Source: Apiospora phragmitis (Eukaryota; Ascomycota; Sordariomycetes; Amphisphaeriales; Apiosporaceae). From it: 64,000 nt of DNA. Made by a program: the position numbers and the translations under genes. The notes beneath the pieces were generated by a model, which was given only the letters and a program-made list of their open reading frames with translations, did not search any database and had not been told where the DNA came from. This document shows, piece by piece, positions 1-64,000 of the stretch; the stretch's first letter is position 1; each line of letters starts with the position of its first letter. Location of the stretch: positions 3,286,001 through 3,350,000 of the forward strand of contig JAQQWL010000011.1 of NCBI GenBank assembly GCA_038363925.1, read 5' to 3'.

Positions 1-1198
1 CTGGTCCATGTCACCGTGCATGGCGGAGACAGTGAAGTCACGGGCAGTGAGCTTGTCGGTGAGCCAGTCAACCTTTCTGCGGGTGTTGCAGAAAATGACG
101 GCCTGAGTAATGGTAACCGTCTCGTAGAGATCGGACAGGGTGTCCAGCTTCCACTCCTCCTTCTCAACAGCAATGTAGAACTGCTTGATACCTTCCAGGG
201 TAAGCTCGTCCTTCTTGACGAGAATGCGGACGGGGTCACGCATGAACTTGGTGGTGACCTCAAGGACATCCTGGGGCATGGTAGCCGACAGAAGGACGAC
301 CTGGGTAGACTGCGGGAGAAGCTGGAAGATGTCGTAGATTTGCTCGGTGAAACCACGCTACAAGCAGGTTAGCATACCTGGGTCTTTAGGCATTGCGCCA
401 GGACAACTTACAGAAAGCATCTCATCGGCCTCGTCGAGAACGAACATCTTCATGCTGTCGGTCTTGAGGAAACGACGCTGGATCATGTCTTGGACACGGC
501 CGGGGGTACCGACGACGACCTGAGGACCATCCTGGAGGGCCTTCATATCGTCACGGACGCTGGTACCACCAATGCAGGCATGGCACTCAATCTGCATGAA
601 ATCACCAATGGCGATAACAACCTTCTGGATCTGCTGAGCCAGCTCGCGAGTGGGCGCAAGGATCAGAGCCTGGCACTGCTTAACGGCGGGGTCGATCTTC
701 TGGAGAGTCGAGATGGAGAAAGTAGCAGTCTTGCCAGTACCAGACTGGGCCTGGGCAATGACATCGTGACCTGGCGGCGAACAATGTTAATATTTGACAT
801 GTTAATTTCGGGAGTGTAGTGTATGCTTACCCTTGATAACGGGCATGATGGCGCGCTGCTGGATAGCAGAAGGGCGCTCGAAACCGTAGGCGTAGATACC
901 ACGAAGGAGCTCGGCCTTCAGGGCCATCTCATCGAAAGAGTCGACGGTTTCATCGTAGTTAGACTCGATCTGGGCTGGAAGAGAGCATAGATGTTAGCAT
1001 GGAGTAGACGAATGTTCGATAATTGTGAACAGTGTCTCTTTGACCGCCAAATAACCCCGCGGCAAAAATCCCACGAACCACCTCTTGGACACATGGAAAT
1101 CGCCGCGCAGCAATCGAGACAAAAAAAAAGAGAGAGCAAAATGCTATTGGCGGTGACTTACTGTCCGGAATATCCTCCAGACCCTTATCGGCAGCCAT
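1..1198 (-). CDS. TIF1: ATP-dependent RNA helicase eIF4A (3' end outside the window)
   Basis: DEAD-box helicase of the cap-binding complex that unwinds 5' UTRs during translation initiation in the cytoplasm. Exons on the minus strand: 1198-1162, 974-831, 770-412 and 357 to beyond position 1. The introns (187, 60 and 54 nt) all begin GTAAGT or GTAAGC and end YAG. Visible in order: [12 protein letters not shown] start, the Q-motif region ([16 protein letters not shown]), Walker A-like [12 protein letters not shown] in [13 protein letters not shown] in LLSATMP, and the start of the second RecA lobe ([14 protein letters not shown]). This matches eIF4A almost residue for residue. The reading frame stays open to the left edge, so the C-terminal motifs are off-window. 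It is divergently oriented from the F-box/JmjC gene. No frameshift is seen. Confidence 0.96.
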
Positions 1199-2179
1199 GA
1201 TTGTGGTTGGGTAGAGAAAAGTGCTTGATCCCGACCTGCTGGATCAAGCGACTGGTGATGATGAATTTGTGGTGGCGGGGTTAGATTGCGCAGAATGTCT
1301 CGCTTGAAGCGAAGAAGGTCCTGCGACAACAGTTGCTGAGAACTGAAAAGAACTGGAAGAAGTGAAAGAAACCAGAAGAGACGCTCTCGAGTAGTGAGAG
1401 CTGTACAAATCTAGTTGGTTGATTTGTCTTGTCTTTGGTATTTTAGGTTGTTGTTGGGTAAGAGAACTTGTGAAGGGGGGGCAAGCAGAGGGAGCAGCAA
1501 AAAATTCTCTTAAGATGCCTCGAATATTTAGAATTCTGTTCAGCACTGGGCGAAAAAAGCTCCAGTCAATGGGGCCTTGGCGCGACGCACGGACCACATC
1601 CTCTTTCCATTCAATGTTTTAGTGGGGAAATGGGATTTTTCTGGCTGCCCCACCACACTCACTGGACGGTTAGGCTGTTTGGGCCACTGGGACTAGGCAC
1701 TCAGGTTCTGCTCAGGCACGCCACACTGCGTGAAAGGGCAATGCTGTAATTGTGGTGCGATTATTCTTGGTTGGTGGGGTGCAAAAAGTTGGAAAATCGT
1801 TCAAGTCTTTTTTCTCAGGTGGTGAGACGGTCCGAAAATGGGCTGGCTCATGAGGTCGGAGAATTGAGAGAGCAGACAGATACAGAGGACACTCACAGGA
1901 CAGTCACAACTAAATCCCAGTATCTTTTGTTTAGTTGGCTATGTGGTAGTCAATGTCGCTTTTGTTTTGTTTCTCTATTGAACATTTACAGCCACTGAGG
2001 CTTGATTGCATCATCGTTCCTTAATAGTACCTTCCTTCTAATCGGTATACATCTTGTAGTATACTGTAAGTCGTTAGAAACCCAACTCTACAGTAGTATA
2101 GCCTACTCGCGCCCTGTAGACATCGACCACTACCTGCTCTTTGTTATTCAACAACACGGGGGGAGGGCGAGGGGGAACA
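1199..2179. other. Divergent intergenic region, eIF4A / F-box-JmjC promoters
   Basis: About 1 kb separating the start codons of two divergent genes. The half next to eIF4A (1199-1620) probably carries its leader, which is rich in GA/CT tracts. Short open frames here are not conserved proteins. I see no RNA gene and no repeat. Confidence 0.6.
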
Positions 2180-4003
2180 ATGCTGCTTTCACAGGACTCG
2201 AGGCTGGCCAGCGGCGGCCATGTCACTGCAGCACCCAGAGAGCCTAGAGTTGTCACCATCCAAGAGCCAGAAGTTGAGTCAACAGCAGAGTCCATTCCTG
2301 TTCATCCTCTGGGTGTCAAACCCATGGGCAACCAATACTTTGCCACTGGCCCATCGGCGCGAGCGTCTCTGGGTTTCCTTGGCTGTCTGCCGGATGAGAT
2401 GATCCTACAGGTCCTCGAACTGCTGGACACGGAGTCGTTGAAAATTCTCGGTGCCACATGCCGTTTTCTTTACGCCTTCTGCCACCTGGATGACTTATGG
2501 AAGCCGATTTTCTTGGAGTAAGTAACATGTGTATGACTCTTGATGCAAAAAATATGCTGTGATTTGGCGCAGCTTAGTGGTCGAGGATGACTCACGTAGG
2601 ATCTCTTGCTCATAGGGGGTTGCGCCAGCCCCTTGAATTATTGCCTACATGCTTAGATGTTGACTTTTGTACAGATCCCATGAAGGAAAGCCCTCTTCGA
2701 ACCTGCCATCTTGGAAGGGCACATGGAGAAGCACATTACTTCAACTGCCCCCAAAAGCACGTGCGACAATCGACTGCAGTAATGTCTTCTCTGATGTACT
2801 CCATCGGCCATTCGCCTGCAGTCAAATTGTCCTGCAGAATTATGTTTCGGCTATACCCGCTGGGAATCAAATCACAAGACTGAGGGATCTGACACAGAAA
2901 GAGTACCTGGACAACTGGAGCGAGAAGCCATTCATCCTCACCGACTTTATCCAAAAATGGCCGGTCTACAATCACTGGAGCATTGATACCCTCAACAAAA
3001 TGTACTCAGATGTTGAGTTTCGTGCCGAGGCTGTAGACTGGCCCTTTCTCTACATACAATACCTACATGCAGAATAGCAATGACGAGAGTCCGCTGTATC
3101 TGTTTGACAGGAGGTTTGCAGAGAAGATGCACTTGCAGGTCGGTCAAGGAGAGAACTCTGCCTACTGGCCTCCAGCGTGTTTTGGAGAAGACCTCTTCCA
3201 CTTACTCGGACAGGAGCGACCAGCATACCGTTGGCTAAGTAAGTAGAACTCCTCGGATGTGTTTCTTGTGGTATACCACGGGATTATAGTGTCGTATGGT
3301 GGATGCTGATATGACCTGAACAGTCGTTGGCCCGGAGCGCAGCGGATCGACTTTCCACAAAGACCCAAATGCAACTAATGCATGGAATGCTGTGATCCAG
3401 GGATCGAAATACTGGCTCATGTTCCCGCCAAGTGTTGCGACCCCCCCTGGTGTCTTTGTTTCCGAGGATAGCAGCGAAGTGACGAGTCCTCTCAGCATAG
3501 CCGAGTACTTGCTCACCTTCCATGCAGATGCCAGAAGAGAAGCTGGCTGCATCGAAGGCATCTGCCATACGGGGGAAATGCTTTACGTCCCAAGCGGGTG
3601 GTGGTAAGTTCGATCTACTGTCCATGACGAATGTGTTATATGATACTGACCTCCTGATAGGCACCTGGTCATTAATCTTGAGGCGGGGATTGCCCTCACG
3701 CAGAATTTCGTCACTAATTCGCAAAAGCATCTGGCACGTGTTCTGTCTTTCTTGAAGCATAAGCCTGATCAAGTCACGGGGTTCGGGAAAGAGATCGAAA
3801 GCCCGTACGACTTGTTTGTTGAACGGCTGAGAGCAGAGCAGCCTGAACTTCTAGACCAGGCTCTCGCTGAAATGCAACGAATTTCCAATGGGAAAAAACG
3901 GACATGGGAAGAAGCGGTTGGTCTCCATGATGATCAGTCGGGCACGAGTGGAGGCGGCTTCAGTTTTGGATTTGGTGGTGGCGATGACGACGAAATCCCT
4001 TGA
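2180..4003 (+). CDS. F-box and JmjC (JMJD6-like) domain protein, with a +1 frameshift
   Basis: Probable Fe(II)/2-oxoglutarate-dependent hydroxylase or demethylase joined to an N-terminal F-box. Exons 2180-2517, 2675-3238, 3324-3603 and 3661-4003. The F-box is at about residues 70-115 (LPDEMILQVLELLDTESLK). The JmjC core carries the iron triad as HKD in STFHKDPNATNAWN and the distal His in VPSGWWHLVINLE. It most resembles the JMJD6/PSR branch, followed by an acidic, Gly-rich tail. The spliced length is 1525 nt, one base too many. The frame changes at the T3 run 3045-3047; with one T fewer the conserved stretch continues as DWPFSTYNTYMQNSNDESPL. No GT-AG intron can explain the break. Sequence error is more likely than gene death because everything downstream is conserved. 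The substrate is unknown. Confidence 0.85.
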
Positions 4004-5081
4004 GTAAATGCCTCAAACCAGCCGTCTTTGGATTTGGCATTGCACAGTTTTTCAGCTATTAGAGAATGAACATTAGCGGGCATGAACCGAGTTATCCGTG
4101 GCTGCTGGGGCTCCGCGGCCTGTATAGCGAATAGGCCTGGCTGGAAATTGCGCCGTTCACTGCCATGGGTCATCCGTCCCCTGCGCTGGGGTAATGTGGT
4201 CACATAGTAAACAAGAGAGCTTACAGCTTCTGATAATGTTGTAGGACTACACTTGCATGTTTGATACGAAGTTGAAGCTTAAGAATATCCAATATCGAAT
4301 TAACAGGGCTAGATGACTCCATTGGGCCCCAGTAAGCAATGGGTATAGGATGTCAGCAGTCGGCATGATAAAATAGTCCCGGGACTTCGCCCATCGTAAG
4401 ACTGCCAGTAGATGACGAAGGCGGCCCGACAACGGTTCCATTCGGACTAATTCTCACTCGATATGATCTCGTATTGGGCAAAATGCTGCATCTTGAGGTG
4501 GTGGCATGACTTGGCCGGATGTTGGCGGTTCCTCATGATGACGATGGTCGCCTTATTGGCTGGTGTCGGGGTTTGGATTGCTCGTCCTACAGAAGTGGCG
4601 CCTGCATAAAGGGGGAGCAAACCAGTCTACGTCTTTCAAAACTATACCCGAAAGAGCTTGAATATTAGTTGTATTGGCCAATACCATTATATTTGATGAC
4701 AACAAGTTCTGACTAATGTGTAGGTAGATGCCTCATCTGGCCATAGTCGTAAGTAGAGGTGCGACAGTAGTCTATAAATACATCATTAGAAGATGTAGCT
4801 GACTAGAACTGACCAATTCCCGAAGCCCTGCTTTTCAGCTTCGATAACGTGCAAGCTGTCTCGTAAAAAGCAAATACACGGAAGTGAGCCGTCTGCGGGC
4901 GGTATATTCTCACCGTTCAATGGCCACATTGGGAAGGTAGCAAGCATCTGCAATGTAGTAAGCAACAGCTAGAAGACGTAGCATAATTTTAGCCGGGCAT
5001 CTCTCGTTCCTCGAAATGAAGACTTACTAATGTGTAGTTGTTTACATACATAGCCCGTGTCGAATCTAGCTAGGATTGTGC
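4004..5081. other. Intergenic region
   Basis: About 1.1 kb between two genes on the same strand. No coding potential on either strand beyond short chance frames, and no RNA gene or repeat recognised. It should hold the 3' UTR of the F-box/JmjC gene and the promoter of the GH5 gene. Confidence 0.5.
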
Positions 5082-6497
5082 ATGTTAGAGAGACACAAGC
5101 CAGGACTTGACATCATCTACATAATCCCGACTTCTTGCTTGGTTGGTCTCTTTTTCCTGGCGGTTGCTACGGCGGGCGTTCGCGCTTGGCTGCCGTGGGA
5201 GCGCGACCTGGAGGCGTTCAACAGGAGCACCGCCGGCCTCGACAAGCGGGTGAATCTTCCATCTAAGATCCGCGGAGTCAACCTTGGGGGGTGGCTTGTC
5301 TCTGAACCGTGGATGATGACGCCGGAATGGCGCAACATGGGCTGCATCACAGACACAGAGCCGGCCGCATGCTCCGAATTCGACTGTGTATCCAGACTGG
5401 GCCAGTCCAAGGCAGACACAGCATTCGACAACCATTACCGGGATTGGATCATCCCAAATGATGTCCAGAAGATCCACGATGCCGGTCTCAACACCATCCG
5501 TATCCCATGGGGTACTGGATCTATCGGGGTATTGTGGACTCCAGCGAGCATTTCCCCAAGATCGCCCTGAAGTACCTTGATGCCGTTGTACAGAAGGCTG
5601 CCGACCTCGGCATGTTCGTGATCATCGATCTTCACGGTGCACCAGGCGCGCAGAAGTTGGGCGACGCCTTCACAGGTCAAGTAAGTATTGGTGTTCAGAT
5701 GCAGCAAAAGAGTATGTATGCTTGCTGGTATCGGTGGGTAGTGCCTTACACAACAGTATTTGCCCGGGTTCTTCAGCCAGTACAACTATGATCGAGCCTC
5801 TAGGTTCTTGACCTGGATGACGCAGCGTATCTACAACACACCGTCGTACAAGAAGGCGGTCGGCGTGATCGAAGTAGTCAACGAGCCCGAAAGGGGCAAC
5901 GCCCGATCCCAGCAAGAAAAAGATACCTTGACTCAGGTTTACTATCCCCAGGCACTGCGGGCCGTCCGGGCCGTCGAGGATTCCATGAACGTCAACCAGG
6001 CCGACCGCCTCCATGTTCAGTTCATGGACGGCTTGTGGGACTCTGGCAACCCGAAGTCCAACCTACCGTCCGATAGCCGCGTCATGTTCGACGACCATAA
6101 CTACGTAGGCGACGCCATCCCACAGAAAGACAACGCCAAGCAGGCCGACTACATGTGGTACACGTGTAAGGACGACGACCGCCTGACGGACGGCGACACA
6201 CCCAAGGTCGTCGGCGAGTTCAGCCTCACGGTCAAGGCCAGCATAGAAAATAACTCCGATTTCGACCCGCACCAAAGCCAGAACTATCCCTTCTATCAGC
6301 AGTGGTGGGGAGCGCAGCAGCGGCTCTACGAGAAGACCAACGGTTGGATCTTCTGGACTTGGAAGACCCAACTGAACAACCCGCGATGGGACTACCAGCT
6401 GGCCATCAGTTCGCCGTACAACTTCATTCCCAACAGCGCGTCAGGATTGGACACGCCTGCTGGCTTTGATTTCTGCAAGAAGTACTTCGGGAACTAG
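5082..6497 (+). CDS. Secreted GH5 exo-beta-1,3-glucanase, with a -1 frameshift
   Basis: Glucan 1,3-beta-glucosidase (EC 3.2.1.58 family) acting on cell-wall or external beta-glucan. Exons 5082-5680 and 5757-6497, with a 76-nt intron. The start at 5082 gives a long basic n-region and a hydrophobic signal segment ending near AGVRA, followed by WLPWERD, typical for the mature N-terminus. Family motifs: RGVNLGGWLVSEPW, the IDLHGAPG block, the acid/base Glu in VVNEPE (about residue 242) and the nucleophile Glu in VVGEFSL (about 352). Spliced length is 1340 nt, one short. The frame breaks at the C3 run 5504-5506; one extra C restores IRIPMGYWIYRG. Both catalytic Glu residues are intact, so I treat it as a functional gene with a sequence error. 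Expected length is 446 aa. Confidence 0.88.
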
Positions 6498-8403
6498 TGG
6501 CCAGGACAAAGACGATGTAAACAGGGGTGGTTTGTATGCAAGTGATCACTACGGCCCTGATATCAGTACATATCTCAACTCAGTTTCTAGAAGAAAGCTT
6601 CGAACCTCATAAGCAGGCAGCATTATCCGCCCATGCCCGCATGCATTGCACAGATCTCCCTGGGCTGCAGCTATACTCCGCGGTACACGCAAACACGGAC
6701 TTATCAGCATGTCCTGCTGACCAGAAGTGCTGACGTCCGTGAAGTGATGCAGTGAAGAGACCCGTAAGGCCAATGGGCAATCGAGCCAATCAAACTCTAT
6801 ATACATTGCGATCCCTCTGCTGATCGAACTTACTCACGCGGTAGTTCATATCAGACCGTCCTATTCGCCCAAAGCTGCGCATCGGCGATAAACGCAATAG
6901 GCGAAACCCTTGGGGGCGCCATAGTGGTAGATTAGTGTGTCCATAGGGCCTATCTTTGCGTAATTTGGTGCACTTGGGAAACCAGGTGCATCCGGTAAAT
7001 AAATACAGATACATAATCGACTGGGAGAAGCATTCATTGATATAATTGGAAACTCGTATGATGGGGGCACAGGTCCAGTTCCCCGTTGTTGACTGCATGC
7101 GATTGCATGTCGGTCATCGCGTACTTGTTTTCGGTGAATGATTTGGTCGGGTTGGCCAATGGGAGGCAAAAGCCGCCTCCAAAAAGCAGCTGCGAGTGGA
7201 ATGGAATGGAAATGCGACCACCTATTTGATCATCTATCTGCAAGCTCGTCATGTACAAAACCAGTCGAGACGGCTGAGACAGGGCGGATGGTGGCACAGT
7301 CTATTATAGAGTAAGTACTACGACATCCATGACAGACAGACAGACCGAGCCGGGCTGGGATTGGGTGGCACTGGTGGTCAAGTGTTCTGGATGTCGCGAC
7401 AATCAATATAGCAAGTGTAACTTGTGTAGTGCCAATCAATATATAACATAACCTCAAGCCATGTTTGCGAGGTAACATTTTATATCATGTTGGCGATGGC
7501 ATTGCCTTAGTAGCTGTTTCGTACCCCTTCACCCTTCTCGGACGGACTGACACACAGACAGTGAGAGTAGCACAGGTCTCGGCCAACCTAAAGGGTTGAA
7601 GGGGGCCCCCACTCGAGCGTGCATCATAAGGTTTCCTGTTGGCCTTCCACTCCCAATCACACATATAATAGTCCAATCTCCAGTAAAAGACCAGACCTTC
7701 AAAAGGAGACGACCCACGAAAAGCCCCCTAAAGTAGTGAAAAAGACCCCGCCAGGCTGCCAGAGCTCCCAACCTGGTTGCCCCGTCATACTACCACGGCC
7801 TCTACTGTGCTAACCTACGGCTACTACTGCCACTGCTTCCGACGATAGCAGCAGCCAGCAACCAAGCAAGCACCAATCTAGTCGTCTGTGTCGTCAACTT
7901 GGGTCGCAGCTGAGCAACAACCGCCAAAAGAAGTCATCGCCGGCTTCGATCGCACTCGCTGCCTGGCTTTTCTCTTACCTCAACCCCCCAACTACTTCTC
8001 GATCTTCTTGGAACCAATCATGCACCTGTGGCCGGCCTTCAGCTAGCATTCGTGTCCTTCGTTTTCCGCCCCTGACCACGGTTGCTCCCACCCCCGTTTC
8101 GCCGTTTCGTTTCTTTGGGGGCATCCCTTTTCGATGCAGCCTGTCTCGACATCTTGCGACCGAAACCAACTCTCACAACTTATTATATACATAAACATAC
8201 ACTAGATTTGATCACCCATCAATTCTTCTGCTTACCAGTTATCGAGCCAGTCAGCCCTATGATTCGTCCCATCCGTCTTCCAGAAGCTCCCCTGCTACAC
8301 CTACATCTCCATCGTTTTTAAACCGACCTGACCAACACTCGTCTTAATCCCCCTTTCTTCCGTTCGCTCGACCAATACCTACACTACAAGTTCTCGCGCC
8401 ATC
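6498..8403. other. Intergenic region and probable long 5' leader of the CCCH/Smr gene
   Basis: About 1.9 kb without a recognisable gene. From about 7800 to 8403 the + strand becomes pyrimidine-rich with many CTACC/CTTC tracts, typical of a fungal promoter and 5' UTR. No tRNA, repeat or transposon remnant seen. Confidence 0.5.
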
Positions 8404-10711
8404 ATGGTCTCGGACGACACGTACGAGATATGCCTGCCGGTCCTGCAGGACCCCTCGCTGGAAGAAGAAGACAAGACGGACAAGCTCGAGGAGCTGCTCA
8501 AGACAGAGACCTCTCTGAGCGGGAACAGCCTAGAAAACGCCGTGCTTGACGTCCTATGGAGATACCGCGAAGGCGGAGGCACTGCCACCTCACCCCCGCC
8601 CATTAGACAGACTATTCTCCGGCGCCCGTCTCCCGCATCATGGAGGGGGGGCTCATCCGCCACACCGGTCTCCGGCTCTCCGCGTCTAGGTGTGAGCCCT
8701 CTCGCGCCCCCGGGCTTTGTGCCTAGCACGCTCAGTAGAACAAAGTCGTCGACGGTATCTCCGTTCTCGTCTCCCCGACCGTCGCCACGCCTAGCATTTG
8801 CCGCGCCCGTGATCCCGCATAGTCCGAACCTCAACGCGTACGAGTTCGCAAGTGATACCAGCCCCGCGCAGGAAATCTATGGTGACTTCCAGTCGGAGAA
8901 TGTCGACTGGCTTGTCAGCGACGATGCCCTCAGTATCTCTTCTTCCGTAGGCACTCCGAGCGGCCTGAACGCAGCCGCTCCCGAGTATGTGTCTGCGCAG
9001 CAAGCTGATATGACACCTTACGATATGCTGCGCTCTATACTGGGGCAGTCCAAGACAGATGATGAGATCGAGGAGGCCCTTGCTCTCCACGGCTATGATC
9101 TCAGTGCTACTGTTGCTGCTATCATGGATAGTCAAGGACAGGAATCTGCAAATGCTACGCATCTCACTCCGGAAGCCAAGAGTATCCTCATTGGCAAAGC
9201 TCTAACCCCAGATGGTGGAAGGCCCATCACGCCTTCAAACCAACAGAAGTCGGGCATAATCTGCAAGTTCTATTTGTCTCAGGGCCAGTGTCTGCGCGCC
9301 GACTGCCGATTCAGCCACGACCTGAGCAATCATTTGTGCAAGTATGTGGGACCCTTCTATGCTTGAAGCTATCGTCATGTGCTAACTACAACAGGTATTG
9401 GGTCATGGGCAACTGTCTTGCAGGCGCAACATGCATGTTCTCCCACGATCCCGCACATCTCATGAACAAGCTGTCTGTAGATGAAAGCAGCACCCCGCCG
9501 CAGAAGAACCTCTCGGTGCAGGATTTGACATCTTTCCCGGCACTCCGTCCAACCACGCCGGAGCTCAACCCGTTCGCGCCCAGCTTCAGCTTTTCGACAA
9601 ATGGTCTTACTCCGCCTCCAGGCCTTTGGCCGCAAAACCATCATGCCAATGATCGTTCGCGATCGCGACCCAACAGCCGTCATCAGCCACGAGAATCACT
9701 GGCTGCGCCTGCTATCGACGATAATGATGCGTTCCCTTCGCTCGGGTCAGCTTCCGCGAAGCCAAGCAAGAAGCACCATGGGAAGAGAGGTGGACATGGC
9801 CATGGCAACAAGGAGAATTTCACGCCTAGTTCAATGGCCGATATAGTGAAGATGTCGCCATCGCCTGCACCATCTGTGGGAAAGCCCGAGGGAAAGAAGG
9901 TTGGGCGCAACGGAAGCTCTACTAATATGAGGGATGGTGAGAACAGCGCTGCAGCCCAAGCCATTCCTAGCCCCAAGCACATTCCTTGGTTGGAAACAGG
10001 AGAGAAAGCCAACAAGGCGTATCTCAAGGCTCGCCAGGAGGCCATTAGGCACGGTGGCCTCCGCAATAAGTTTCTGCAGAGGTAAGTCACTTGTGAGCCA
10101 TATATCAAGGCTTTTGCTAACCCTAATCATTCAGTGCTGCTCAAGCCTGGAATCGAAATGATGCCCGAGCTGCGAAGGCGCTCAGCCTCCGGGGTCAGAG
10201 TGAAAACGACCTTATGAGGAAAGCTCACCGCGACGCTGCCAGAGAGCTGTATGAGGAGCGCAACAAAGCCGGTAATGGCGGAAATGAGATCTACGTGGAT
10301 CTCCATGGACTCCATCCTGAAGAAGCCGTCGAATATCTAGAGCGTGTGCTCCTTGACAACAGCAAGGAAAGCCGTCCTGTCTACGCCATCACCGGTACCG
10401 GTCACCATAGCAAGAATGGCAAGGACAAGGTAGGCAAAGCAATTCGCAACTTCCTCAATGAATGGCGGTATGCGTACCGTGAGTTCTCGGTCCCTGGCGA
10501 CCGCAACAACATGGGCGGTATACTGGGCATAGACGCGCGAAGCTGGGACAAGTCGCTGTCTCGAAACAGCGATAGTACCAAGGAGAAGGACGAGGCCAAG
10601 GAGAAGGTGGACATCCTCAGTCAAGGAAAGGAGATTGGGGATGGTACCGTCAGGCTTCTGGTTAGAGATCCCCCGAAAGGCCCCAGCGGTGGTGGGAGTA
10701 AAGTCAGGTGA
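8404..10711 (+). CDS. CUE-like / double CCCH zinc finger / Smr domain protein
   Basis: Three exons (8404-9341, 9395-10081, 10135-10711; both introns 53 nt), 2202 nt, 733 aa, intact frame. Order of parts: a Ser/Pro-rich N-terminal third; a CUE-like helical segment near residues 215-250 (PYDMLRSILGQSKTDDEIEEAL); two CCCH fingers around residues 295-345 (CX8CX4CX3H then CX7CX5CX3H); a low-complexity linker; and a C-terminal Smr domain with VDLHGLHPEEAVEYLERVL and the TGTGHHSKNGKDKVGKA block. CCCH fingers bind RNA, and eukaryotic Smr domains include RNA endonucleases acting in no-go decay, so a role in RNA quality control is plausible but inferred. Intron 1 lies within the second CCCH finger. Confidence 0.9.
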
Positions 10712-10726
10712 CAGATAGAGAAGACA

Positions 10727-10732
10727 AATAAA
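10727..10732 (+). terminator. Candidate poly(A) signal of the CCCH/Smr gene
   Basis: An AATAAA hexamer lies 16 nt after the stop codon, on the coding strand. The hexamer is only weakly required in fungi, so this is a suggestion. Confidence 0.3.
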
Positions 10733-11715
10733 GAAAGGAACCACTAACTGACTACGGTTTACATACCGAGTGTTAGCAAATGATGCATCTCTCATAAAGC
10801 TCGTACTCTTATTTCGAGCGAGACCCCCAAGGTTAAATCCACGATTCGATCAACCCCGATGTAGATAGGCGAGCTGTAGCATCAAGAAGGGACTTACCTA
10901 ATTGAAGCCTTTGGGTGGCCGATCCGGGATCTACTTAGGGGGCCATAGCTCCCTTAGCCCCTGGCTTAGGCTGCCACCCGGGGCCGGAGCTGTCGGGAAG
11001 CTTTGGGGGGCTTTGGGGGGCTTTGTGCCTTTTGGAGGACTGACAAGACCCCTGCATGATGTAATCCACTCGGAGCTGCTTGCTTCTAGGCCCTCGTCTT
11101 AGACTGATCAGGTAGGTCAAGCTTGGTCAAGCATTGCTACGAGTCTGTGACATGGGCTGAACCAGATGAAACGAGTCAATGGTTAAATTTGGCCAAAGGG
11201 CTGTTTCCTTCTGTTTCTGCTTTCTTGTGATATTCCGCCATGTTCATGTGCAAAGTAGTGGTTCTCCTCTTGTTTTATTATCAATAGTTGCCCGGCTTGG
11301 GCTGTCAAAATATATTTTCATCCATCCTTTTCCACCATCCTTCAGTCAGCTTGTGTGGCTGAGCCCGTCCGTCTTACTACTTACATAAAGTACATCATAC
11401 GTACATACCTACATATATTACTTATCTAGCATTGAACAGCAAGTGAACACCAAACGAATGCCCTGACCAAACCAGAATATTGTCATGGAGGAATAGCTCT
11501 GGGCGACAATTATCTATTAGCAGTCACTTCTTGGGGAGGTTCGTTGATCTGGAAGGCCCCTTTGGTTTTTCTAGTCAGCCCACCACAAGCACCACTATCA
11601 CCACATTCGTCCTCGAGACCGGATAAAGTAGACAGGAAAGGAGAGAAGACCTATATTTATTAAATCAACATTTTTCCGCCAATATCCTCCCTATCCTATC
11701 CTCCTCCTGCCAAAC
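10733..11715. other. Intergenic region with local G-rich repeats
   Basis: No coding potential. At 10990-11030 a GGGGGGCTTTG unit is repeated almost exactly, downstream of a GGGTGGC / GCCACCC inverted pair near 10912 and 10972. From about 11560 the strand resembles a promoter or leader for the Tvp38-like gene. Confidence 0.4.
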
Positions 11716-12968
11716 ATGCCAGCCGACTACGCATCCACCGCGCAAGCGCTCTCGCTGCCCATCTCCCCGATCGGCACGCCCACCCCGACGACCGGCCGCT
11801 CCGAATTCATCGCCTCCTCCCCGACGAGTCCCTCCCAGCAGCGACCACCACCCTGGGTGCGTCCGAACCGAGCCAACTCCAGCGCGACCCGTCTTTCCAC
11901 CACCTCCTTTGCCCGCCGCAGCAACAACAACAATAATAATGGCGGCGGCGAACAGCCCCTCGGCGCCCGGATCCTGCGGACGAGCACCAACGCGATGAAC
12001 TGGGCCCTGCGGCTGTACTCGCGCCTGACCTTCTGGCAGCAGATGGCGGCCTCGGCGGCGGGCGTCGGCGTGCTGGTTCTCGGCGTCGTGTTCCTGGTCT
12101 TCTCGCACCGCATCTTCGCGTGGCTGATGCCGTTCGCGCAAGGGTGGCGGGACCTGCCCGGCGGCTGGCTGATCGTCTGGCTCATGACGTTCGGCTGCGC
12201 CTTCCCGCCCATGATCGGCTACAGCACGACCATCACGATCGCGGGCCTGGTGTACGGCTTCCCCGGCGGCTGGCCCATCGTGGCGACGGCGACGGTGGCC
12301 GGCTCGACGACGGCCTTCTTCACGAGCCGCACCGTCTTCAGCAGCTACGTCGACCGCCTCGTCGGCAACGACAAGCGCTTCGTCGCCCTCAGCCAGGTCC
12401 TGCGCCACGACGGGCTCTGGGTCCTCGCCGCCATCCGCTTCTGCCCCTTACCCTACAGCCTGAGCAACGGCTTCCTCGCGACCATCCCCAGCATCAGCCC
12501 CCTGAGCTTCGCGTTGGCGACGGCCTCGCCTCGCCGAAACTGCTGATCCACGTCTTTATCGGTAGCCGCCTCGCCCTGCTGGGCGGCGACGCCATGACGG
12601 CCGGCGACAAGGCCATCAACTACCTGAGCATGCTCCTCAGCATGGTCGTCGGGACCGTCATCGGCCTCGTCATCTACCGCCGCACCATGGCGCGCGCCAA
12701 GGAGCTGGCGCTCGAGGAGGCCGCCGAGACGGGCGGCATCATCGACCCCGCGGATGAGGTCCCCTATGGCGGGTACGGCGACGAGGACGGGGACTTGGAA
12801 CAGGGTATTCTCTCGACGACTATGGGTGGTGGCAGCAGGTCGTCGAGACGGGGCGAGACGGATGCTGCCGCGCTGATGGACGATGACGATATCTCTCTGT
12901 GGGAAACCGACGCCATGGAGCACGGGTACAGGGACGATGACAGTCCACACGAAAATACCGATAAATAG
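11716..12968 (+). CDS. TVP38: Tvp38/TMEM64 (DedA-like) Golgi membrane protein, with a -1 frameshift
   Basis: Multi-pass membrane protein of the VTT/DedA superfamily; in yeast Tvp38 resides in late Golgi vesicles. Single exon. The N-terminal 85 residues are Ser/Pro/Asn-rich and cytosolic. The first hydrophobic helix is at about residues 108-132 (GVGVLVLGVVFLVF), then the family core: a PPMIGYS-type segment, GLVYGFPGGWPIVA, and FCPLPYSLSNGFLATIPSISPLSF. The C-terminus is acidic and lacks membrane segments. Length is 1253 nt, one base short. The frame breaks at the CC pair 12524-12525, where an extra C gives ALATALASPKLLIHVFIGSRL. Third positions are strongly G/C-biased compared with neighbouring genes. 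Expected length 417 aa. Confidence 0.87.
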
Positions 12969-13420
12969 ACTGTACAGTGAGTGTTTGTATGGCAGGTATA
13001 GACAGGCAGGAAGGTCCATGGGATGGCGGGGTTTGTCTGGCCAGGCGTTCAGGACTACTACGAATCCAACAATCTACTTAGGAAGGGTTTGGGGTTAAGT
13101 TACCGTTGTATCGCGATACATGTCATTGTTAACAAAAGTCATACTGGCCGCAGAAGGATAAAATGCTGTAGCGATGAGGCAATGGCAATGTCGCGTTTCA
13201 TTAAAACTATCAAAAGCAATGCATCAAACATTCTTAGGGGTATCTTGAGTCTCGCCAACTAGTACAAGCAAATTTAGAAATACAAGTAAACGCCGTGCCA
13301 ATGCTCGAGAGGCAGAAACGCCATGCAGCAAATAAAAAACCCTAAATCCAACTTGTTGCTGGCTCAAAAGTAAGAGAATCAATGTTCAATAAACGTCACA
13401 AGGGTGGTGGCCGCGTAGGC
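12969..13420. other. Convergent intergenic region
   Basis: About 450 bases between the 3' ends of the Tvp38-like gene and the convergent minus-strand gene. A/T-rich toward the right; holds both 3' UTRs. No other feature seen. Confidence 0.5.
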
Positions 13421-15116
13421 TCACTGCTGTTGCCCCTGAAAATGCTGCATGAACTGTACAGCTTGTTCCATGGGATACCCAATAAAGACTGGTCCTGTGA
13501 AGATCATCTGTGTGTTTGCCGGTGTAGGGCGCGCAAATTGCTTGGCATCTAGGAACGTGGGTTGACCAGGGGTCGTCATGGGAGGTGGAGGAGCATGGGT
13601 TTGAGTGGCAGGACTAAAGGGCAGGTGGCTTGGGGCACCGTCGAGCCTGTCTGAACTTTTGTCTTCCAATGTAGGTATAGGCGGAGGAGTCAAGCCATTC
13701 ATCTTCATCTTGGTATGATCGAAAGGACATTTACCAGTTTTCTACCTGGCGTCTCAGGATTTGGCACAGGCGAGGGCATATGAACTGGCGCAGGTGGCGG
13801 CGATTCTGGACGCTCAGGACCGTCGCCTCGCTGCGACAGTGTGTCGTAAATCGGCACGGATATACCCCATGGGCGGCTAGGAGACTCGCCAACGCGGACT
13901 TCCTTGAGTGGACGATCAAAGTGACTCTGACGATCCTCCTCGACTGACGAGTTGTCCTCCAATGCGGTGCGATCAGGGTCATCAGTAATGGCACTGACAG
14001 TCTCCGCCCACGTCTGAACTCGATCGTCCGAGGTTCTCTCAACATCACTTTGTGGTCTCGTGTCTTGCTCCGGCAACATGGGTTGATGAATCCGGCTGAG
14101 CCCTTCGACCATATGAACCAGACTTCCATACTTGGCATCCAGCTTTCGGATGTGCTCTTCGTTCTTTTGATATCTCCGTACGCACACCTCATGACTACGT
14201 GGAAGCTCATGCTTATGCGTCTCTAGATAGTGAGCGATTTCCTCGGGTGAGTGTTGATCCATATATCGTATGGGACACTTGGATGCACCGCCCTGGGCTG
14301 AGGGGAGCGTGTTGCGAACCGGTCTCCACATACATGGCGGCGCAAATAGGATCAGACGAGTGGTGCGGTGTGGAGTCTACGTTGGCCTGCTGGCTGGCAT
14401 CTTGGGCACCTTGCACTTCAGCCTCTTCCGAGATTGGTCTCGAGAAAGGACAGTCCAGCGAGCCCTTCTTCTTGCCCTCGACTGTGAAGTCTTGTTCCAG
14501 AATTGTAGACATGGACGTCATAGTGGTGGGAGGCAGAGAGTCGTCTCTGCTAGAGTGACTGCTCCGGCTCAGTTCCGTGAGTGAGGATGCCACACGCCTG
14601 CCCTCCCTGATGAGCAATGCGATCTGATGCTTGGAGTCGGAAGGCTTCCGCTTGGGTAGAGGCACGGGGTTTGTGTTGGCTAGTGAGGAGTTTTCCAGTT
14701 CAGGAGGCAGCTGCAACTTCACCAGCGTCTCTGAGATTTCTGTGGAAGCCGGTGCATATCTATCGGCAAGCTGTTGGTACTGTGGGTTGTGTTCAGGTTA
14801 GCCGAGCAGCTCCGAACACGGTTTTGTAGGCAAAAGCGGGAGTACAAGTGTTGAGTCAGACAGTGGTAAATGGTGTCAATCTTGGTTGCATTGAGCAGCT
14901 CTTGATCTGAGAGCTAATGTGTATCATCATACGAAGGGGGAGGAAGATAGAAGGATGCGAAGGAAGGGGGTTGTTTCTTACCTGTTCATGAGCGTAGCGG
15001 AGCTTGTGCTCCAAGATGGTCTGACGGTCAGTTAGATTCTGGACTTCATTTGCCAGAGCGCTAAAAGAATCAATCAGGGTCTGTGTGAGGCCCTGTTGAT
15101 TCATTTCCTGCGGCAT
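13421..15116 (-). CDS. Conserved fungal protein with Cys-Pro motifs (function unknown), two compensating frameshifts
   Basis: Exons 15116-14982 and 14779-13421, with a 202-nt intron. The 1494 spliced nt encode 497 aa once two indels are allowed for. The N-terminus is helical (LTDRQTILEHKLRYAHEQ, continuing YQQLADRYAPAS). Three short Cys-Pro centres follow: LDCPFSRP with DPICAAM; KCPIRYMDQHSPEEIAHYL leading into a His/Cys-rich ELPRSHEVCVRRYQ helix; and KCPFDHTKM. The C-terminal 90 residues are Pro-rich. These spaced Cys/His residues suggest metal binding, but I recognise no named domain. Frame breaks: one extra base in the G4 run 14302-14305 and one missing base in the T4 run 13738-13741 (plus-strand letters). 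They cancel in length, so only the middle would be mistranslated. The gene is divergent from the iminopeptidase gene. Confidence 0.78.
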
Positions 15117-15881
15117 TCGAGTCTGTTGTCAGACGACGAGTAGGGGAGAAAGAAGAAGATTTTTCTTTGTTCTTTTATGGATGAGGATGAAGGTGATGAA
15201 GGAAGCTGGAGGAGAAGAAATAGTGCTGAAGGTTTGCCCCGGTTCTGCTGGAATGGCAGCTTATGCAGCTTTCTGGTCGGGGACGTACTCATTGGCCGGC
15301 CAGCGTCGGAGTTGGAGCCCAGCCTACCTCCGAGGCATCTATCTACTTAGGCTAGGTTACCTAAGTCCTTACTGAAGGATACCCGACCCATGCAACTGAT
15401 AGATGATTGAATCGAATTGATTGAAGAGCATTTGGCTCATCCTATCCAACCCGAACAGATAGGTTAGGTGGTGGTCAAGATGCGTTTGTAAGGTTAGCAT
15501 TTACGCTGTGCCGGTCCAGATGTCTCTCCTTGTAGCAGAGGTACTTATTACGCCTAATAATATCTCAGACTTAATGCTGTGCAACGCTGGTCTGTCTGAT
15601 CTGGTCGTTGGTAGATCTTATCACCATCCATTCACTTCGATGCATTTGAACGAGGGGTTTACATTGATTGCAGCGTCGTAGACAGGGCAACTGCTTAGAC
15701 AACCTTGACTCTTTCCCTCAATCCATGCTTCCATCGTAAATGCTACCCAACATGGATGTACATACAGCTCGCAGATAAATACATATATACTTACATTGAT
15801 ACCTAACATAAACAGCATCGAGCTTTCTACAGACGTCACCTCCTGTTTTCTCATTTGACCAGCTTCGTTCGGCTATTCATC
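15117..15881. other. Divergent promoter region
   Basis: About 765 bases between divergent start codons. Contains several AGGTTA/TAGGTT motifs and a small inverted repeat (ACTTAGG 15345-15351 with CCTAAGT 15360-15366). No gene seen. Confidence 0.45.
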
Positions 15882-17370
15882 ATGGATCACGTCGCCAAAC
15901 TTATCTTGAAGAGCCAGCCGTTCCTGGTCCCTGGTACGTTGCCATCGACTTGAACCTTGTACTCAACGTAGTTATTGCAAGAGTTCAACTAATGTGAGGT
16001 AAATTCCAGGCAAGATCTTGGTGACCGAACTCTGGTTCGAGGTACCTCTGGACTACTCGAACCCTGATTCTTGGAAGCTCAAGCTGTTCGCCCGCTCGGC
16101 CGTCAGATACGAGAGACCGTTAGTAGAGTCCGCTGCCGACGACAAATCCAACCAGAAGCCCTACCTTGTCTTCCTGCAAGGAGGCCCTGGCTATGGTAAT
16201 CCTACGCCTCAGGATAGCCCCTTGTCGAGTTACATGCTCGACAGAGGCTACGAGCTCCTCATGCTCGACTATCGTGGGGTTGGTCTCAGTGCCACCGTCT
16301 CCGCCGAGACACTTCCCTTGGTCGGTGGACCTCAGGAACAAGCGGACTACCTGAAGCTGTTCCGGGCAGACAATATCGTCAGAGACTGTGAAGCCGTCCG
16401 CAAGTATCTGACCAAAGACTACCCAGCAGAGAAGAAGAAATGGTCAATCTTCGGGCAGTCGTTCGGCGGCATGACCAGCCTAACGTACCTGTCTTTCCAC
16501 CCCAGAAGGATTACGCGAATCGTTCATAACGGGGGGTCTAGCCGCCTTGGACAAGGGCCCGGAGGAAGTCTACGCCCTAACTTATAAGAAGGTCATGGAA
16601 CGCAACCAAGACTACTACAAGAAATTCCTGGGTGATGTTGCTGTCGTCAAGGAAGTCGCCAAGAGAATTCTCGAGCTTGGGGGCAACGAAGGTGTCCTTC
16701 TCCCGGGCGGGGGCTACCTGACAGTTCCGCGGCTTATGACTATCGGTCTCAACTTCGGCGCTCATGGGGGAATTGACCAGGTCCACAATACGATACTGAA
16801 GATGAAAGCAGATCTGGATCAGTTTGGCCTCTTCACTAGGGCAACACTGAACTCCTTTGAGCAGGACCAGGGTTGGGACAATGCTCCCAATATACGGCGT
16901 TGCTACACGAGCCCTGTTGGATATACGGCCCAGGTATAGCGGCAAATTGGGCGGCTGAGCGTGTGGGCAAGACGCTGAGCCGTTACCAGTGGCTTAACAA
17001 GGACTGGGCTGGGCCACAATCGCTGAAAGAAGACGAGCCCATGTACTTCTCTGGAGAAATGGTCTACTCGTTCTACTTTGACGTCTGCGGTGGGCTGAAG
17101 CCGCTCAAGGAGACTGCACAGATTCTCGCCGAGTTCGACAAATGGCCGCCTCTTTACGACATCGAGCAGCTTCAAAAGAACGAGGTGCCGGTCTACGCAG
17201 CATGCTACGAAGACATGTATGTCGACCCTGGTACGGCTAGGGTCACCGCCTCCAAGATCAAGGGCATCAAGGTTTTCGAAACCAATGTTCTTTATCACAG
17301 CGCCATGAGAAGCCGGCCGGAAGCTGTGTTCCGTGAGCTGTTGAGGTTACGTGATGATACCATCGACTAG
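15882..17370 (+). CDS. Proline iminopeptidase (alpha/beta hydrolase, S33), with frameshifts at two places
   Basis: Releases N-terminal proline from peptides; probably cytosolic since no signal peptide is seen. Exons 15882-15933 and 16010-17370. Motifs: oxyanion-hole LQGGPGYGNP, DYRGVGLS, nucleophile elbow IFGQSFGGM (Ser about residue 168) and the catalytic His in NVLYHSAM (about 445). Spliced length is 1413 nt. The frame moves by +1 at the G6 run 16531-16536, where five G restores HNGGLAALDKGPEEV. It moves again at 16889-16897, where one fewer A and one fewer G gives NAPIYALLHEPCWIYGPG; a single missing base there is the alternative. All three catalytic blocks are intact, so sequence error is the likelier explanation. 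Confidence 0.85.
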
Positions 17371-17456
17371 TTGCACGGACGCCCGTAGGAATCGCTGAGA
17401 TTTCGAAGTGTTAGAAGCTAGCAGCTTGTTTGTATTGACGAAGTTGACCAAATCGG

Positions 17457-17462
17457 AATAAA
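17457..17462 (+). terminator. Candidate poly(A) signal of the iminopeptidase gene
   Basis: AATAAA 87 nt downstream of the stop codon, just before the convergent esterase pseudogene begins. Low-specificity evidence. Confidence 0.3.
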
Positions 17463-17479
17463 CATTATATGAGAAGACA

Positions 17480-18862
17480 TCATATAGGTACATGAGATGC
17501 CATAGCTAGCCAAAAGTCGCACCTTTTCCGAAATTCCGTGAGCCCTGCCGTCGAAAACCCCAGACCATCAACCACAAATTCTAGACCGGACTTCAGGGGT
17601 GGTACGCCAGGTATGTCTTCAGGGGTCAGCTTCATAGCGTTAGGGTCTCCGGTCATGAAGAAGGAGCTCATCGCCCCTTGTTATCGGGCCGTCAGTCACA
17701 TTGTATCATAGGATTACATCAGACGCCTAGATGGCCAGGCATCAGTTACTACTTACCTGCATAACCTTCGTAGTGCATACGATCTGTATGCTGGGCCGAA
17801 TTGACCGAATTCCACTAGTCACTGAAATTTAGTATACGTTCGTCCGCCGTGAACCCTTACCGCACTTACCCAATACACGTCTGAGGCATGCTTGGCCGGT
17901 GCGATGGTGTATTCGCCCAACCAGCCCCCCTTGGGCGCCGTACCTGTAATCCAGTACGCTGGGCAGGCAAGGCCGGAGTCGCGATACACCAGCCCGGCCC
18001 GGGTATACGTGTCGTTGTAGCCGCCGGGTGAAGAGCCTGTACTTCCCCTTTCCGGATACAGCTCCTCGAGCCTTTGACGATCTGCGCTGGAGAATGTAGG
18101 CAGATAGCCAGCAACCCACTCGCGAAACGAGGCGACAGACGCATTGAACGGCGGATCCCCCGTGCCCTCTACGCTTTCAAGCCCGGGGTGGGGATGAAGC
18201 TTTCGCCCTCATGCGTGTTGTACATGGCGAAAGCGAACTGTAGATTGCTCTGCCGGCAACGCGAATCATTATTAACCTTGGTCACGGCCTCGGATAGGGG
18301 CTCCGGTAGGAATGTCCCGTCAATCACGGGAACCCATGAGTAGTACGACGTCGTGTACTTGTGGCTCGCGGTGACCTGCAAACTCGCCTCGCGAAGCGTC
18401 TGCACGTCCACCTGCTTCAGGCACCGCAGACTGTCAGCGACCTGGCGCCCGGACAGGAACCCGAAGGCGTTGACGCGGTAGTTCGGATACACGAAGAGCA
18501 TGCCGTCGTCGTGATTTCCGGTGGGAGAAGAGTACGAAGAAGACACATTCAGGATCAGGTATGCGGGTGGTGGGAAGGTGAAGGAGGCAGAACCCTGGGC
18601 GAAGCCACCGCCGTAGATTCAGTCATTCGCCGCATAACAGCTCCCCAGTTCCACGAAAAGACGTTTCTTGTATGTCATACCTATTCTCTCCCACGGGTGG
18701 CGCCGCATAAGGAATTTTCTGCCAGTAAGAGATGCTGTACTCGGCGTTATATGCTCCTTGGAAGGTGCCATAGTCAAGGTGCGCAACCAAACCCTGGGCT
18801 TGAACAAGTCGGGCCAGGGACAGCGCCGCGATCAATGATTATGCCCTCATCAGGTATAACAT
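17480..18862 (-). pseudogene. Type-B carboxylesterase pseudogene with internal deletions
   Basis: Remnant of a secreted carboxylesterase/lipase (cholinesterase superfamily, normally about 550 aa). Recognisable pieces in order: a signal-peptide-like start at 18862 interrupted by an in-frame TAA; YNAEYSISYWQKIPYAAPPVGENRY; then near 18613 a jump to IYGGGFAQGSASF; FVYPNYRVNAFGFLSGRQVAD; then near 18440 a jump to LRCLKQVDVQTL; WVPVIDGTFLPEPL; MYNTHEGESFIP; a frame break at the G4 run 18185-18188; NDTYTRAGLVYRDSGLACPAYW; and, after two small introns, GAMSSFFMTGDPNAM and a normal C-terminus at 17480. The second jump removes the segment that should hold the GxSxG nucleophile. The gene therefore cannot encode an active esterase, whatever the quality of the read. 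Confidence 0.85.
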
Positions 18863-19132
18863 AGTCTATTCCCCAAAAGGACCCTTGAACATGCTCCGAT
18901 CCTATGTGACGAGAATCCCTCTACCTATATACGTAGCATCACTACTAGACGGCACCAGACTACTAATACCCCGCGCATCTACACCTGGAGCATCCCTCCA
19001 CCAGGAGTCTGGGCTGCCGTTTTGGGCAGGTCAGACCCGCCATTTCTGGTAAACCGGAGCAATCCCCGACAGGTGCGTCTTGGGCAAAATTGGTGTGTAG
19101 GCTTGGCAATCTTCAAGTTGTTATAGTCGCCT

Positions 19133-22100
19133 CTACCCTTCGTCTATTTCTTGTTGCATCTCGATTTCTAGGACGAATTAGCTCGTGGCATATTCTGTAC
19201 GAAAGCCATAGACACTTACGCCAAAGCCGGTTCGCAGAATCCGAGATCACGTTAGCCTTGGCTAGCAGCTTCTCCTCATACTTTTGTTCATCCTTCGTTT
19301 TCAGGCGCAGCTTCGTTGGTTGCGCCTGGTGGCTTATCAGTATGTGGCATCGTAGACACTGAGGTACTGATCCTTACCTGCATCAGAACTGGCACAAGCT
19401 CTCTGGGGTCGGCATTGGCAATAGCAGCAACGGATTTGTAACCGTTCTCGTAGAAGACTCGAGCGGTTCGACTTTTGACAAAGGTGATTTGTGCAAGCGC
19501 CAGCAAATCGGCCTTCGCTCCAGCCTTGAGCCTGTCCGCCACATGGTCAAGCACTGCCGCCATGACACTACTCCCGTGTTAGCCAGGGGATTGCCTGATG
19601 AACAACCGACGATCTGGGGGAAAAAAAGATGCGACATACCCCCAGCCCATGAGCTGGCAAAACTTGATCATTCCTGCCGCGAAACCCTGGCACGTTTGGG
19701 CTAAAGTCTGGACTGTACCTCTGGGCACGTCAAACTTCCGTGCCACACTATGTATGGGTACTTCATTGCACAAGTCTCGAAGCTGAAGAGCTAGGTAGAA
19801 CCTGCTATACACCCGCGCTAGTTCCTTCTCTTCAGGCGTAGATACATTCATCTTCCCCCCTTGAGCCCTACAAGAAAGTCAGCCAGAGGGATACGAGCCA
19901 ACCCTGTAAAGAAAGTACTGACATGCGGTTGATCATTGTTGGCTTCAGGCCGAGGAACTTAAGGACTCGTAAACCACTTTCATCCAGCCTTTCCAACTCG
20001 TCTCGGAAAACTTTCCAATTAATAGTGATGGAAAAGTCCTGCACTGGTGTGAAGGTATAAAGAATGTGCATTTCACCATCCATCACAAAAGCCCGTAGAG
20101 CCCTCTGCAACTCGCGATGGACAAAAGCCCCGTCTTCTGGCTCCAGAGAGGAAGCCACAACAGCCTTGCCTAGTTGGGTAGCTTGATGATTCCCGAAGTC
20201 GTCAAATTCAATAAAGCCCATCTCGCTGAGATCCTTGAGACCTGATTCGACATGGCTTTGTACGGTGCTCGGGGTTTCTATTTGATTTAGCAAGGTCCTG
20301 CGCATGAAGTCCTCGAGCGAATCTCTCCCCGTTGCGAGGCGTATTGCAACGGATTCCAGGAGCGTGCTGAGAAAGCATCAGTCATCCCGCAATATTCAGT
20401 CCATCGGCCGAAACATACCGTTGAATTCTTTGTTTGTCCGTTATCAGTCCACTGGAGACCTGAGGCAACTCGGCATGCATCAGCGCGATAACTCCCTCGA
20501 GGTCGGCTTTGCGACAGCAAAGGTAAGTTTCGCCAATCTCGTCTTTACCCTTCCGTCCCGCTCTCCCACGCATTTGCCGCAACATAGAGGGACCGACAAG
20601 ATCGCGACCCATTCGAGCATTGTGTAAGATTACCCGTCTAGCCTGGAGTATCAATCAGTTATGAGGTTACGAATCCAGATGACGGGGTCGAGCGTACAGG
20701 CAGATTTATGCCAGCGGCTAAGCTACAGGTAGCAACTATAACCTTTAACACGCCACTATCGTAGGCATTTGCAAGAAGGTCACGCTCTTCAATCGTTAAG
20801 CCCGCCTATACGTGTTAGACCAAGACAGCGACAGCACAGCTCCATACTTACATCTGCAATCATGTCAGCTCCATCTTCACATATAATACGTCAAATACAT
20901 ACGATGAAAAGCAACGCCGAAGGGTATGGTGTCAGCAAGACTAGGATCTACCGACTCTCGGCGTTAGTATTACTCTTCTTGGGAAAAAACGAGATGTCTT
21001 AGGAGGGAATAAAGGCAACTCCTCGAATAAAAAGTGATTTCACCCCCCTGTGACACTGGGATAACGAGGAATAACGACTGGAATGGGAAGGAATAGATCT
21101 CGAAAGTCGCTTACCTAACCCCGTGGGCAAACTTTGAAGCTCTCCTAAGAGATCTGACCTCTGCTCCGAGATAGATGGATCGATCTCGTACAAATCAGGT
21201 AGGACGCGGGCAATCAAGCGGGCGTCTGACTCGCACCCTGGCCGACTGCTACAGAAAACTAGTACACCATAGCCAGAACGCACGGTCTCGTTAGCAAGAG
21301 CGATGACGGTATTGAGGACGGGATCCTTGAATTCTTTGTGATCAGAAGGACGGGTCAGCCTCAGGTGTGCTGACGGAGACTGCGAAGGTAAGACATTAGG
21401 AGCAAGCTGGCTGACTGCTTTCAGCAAAGAGCCCGTGGCTGAGGCAGCATAGATCTTGGAATCGTAAACCAAGTGCTCTTCAATGGGGACTGGCCGGTAG
21501 AACGTTTGGTAAGTATGCGCATCGAGCCACTTGGCCAATATGTCGATGTTCTGGGCGCATTAGCAGTCCGCAGTCATATTCTAGGACACAGAACATGGAG
21601 GAAGCCCATCCACTTACAGACAGTGTTGCGCTCATGCCAATAATCTGAACGTTTTGCTCAAGACTGAGAAGCTTGGTGGCCATAAGCTCAAGAAGATAGC
21701 CGCGGTGATCATCATCGATCATATGCAACTCGTCGAGCACAACTGCTCGGAGTTTGACAATGGAATAATCATCTATGGCGGTATTGATCAGGGTATTCGC
21801 CTTTTCGAAAGTACAGACTCCGATATCGAAATCTGCCCAAGTAGCTCTCACCTTGCCGCCGCCGAAGAATCCAACAACTCGGATGGTCCCTTCGTCTGCC
21901 CGCTTGCGCCAAAGCCCTGGTTCTTTTTCGGAAGCCCCCTCGGGTTCTTTACGTCGAAGGCCCTGAACCGCGTTTCGAAGCCACCGGACCTTTTCCTGGA
22001 CCAGGGCAACGTACGGAAGAACCAGGAGCGCCTTCGAGTCCGAGTCTGCAAGAACTCTCTTGAGCATGAGCACGTCGGCGACTAGCGATTTTCCGCCACC

Positions 22101-22565
22101 CGTTGGTGCAGTGTAAACAAGATTTTTATTTCCCGTCAAGATCCCAGGTCCCATGAGACATTGTTTTTGCCAAGGATATATGTCCTTGATGCCAAGAGAA
22201 GCAAAGTTCGTGATCAAACCCTCTGGAAGGGCATATCTGGGATGCGACAGTTGAAGCGCCCTGTCTACATACGACGTGGGCGTTGAAGATATCGCTTTCC
22301 TCTGAGAATATTCGGATATCTCTTGGCTTGCTCCGGGGTCTGTGGTGTCTATGGCACTTGCACGCAACCTGGGTGTTGCTGCACTGATTGAGGATGCTCT
22401 CTGAAATCCAGTCCTGTCCACCAGACCCTGGGAGTTGTGGCCATGCACATCAGCAGTAGAGAAAGACCTTTTGGTTCCAGTGACCGTAGTGGTGCCATAA
22501 GGATTGTGTTGCTGAGCTACATTTTGCACAGTGGTCTGGTGAAATAGACCTTGTCGGGAGGCCAT
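19133..22565 (-). CDS. HELQ/POLQ-type DNA repair helicase, with a 2-nt microexon
   Basis: Ski2-like superfamily 2 helicase related to HELQ and the helicase half of DNA polymerase theta (replication-fork and crosslink repair). No polymerase domain follows. Exons (minus strand): 22565-21618, 21550-21115, 20947-20903, 20853-20852, 20805-20698, 20642-20419, 20366-19923, 19867-19640, 19567-19378, 19325-19220 and 19167-19133. Total 2766 nt, exactly 922 codons. Motifs: Walker A TAPTGGGKS, DELH in VVLDELHMIDDD, GMSATL, GVAFHHAGLTIEERD, and motif VI QMRGRAGRKG. A winged-helix/ratchet-like region and a helix-hairpin-helix-like C-terminus (NGYKSVAAIANADPREL) follow. The N-terminal 110 residues are disordered. 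The second His of HHAG is completed by the 2-nt exon. No homopolymer breaks are seen. Confidence 0.9.
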
Positions 22566-24195
22566 AATGGCTGTCTAACATGGGGCGAGAGCGGGAAGGT
22601 GATTGGAGGGCCGGGCCGGGCATGTTTGTCTAGGATTGTCAGGGCCCAATGCGTGACTCGGGACTCGTCCGTGGCATGGAATACGGTCAACGAAAAGCAA
22701 AGAACCCAAGGTCACATATGCTGCCTAGATATCCAGAGCGAAGGCATCCAGTTTCTGTCACCAGCCCAAAACAGTCGACTGCAGCCTGACGCGACGCGAG
22801 GTGCAGAGGAGGGAAATCCAGCGCCAGAAGACGCACTCCACCTCACACGAGGTCACGTGGACTGATTCCTCGGTTGTTTAAGTGGTTGCATTGTATTGGC
22901 TGGCTCGTGCGTTCCCCCCTGGTTCCGATCCAACGTCAGGTCGAAGCTCGTCAATTTCTCAACTCACTAATGGAGAAGGTTGGAGCCAAGAGCCTGCCGC
23001 TGGGAATATCCGGCAAGCCAGCCTGGTTGAGATATCCAACAAGCCCTCTGTACTTCCTTCATTATGTGGAGAGGTGATTGTTCTACACATGCAGCTGTCC
23101 TTGCCTGATCGAAGATTGACTTCGACCACAATTTACAATAACAACCCAATCAACAACACACTACGAATCCCATTGCTTAGGACGCTCGCTATTTGGTTGT
23201 TTTGCTGCTCTACTTCACTTGAGACAACGAGTTCTGACCACTCGATGCAAAATGACATTAGGTATGCTTATTTCAGGTGATGCCAACGGGATGGCCTATT
23301 TTCCTCTTGAATTGACCGGGTTGTTGCGGCCCCTCTCGCACATAAGACATTCGCAAGTCATCCGCCGCAGCATTTGTTTTCGGCACCTGAGCCGGATTCG
23401 TTAGTCTTCTAGGGCCTTAAAGCATGTTGATGCTTATTATGGTTGTATGGAGAAACATGATTTCCCGGGCGCCTTCGACATTCGGATATAATGTATGTAG
23501 TGTAGTAGTATCTCAATATGTCCATCGCACTGCTGTCTTTTCCCGCATAATTCAGGGATGAGCTGATAAGCTAGCCGTGGAATCTTCACTTTGAGTTTCA
23601 GTTTCGCCTTCGCTTCTTGTGCTGGTTAAACCGATCACGGCTCTGTTAGCAACGACAGACGACGGGGCCAATGACTCGGGGTAGATGTGTGAGCGTAGCG
23701 GGCCTCACAATATCCCTGGGCAACACCATGTATGTACACTACATAAATGACCACCGGCACAGACAGCGAAAAAGCCTGGAGCTCGCTGACTTTGTCGCCT
23801 TGGGCTCGAATGTCGGGTTGTTGTCTGAGATTGTGTGCCTAATATCAACGAGATCGCACTTGATCTTGATGTGTAAAGGATGCGTTGTTTAACCCATTTC
23901 GTGGTTAGTGGTACCTCTGGAGTCTGCACACAATCCCTGTCTGACAGACCCACGCTAACATTAAACCGCCTCGCTTCTAAGCCCAGTGGGTGCATGCTGC
24001 AGATGCACGTATGTGTGGTATAGTATGTAGCAGGTAAGGTAGCAGGTAGCTTGATTGTACCGTGATTGATGAGATTTCGGGCGGCTTTGACTGACCGAAT
24101 TGTCACTTGCTCACAGATTGGAAATGTATTTACCGCGACAGAAACCCGGGAGATTATTTGATGCGCAAGAAGCATCTTTTGCGAGATATATCAGA

Positions 24196-24218
24196 ATATA
24201 TATATATATATATATATA
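24196..24218. repeat. (AT)n microsatellite
   Basis: About 11.5 uninterrupted AT units. Confidence 0.95.
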
Positions 24219-24471
24219 CCGTTGTCCATGTCGTAGCTGGATCGTGAGGTCACGTAAAAACGTTTGGCATTAGTTCTGGGTGGGCAGCGCGGAGCACAGG
24301 AAGGGGAGGTAGGGCAAGGAGATATCTGGGTGATGTGTCTACGCAAAGCTCGACCAGCTGCTGAGTTGAGTTCGATCGACAGCCCTACTCCAGAGGTACG
24401 AGGAAGCGATCAGTTACACAAGTAGCTTCAATTGGACAATTTTCGTCATCAAATGTACTTGTTCATCATAC

Positions 24472-24495
24472 CCATCACTATGTACATAGTGATGG
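24472..24495. repeat. 24-bp perfect palindrome
   Basis: The left arm CCATCACTATGT is followed directly by its exact reverse complement ACATAGTGATGG with no spacer. Function unknown; it could be a dimeric-factor binding site or a chance event. Confidence 0.95.
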
Positions 24496-26078
24496 ACGGG
24501 CTAAACAGTGCAGCTGAGAAAACGCTATCGCCGATTTGTTAGGCGTCTTTGCGGGACTCTGCCCTGCTCCCTATCCGGTTTACCTTCCCTTTTATTGCCG
24601 TGTGCACGTTTAAAACCGCCTGCAATATCATCGATGGCCACCGGTCAATCACTCTCTTGGACCGTCATCACCAAATGACCCCTGTCTGTCAAGCTGTGTG
24701 GCCTTCAATAGATGGTGGGGGCGTTTCGGTTTCATCAGGATTCGAAAGAAGACTTGGCTCGCTGAGGGCGCCGGCAAGACAGACTTCGACAGTGAATAGG
24801 TGAGGTTGAACATTCAACTGTCTGTGTAGATCCGACCCGGCAAGCATTTATTCACATATTGCCCCTGCTCTCTATATCGACAGCGATTATCCCTACCTGA
24901 CTACATGCACCGGCCTATATACTTAGCATGAAGCGAGCATCTCGATGGGTAACGCGGGTTACTCACATTATCAGGAGAGGGCGCATGCAGGTGCTCGGTA
25001 GGTATTCCTGTGTGTCCCAGCCTTAATCACGAAGTACGTACCTTGGATCAGACTGAGAAGAATTCTGGTGCCGGACAAATGCTGGCCTATTAGGCGCGAT
25101 TATGCGATGGGATGGAGTTCGATTGCGTAGCGTCTCATTGGGAAATCAGAATCCCCAATATGCGGAGGGCTGGCAAGCCCAGCGACGATCTCTGGCCGAC
25201 TTGCAAAGAATGAGCCCTCGCTAGGAGAGCCCTCACCACCAGTTCCAGTACACCCAATGGGGCGATTGTTTGTTGGTTTCCGTCTCATGTCTCTCGGCGA
25301 TCTGACATCGGAATCAAATTCCTTCTGCTAGTCAGTAGTGGCCATCTTCTACAACCTCAGGGGAAAAAAGAAAAGCATCCGTGCATGAATGGTCTACATG
25401 TCCATATCTGTATTGAATTATCGTGTTGCTGGCAGCAGCAACAGCAGAGCCGTTGCCATATCGTGCCCCTTGGTAGTTGACCTGACTTCGAACCGCCTGG
25501 CCACTAGAAAGCGACGCTATTGCCCCAATCAAGAAGAGAACTGCTGTTTGCTATCACATCTTTGCCAGCTTGCCAGTCCAGTTCAATCAGCCCAGCAGAC
25601 ATCAACGCCACATTTCTACGTGGATGTCAGTACGTGAGATTTACTACCAGGATACTCCGTCCAACGGGGCTTATATTGTACAAAGAGGCACTCGCCCTCC
25701 CTGTACCTTCTACTAGCCCGGGGGGCGGTTGGAGTGCCAAGCTGTGAGGACCAGGTGGGCGAGTCAACCTTTACAAATGCGGTTATGGATGTGAGGTCAG
25801 AGGCATCATTCTATCGTGTGATTCCCACGATACACGTCGGCTCCAGTTCTTATTCGGGAGTAGAGTGTGTGGCATCTATGGCCTCGTGTATACCCACGCA
25901 GCGGATATGCGTATTTTATACCTGTGGACGTGTTTTTTTGGTTGCTCTATGAACAGAGTTGGGATATCCAAAGTAAACTCCAAGAACCCCAAGTATTGGC
26001 ATTGGTTGGTATACATGAACCCTAACTTGAGAAACGACCTGGGAGAAGCAGCCTCTCTGACCAGACCAGCTTCGTGTT

Positions 26079-26140
26079 CTCTCACTCTCTCACTCTCTCA
26101 CTCTCTCACTCTCTCACTCTCTCACTCTCTCACTCTCTCA
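26079..26140. repeat. Octamer tandem repeat (CTCTCACT)n
   Basis: About 7.8 nearly perfect copies of an 8-bp unit on the + strand. Pure simple-sequence DNA in the 5' flank of Snt2, without unique spacers, so not a CRISPR array. Confidence 0.95.
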
Positions 26141-26550
26141 GGTATATCACATCTACGCAGGCACACATATCTGTATGCGGGTAGTAGCATGGCTGCCAAC
26201 GCCGAATAGCGAGCGTCCTTGATGGACGTACTAGGTGAGTGAGCGCGAGAGAGCGTGTGTGTGTGCGCGCGGACGAGTGAGTGAGAGGGAGTAATAAGAG
26301 TGAGAAGAGACATGGGGCTAGAATTGGGCTTGTTACCAAAATTGAACCTGGGCAGACAATGGGCGACTAGACCCTTTTCTAACATTAACTTAACTTGTGG
26401 AGCCGCTCGACGGTACACTTGCATTACTAGCACGCTCCGGGTACCTCTGCCCATGTATCTTATTAGTCTACCTCTCTTTTTTTGCCCTTGCCTTTCCACG
26501 TTCAGACCAGACAGCCAGACAAGACAGGACTGGATAGACCGAAATGCAAT

Positions 26551-26569
26551 GCCATGCCATGCCATGCCA
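26551..26569. repeat. (GCCAT)n short tandem repeat
   Basis: Almost four copies of a 5-bp unit. Confidence 0.9.
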
Positions 26570-26710
26570 GGCTGCTTGACTTTGCCTACCTTCATTATTA
26601 CTACTTTACTTTACCTGACCTTCCTTGCCTTACCTTACATCTTCCGTCGGCCTTAAACCTCGCGCGCGCGCCCCTCTCTCTCCCTCTCTCTTTCTTGCCC
26701 TGGGCTGGGC

Positions 26711-26734
26711 CATCCATCCATCCATCCATCCATC
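26711..26734. repeat. (CATC)n short tandem repeat
   Basis: Six copies of a 4-bp unit, in the probable leader or promoter of Snt2. Confidence 0.95.
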
Positions 26735-27264
26735 TACCTATATGACTTTAGTTTTCTCGAACATATACGTCCATAATCCACTTCTTCCCCTCCCTTCTAT
26801 CACACACCCATTTCCCACCCTCTCATCTCTCTTTCCCATATTGATGAACCTGGCCATTCTCTGTCGAGGGATAACCAGGTATTAAGCCGTATATCAAACT
26901 ATTTTCTCTCCCTCTGTCCCCCGTCCTCCTTGCCATCCCGTCCTTTTTAAAGACGACAATCCCCCAACGCCCTTGCTCTCGGCATACCTTGGCTTTTTGG
27001 GCTGGCAGCTTTTATGAGACCGGCATTGGATTGCTAACTCAACCTCGAATCGACCCTTGAAACGGTCACTTGCAGCTAGCCAGCTCATGCTTGTCGTGAG
27101 TCCAGGACAGCCCAAGTCTTGAAGTATTGGAATGCATGTAGAGGCCGCTTCCTAATAGAATTCATGGCTGTTGCTTCTCGTCGACTTGGGTCCCCCACAT
27201 GACACTGTAAGTTTTCGGTGTTCCACCACGCCGATTTGTATGCGCCACCTCTAGATATCTCGAC

Positions 27265-30200
27265 ATGGCGCCAAAGTCCCAAAGCGTGAGCAGCACCCAG
27301 GATCAGCCAAATCCTGCGTCATCCTCTACGAAGGCCACCCCGGACTCTGGCTCCCATAATAACTCTTCCTCCCACAACACCACCCACTCTCCAACCGCAC
27401 AATCAACAACAAATAATGCCACGCCTGAGCATGCTGCCGCCCCGCAGTCCATGAGCAAATCTGCGGCCACTGCGGGAGCCAATTCGGCGACCAAAGACAA
27501 CATGTCGGCTTCGTCACAGCCATCACCGTACGGCACGCGCTCGAGGAACCGTGGCCAGGCACGTCCCAACTACGCTGAGGACAAAGACGCGGACGTGGAG
27601 ATGTTTGATGCCGTGCCGGAAAAAAAGGAAGAGGAACCCAAGAAATCATCACGGCAAGCGGGCAATTCAGCAAATGGCAGCGCAGATGCTCCGCGTACTA
27701 GCCATCCCAGCTCTCGCAAAGGCACCACCGCTACCGCTACCACCACCACCACCACTTCCACGGATGACAGCAAGCCGAGCACAACCGCGACAAAGGACCA
27801 TCAATCGGCTGCTGCCGGCTCTACAAATGCTACGCCTTCAAGTGCATCGTCATCGTCGTCTAAGAAGCGCAAAGCTGCAAGCCAATCTACTACCAATGGC
27901 GCGCATGCGCACACAGCAGCTACTACGACGCAAAGCTCAAATGCGTCTACAGCTACCGCGAGCACAAGAAGAAGCACGGCCAGCGCAGCAGCTGCTGCAA
28001 CCGCTGCTTCTGGTGGCACCGGCGCAGGCTTCCGGGAGACAAATATGCTAAGCTTTGAAAAGTGTGGCGCAAAACCGAAGGATGGGAAGATGATCGCAGA
28101 TGATGGGACTGTACTACAACACAATGGTAGGACCTCACGTTTTCGACAGTGCATTACGTTTGTGCCGGGGTGGTGATGCTGACACAATCCATAGATCACG
28201 TCTATCTTGTATGCGAACCACCCGGGGAGCCATATTACCTGGGTCGCATCATGGAGTTTCTGCACATGCAAAATGATAGCTCGAAGCCGGTCGACGCGTT
28301 GCGAATTAATTGGTATTACAGACCCAAGGACATCGGCAAGAAGGCAAACGACACGCGACTTGTTTTTGCAACCATGCATTCAGACATTAGCCCATTGACG
28401 GCGCTGCGCGGCAAGTGTGAGATCCGCCATAAAGCCGAAATCGAGAGCATGGACGCATACCGAAAAATCCCCGACTGCTTCTGGTTCGAAAAACTATATG
28501 ACCGCTACATCCAGAAGAACTACGATGTGATCCCCTGCTCGCAAATCGTCAATGTCCCGGGCAAAGTTAAGAAAGTGCTGGATGAGCGATGGAAGTACAT
28601 CTTGGTAGAGCAAGGCCGCTCCAAAGAGTTTACCAGTGCCGTCAAACTCTGTAAGCGATGTAGTGGTTATTGTGCCAAGTAAGTTGACCACACTAAGGCC
28701 GCGGCCCCCCCAGCCCAATTCGCGGATTTCACTGATACAAAAACAGCAACGATTCCGTGGACTGCGCAGTATGCCAGCAGACATATCATATGAATTGCGT
28801 GAGGCCGCCTCTCTTGAAGAAGCCGTCGCGTGGATTTGCCTGGGCTTGCGCCGCCTGCAGTCGCGCCCAGGAACGGAAGCTGGAAGCACGGAACACGCCA
28901 AGCCTTCTGGACCCACATCCCGAAGCTGAAGAAGAAGAGTACTGGGACGAGGAAGACGAGGACCACGGCGCCAACACCAACGGCACAAGCCCGGCCGACG
29001 CCATTGATGACACCCACCAGCCTGCGACTGCTGAGCAAATGTACCACGCCAGTCTCTGGCCATATCGATACCTGGGGATCCATTGTAAGCCCGAAGACGC
29101 TCTCGACTATGATGACCGGATCTATCCCAGAGCTGGGTCGCGCCAGGGTCCCAAACACCAAGCAAATGTTTTGCCATGGTATGGTCGTGCTGTGAGGCTC
29201 GTCAAGCCACTGGAGATCAAGAAAGGCAGCAGGAAAGACGGCAAACATTCGAAGGAAGTCCTTGCAGCTATCGAAGCCGACAAGCTGGCCCGGGAAAAGC
29301 GGCCGAAATGGATACAGGATGAGCCTGCAGGCTACGTTGCACGTGGCGAGGACTATGATAATGACGACCCGAACAATACGGCGCAGTTGCTGTACAAGCC
29401 AGCGGAGTGCGGCACATCAATCACACCTCAAGAGATCGACAAGTACATGACCAACGCCAAAGCTTTAGCGACATCTTTGGATCTCCCAAGCTCTCTACCA
29501 ATCTTCAGGACGTCGCACGGGACGAGCTCTTCAAGACTCAATTCAACACCACCAAGGCCCTTGAAGCGACCAAAAAGACAGACCATGCGGTGTTTAAGGA
29601 GCCCCAGTTGAGTGCCACAGAGCTCAAGAAGTTTGAAGAGGCTGTTAGTAAGTTCGGATCTGAACTGCTCTATGTTACACGGCATGTCAAGACCGTCAAA
29701 CACAAAGATATTGTTCGCTTCTATTATACTTGGAAAAAGACGGACAAGGGCAAACAAATCTGGGGCAACTACTCGGGAAGGAAAGGCAAGAAAGAACTTA
29801 GGAAAGCTGAAGCCAACGCCAGCAAGCTCCAAGATGATGTGGCCGACGATCAGGACGACTCAGCTTTCGATACCGAAAAGGCTGTGGAACGCAAGCGGAA
29901 TTTCATGTGCAAGTTCTGCACGACAAAGTCTTCGAGGCAGTGGCGGAGGGCACCCAACGTGACTCAAGCCATGGTCACTGAAGGCAGCGGTAAAAATAAA
30001 GACAAAGGCACACAGTATATCGTTGCCCTCTGCCGCCGCTGTGCCGAACTCTGGCGACGTTACGCTATCCAATGGGAGGACATGGAGGAATTGGCAAAGA
30101 AAGTGCAGAATGCTGGTGGTCGAGCATGGAAACGACGTGTAGACGAGGAGCTTCTCAAGGAGCTGGCTACAGCAAACGAGATGATGAGCGCCACGGTCTA

Positions 30201-32464
30201 CAGCACGCCCAGTGCTTCGGCCACACCGAGTGCATCTGCTCCTCCACCGAACGGCACAGTGGAACCCCCACCGCGAAAGAAGCTCAAGACCCTTGCAGAC
30301 AAAGAAGCTGAGCTCAACGCCTCCGACTCCGGCAGTATGTCTTGTGTCGTTGCGCCGCCCAAGAAGAAGGAGAAAGTGGCGGTCGAAAAACCGGCGCCTC
30401 CTCCAGTCCCGGAGATCCCGAAACCCCGGACTTTGCCCTGTGCAGTATGTGGACAGCTGGAGCCTGCGGGAGACCAACAACTTTTGGCATGTAAGGAGTG
30501 CCGTCTGAGCGTCCATCGGAAATGTTATGGCGTGGTCGACAACCGACAACCTGGAAAGTGGACTTGTGATACGTGCATGAACGACAAGAACCCCCAGGTC
30601 TCACTCGTAAGTGCCAGCACCACCGGATTTTCAGACGTCCCAACAATACTAACTGTCTCTCAGGATTACAAATGTCTGTTGTGTCCCGTTGAGTCTACCG
30701 AGCACGACTTTGTAGAACCACCCAAGAACACGCATAAGAAAAAGACGGAAAAGGAGCGAGAAAAGGACCGCCAAGAGCGTGAAGCTGCGCAGAAAGCCGC
30801 GGACTATTATCAAAAGAAGCAAGAGGAGCTGAACCGTCCTCCGAACCCCAGGGAACCGTTAAAACGTACTGCGGACAACAACTGGGTTCATGTCTCATGT
30901 GCGGTGTGGGCACCGGAAGTCCGATTCGGCAATCCCAAGGCATTGAGTCCCGCCGAGGGCGTCCCGCTGATAGCTCATAGCAGACATCACGAAGTATGCA
31001 GGGTCTGCAAGGCTAAGGGTGGTGCATGTGTGCATTGCCATCACTGCAAAGCCCCACTCCATGTTGAGTGCGCTCGGCAAGCCGGCTATCTCCTAGGCTT
31101 CGAGGTGTCTCCTGTGAAGGGCTCGCGCCGCGATCAAGCCACCATCGTTAACATCAATGGAGAAACAGGCTCAATGTCGGCAGCAGTCTGGTGCAAAGAA
31201 CACGTCCCAGTCAAGACCGTGGTCCATCGCATGCACGATACGGTCAATCAAGAAGGTGACGACGGCAACACAGACTCTGCAGGGCTCAATGCTCTCCAGC
31301 TTTTCGTGCAGAACTTCAAACAGGCAGATGAGGCGCTTACGGGTACTGTTAGGAAGGCTAAGCTCCTGGAAATCATATCCAACTACGATGGCAGCCACAA
31401 GCCGTCATATGCAGATCGTCCCAAGGGCGACAAGGTCTGCATTACCTGTGGTGTCGACATCAGCCCGAAGTGGTGGCCTATTGATAAATTGCACGAAAAG
31501 GCATTGACTAATGGTCACTACGGCTCTTTGGGCACCGAGGCACAGAAGTTTGTCGACCAACGGACTTTCCAATGTCACAAGTGTAAAAAGGCTGGTCGAA
31601 AGCCTACCCCTCACGTGCCGTCTCCCGCAGAAGAGACTGTGCCGCCGCAAATGGACCCCGCGAGAGCACCACCGGCTCTTGCTGCGGCGCTGACAAGCCC
31701 TCCGGCTGCCGCTGCGGCGGCCCAGTATCCCCCAACTGATGCATATGAAGCACGGCCTTGGGCAGCCCTCGCGCCGGTCGCGCCTCCCGTTGCACCGCCT
31801 TCTATGCAAGCTCCTTCAGTTGTACCCCCTGCGCCGCCATCAGTAAATGCCACTCACGTCGCGCACAGCCCTATGGCTGCTCCGATCACCCAGCCGCCGC
31901 CGCCACCCCATCACTACGCTCCTCCGCCCCCGACCGGTACTTCGTACAGCGACTGGCATCGTACTGTGACACAGCACTCGCCGCCCGCACACCCTATGAA
32001 CGGTGGTCCTGGGGGTCACAGTGGGTTGCACCCAAATCATCTACGCGACCTCCGCCCCCGCGATTGCACCCATGTCACACCATCCAGGACCCCCTCATCA
32101 TCACGGTGTGATGGGCCAACCCATGACCAATGGTATGCCACCTTCACCACCTCGACGAGCACCTGCTGTGCCGAACGGCCCGGCGCCGTACCTCCCTGCT
32201 TATCACCACCCGACACCCCACTCGCTACACAACCTTACCAATGGCGGTCCGCCGCCGAGAGCTGGAGAACACTCTTTTTCGGCGGGACTTCTGGGTCACC
32301 GATCGCCATTTTCAACACCTCAGGGCAGCCCCCCTGTCGCGCGAGACGGCTTGCCAATGAGTCGCGAACCAAGCATGTCGAACAATAACCCACCGCGGCC
32401 GACTGATGGACGTGCGGCCAGCGGAGCTAGCGCAAGTCCTTCTCTGCGCAATCTCCTTTCGTGA
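27265..32464 (+). CDS. SNT2: Snt2-like chromatin reader (BAH, PHD, SANT, extended PHD), two frameshifts
   Basis: Nuclear scaffold of the Snt2/Ecm5/Rpd3-type complex that reads histone H3 tails in stress responses. Exons 27265-28126, 28195-28678, 28747-30606 and 30664-32464; 5007 nt, 1668 aa. Order: Ser/Thr-rich N-terminus; BAH from about residue 270 (HVYLVCEPPGEPYYLGRI); PHD1 near 440-500 (CKRCSGYCA, QQTYHMNC); SANT near 735-785; GATA-like Cys pairs (CKFCTTKSSRQWRR, CRRCAELWRRY) near 835-880; PHD2 near 1010-1065; extended PHD (CLLCPVE, WVHVSCAVW, CRVCKAKGGACVHC) near 1070-1190; a final CITCG/CHKC pair; and a Pro-rich tail. The third intron is 57 nt and free of stops. Frame breaks: one missing A at 29488-29489 and one extra C in the C5 run 32055-32059. 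They cancel, so the length is a multiple of 3. Confidence 0.9.
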
Positions 32465-33093
32465 TAGAGCATTTACAAAACCGAGTACTGGGTTACATGG
32501 GTATGTTTTCAAGCGAAGTGCTTTGGGATGGGCGTCAAAAGGGCAATTATGGATGGGGTACGGGTGGAAGCCCGGTTAGCATATTGGGATTTTCAACGTA
32601 TTTGGGGCGGTTGACTTGTATGCATTGTACAATTAGATGACAGGATTCTGGTCTGACGAATGCGTCGTTGGTGCAACGCTCCACGATTTCTACGAGTATG
32701 GGAATAGATGGAAGCGGTCCAACCTAAAATAGACAAAATGAGGCGCAGAACTTTGTTAATATCAATCCCTGACTACCGTTTCTCCGGCTGTGTTTTCGAA
32801 TTCGGCATCTGTACAATATAATGGACTTTATGTACTCCTTGCCCCCTGTCTGTCGGGTCGGGCCATGGAGGAAGAGCGGGGCATCTGCACCAGAAGTCCC
32901 GGCTCCGGCTCTGCGTGAAGAATACCTTATCAGTTACTGATAAAGCCCGGCGATACAGGAGCGGAGACGAATTGATACAAAACATGTGGCCCAGTACGAA
33001 TAACAGTTTGCCACCGCAGGCTTCGTGTTGCTTGATTTTCTTGATATAAACACTGCACTGGTATACTGCACGATCAGTACGAGACCGACAAGA
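32465..33093. other. Intergenic region
   Basis: About 630 bases between Snt2 and the deaminase gene. No gene or repeat seen; holds the Snt2 3' UTR and the deaminase promoter. Confidence 0.5.
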
Positions 33094-33904
33094 ATGGATG
33101 ACCGTAAGGGGCTCGCTATAGCCTTCGAGGAGGCCAAGATCTCAGACGATGAGGGCGGCATCCCGGTTTGTCCCCCTCCCTCCAAATTCTGTAGCAGATG
33201 GTGATTCGTACTCAAAATTGGAAAAGGCGTCTTGGGCTGACTAGTTGACCAGATCGGAGCAGCCCTGATCGCCGCAGACGGCACGGTCCTTGGCCGAGGG
33301 CACAACATGCGGGTGCAGCTCGGAAATCCGATTCTACATGTGAGGACGATTTACCGGATGCACCGCACCCTCCTCTACTTGTCCACAAGCCCTCTAACCT
33401 TATATAAAACGTTACCGTGCAGGGCGAGACCTCAGCGCTCCAGAACGCTGGGCGGCTGCCGGCCACTTCGTACAAGGGGGCACCATGTATACGACTTTGT
33501 CACCGTGCGACATGTGTAAGTTCCTGCCTCCTGTGTACAAAAAAGTGATTGGAAAAAGAACTGAATGGTTCCAATTCGAATCGGTTAGGTACCGGGCTTG
33601 TCTTCTCTACGGCATCTCTCGTGTCGTCATCGGTGAGAACAAGACGTTCCTTGGCGGGGATGGGTACTTGAAGCAGCGGGGCGTCGAGGTTGTCGTTCTA
33701 GACGACGAGGCATGCCGCGGGTTAATGGAGAAGTTCATCGAAGAGAAGCCCGATGTTTGGTAAGGCGCACCCCCCATCCCTCTCATGTCTAACGTATGGT
33801 TCCAAATCGCTGACAGCCGCGCCTCGTGTGTGAACAGGAATGAGGATATTGGTGTGGAAAAAAGAGTGTACTCGAAAGAAGGCGTCAAGCGGCCTGAGGC
33901 GTAA
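33094..33904 (+). CDS. FCY1: Cytosine deaminase Fcy1, with two -1 frameshifts
   Basis: Zinc enzyme of pyrimidine salvage converting cytosine to uracil. Exons 33094-33165, 33253-33339, 33423-33515, 33589-33759 and 33838-33904; 490 nt plus two missing bases gives 164 codons (163 aa), close to the yeast enzyme. The catalytic His-Gly-Glu is split across the second intron (ILH joined to GETSALQNAGRL). The two zinc cysteines lie in TLSPCDMCTGACLLYGI. Frame breaks sit in the G5 run 33476-33480 (six G gives YKGGTMYTT) and the G3 run 33594-33596 (four G gives CTGACLLYG). Every catalytic residue is present in one frame or another, so the gene is probably intact in the organism. The first donor is the less usual GTTTGT. 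Confidence 0.87.
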
Positions 33905-34039
33905 ACCTCAGCTAAATTTGCACAAGTTCTAACATTGATAGCAAAAGAGCCATGGGTTCCGTAGTATGATACACGCGTGTGTGTAGTAAAAATGATATTG
34001 GTTCTCGTCCACCATTAGGTATCAAATCGTGTTTTCCTC

Positions 34040-34954
34040 TTACTTGGATTTGACACGGCGCCTGTGGCTTGCTTCTGGCCGTCGGCCCCCTTCCTGCACA
34101 GGTGTCGTCTCTCGACTGCCCCTAGACGCCGCAACAAACTCCACCGGGCCTCCTTGCTTCCGCGCCCGTGCCTGGCCTATATCCAATTGGCTCTGCCTGA
34201 GTCCTTCCTTGTATGCCTCGCGCGGGAAGGCAGCGGGGTCCCACAAGTCCGCCCCCAACGTCGCCTGGTACTGGCCTTTGTGGTCGATCTCGACGAACTT
34301 CATGAGCTTGTCCATCAGCCCGGGATTCTTCAGCGCCGAGGACTGCGCGATCTTGGAGTTGAAGTGCACGCCGTTCTTCTTGAGCTCGAGGAACTGCTCA
34401 AACTTCTTGCTGATCCCAGGAGGCGGCGAGCCCGGCGGCGAGGGCGGGATGTCCATGTTGGGCACCCGCGGCAGCGTGAGGTTCCGCAGCAGCGCCCGGC
34501 TCGCGGAGTAGGGAGAGCCCGGGGGCAAGACCAGGGCGGCCTCCTCGTCTTCTACGGGGGCATCTTCTAGAGGCGGGAAACTAGGGTTGGCATCTCCTTG
34601 CTGGGGCATAGGCCCTATCACGCCAGACGGCTCGGCCAACGCAGGCTGAGCTCCTCCTGGCTCAGCCTTGGGGTTTGTATCTGCAAGTACATCAGCAAGT
34701 TGTTCTCGCGGTAGAGGTCACGACGGTCGAACTATGTAATTACCTGATGCATGATTGGGCTCGACAGTAGCTTCTGGAGGTGATTTCAGTGGCTGGTCTC
34801 AAAACAATCAGTGCTGCCCGCTGTTCTGTTCATAGAATGTACTCTCGCGTTTGCCTCCTTAGTGGGCTCTTACCTTTGAGACAGCCAGTGGTGGTTGTGG
34901 GACTTCAACTTCATCTTCTTCATCGCTACTTCCATATGCAACCAAGCCAGCCAT
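34040..34954 (-). CDS. HCNGP-like (SAP30BP family) protein
   Basis: Exons (minus strand) 34954-34874, 34792-34744 and 34680-34040; 771 nt, 256 aa, frame intact. It starts MAGLVAYGSSDEEDE, the usual acidic N-terminus of the family. The HCNGP signature lies in the centre: ISKKFEQFLELKKNGVHFN, KNPGLMDKLMKFVEIDH and YQATLGADLWDP. The C-terminus is Arg/Lys-rich (RRPEASHRRRVKSK), consistent with nuclear location. Animal SAP30BP is linked to transcription and to splicing of short introns; the fungal role is not established. Divergent from RPT4 with 442 nt between start codons. Confidence 0.88.
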
Positions 34955-35396
34955 CTTTAGAAAGAGACGAGCTCAGACCGACCAACCTGAACTGAACTGA
35001 ACTGAACTGAGGCAAGTGGTCAATTTGTCGCGATCTGATTCCTGAGGTGAGGAGGTACAAGTTGAGGTCGCGTCGATTATTGATGGACAAGGTTCGATGG
35101 ATGGATTAGGTAACCCACATTAGCGCCGGAATTTAGTCAGCCGACCCCTGCATCCAAAAGAGAGAGGCCAGGCAACTGGAGCTGCATCATTCGGGCCAGC
35201 CTCATCAATCGAGCTCCGATCTGGAGCTTCTTCAAACGACGTCCTTCTTCACGCCTACCTTGCCATCGACTTCCACCATCTCCATCTCCCACCAATTTTG
35301 CGCACTTCGACGACCAACAAAAACGAAAGAGCAGACACATTTTATCTGCAACCTTCTACCCACCCGAACACGAACTATCCCGACCGCAAATACGTC
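34955..35396. promoter_or_regulatory. Divergent promoter between HCNGP-like gene and RPT4
   Basis: 442 nt between two divergent ATGs. Contains a (CTGAA)n run just upstream of the HCNGP-like start and a CT/CCA-rich leader before RPT4. I could not identify a proteasome-type control element with confidence. Confidence 0.5.
34987..35010. repeat. (CTGAA)n short tandem repeat
   Basis: 4.8 copies of a 5-bp unit inside the divergent promoter or leader. Confidence 0.9.
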
Positions 35397-36785
35397 ATGG
35401 CGTCCGACCAAGAGCGTGACCATGCGCTGCAGGCCCTCCGGACCAAGCTTATCGAGTCGAGAGAATGGGAAGCCAAGTTGAAGGCACTCCGGCTGGAGAT
35501 TAAGGGCCTCGCGAAGGACTACGATCAGACCGAGGACAACATTAAGGCGCTGCAGAGTGTGGGTCAAATAATAGGCGAGGTGCTCAAGCAACTTGACGAA
35601 GAGAGATGTAAGCCATGTTGCGCTTCTTGCTTCGTTTCCCGAATAGCGCCATGATCATAAGCTGACCCCAAACTCTTCTTTCCAATAGTCATCGTGAAGG
35701 CCTCTTCAGGCCCTCGTTATGTCGTGGGATGCAGATCAAAAGTCGACAAGGCCAAGTTGAAGCAGGGAACCCGGGTGGCGCTAGACATGACCACCCTCAC
35801 AATCATGCGCATGCTGCCGAGAGAAGTCGACCCTCTTGTCTACAACATGTCGCTGGAGGACCCGGGCCAGGTCAGCTTTGCCGGTATTGGTGGCCTCAAC
35901 GATCAGATTCGCGAGCTACGAGAAGTCATCGAACTTCCCTTGAAGAACCCCGAGCTCTTCCTCAGAGTAGGCATTAAGCCGCCGAAGGGTGTTCTACTCT
36001 ACGGCCCCCCCGGAACCGGCAAGACCTTATTGGCCAGAGCTGTGGCTAGCAGCCTGGAGACGAACTTTTTGAAGGGTAAGCACGGGTGACTGCCAATGCC
36101 ACTGTCCGTTTGCTTGTACTAACCACCATCGTAAATACAGTCGTTTCTTCAGCTATCGTGGACAAGTACATAGGAGAATCTGCTCGGTTGATCCGAGAGA
36201 TGTTCGGCTACGCCAAGGAGCACGAACCTTGCATTATCTTCATGGACGAAATCGATGCCATTGGTGGACGTCGTTTCTCCGAGGGAACTAGCGCAGACCG
36301 AGAAATCCAGCGAACACTCATGGAGCTGCTGAACCAGCTTGACGGTTTTGACTACTTGGGCAAAACCAAGATTATCATGGCCACCAACCGGCCCGACACA
36401 CTCGACCCTGCGCTTCTCCGCGCCGGACGACTGGACCGAAAAATCGAGATTCCGCTGCCGAACGAAGTAGGCCGTCTCGAGATTCTGAAGATTCACGCCC
36501 AAAGCGTCGTGACAGATGGCGAGATCGATTTCGAGAGCGTGGTCAAGATGAGTGACGGACTGAACGGTGCTGACTTACGGAACGTCGTTACCGAAGCGTA
36601 AGTGCCCCAATTGAGTGCTGCTATATTGGGTTGTTGCTCGATCTTGACTAACATGACAATTCAGGGGTCTCTTTGCCATCAAGGACTACCGCGACGCAAT
36701 CAGCCAAGATGACTTCAACAAAGCCGTCAGGAAGCTGGGAGAGAACAAGAAGCTCGAGGGGAAGCTGGAGTACAAAGTTCTATAA
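35397..36785 (+). CDS. RPT4: 26S proteasome regulatory ATPase Rpt4 (subunit 10B)
   Basis: AAA ATPase of the 19S base ring that unfolds substrates for the 20S core. Exons 35397-35607, 35689-36075, 36141-36597 and 36665-36785; 1176 nt, 391 aa, frame intact. N-terminal coiled coil (residues 1-70), OB-fold, then Walker A GPPGTGKT, Walker [11 protein letters not shown], sensor 1 [16 protein letters not shown] and the double-Arg finger [12 protein letters not shown]. The C-terminal domain carries [19 protein letters not shown] and ends in KLEYKVL. Rpt4 rather than another Rpt is indicated by the [21 protein letters not shown] and [19 protein letters not shown] stretches. Start chosen because [10 protein letters not shown] follows and introns are in phase. 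Confidence 0.96.
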
Positions 36786-39700
36786 TTGGCTTCGTCGTCG
36801 CCGCTTCAATCGTGATATTTGGTGTCGTGATGAGCGGATAGGGCGTATAAGGGGGTGAAGGAAGTTATGCCCTGAATTGACCTCTTCGGCACGTTGGGGT
36901 GTAATTCTACATGTAGACTAGAGGTAAAATGGGTCCTCAGCTTTACCGCATTGCGTCAATAGCAAGAAATTCCCATTCAAAACAGCCACCCAATGGGTAA
37001 TTGTCATATGATAGATCAACGACGTTCACAGCGTGTGTTCTTCCGGGTTGACAGGCAGTCTTGGCCTGTCAATAGGCGGCAAAGATAGTAAACCGCATCT
37101 GCCAAATCACTGTAGGATACCACTGGAGCAAAGACCGGCACGACGAAAATAAAACACAGTGGTATATTGGTATACGCGTCTTGTCAGGACTGATATAACC
37201 CCTGATGGCTGCGTAATGGCGACCCCCCTAAAGGCACTCATTGACATGACACTCCCCCCTAGCTCCGACTCTCTGGCCTGGTCAAATGCAGTTTGGTCGA
37301 GTACAGTTCCACAATGACTTCTTACCAGAGAGTGACGCACTTGAGAATGACTTCTAGTCTCTTGACTGTATCATGATTCTGGAATACGAGTGTAAAGGGG
37401 TGAACACGGATTTACCCCTGGATTACGTACTTTGACAACATCACATATGTAGGTTAAGGGTGGGGTACTTGCATACGTGTTTTATGCAGCATCCCTGATA
37501 CCCAATATTGGCTGGATCCTCGAGATAAAATGTACTACATACAATTGATATCTTCAACGTTTTATTTTAGTATTAGATATCTCAAGTCTGTTATTTTCTT
37601 ATCCTTACAAATCCCAAAAGCGTTCGTACGGCTTACGAACGGTACGCGCAGCTGCAGCATTGTGTTAGTATTGACTCGAGTGCAGTATCCGACGCAAAGG
37701 TAAACCATAGACCCGATGCTGCGCCACCTCGGCTTGCAGCATCGGGAGGGAGCGCTCCCTCTGTAAGGCTAGGCTAGAATCTGAATGCGACCTCGTTGGT
37801 TCGGTCTCTTTAGCTTCATGGCCTTGATTGCTCAATTGCCTTGGCGGGCGTCATTGCGATATACACACAATCAATGCATAAGACGGGTTGGTATGCCACA
37901 TATACACTCGGTGCCGGCCGCCGACGTCACATTATGGTAGATGCGTAATAATGCCGAGGGATAAGGGCTAGGAACCAGCCAGTTTGCCTTGTTTTGATAT
38001 ACAGTCCTCTGCGGTCAGATATCGAGTTTCGGGGCCGGCCAGCGGAAAACATTTCCACGTCCGGCAGTCATGGCCAATGGTGGATGTGTGTGTGGGCGAT
38101 CTTCTCTCCTCCCAGCAGTGATCATGGTGCAAGGTTGCCTCTCGTGTTCGAGCCATGGACGAAGGGGGGAAGGGTCTGCCAGAATTCTTGGCCCAGTCCA
38201 AAAGGGGGATCACTTGCTAAAAATAAGCAGTAAACCCTCGATTTCCCATCGGCGTCCCCTGAAGATTGAGGCTGTGAGGTTGGTCGAGAACCCCACCACC
38301 GACTGCTGCTAGTCAGTCTAGTGCTACCGAGCGTGTGCAACGTGGTTACTGTGGTTGCTGGTTTGACAGAAAGCCCGAACGCTAGAGTTCTCGCTAATAA
38401 GGGCGAGGACGAACAGAACGAGAGAACCCGCCGAGGGGAAACACGAGTCTTGTCCTGTAGATCGCTCGAAAACCCGAGACAGCAGAGAGAGAGAGGAAGA
38501 AGAAAAGGAGGCCCGACTACTAGACAGGTTCTTTTCGGGTAAACCGTCTTAACGGAAACGTGCTTGTGTCACTGGGAACCTCGTATGCCGGAAAATCGGG
38601 TGGGGAAAGGGGAACCGGGGGGTTTGTGCAATGGCGACGGAGAATACTTGTAGAGATGAGATGACGACAGGGGTCCAGCTACTGTAAGCACTGTAGATGA
38701 CACCGCACCTACATCTACGTACCTGATTTCCCTGTGATTCGCATGTTGATGTTGAGCTCGGGCACACCACTTGATACGAAGGCGCTTTGGGGAGATTACG
38801 TAACGAAAAATTGCAAGTGCTGAAGAAGGCTGAAGCAGGCTCGGCTAAGTCCAGAAATTGAGCCATCTATCTTACATGTATGCATGTTGCAAAAAGGGAC
38901 GAACAAGTAAAACATAGTAGTGTGCCTAGGCCATGTCACCGTACGAATTTTGGAGGATGCCATGTTGTGTTGCTGTGTTGCTGTGTTGATGGAATGAGAT
39001 GGGATGAGATGGGATGGAATGGAGGGGCTGATCCACAGCCGTGCGGTGTGGTAGTGGTAGGGTGGTGGTGCATTCAGGTGCAGCTGCGGTTATGCGATGC
39101 GATGCCCACGCAACCAATCCAGGCCAACGGGATGGGGCTGGGCATTGCAACAGCCGGTCCGGTAGGTACTTGCCAGAAGATACCATCTCGTTCAGCAGCC
39201 CACCTTGGAAGTAGGTATTGATGTAAATAAAATCTTGATCAACACTAGGTTAGGTACTATATCTACATACATATCCGTACACGCGCAAAATCGGTAAAAA
39301 GCGACGATCAGGTTCACGCATGGATCAGTGGATGATAAGTGTGTTGTTGTGTTGTTGGCCTCAAGTTGGATGAAACAGATCAAACTCAGCGCCGCCGGCC
39401 AGTCAGCAGTCTACCTAGGATAATGGACCCTGGCCAACCTGGACCTGGACAGCGGGCTGAGATCCAGTAGCACGTCGCGGCTTTTAGTGTAGTCTTGGAA
39501 ATCGTCACCGCCCGGCTTGGCCCCTGTCAAACTGTGTTCTTGCTCGCATAGCATAGCACCTTGGCTGTCCTCTTCTCTTACACGGGACAATATTCGGCGA
39601 ACACCCAGCCCCCGCCCCCGGTAGGGACAACACCAGCTAGAAGACAAGCTTAGCCACGGATCTAAGGACTGTAGTGTAGACCCAAGCAATGTGACCATGT

Positions 39701-40178
39701 GGTTACGCCAGATGTAGGTACGGTAGAGTACAGTCTGGTGGTGGCAGCAGTAGTAGATAGAGTCGGCAGCAAGTAGGCAGCAAGTGAGTAGGCAGTAAGA
39801 AGTAGGTGATGCAGTAGTACTTCTAGCAAATCAGCCAGGGTAGCAACCGGGGTGCCAAGTCTGTCTAGTGCACAGTAACTGTCAGTAAACTGACTGACCA
39901 GCTTTGAAAGCCCATAAAGACAAAGGCCATCCCCCCCCCCCACTACCCTTCTACTAGAAGAATGAAAGACAGTCGACCTCAGCCTTCTTCTCCCCCCTTC
40001 CTCTTCTTCACTTCTACCATCGCCCAATCCCAGAATACCCTCGTTTCTCTCTCTTGATACCCTCTTTTTGCTTGCGAGCGAGAAAGCAAAAACCCTGAAA
40101 TTCGATCCTATCTGACATCTCGTCACCCCTCCACCAACCCGGGCCGTTTTCTGCCGTGTTTCTCAACTAGACTACACA
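36786..40178. other. Long intergenic region upstream of GFA1
   Basis: 3.4 kb without a recognisable gene. Holds a cluster of inverted repeats at 37621-37761, short GATGG/GTTGCT repeats near 38970-39025 and a C10 run near 39932. From about 39900 to 40178 a pyrimidine-rich stretch looks like the GFA1 promoter and leader. Many A/T-rich segments at 36900-37620 look like spacer DNA. Confidence 0.5.
37621..37761. repeat. Cluster of three perfect inverted repeats
   Basis: Arms CGTTCGTA 37621-37628 and TACGAACG 37634-37641 (loop 5). Arms CCCGATGCTGC 37712-37722 and GCAGCATCGGG 37736-37746 (loop 13). A 16-bp spacerless palindrome at 37746-37761 with half-site GAGGGAGC. These could be a structured RNA, a terminator-like element or remnants of a small transposon; none is proven. 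Confidence 0.7.
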
Positions 40179-42806
<2,628 letters not shown>

Positions 42807-44092
42807 GCAGCGCCAAGTCCGGCGTTTCCATATATTAGCTTCTCACGTTATGGAGTTGGCTGTAAAGGGTGTCCTTTTGGTTGGCGATGGGGTTTGGTTT
42901 GGGAAAAGACTACACGATCAAAATGTCCTGTCAGGCATGGGGCGGCACGAGCCATGATGATAAGAGGAACAGTCTCTGGGCCATCTTGGCCTGGTACATG
43001 TCTATGAGGAAAGAACAGAAGAAGATAGATGGACCTAACTTTCGAGCTAAGGTTCACACGATAATCGTGGGGTCTTCCGGGGAAGGAAGAGGAAGCGTAC
43101 ACAGCTCATGTCGGACTAAATCTTGGCCCAATATAGCATTCTGAATGAACTGTCGACCGATCAAGCACTTTGATCTACCTGCCTTACCGCATCGTTCTAA
43201 TCACGTTTATCCAGATGAGTCGAAGAAGAGTTTTGGGATTATATGGTAATTCATGATCATATGGACAGCGATCCCTTGAATATTTAATTCTATGTACAGT
43301 GTAGAAGTCACGTAGCTCATGGCCCCAGCAAAACGTCCGGAGATATATCCCCCATTCCCTGGTGAACCAGGTTTGTGCCTTCTGCTAACGCTCGAACTCC
43401 TCCTGCCTTTGCTCTGCTTACTCAACTAATGATGCCGGTTTACGCCTCCCAACCTGGCCGCAACAATCCCTTGCCGGGGGCTTTTCCTTCTCCTCTCGTC
43501 TTGGCCAGAGCTGTGTGTGTGCGCGTGGTTGGTGGCGAGTAAGCAAGCATGCATTTCCTCGCAACCCCTTTTCGTGAAAAGATGACATCTGAGTACGCCA
43601 CGCAAGTTTCTAACCCTACCAATTTCGCCTTGCTTTCGTTGTCGATGTGAACGTTTCACTTATGACGCCAAGAAGGACCGACTTCAGAAAAAAGGAATAA
43701 AAAAGTAACAGCAGAGAGAAGAAGAAAAGGACTGAAATCAGGCGGTGCATCCCTAGCTGTGCAACCCCCTTTTCGTCATGGGTATATTTCGCGCAATTGT
43801 AAGATATGATTGATCCATGGCTCGGAACTATTTCCGACTAGCTGCTGTGTGGTCGACCATCCACCCCTTAAAATACCCGGCGTTGCATGTATGTATTCGA
43901 TCCATCCGGCGAAAATGATGACATTTACGCTCGCTCTCGCTCCCTCGGTATCCACCGGTACGAAAGGGAGACAGACAGAAAGAAAGAAAGAAAGAAAGAG
44001 AGCGGGAGAGAGAGAGAGAAGGGGTATGGTATCATTGAGGAACTCCTTTCGCTTAAATTTCACTTCCGAGGGGGCTAGCGACCCTCGAGCCT
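42807..44092. other. Convergent intergenic region
   Basis: 1.3 kb between the 3' ends of GFA1 and KAR9. Contains a purine microsatellite at 43978-43999. No gene recognised on either strand. Confidence 0.5.
43978..43999. repeat. (AAAG)n microsatellite
   Basis: About five AAAG units followed by a GA-rich tract. Confidence 0.9.
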
Positions 44093-47000
44093 TCAAAAGC
44101 GCCATCTCGGCTTGTTGCTGTCTTGATCGGAGCCAGCACTGCTCAGCTTGCGTACGTTGGAGCGCAAGCCAGAAAAACCTGCCTGTAGGCCTCCTGGGCG
44201 TGCGCCACCACCGGCAGCCAAAGAAGTGTTCGTCTTCAAGGAACTAGGTTGAGGAAGCATGCTGGTGCGTCGGGAAGTGGCCATGGAACTAGCTGACCGC
44301 CTCGTCTCGGCAGTTTGGCTCTCCGGTCTAGGTGGGTGGAAGGAGGCACGTCGGTTATTCAGCGTCGACATCGAAGCCTGCGAATTCAGGGGAGGCCTTG
44401 CTGCCAGCGTTTGCTGTGCGTAGGGGCCCGGCGAAGACAGTATCCGCTCCCGGAAGCTCATCCGTGATCCGCTAGGTCTTGGAGGGGTAGCGTCGGAATT
44501 AGGTGACCCTGTGCTGTCTCGGCCATGGGGTGTGCGTAGGGTGGGGATCTTGGAGTTTGATGTGGGCGTGAGGGCAGGCTGTGAGCGAACTGGGGTGGTA
44601 CTCCTCTTGGCGTACGGGCTCGGGGTCGTGAGAGTCAGAGGCTTGAAGTTGTGGCCCACGTCCGAATCCCTTGTGTTGACGACGTTGTTCCACCGAGGTC
44701 GGTTGTCGGCAGCATTGGAAGCCGACCGTGGTGCGCGGCTGCCAATGCCAACAGGGGTAGCGGACGCGCTCCGGGGCGGCGTATAAAGGCTGGGCGACGG
44801 AGAGGACAGTGTAGAGACACGGGATGATACCGGCCTCCTGGCAATATGAGACGGCGGTGCCAGCGAGCTCCTCCGAGTCGATGTGGGTTGCGGGAGATGG
44901 CTTCCGGTGCTTCCAGACCGACTCTTATTGCCCCCGTAAGGAGTGTGAGGCTCCAAACCGAGGTTAGACATCACAACCGATGACGGTGGCGAGCTGCCGG
45001 GAGTCTCATTGCCGCTAGCAACGGTGGATCTATCGTTGGACAGAAGGCTGGAGATGGAATCACGTAGAGTCTGGCCCCTTTTATCGGTTTGGATTTCCTC
45101 CAATATGGCATCCAACTCCTTCATCTGCTCCTTGACGTCTTGCCACTTTGCCTGCATCTCGGTGTGTAACCGAAGAATTTCCCCATTCACGGTAAGCCGG
45201 TCTTTCACGCCCCTGTCAATGATGCTAAGGACGCGCTCAATTGCTGGCCCATAGTGCATCTTCTTGGCCTCGTAGCTTTCGATTTTCTTACCCAGCACGG
45301 CCGGGTTTGTCAAGTGCATTCCCGAGTCCACGGCTTCCCGCAACTTAGCCTGACTCCTTTCGACCGACTCGATCATCTTCTGTGCTTGACGTCCGGCACC
45401 ACGGAAGACGAGAATCCACTTGTCCTCTCCTAGTTCCTTTCGCAACGACTCGGCGTCCTTCTCCAGTTTCTTGTAGCTAGCTTCAAGCGAGGTCCTCCGC
45501 TCATCCAGCTCTTCGCAGGCGGTTGGGAAGGACCTCTGAGCTCTGGTCTCGAACACGGAGAGCCGCATCGGCAGGAAGTCTAACGAGGCTCGCAACGGCT
45601 GCATCCTAGCAAACAGAGCAAGGAGACTCCCATCGTCCTGCGTCATGGTAGGGGCAGCAGGCGATGCTGGACTGATCGGGAAAGCAGTCAGGCTGCTGCG
45701 ATTGTTACGGGCTGCGGCCGGTGGGTTTTCCTCAACTATGGTCTCTAGATCACCCAGGTCGAGATTATCCCCATTGGCAGCTGCCATGAGTGACTTGTGC
45801 CTCCGTTCCTCCATCTCGAAAACCAGGCGAGTGAGATCGTCCATCTCGTTTTGAATTTCGCCAAGAACGGTATCCCATAGCTCTTCCCATTCCATTGCGA
45901 TCTCGACTTGGCTCTTGGCCGTTTTCAAAATTGTGCGTACCTTAGCCCATTCCGTAAGAATGGACTCCATCTGCGTCACTGCTCTTTGGAGATCATCGCT
46001 CGAGACAGCGGCGATGTCATTGCGGCACTGAAGTTCCTCGATGGCGCTAACGTAGACATTGATGAGCTCCTCGAACCTGGCGATGGCGTTTTCAACATCC
46101 TCGTAGCCCTCTCTGCCACCTGCAGCCGCCCATTCGACGTCGTCATCACTGTCCAAGCCCCCGATTACATCAGTAGCTTTATGTATCCACATCCGAATCT
46201 GCTCAGCCGCGCTGATCAGAGCTTTGGTAGCTGTCTGGGCTGTTGGGATTGCCGATATTCTGCTAGATAATGATTCTGCATCTGGCAACTGCAACGACGT
46301 CAGCTGCGCTAGCTGGTTGGCGAAGGATAACCTGGAGATGGTATATATGGACCCCGCCCGCTGCAAACCGAGTGGGTTGAAGTAAGAGGCGGCATCGTTA
46401 CTGAACTCAGCTGGCGCAGCCCCCACGGGCGGTGTATCCTTGGGCGGTGGGGGAGGCGGTATTTCGCGCTCAATATGTTCTTGTTTGATGTTTGATAGAG
46501 CTTTTGTCCCGTTGCCATTGGTGTGGTCGGGTAGTCGGTACTTGTGCGTGTCCATGTCCAAGGGAGCAGCGGCAACGATCTCCGGGAGAAGATCGGGCTT
46601 CGCAGCCAAATTCTCTGCCTCGGGCGGCGGGCTTTGGGTGTCGGTCTTGGATTCTGTCGGCTTCTCTTCGTCGTGGTCTTTCCTCGAAAACAGGCTGCTA
46701 CGGCTCGACTTGGATCTCAGCAGCTGAAGAGGGGCACCCGCACCCTTCCAGGGGCGACCGCGCCGTTCAACGTCAGCCGCGGAGCTGTTAGCTTGGTGCT
46801 TTTGGTCGAGAAGTCGAAGCGTGTCTTCAGGGAGCCGGCCGACTGCCGCGGGCGAGGGTGATGATTGCTTGCCCGCCGGTGCTCCGCCACCAAAACCAAG
46901 AGCCTTGAGGCGCGCTGCTAGACCGGGGGAAGGTTTGCGCGGGTAATTTTGCGAATTGTGGCGGCTGAGCGGTGTCGGCTTGCGACCTGATGGTGGTGTA

Positions 47001-47311
47001 GTCGCGGCGAAAGAGGCGGCAGTGTCGTCGAGGTGCTGGAATTCTGGATCAAGCGGACCCAGCTTCAGCAGGTCGTCTGGCACATCGGAGAAGGTCAGAG
47101 TGTTTGGTTCTAAGGCTAGGTCGGCGTCGGCATCTTGGTGACCTATCACATTGGGTTTTTCGGGGTATCCTGGCGGCACCCTAATGGAGACGTCCGTGGG
47201 TTTCTGTTCTTGCTGCTGCTGGCTCTGGAAATTGGAGGAAGGAGTACAATGAGTTGGCGCAGCTGCAGACCCAGAAAGAGTCGGGTCTGCCGCGTGAGGT
47301 AGGCCTGTCAT
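44093..47311 (-). CDS. KAR9: Kar9-family spindle-positioning protein
   Basis: Single exon, 1072 aa, frame intact. Kar9 bridges microtubule plus ends (EB1/Bim1) to myosin/actin to orient spindles and move nuclei. Residues 1-310 are disordered and Pro/Ser-rich. The Kar9 helical domain runs from about 315 to 780, including ISRLSFANQLAQLTSLQLPD, RLSVFETRAQRSFPTACEEL, LGEDKWILVFRGAGRQAQKM and KIESYEAKKMHYGPAIERVL. A basic Ser/Pro/Arg-rich tail follows, with an SxIP-type EB1-binding motif (SKIPTLRTP) near residue 920. The family signature WILVFRGAG makes the assignment firm. The start at 47311 is the first ATG of the frame. Confidence 0.92.
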   Translation of the reverse strand: MTGLPHAADPTLSGSAAAPTHCTPSSNFQSQQQQEQKPTDVSIRVPPGYPEKPNVIGHQDADADLALEPNTLTFSDVPDDLLKLGPLDPEFQHLDDTAASFAATTPPSGRKPTPLSRHNSQNYPRKPSPGLAARLKALGFGGGAPAGKQSSPSPAAVGRLPEDTLRLLDQKHQANSSAADVERRGRPWKGAGAPLQLLRSKSSRSSLFSRKDHDEEKPTESKTDTQSPPPEAENLAAKPDLLPEIVAAAPLDMDTHKYRLPDHTNGNGTKALSNIKQEHIEREIPPPPPPKDTPPVGAAPAEFSNDAASYFNPLGLQRAGSIYTISRLSFANQLAQLTSLQLPDAESLSSRISAIPTAQTATKALISAAEQIRMWIHKATDVIGGLDSDDDVEWAAAGGREGYEDVENAIARFEELINVYVSAIEELQCRNDIAAVSSDDLQRAVTQMESILTEWAKVRTILKTAKSQVEIAMEWEELWDTVLGEIQNEMDDLTRLVFEMEERRHKSLMAAANGDNLDLGDLETIVEENPPAAARNNRSSLTAFPISPASPAAPTMTQDDGSLLALFARMQPLRASLDFLPMRLSVFETRAQRSFPTACEELDERRTSLEASYKKLEKDAESLRKELGEDKWILVFRGAGRQAQKMIESVERSQAKLREAVDSGMHLTNPAVLGKKIESYEAKKMHYGPAIERVLSIIDRGVKDRLTVNGEILRLHTEMQAKWQDVKEQMKELDAILEEIQTDKRGQTLRDSISSLLSNDRSTVASGNETPGSSPPSSVVMSNLGLEPHTPYGGNKSRSGSTGSHLPQPTSTRRSSLAPPSHIARRPVSSRVSTLSSPSPSLYTPPRSASATPVGIGSRAPRSASNAADNRPRWNNVVNTRDSDVGHNFKPLTLTTPSPYAKRSTTPVRSQPALTPTSNSKIPTLRTPHGRDSTGSPNSDATPPRPSGSRMSFRERILSSPGPYAQQTLAARPPLNSQASMSTLNNRRASFHPPRPESQTAETRRSASSMATSRRTSMLPQPSSLKTNTSLAAGGGARPGGLQAGFSGLRSNVRKLSSAGSDQDSNKPRWRF

Positions 47312-50300
47312 TTACACTGGACCGCCTGCCAAACTGCGGTCCAATTTGGCAACCTCTGAGCGATCGGTTGGATACTGGTAATCCCGATATGATAGGCCCA
47401 GTTTCCCTGGACTCGCTACCTAATGCAATCTCCAGATACCTACTAACCCTGGTCAACGACCGGGTAGGTAGGCTGTCAGTCAGTTAGAATCCAGAGAGGC
47501 CTGGCTGCGTGTCGCTACTTCTTCCAGGCTGCTGTAATGGGGACGTGTTGTAGGGCAATCGATGTATGCAAATGACACGCGAATGTTTGCCGGCTCCTGC
47601 TGCAGGTAGTGGTAAAGAGCTTCTACGTTGGCGAAGCTGACTGGATGCTTTCGCGTCCGTCTGCAGCATGCAAGGCGCATGGATTGCAGGATGGATGAAG
47701 TGTAGTGTGTTTGTTGCGCGTTGTGGCTCACCACTGGCCGGCGAGCAGTAGTATTTGTTCAGTGCAGTCGGAGCTTCTGGATGATATCAAATGTATCAGG
47801 CGCATTTATCCTACAAATGCGCAGCCGTATCCGATGTGTGGTTTTTTGACTTCGTTCCGTCTCAACGTAAAAGGAAGCCGTCGTACGTAGTTGGGTGGTT
47901 CTTGGTTAGTCCGTAGGCGTGGAAGGTCGACAGTTGGAGTTGGTTTCGCGTTAAGAAACACTTTAAAAGACAAGACCGTAAGGCGGGCGAATCGGGGAAA
48001 TCCAAGTGAGACAGGCGTCAGGAAAAGGAGCGGCAAGAAACGGAGCAGGGAATGGAAACAAAGATATATCACGGCCGGCCTACCACATGGCGAGTGTTGT
48101 GTGCTTCTTTCCAAGCAAATCGGACAGCAACCAACCAAGCAAGCGAGGTTGACTTGGGACTAGATGACGCCGACTACATGAGAGGGAGAAAGAGAAGCGA
48201 ACTGGTATGTGTAATGCGTTGGCGACAACAAGAGAGAAGAAAGAAGGGAAGCAAAAACTGCGACACACACAGTAATAGATTTTTTTTCCTTCCTCACTCT
48301 TTTTTTTCTCTTGCGACGGCGACAAGTTGACGTTACATAGATGTTTGCTCCCAAGCGACCTACCGACCCGATTAGGTAGTCAATAGATTCATTTCTCGTC
48401 GTCTGGCCCGGGAACGAAGTAGGACGCTATCCATGCGCGCTTCAACCTTGGATGGGCTTGATACCAATCTTCTTCCCGCAAGCCCAAGCCGGCCCTTTCA
48501 TCCAGTCACATCGCCGACTTTTCTCTGCTACTTCCTCATCCGGCTGCTAAATACTGTGATAATGCATTTGCTCCACGGTGGCCACTACCCTGCAGTCGAA
48601 TCCCCGGACTGAAAAACCAGGAAAGCCAAGGATCGCCCGCCATCGCTAGGGGTAGTGCGCAATCGAAATTACACTGACCAATACATGGTCATGTCCGCAG
48701 TCGACATGTTGCGAGAATAAACTGTTGAGACACTGTCCATAAAAGGGAAACTACTCTCTAAGCACCGTATTCCGAGACTAAGAGCAATGTCCATATCTAG
48801 GGAACCTATTTCACCAATGCAGGTATGCATCACGGTTGGCCCTCGATGGAGGGCACGCTGCTGTGAGTCTGTAAGCGGCAGGCAGCCAATTGTGATGTGT
48901 CATCGGATCTCTTCTAATAACTGCGGCATCGGTCTTTACCTAGGCTTTACGTTATAAATATGATGTTTGTATGAAACTACCAAACGTTAGAGAGATGTGA
49001 GGTTGAGTACGGAGTAAGTACATCTTAGTTGCTTGAGATATATGGCGGGGGGGGGGGGTAATAGCTCTTGGGAATCTAGATCCCTATCGCCCACGAGGGT
49101 CAGATCAACTCTACAGCTCTTCTATGCATACATATGCGACATATTAGTATTGATATGAATAATTGCTGCAATAATTTGTTGGGTAGCATGAAGATGTTGT
49201 ATTGATGAATTACTTGTAGCACCAGGTCGGCACTTCCATTAAACATGTTGGGTTCAGGGACGGCCGCCAACGACATGGTGATGTAGTACAAGTACCTAGC
49301 AGCTTGGAAATTATGTAGCATTAGTAGGTGCGGGTGTGAATGGCCGTGCGTCCCGGCTAGCAGTGGAACCCCATTCCCTTTCGCTGGGCGGAAAGTGCGA
49401 TACCCCTGTACTTGGCTTGTGGGTAGACTCAACTGGAAGATTGCCTATTCTGTTACATAGGATGGATGCACTGACGACAGTTCTATTAAGCTGGCAGCGT
49501 CATAATAAGATCACCCGACCGAGGTGATGGGAAGCTCGAGGACGGAGGAGTTCATGCAACGCTACCTAACCTACCTGGGAACTAGACAGAAGGGCGTAAG
49601 GATGACCATGCCATGGTTTGTTTAAGGTTTCTTACCCTTCCAAGTTCCATGTGCCTATACCACGGCATAGATGATAGTAAAACATACATAACTGCCGTGT
49701 ACCTGAGGGAAACATTATGAATAGATCGAGCTCGGAGAAAGAAGCTGGATTGAGTCGAGTCGCTATGGGGCCCAGTCCTCACAAAACAGTACTGCAATGT
49801 AAGACGTGAGATTACGTTGCTCCCACATCGTACCTTGCATACCCGAGTGAGAAGAACCCAATATTGAACCCCATTATGGCCTTGGTGGCGCAAATTGGGA
49901 GATGCCACCCCTGACGTGCACCTGAGAATACATATGTGTCCTGCATGCGCTGCAGAGACTAGAATGCAGTGATGGGAACACAGGTTGCATGCAGTCAGTA
50001 TTGGGCTCAATAAGGCTCTCAAGTGGCAATATTGGGCAGCTGCACATGAATGATAGATATGTATGAAGCTGTAGGATGTAGTCCTCAAGTTTGTGCTGAG
50101 CAACTATATTTATACATGAATGTACCTTTGTGGACGAGAATCAGTATATTGCTCCCGAGACGGCCAGACAGAGGTTACCTCCTAATGAATAACTTTTATA
50201 CAGCCATTGCCTTTCGTTATAATAAATGCCCACCCCTTTGATAATCGCTTATGTATAATACAGACCACATGTCGGCACACGACGTTGCCCGATGAAAAGA

Positions 50301-51888
50301 AGACAAGTACGAATGTAGGGGCAAGCCCCGTCCGGCTGGTGCCAGTGCTTTCAACCGTCGTCCTGGTGCCTGGGTGCTCGTATGGATCTCTGGAAGAAAC
50401 ACGTTGCTGGCTCAATTTCTAGGGGTCCACAAGGTTCTATTGAAGTTGCACAGATAGGCAAATTACCACGTGGGAACACAGTCTCTTGTGCCATCCCTCG
50501 GAGTGTGCCCTGCATTTTGGTTGGAGGAGTGCGAGCCGGGGGCTTTTTAACCAAATTGTATGAGGGAGCATTCTAAAAAGTAGAAAGTCTGCTCAAGCTT
50601 CAATTCACTCTCTCTTACCCAGACCCTCCTTCGTATCTTGGTTGATGGAATTACTATTTACGTGCTATAAAAATCGATTTCAGATTTGTCAATAATCATA
50701 GAACATATTGAATCTTTTGTATATTAGGAAATAAGAATACGAAAGACTAGTTATATAGGAAGGTAAGTAGAGGAAGCATACATGTGCATTTTACTTCGAG
50801 CCCGAGCCGGACCGTCGGGACTAACAAGGCGTTGCCTAGGCTCTCGGTATGATATCAATTGTCTCACTCTCCATCTGCCATGGCTTGAGTGACAGGAAAC
50901 GGTGCGTGCGACTTGCTTTTGATACGTTGACTGGCACAGCTATAACATACCTTCCAATGCTCCTCGTGTATCCCAACTCGTATCGACCTGCGAAGATTAA
51001 GATTGTGATTTGTTCACGACGAACAGGCATGGCCAGATCAAAATAGAAAGTAAAGTTGTTTCATTGGAACTCGGCTCCCCCACACCACCCCATTACCGTA
51101 ACTGAGCCAGCGGCACACTGTCAGTGGCAGCTTCAGTGAGGTAGGTTCATTAGAGCCCGGCCCAATTACAAGAACATGCACCACCCATCCTGGGAGGGTT
51201 CCTGAGAGGGGTCAGCCGGCCGCCCCTCTGCCACTCACATCATGGCATTGCATTGAAGAGTCGGGCCAACCCCTGACCCCGCCACTCTGGATGCGGTGCA
51301 CATGGACACATGGACACATTGACACCGGCAGACCGGGCTGATACATACCATTTGATCTCGTCTCATCCAGGTACTGTGCTGTTGGTAGGGTAATAACAAG
51401 GTACGGAACGAAATCTTTTTGAATAAATATTGTATTGCCTTTGCTTTCTCCTGCAAGCCACTTCTACCTGCTTCTTACTTGGTACTTTCAATTCCCAAGG
51501 TTCCCCTTCTGCATGCTGCATTTGCGTAGCGTAACGTTGTTGTCAATGGCCATTCTTTCCATCCACTCCTTAGATTAGTTTTCCAGGTAATCATCACCCA
51601 CCTTCACCTCCTCTTGTTCCAACACTCCGCTTCAGGCACGAAGCGGAAACCGACCGAGCAAGCACTTTGCAGTTTTTTTCCCTTTCTATTTTGTAAATAC
51701 CGTACATACTTGTGGTTCTTCAACTGATACCCAACTGCCATTCTTTCCCTACTCTTTATTTTTCTCCTGAGTTTCCCAATCCCCGAGAGCTGAATCTCGA
51801 CCGAGTTCGCCAATTCTACTGCCACATTAGCTGCCGCTTCATATCGCCACCAACCTACTCGAGACATCTCGGACAAGCCTTTCCCACC
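47312..51888. other. Long divergent intergenic region (4.6 kb)
   Basis: Between divergent KAR9 and an unknown gene. It becomes A/T-rich around 48600-50800, contains a G12 run at 49047-49058, and shows no protein-like frame, tRNA or transposon remnant. The last 250 bases (CT-rich) look like the leader of the next gene. Confidence 0.5.
49047..49058. repeat. Poly-G run (G12)
   Basis: Longest mononucleotide run in the window; its true length is uncertain given the homopolymer errors elsewhere. Confidence 0.7.
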
Positions 51889-53509
51889 ATGGCTGCTACT
51901 TCCGGTCAAAACGCCCCTCCCATTGTGCGCCGCGACTCGCCTTCGCCTTCGTCGAGTCCCTCGAAGGCCGTGGGGCCGAATCCCCGCGTCGTATCAAACG
52001 ACTCTACCACCTCCTATGGCTCCAGCACAGATGGCTCATACCGCGACTCTCTGGCCAGTCCATCGCTCTCGCGCCAGTCATCAGCAAGTTACTCGAAACA
52101 GTCGGACGGCAACTCCAATCCCAATAGAGCTTCGATGCAAAGCTTCATGGGGCGTCCAGTCCGGCGGGGGTATACAAGACCCGAAGGCACCGAGTTCGCC
52201 GCTAGTGCCAAGCACAGAGAAAGCGTCTTGAGCCTGGGAAGCATTGCACATCTTCAGTACTACTTCGCTAGAACCGGGTTGCTGGAGGGAAAGGGAGGTC
52301 AGCTTGCCAGAAAGAGGAACCCGAGAGCGACGTTGGATCTATCATCAGTCGATTCATCCTCGTACCTCAACCCCAGGGGCACAGGGTCTGATGGCGATTC
52401 ATCGTATGCCTCGCTGAGCAGCAGTCCAGATTTCCATGGACAAAGCATGGCAGGAGGACCGATGGTCGAGTCTCCCACCGACGAGCAATCCGGGTATGAC
52501 TCGGATGATATTGAAAATATCGACCCGAACGTGCTACCGCCGACTACAAGCACCTACAAGCACCGGGAGAAGGTGATTCCCAAACCACCCACCATGGCGG
52601 AGCTCAAAGCAGAGTTGAACAGCACTCTAGATGCCGCCAGTCGGTGTCTGAAGCAGTCAATGTCCCCGGCAAACTCGCAACCTACCAGCCCAGTGCCTCC
52701 AATACCGTCACGCTCGCCCAACCCGCCCAATCCGCCGAACCCACAAAACCCAAAGCAAGGCTGGGATCAAGTTCAGGGCATGCAGATCCTTGACACTATG
52801 ACGTTAGCGATCCGGGCAGCTAAGAACTTTTACACGTCACACGAGCAACCTGAAATGCTGGATACTATCAGATCCGAAAAGGAGATTCGTGCAGACCTGC
52901 TTGCCGTCATGGAAACGCTCAAGCACTTGGCTACGCGCAACTTCGCCGGCGGCCCGCGCGCGGACGAGCGATCCATCATGACTTCGTGGATTGAAGGGAT
53001 CCGCGACATGCTGAAGAAAGAGGAGGAGATTGAGGAAGCTGAACGTGTAGAGAGGCAAGGGTGGGCATGGCTCAGGGGGCGACTGGACGGGACGGGAGAT
53101 TGAAAGGGAACTGGCTTTCTTGCGGTCTATGGAACCGGACGATGAACCCCTTCCCGCTTACACACCGGCCGCCCAAGCAGCAGAACTGCCTACGCCGTTC
53201 CTGGAAAGCCTACAGAATGGAGTGCGGCTGGTCAAGCTGCACAATGCGACAGTGCGCAAGTCCAAGAGACGGTTTGGGACTATTGGGTCGTACCACGTCG
53301 ACACACAGAAGCCGTACAGATGTGCTGACAACCTTCGATACTGGATCAAGGCTGCCGAGCTCCGCTGGGAGGTGATGCTGAAGGTGGACGTCTTGGGTGT
53401 TGTGTACAACAACAGCGGTGAGGTATGGGTCGAGTTGGAGGAGGCCTTGTGGAAATGGTGTCGCAAGATACGTGAGGAGATCACGGCCGAGCTGATCGCT
53501 TCAGATTGA
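51889..53509 (+). CDS. Conserved fungal protein of unknown function, with a +1 frameshift
   Basis: Single exon, 1621 nt (one base too many), 539 aa expected. The N-terminal 90 residues are very Ser-rich. A conserved block follows: SVLSLGSIAHLQYYFARTG and LARKRNPRATLDLSSVDSS. A mid-segment helix starts at PPTMAELKAELNSTLDAASR; then comes a Pro-rich linker. The C-terminal helical part includes MQILDTMTLAIRAAKNFYT and HLATRNFAGGP, and ends with a compact domain (HNATVRKSKRRFGTIGSYH, LRYWIKAAELRWEVMLKV). The frame breaks in the G5 run 53075-53079; four G gives WLRGDWTGREIERELAFLR, which joins both parts. I do not recognise a named domain. Confidence 0.8.
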
Positions 53510-54340
53510 GACAGGAAAGAGGGGCTTGAGATAGAGTCACGATTCATGGTTTTGTTCTAGAAGATGGTGGGCATTTCTGGACTGGTGGCTTGTTGCAGAT
53601 ATAGGGACAGGCGTGGGTGCATTCAGGGAGCCATCCAAGGAAATATCCAGAGATACATTCAGTGAGACGCTTCTCCAAGGTTTATTAGGTTTTGAAACGA
53701 TATACCCCGATGACTGCATCAGCATCACCGAAGAGAGAAAGGAAGATTTTGGTCATACAAATTTTTTTATTTTGTTTCTGTTTTTTGTAAATTCTTGTTT
53801 TGTAGAAACCATGGGCATATTCACATAAGTACCCCCTTGGCCGGGTGAATCTGATTTAATAAAGTTTTCCATCTACAGCAAGAAAGAAAAAAAGAGAAAA
53901 GAAGAAAATCGACTTGCCCTTGTCAGCTTCCATGTTGCAGGACAGGAGGGAGAAACGTTGGCGTACGCTGACTGACTGACTGAAGATGAAGATGAAGATG
54001 TCCTGCTGCGGGCGGGTGTGGATCCGCGCTGGGCGTGGGTGGCCCAAGCTCCAGCTCCAGCTCCAGCTTAGGGCCTTAGGCCAGCAGCCAGGGCCCGGTC
54101 GGTGTCCGGCTGCGTTGAAGGCAGAACCGTGACGACGTCGTTGTAGTGCCTGTAGCCTTGTACAAGTAGATACAACACCAACTAAGCCTCAGCTTCCCAA
54201 AGGACGACCATCCATCCATCGACCGTCTTCCTTTACGTTGTTCTATTGACGACCGCCCTCCGCAATATCTGATTGAGCGACGCATCGTCAGCAATCGTTC
54301 TACAACACGTACACTTCCGCATCTTTCAGCATCCAGCACC
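53510..54340. other. Intergenic region
   Basis: 830 bases holding the 3' UTR of the unknown gene and the PRE4 promoter. Contains a short (CCAGCT)n repeat at about 54048-54068 and GATGAA repeats near 53985. No gene seen. Confidence 0.5.
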
Positions 54341-55294
54341 ATGGATCATCGTCCGCAAGCCTGGGGTCGTGTGAGTTCTTGACGGCGATTTGGCGTGGCC
54401 CTGGCATTCCTGGCTAATGACTGTGTCGTGCATAGCCTCGTGACGATGTGTATGGTGCCTACGATGCTTCATACATGCAAACAAACAACGGCCCAACACA
54501 GCACACACAACAACCCATCGTGACAGGAACATCCGTCGTCGCCATCAAGTTCAAGGATGGTGTAGTCATTGCTGCCGATAACCTGGGTGAGTTTTGTTGA
54601 TACCCTCGCTCACTCTCTCCTCCGCCATGGACCCTCCCTCGTCGCGTCGCCTTTACTAACACAACCCCTCCCTCCCATGTGAATAGCCTCGTATGGTTCC
54701 CTCGCCCGCTTCACCGACGTCAAGCGCCTGCGCAAGTTCGCCGGCACCTCGGTCGTCGGCTTCGGCGGCGACGTCTCGGACATGCAGTACCTCGACCGCC
54801 ACCTGACGGAGCTCTCCATCGACGAGGCCTACAAGTCGGACCCGGGCCACTCGCTCAACGCCCGCAACCTGCACAAGTACCTGTCGAAGCTCATGTACCA
54901 CCGCCGCTCCAAGTTCGACCCGCTCTGGAACTCGCTGCTGGTGGCCGGCCTCGACGACGACCAGAAGCCCTTCCTCGCCGCCACCGACCTCCTCGGCACC
55001 ACCTTCACGAGCCCCTCGCTGGCGACGGGCTTCGGCAGCGTCCTGGCCCAGCCCATCATGCGCCGCTACGCCCCCGACGAGGAGTCGGCCGCCCAGCTCA
55101 CCCAGGAGAAGGCCGTCGAGGTCGTCAAGGAGTGCATGAAGGTCCTCTTCTACCGCGACGCCCGCAGCATGGACAAGTACAGCATCGCCGTCATCACCAA
55201 GGACGGCGTGGACCTCAAGGAGGACGAGAAGCTGGAGAACCAGAGCTGGGCGTTCGCCGACAGGATCAAGGGCTACGGCACACAGACGGTTTAA
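54341..55294 (+). CDS. PRE4: 20S proteasome subunit beta7 (Pre4; PSMB4 in animals)
   Basis: Structural beta subunit of the 20S core; non-catalytic, completing the post-glutamyl pocket of its neighbour. Exons 54341-54370, 54436-54586 and 54687-55294; 789 nt, 262 aa, frame intact. A short propeptide with [18 protein letters not shown] leads into [23 protein letters not shown], the beta4/N3 signature. Then come [36 protein letters not shown] and [18 protein letters not shown]. The end [16 protein letters not shown] is canonical. Third positions of exon 3 are very C/G-rich, suggesting high expression. Confidence 0.96.
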
Positions 55295-56317
55295 AGCGGG
55301 ATAGAAGGAGGAGTAGCTAGCTACCCATTGGGGCTTTACGTGTTTCTCGTGATGAAATAAAGAGCTCTTGACGATGTACGATACCGCCCAAGTACTCTCT
55401 CTGTAGCTGCGGCTCATGATTGATTTCGCGAGACCTGAGGGAATGAATCATGGACCTCAATTGATATGGACCGATCTCCCTTCATGCGGCGGGTGACTAT
55501 CGATCACCTAATTTGGTGCTTTGCGTGACGATTGCCGTAATCTAGTCTGGGTAGGGTCCTGTCCTGGCCGGCCTATGCATGGTGGAAGTGAGGAAACACC
55601 TGCCTCGTCAAGAACTCTACAAAACCACGTAAGCATGTAATTTTGGTCGAAACCCGGCAAACAGCGTAGCAATGTCCATTGGGTGGAAAGAGAGATTTTC
55701 TAAAGTCTAGGAGTGTAACTATGAAAGTAATAACGATGACACACTCCTGGAAAATTCCAACCCATGAGACTGTTTCTTCGTGTTCTGCAACCAATAATCG
55801 GGTAATAGACTAGGCGAGAGAACCTGGGAAAAGTCATTGGCGCGCATCACAAGTAGGTACTGAAGTAGCAGTCGGCGCCGTCTCAGGATATGCTGTCTTG
55901 GTAGCAGTATCCTCTCATGAGACCAATCTTCCTTCTATTATGTTTATATAGGTATTTCTTGGATTCTGCTCCAAAACCAGGTGGCGAGTGTAACAATTTG
56001 CTGTACTTTCTCCGCCTGTCCCCTGCGGAGAGACTTTATCCATTGTCTTCCATGCTGTTTCTAAGCACATCGTAACCCCCCTGAAGTCGTACGTGTATAT
56101 GCCATATGCGCCGACGACCAATGCTAGGTATCGTATCAAAGCCAATCCGCAGTACGCCAAACCATGCATGCAAGAGCTCATTTTTCAAAACAATCGTAGC
56201 GAGAATCAACTTACCATCACGCGAAGTGATGGCTCCCCGTCTTGGCACCTTCCGTCCTTCCTTCGTCCCTCGTTTACCCCGAGTTCCAACTCCCGTCTTT
56301 TGCCCCAGCAGGCCCAA
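55295..56317. other. Convergent intergenic region
   Basis: 1 kb between PRE4 and the convergent RecQ helicase gene. A possible AATAAA signal for PRE4 lies at 55356-55361. No other gene seen. Confidence 0.5.
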
Positions 56318-61563
<5,246 letters not shown>

Positions 61564-62034
61564 GAAGCCGGCTTGGACACGTAAGCCACAGGCACCTCCA
61601 TGGAATTATCGTGAAATGGCTACTCGGGATATTTATTGCCAAGTCGAGCTGATCATCGCGCTTTATTTCGTTGTGATTATTGGTGGTTATCAATCGGTCT
61701 TCAAATCTCGAGCTTCAGCCTGGACGCGCTACTGCCCCACCAGAGACGCGGTTCCCTCCGACTGCCTGTGTCGCCCAGTCAGGTGACCACAAATGAGACC
61801 TTTAGTGGGCTCCGATAGGCTTGGATCTACAGCATCGACTTCAATCATCCCCAACCATGTGTATTCTGTCTGCTCAACTGTACACTCGAACTCGACGTAG
61901 AGTTTCTCGGATTCCTGCGGCATCTGGACATGTTGATCTATCATTAATCACAACATTGGCATTCTAATGGCAAAGCAGCTGCGTTTAAACCGGCCCACCT
62001 ACTCTTATTCACCTCCCCCCTGATCTCCATATGT
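61564..62034. other. Intergenic region
   Basis: About 470 bases between the RecQ start codon and the first recognisable chitinase-derived codons. No signal-peptide-encoding exon could be found here for the chitinase remnant. Confidence 0.5.
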
Positions 62035-63346
62035 CTAGCACAACCGAATGGCGAGCCCTTGGGCGCCGGTGTTCCGGCGACTCATAGACCAGGCTGGTCT
62101 CTAAACCCGAACAGTGGCTTGTCTCGGCGTCAGACTACAGGTTCGTCAAAAGATGACTACACCTGTGGTAAGGGACGACCATGCTCTAATGGGGCCTGTT
62201 GTGGTATGTCGGGTGTCTGTGGCTATGGAGAGACATACTACGGCGAAGGCTGCATGTCCAACTGTGATGCCAAAGCAATGTGCGGCAAGGTCTCGGCATC
62301 CAAGACTGCGACCTGTCCACTGTAAGTTGCTATACCTACCTGCCTCTCACTGTTAGTCGTGTGCTGTTGGTTAACATTTCTGAACAGAAACGTTTGTTGC
62401 TCTCAATTTGGCTTTTGCGGTATCGCCGAGGTAAGAATTCCGGTTTAGCAGCTTTGAGACAAGGAAAAGCAACTAACACAAGACGCGAAGGAATTCTGCA
62501 GACTTGGCTGTCAATCCAACGGCGGCGCGCCTGCGATTCCAGAATCGGAAGAGCGTGGAGATGTGCGCGACCTCATCATCGGATACTATGAGAGCTGGAA
62601 AGCTTCCGGTTCCGAATGTGGCATAATGGATCCATCTCAGATCACCACTTCTTGTGGACGTATCCCAAGCAGCTGGACCTCGAAGGCAGCTATTTAACGC
62701 CCAATACTTTCTCCAACTATCCGGTCATCGTACCGGGCAAGTCGGCAACGATTTCCAGTGCTGGGTCGTTGACGATGAAGCTGACGCCCTCGGTCGGCTT
62801 CCGAGTCGAGCTTGAAGCCCTCGGGAAATCCTTTGTGCATACCGACATCAAAGCATCGTTTGGGGCCTCGCTGACCGCCCTGGTCGAAGCAAGCCCATCG
62901 ACGTGTGCGAAATATGGGCTGAGCGGGCACATTGATGTCGAAGTCGCCGTCCCCAAGTCGGGATGGCGCAGGACGGATGTGAGCACCGTTGTCTCCGAGG
63001 AGTACGAGGTGATAAAGCCGAGGTGCTATTCTTGGGCAGATCCCGATTCTCATAAGTCCCTCGCCAGGAGAGGGGACCATTCGGAGGCTCGAGCAACTGT
63101 GTTGGATCCCTTGTTCCCCGACGTCAATGCCCGAGGTATTGCTTGCTCGCAAGACATCACGTCCCGATCCACCGAATGCGGCCCGGTGTTGCTCGACAAT
63201 TTCCACCTGCCTGGTGTGGATTCGGTCGATCAGGGGGCTGTTCCCAATCTCGGACCAAATGGCCGCATCCTTACAAAGACTAACCCCCAGCTAGCCCCTC
63301 GTTCGCTGGCCCCTCTTTCATACCTGCCACCAAGTACCCAAGCTTG
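62035..63346 (+). pseudogene. Killer-toxin-like chitinase remnant lacking its GH18 domain
   Basis: Fragments of a large class V (subgroup C) chitinase. The first codons, LAQPNGEPLGAGVPATHRPG, have no start codon or signal peptide. Two chitin-binding (hevein-like) Cys modules follow: CGKGRPCSNGACCGMSGVCG and, after a small intron at about 62322, NVCCSQFGFCGIAE / EFCRLGCQSN. Next comes the beginning of the GH18 barrel (RDLIIGYYESWKASGSECGIMDPSQ). At about 62640 the sequence jumps to the far C-terminal region (LDLEGSYLTPNTFSNYPVIV and onward). The barrel with its DxxDxDxE motif is absent, so no chitinase activity is possible. Whether the C-terminal frame (62616-63485) is expressed is unknown. 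Confidence 0.8.
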
Positions 63347-63426
63347 TGAGTATTTGCGCCAGTCTTGTCTTCTGTGTTGGCCGCACTCCCTTCGGCTTTT
63401 GCTCCCCAACCACCAAGACGAATTTG

Positions 63427-63449
63427 CAAGCAAGCCAAGCCAAGCCAAG
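63427..63449. repeat. (CAAGC)n short tandem repeat
   Basis: Four to five copies immediately upstream of the F-box start codon, overlapping the end of the chitinase-derived open frame. Confidence 0.85.
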
Positions 63450-63454
63450 TCGTC

Positions 63455-64000
63455 ATGGATCATATCCCAGCAGAAATCAAGCTAGCAATTGTGCGTCGGC
63501 TTGTCGATGAATCACCAGAATCGGCCTATACATACGCCACAGTATCACGAGAATGGCAAACGTTTATTGAGCCCACGATATTCGCGTCGCTTAAACTAGA
63601 TCAAGGACGCCTTAATCAAGCAAGAGAAACGCTGACTCCCACGAGGCAAACCTACGTCCGCCAAATCCAATTCACCGCACTGCTGCCCGACTACCATAAT
63701 CAAAACGAACCCTGGGAATCCGACTCAGAGAAGAAGCGAAACAATGAGGCTTTCTCCGACGCACTGGCCAGTCTTATGGAGTTTCTGAGTATATGTTCAT
63801 CGGCCCATAACGGCGGTATCGAACTAGAGCTGCGCACCGCTTGCACAATCGACTTGCAAGATTTCAAGGGTGGAATGATAAAAGTACTTCGGCTACCTAA
63901 CCGCCTAGAACGCCAGGAACGATGTATCACGTCCTTTGTTGCCTTCAATAATGGTCTATACCATCAACTCCCGGAGCTATCTTTGGTTAGGAAATTCACG
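63455..64000 (+). CDS. F-box protein (3' end outside the window)
   Basis: The frame from ATG 63455 is open for 182 codons to the right edge. Residues 1-45 match an F-box: MDHIPAEIKLAIVRRLVDES, then TYATVSREWQTFIEPTIFASL. The rest (RQTYVRQIQFTALLPDY, ELELRTACTIDLQDF) resembles the repeat-poor bodies of the expanded fungal F-box families, which recruit substrates to SCF ubiquitin ligases. The start sits only a few bases after a CAAGC repeat and inside the terminal part of the chitinase-derived frame. No specific substrate can be inferred. Confidence 0.8.
   Translation, partial: MDHIPAEIKLAIVRRLVDESPESAYTYATVSREWQTFIEPTIFASLKLDQGRLNQARETLTPTRQTYVRQIQFTALLPDYHNQNEPWESDSEKKRNNEAFSDALASLMEFLSICSSAHNGGIELELRTACTIDLQDFKGGMIKVLRLPNRLERQERCITSFVAFNNGLYHQLPELSLVRKFT

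Follow-up and report, generated by a model that had tools for sequence, protein, structure and literature searches.

A predicted two-nucleotide exon completes the conserved HHAG motif in a POLQ-type helicase gene of Apiospora phragmitis

How can a gene encode a conserved helicase motif when the codon for the second histidine of that motif is broken by two introns with only two bases between them? The question is raised by a locus in Apiospora phragmitis, within the 64,000-nucleotide stretch of contig JAQQWL010000011.1 analyzed here (hereafter the window). The minus strand of the window carries, at 19133..22565, a helicase gene of 11 exons with a coding sequence of 2766 nt; this equals the 922 codons counted by an initial annotation of the same DNA, stop included, and hence 921 amino acids plus stop. 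Exon 3 (20903..20947, minus; 45 nt) ends GCT TTT CAT C, in phase 1. It is followed by intron 3 (20854..20902, minus; 49 nt; GTATGT…CTGAC…TTGCAG, at position C^AT), the bases AT (20852..20853, minus; exon 4), intron 4 (20806..20851, minus; 46 nt; GTAAGTAT…CTAAC…TATAG with donor GTAAGT, at position AT^GC), and exon 5 (20698..20805, minus; 108 nt), which starts GCG GGC TTA in phase 0. The initial annotation had given the coordinates and letters of this segment exactly. Joined to the final C of exon 3, AT forms the second His codon of FHHAGLT. In our reading, AT at 20853-20852 is very probably an entire 2-nt exon, used constitutively by a POLQ-type helicase gene and joined to its neighbours after the predicted removal of the 49-nt and 46-nt introns.

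POLQ-type here refers to the helicase half of DNA polymerase theta. Pfam matches in the 921-aa model comprise DEAD, Helicase_C, HTH_61, POLQ_helical, and DUF7898, and DEAD, Helicase_C, HTH_61, and POLQ_helical occur in this order, as is characteristic of POLQ-type membership. Among solved structures, POLQ helicase chains match best (E 1.5e-124), and archaeal-type Hel308 trails far behind (1.1e-52); at the motif, POLQ chain 9bh6_A reads gvafhhagltfeerd. Given these structural matches and the POLQ_helical match, the original designation of "HELQ/POLQ" can be narrowed to POLQ, and its HELQ half is set aside. Pfam recovered no match in the 921-aa model to the family-A polymerase domain of full-length POLQ. 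Helicase-only POLQ orthologs are described for Pezizomycotina in the available portion of PMC8469720, and the predicted protein thus fits a homolog of this kind. The eight best protein matches (among the best 120 of 1285) are 87-95% identical and all belong to Apiospora, with A. rasikravindrae at 95%; the next match is 73% identical, which places the host in Apiospora, a genus of the order Amphisphaeriales. A 128-aa piece finds no second close match in the 52.7-Mb genome; the other matches are at most 40% identical, so the helicase gene looks single-copy. Elsewhere in the window, four of ten long ORFs tested match Pfam families above the cut-off: KAR9 (44096-47311, minus), PHD-finger (29407-32385, plus), DEAD helicase (58553-60487, minus), and VTT-domain (11716-12543, plus). 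A (TA)n run of 23 bases lies upstream of the helicase gene (window 24196-24218).

All ten introns of the gene start with GT, end with AG, and contain a CTRAY motif whose first base is 13-20 nt from the 3' end. None is shorter than the two that flank AT, at 46 and 49 nt as compared with 52-167 nt for the remaining eight, a small correction to the earlier claim that they sit at about the "minimum fungal size". At the other extreme, intron 2 (window 21114-20948; 167 nt) has more than double the length of each of the other nine (46-72 nt). The ten donors were scored against the U1 donor consensus. The donor of intron 4, GTAAGTAT, is the only one to match all eight intronic positions; when three exonic bases are included it scores 9/11, second to intron 9 (10/11). 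Canonical donor, branch, and acceptor signals are therefore present on both flanks of AT, as first described, and inclusion of AT is needed for both the reading frame and the conserved motif; both features are expected of an ultra-small exon. Skipping AT leads to a stop at codon 482, keeping intron 3 to a stop at 485, keeping intron 4 to a stop at 498, and keeping both to a stop at 485, which agrees with the initial statements that the frame is lost without AT and that retention of either intron is disruptive. Introns 3 and 4 (20902-20854 and 20851-20806) also have the 9-mer ATGGAGCTG in common, a length reached in 41 of 5000 simulations. Tandem duplication is not claimed as the origin of the two introns, since the copies are out of register with the intron ends.

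Splice solutions that lead from exon 3 through exon 5 were enumerated, with donors restricted to GT or GC, acceptors to AG, and intron length to 35 nt or more. This yielded 690 open in-frame solutions, 24 with one intron and 666 with two; a single one restores FHHAG, and it is the AT exon that the initial annotation had proposed. The AT-exon solution also aligns best with two homologs (score 387; runner-up 341). Decoy solutions in the window yield FGAGLT, FHQRD, and FHHVKRD, types that resemble errors in the protein models of relatives (G|AGLT in Neoarthrinium; the others in Colletotrichum and Fusarium). The window was additionally scanned on both strands for chains of two introns of 40-80 nt, each with donor, branch, and acceptor consensus, separated by an exon of 0-9 nt. 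The only chain is at the AT site, where it can be parsed in two ways (exon of 2 or 6 nt). The same consensus, selected once the locus was already known, produced 0.075 chains on average across 40 Markov-1 simulated windows, none of them with a 2-nt exon. By chance alone, no chain of this type would be expected in a 64-kb stretch. Recursive splice sites, in which an acceptor abuts a donor (AG|GT) and no base is retained, were considered as a description of the site and rejected: here AG and GT are separated by two bases, both required for the frame.

If gene-finding programs cannot place an exon this small, its absence should be visible in annotated relatives. Two full-length protein searches (best 120 of 1285 and best 120 of 1254 matches) were pooled into 182 distinct cluster representatives, the motif was scored as F[HY]HAG[LMIF]T, and group labels were assigned by hand; as the representatives are 90% clusters, some of them from one species, the counts below are not independent events. 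The motif is absent from 65 of these 182 listed relatives, including all eight Apiospora models, in line with the suspicion voiced at the outset that annotated orthologs are wrong at this spot. Losses among the listed relatives also affect other Xylariales (4/7), Colletotrichum (31/39), Plectosphaerellaceae (7/8), Hypocreales (12/15), and Sordariales (3/9), and are not seen among the 65 Xylariaceae and allies, 10 Diaporthales, 4 Coniochaetales/Calosphaeriales/Thyridium, or 17 lgn proteins listed. The lgn proteins were considered as cDNA and dropped in this role, because some lie on contigs of 32-105 kb and hence may be spliced predictions; their 17 intact motifs were excluded as transcript evidence. 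The missing motifs probably reflect the inability of gene-finding programs to place so small an exon.

Motif-presence regexes were initially applied as a control at other junctions and proved too strict, several control motifs being missing more often than FHHAG because clades differ by honest substitutions; they were replaced by a gap count. Gaps of at least two residues occur within four residues of the AT site in 56 of 182 models, whereas at each of the remaining eight junctions the count is 3-13 of 182. The AT site (residue 477) ranks second overall, exceeded by a hot spot at residues 204-215 with gaps in up to 93 of 182 models; this loop does not coincide with any junction of the gene in the window and probably reflects natural length variation. 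A second weak spot is the next junction, around residue 513 (INLP|ARR; 13/182), where some Colletotrichum and Verticillium models are damaged too (e.g., P0252, P0254, P0257, P0290, P0292). Separately, 16 indel-bearing models among 120 proteins, from genera that we take to belong to Hypoxylaceae, have indels clustering at FCSSRPGCE, residues 411-429 (e.g., P0026, P0040, P0047, P0065, P0067, P0083), which may be where the [D1,2] stwintron described for POLQ in this family resides.

The form of the errors is informative as well. Nine of the 182 models (class a; Apiospora, Colletotrichum, Verticillium, and Fusarium) read FHHV, as if C|AT ran on into GT, and nine others (class b) read FHR…AGLT, as if C|GT were read through. 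In class c (23/182), FH is followed by a foreign piece, as if the phase-1 donor C|GT had been joined to a wrong acceptor, although P0281 (FHQQAGLT) fits this class poorly. Class d (18/182) drops VAFHH and joins an upstream point to |AGLT, as if a phase-0 acceptor stood right before GCN; P0002 is short by 46 residues, and P0005 and P0008 have YAD before AGLT. Class e (4/182) reads FHQAGLT or FHRAGLT, and P0079 and P0276 fit no class. All five classes are present in Colletotrichum, and classes a to d in both Hypocreales and Apiospora. A phase-1 donor after C and a phase-0 acceptor before GCN together require two further bases, and class a displays these two bases, followed by GT. In A. hydei P0003, the counterpart of intron 4 has apparently been read as 16 residues, VSMEPCCLHRSLTGIQ, after FHH: VSME is the translation of the window's GTAAGTATGGAG, and LTGIQ fits CTNAC plus ATHCAG, i.e., branch and acceptor. 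YADAGLT in A. arundinis P0005 likewise fits TAYGCAG|AT joined to GCN. Some motif-less models also have no Helicase_C match (e.g., P0006, P0007, P0251, P0274).

These models bear directly on other readings of the locus. It could be proposed that a single phase-shifting intron drops part of exon 3 or 5, so that a shortened motif (e.g., FG|AGLT or FHQRD) is real; the 24 open one-intron solutions in the window would permit this, and several relatives are annotated like such forms. None of the 24 retains FHHAG, however, and the shortened versions differ among close species, and even within species, in the manner of prediction artefacts: C. abscissum carries class b in P0244 and class d in P0250, and C. 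acutatum is intact in P0247, class c in P0251, and class e in P0269. We regard a real shortened motif as extremely improbable. A nested, stwintron-like intervening sequence removed contiguously would instead leave two of the 97 bases, taken from its own ends (AG, GG, or GT), and give FHQAG or FHRAG. Four models have FHRAGLT or FHQAGLT with length kept (P0094, P0098, P0262, P0269), and stwintrons are known in Xylariales, including one in the Hypoxylaceae POLQ gene, according to the accessible text of PMC8469720 and PMC9024468. However, 95 nt can be removed in one piece in three ways, with ends GT-AT, TA-TA, and AT-AG, and none yields FHHAG; 117 of 182 models, and the POLQ structure chains, retain the second His; and the four models would be what results when the AT of a cDNA is aligned, at the cost of one mismatch, with the end of an intron. 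Nor does the site have the form of a [D1,2] stwintron (G|GT…AG|T, with no exon bases between), which requires G before GT, whereas the window has C|GT and AG|AT|GT. A contiguous removal thus appears very improbable.

A pseudogene, or a misassembled locus, with the gap around AT as damage, is scarcely credible. This analysis found no evidence in favor of this reading, and against it, the remaining exons are open over 921 aa, the protein is 95% identical to that of A. rasikravindrae, every intron of the gene is a GT-AG intron with a CTRAY branch, the genome offers no other close match to the 128-aa piece, and the same residue fails in each of the eight Apiospora models.

How far beyond Apiospora the 2-nt exon extends is a separate matter from its existence in the window. 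The failures of gene models, an indirect line of evidence, suggest that it is likely present in other orders as well, and the same arrangement is predicted for Colletotrichum, Verticillium/Sodiomyces, Fusarium, other Hypocreales, some Sordariales, and other Amphisphaeriales; by this reasoning, the exon is probably old in Sordariomycetes. Counting against conservation across orders, FHHAG is intact in 8/39 Colletotrichum, 3/15 Hypocreales, 1/8 Plectosphaerellaceae, and 6/9 Sordariales models. An alternative confined to the question of conservation, and overlapping with the 2-nt exon in the window, is that the exon is restricted to Apiospora and near relatives and that errors in other orders have causes such as a lone, awkward C^AT intron. 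Other fungi do seem to have the C^AT intron but not its neighbour: among shorter relatives (best 120 of 526 matches, from metagenomes and other sources), an uninterrupted FHR…DAG reading is seen in nine of the 120 listed (P0201, P0212, P0222, P0224, P0225, P0230, P0236-P0238), and in each of these the residue that precedes D is compatible with an A-ending codon, as C|GT…AG|AT GC predicts. However, a lone C^AT intron would splice in phase, and Colletotrichum and Fusarium instead show FHHV and joins directly before AGLT; we consider the restriction to Apiospora and its near relatives unlikely. No Apiospora fragment, and no identity above 79%, was found among these best 120 of 526 shorter relatives, and one scan each of bacterial/archaeal genomes and viral contigs returned no genomic locus of a relative. 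Taking the C^AT intron as the older of the two, the AT^GC intron was probably gained two bases on, in or before an early sordariomycete, and the arrangement may later have been lost in Xylariaceae and Diaporthales.

Introns 3 and 4 are probably excised successively by intron definition, as the initial annotation plausibly proposed. U1 bound at the second donor would mask the AG that ends intron 3, making simultaneous use of the two sites unlikely. The full match of this donor, GTAAGTAT, to the eight intronic U1 positions may compensate for the missing exon. Each failure tested in the window, namely skipping AT or keeping either or both introns, stops within 21 codons of the site, and this raises the idea that the exon has been kept since early sordariomycetes as a gate on the helicase, making POLQ-type repair tunable via the splicing efficiency of two bases; we consider this quite doubtful.

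If the proposed structure is correct, it would represent a 2-nt exon in a fungal gene, extending by prediction across several orders of one class, in a motif shared with animal POLQ. Genes with two introns and the 2-nt exon, with one intron, and with none may provide a natural series for adjacent-intron gain, and the same series may show how the spliceosome copes with an exon smaller than the footprint it occupies on RNA. The absence of the motif from many public POLQ-helicase models (Colletotrichum, Verticillium, Fusarium, Apiospora) means that repair-gene surveys relying on these models can miscount, and junctions that cannot be joined in phase are a usable search signal for further exons of this kind. 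Searches of the open-licence PMC literature for 2-nt exons, fungal microexons, and a POLQ micro-exon found no report of this one.

Several known systems are comparable, going by the portions of the cited papers that were available. Consecutive excision, in an orthologous gene, is also described for the Hypoxylaceae [D1,2] stwintrons, one of which is in the POLQ-helicase gene; these differ in having no exon bases between the introns and a donor split between G1 and T2 (PMC8469720, PMC9024468). The available text of PMC12403724 contains no match for helicase. The Trichoderma Xlr2 microexon is likewise from a filamentous fungus, but at 20 nt it is ten times longer, and it is glucose-regulated (PMC11121469). 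The 3-nt exons of Dactylellina lipS are also very small and ascomycete, but comprise three bases, so that their loss keeps the frame (PMC5639578). According to PMC12940212, Arabidopsis, Drosophila, and humans have exons of 2-5 bp, and 1-nt exons occur in Arabidopsis APC11 (PMC4674806) and plant VPS55 (PMC8831610). The latter two resemble the AT exon in being ultra-small and systematically missed by annotation, and they are deeply conserved, as the AT exon is predicted to be; VPS55 has conserved GTRAGT donors. Unlike the AT exon, they are from plants and were shown by RNA-seq and RT-PCR (PMC4674806, PMC8831610). A fungal counterpart is the 1-nt exon of CYP621A in Fusarium (PMC12940212). Like the AT exon, it belongs to a sordariomycete, falls in a conserved motif, joins out-of-phase exons between two GT-AG introns, and is wrong in nearly all of the gene models listed by its authors. 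It differs in being a single nucleotide, in one genus, and documented by RNA reads, whereas the exon in the window has two nucleotides, belongs to a repair-type helicase, and is predicted from sequence in several orders (PMC12940212). Ultra-small exons as such are already known; the one in the window is notable for its inferred depth and for its damage to public annotation.
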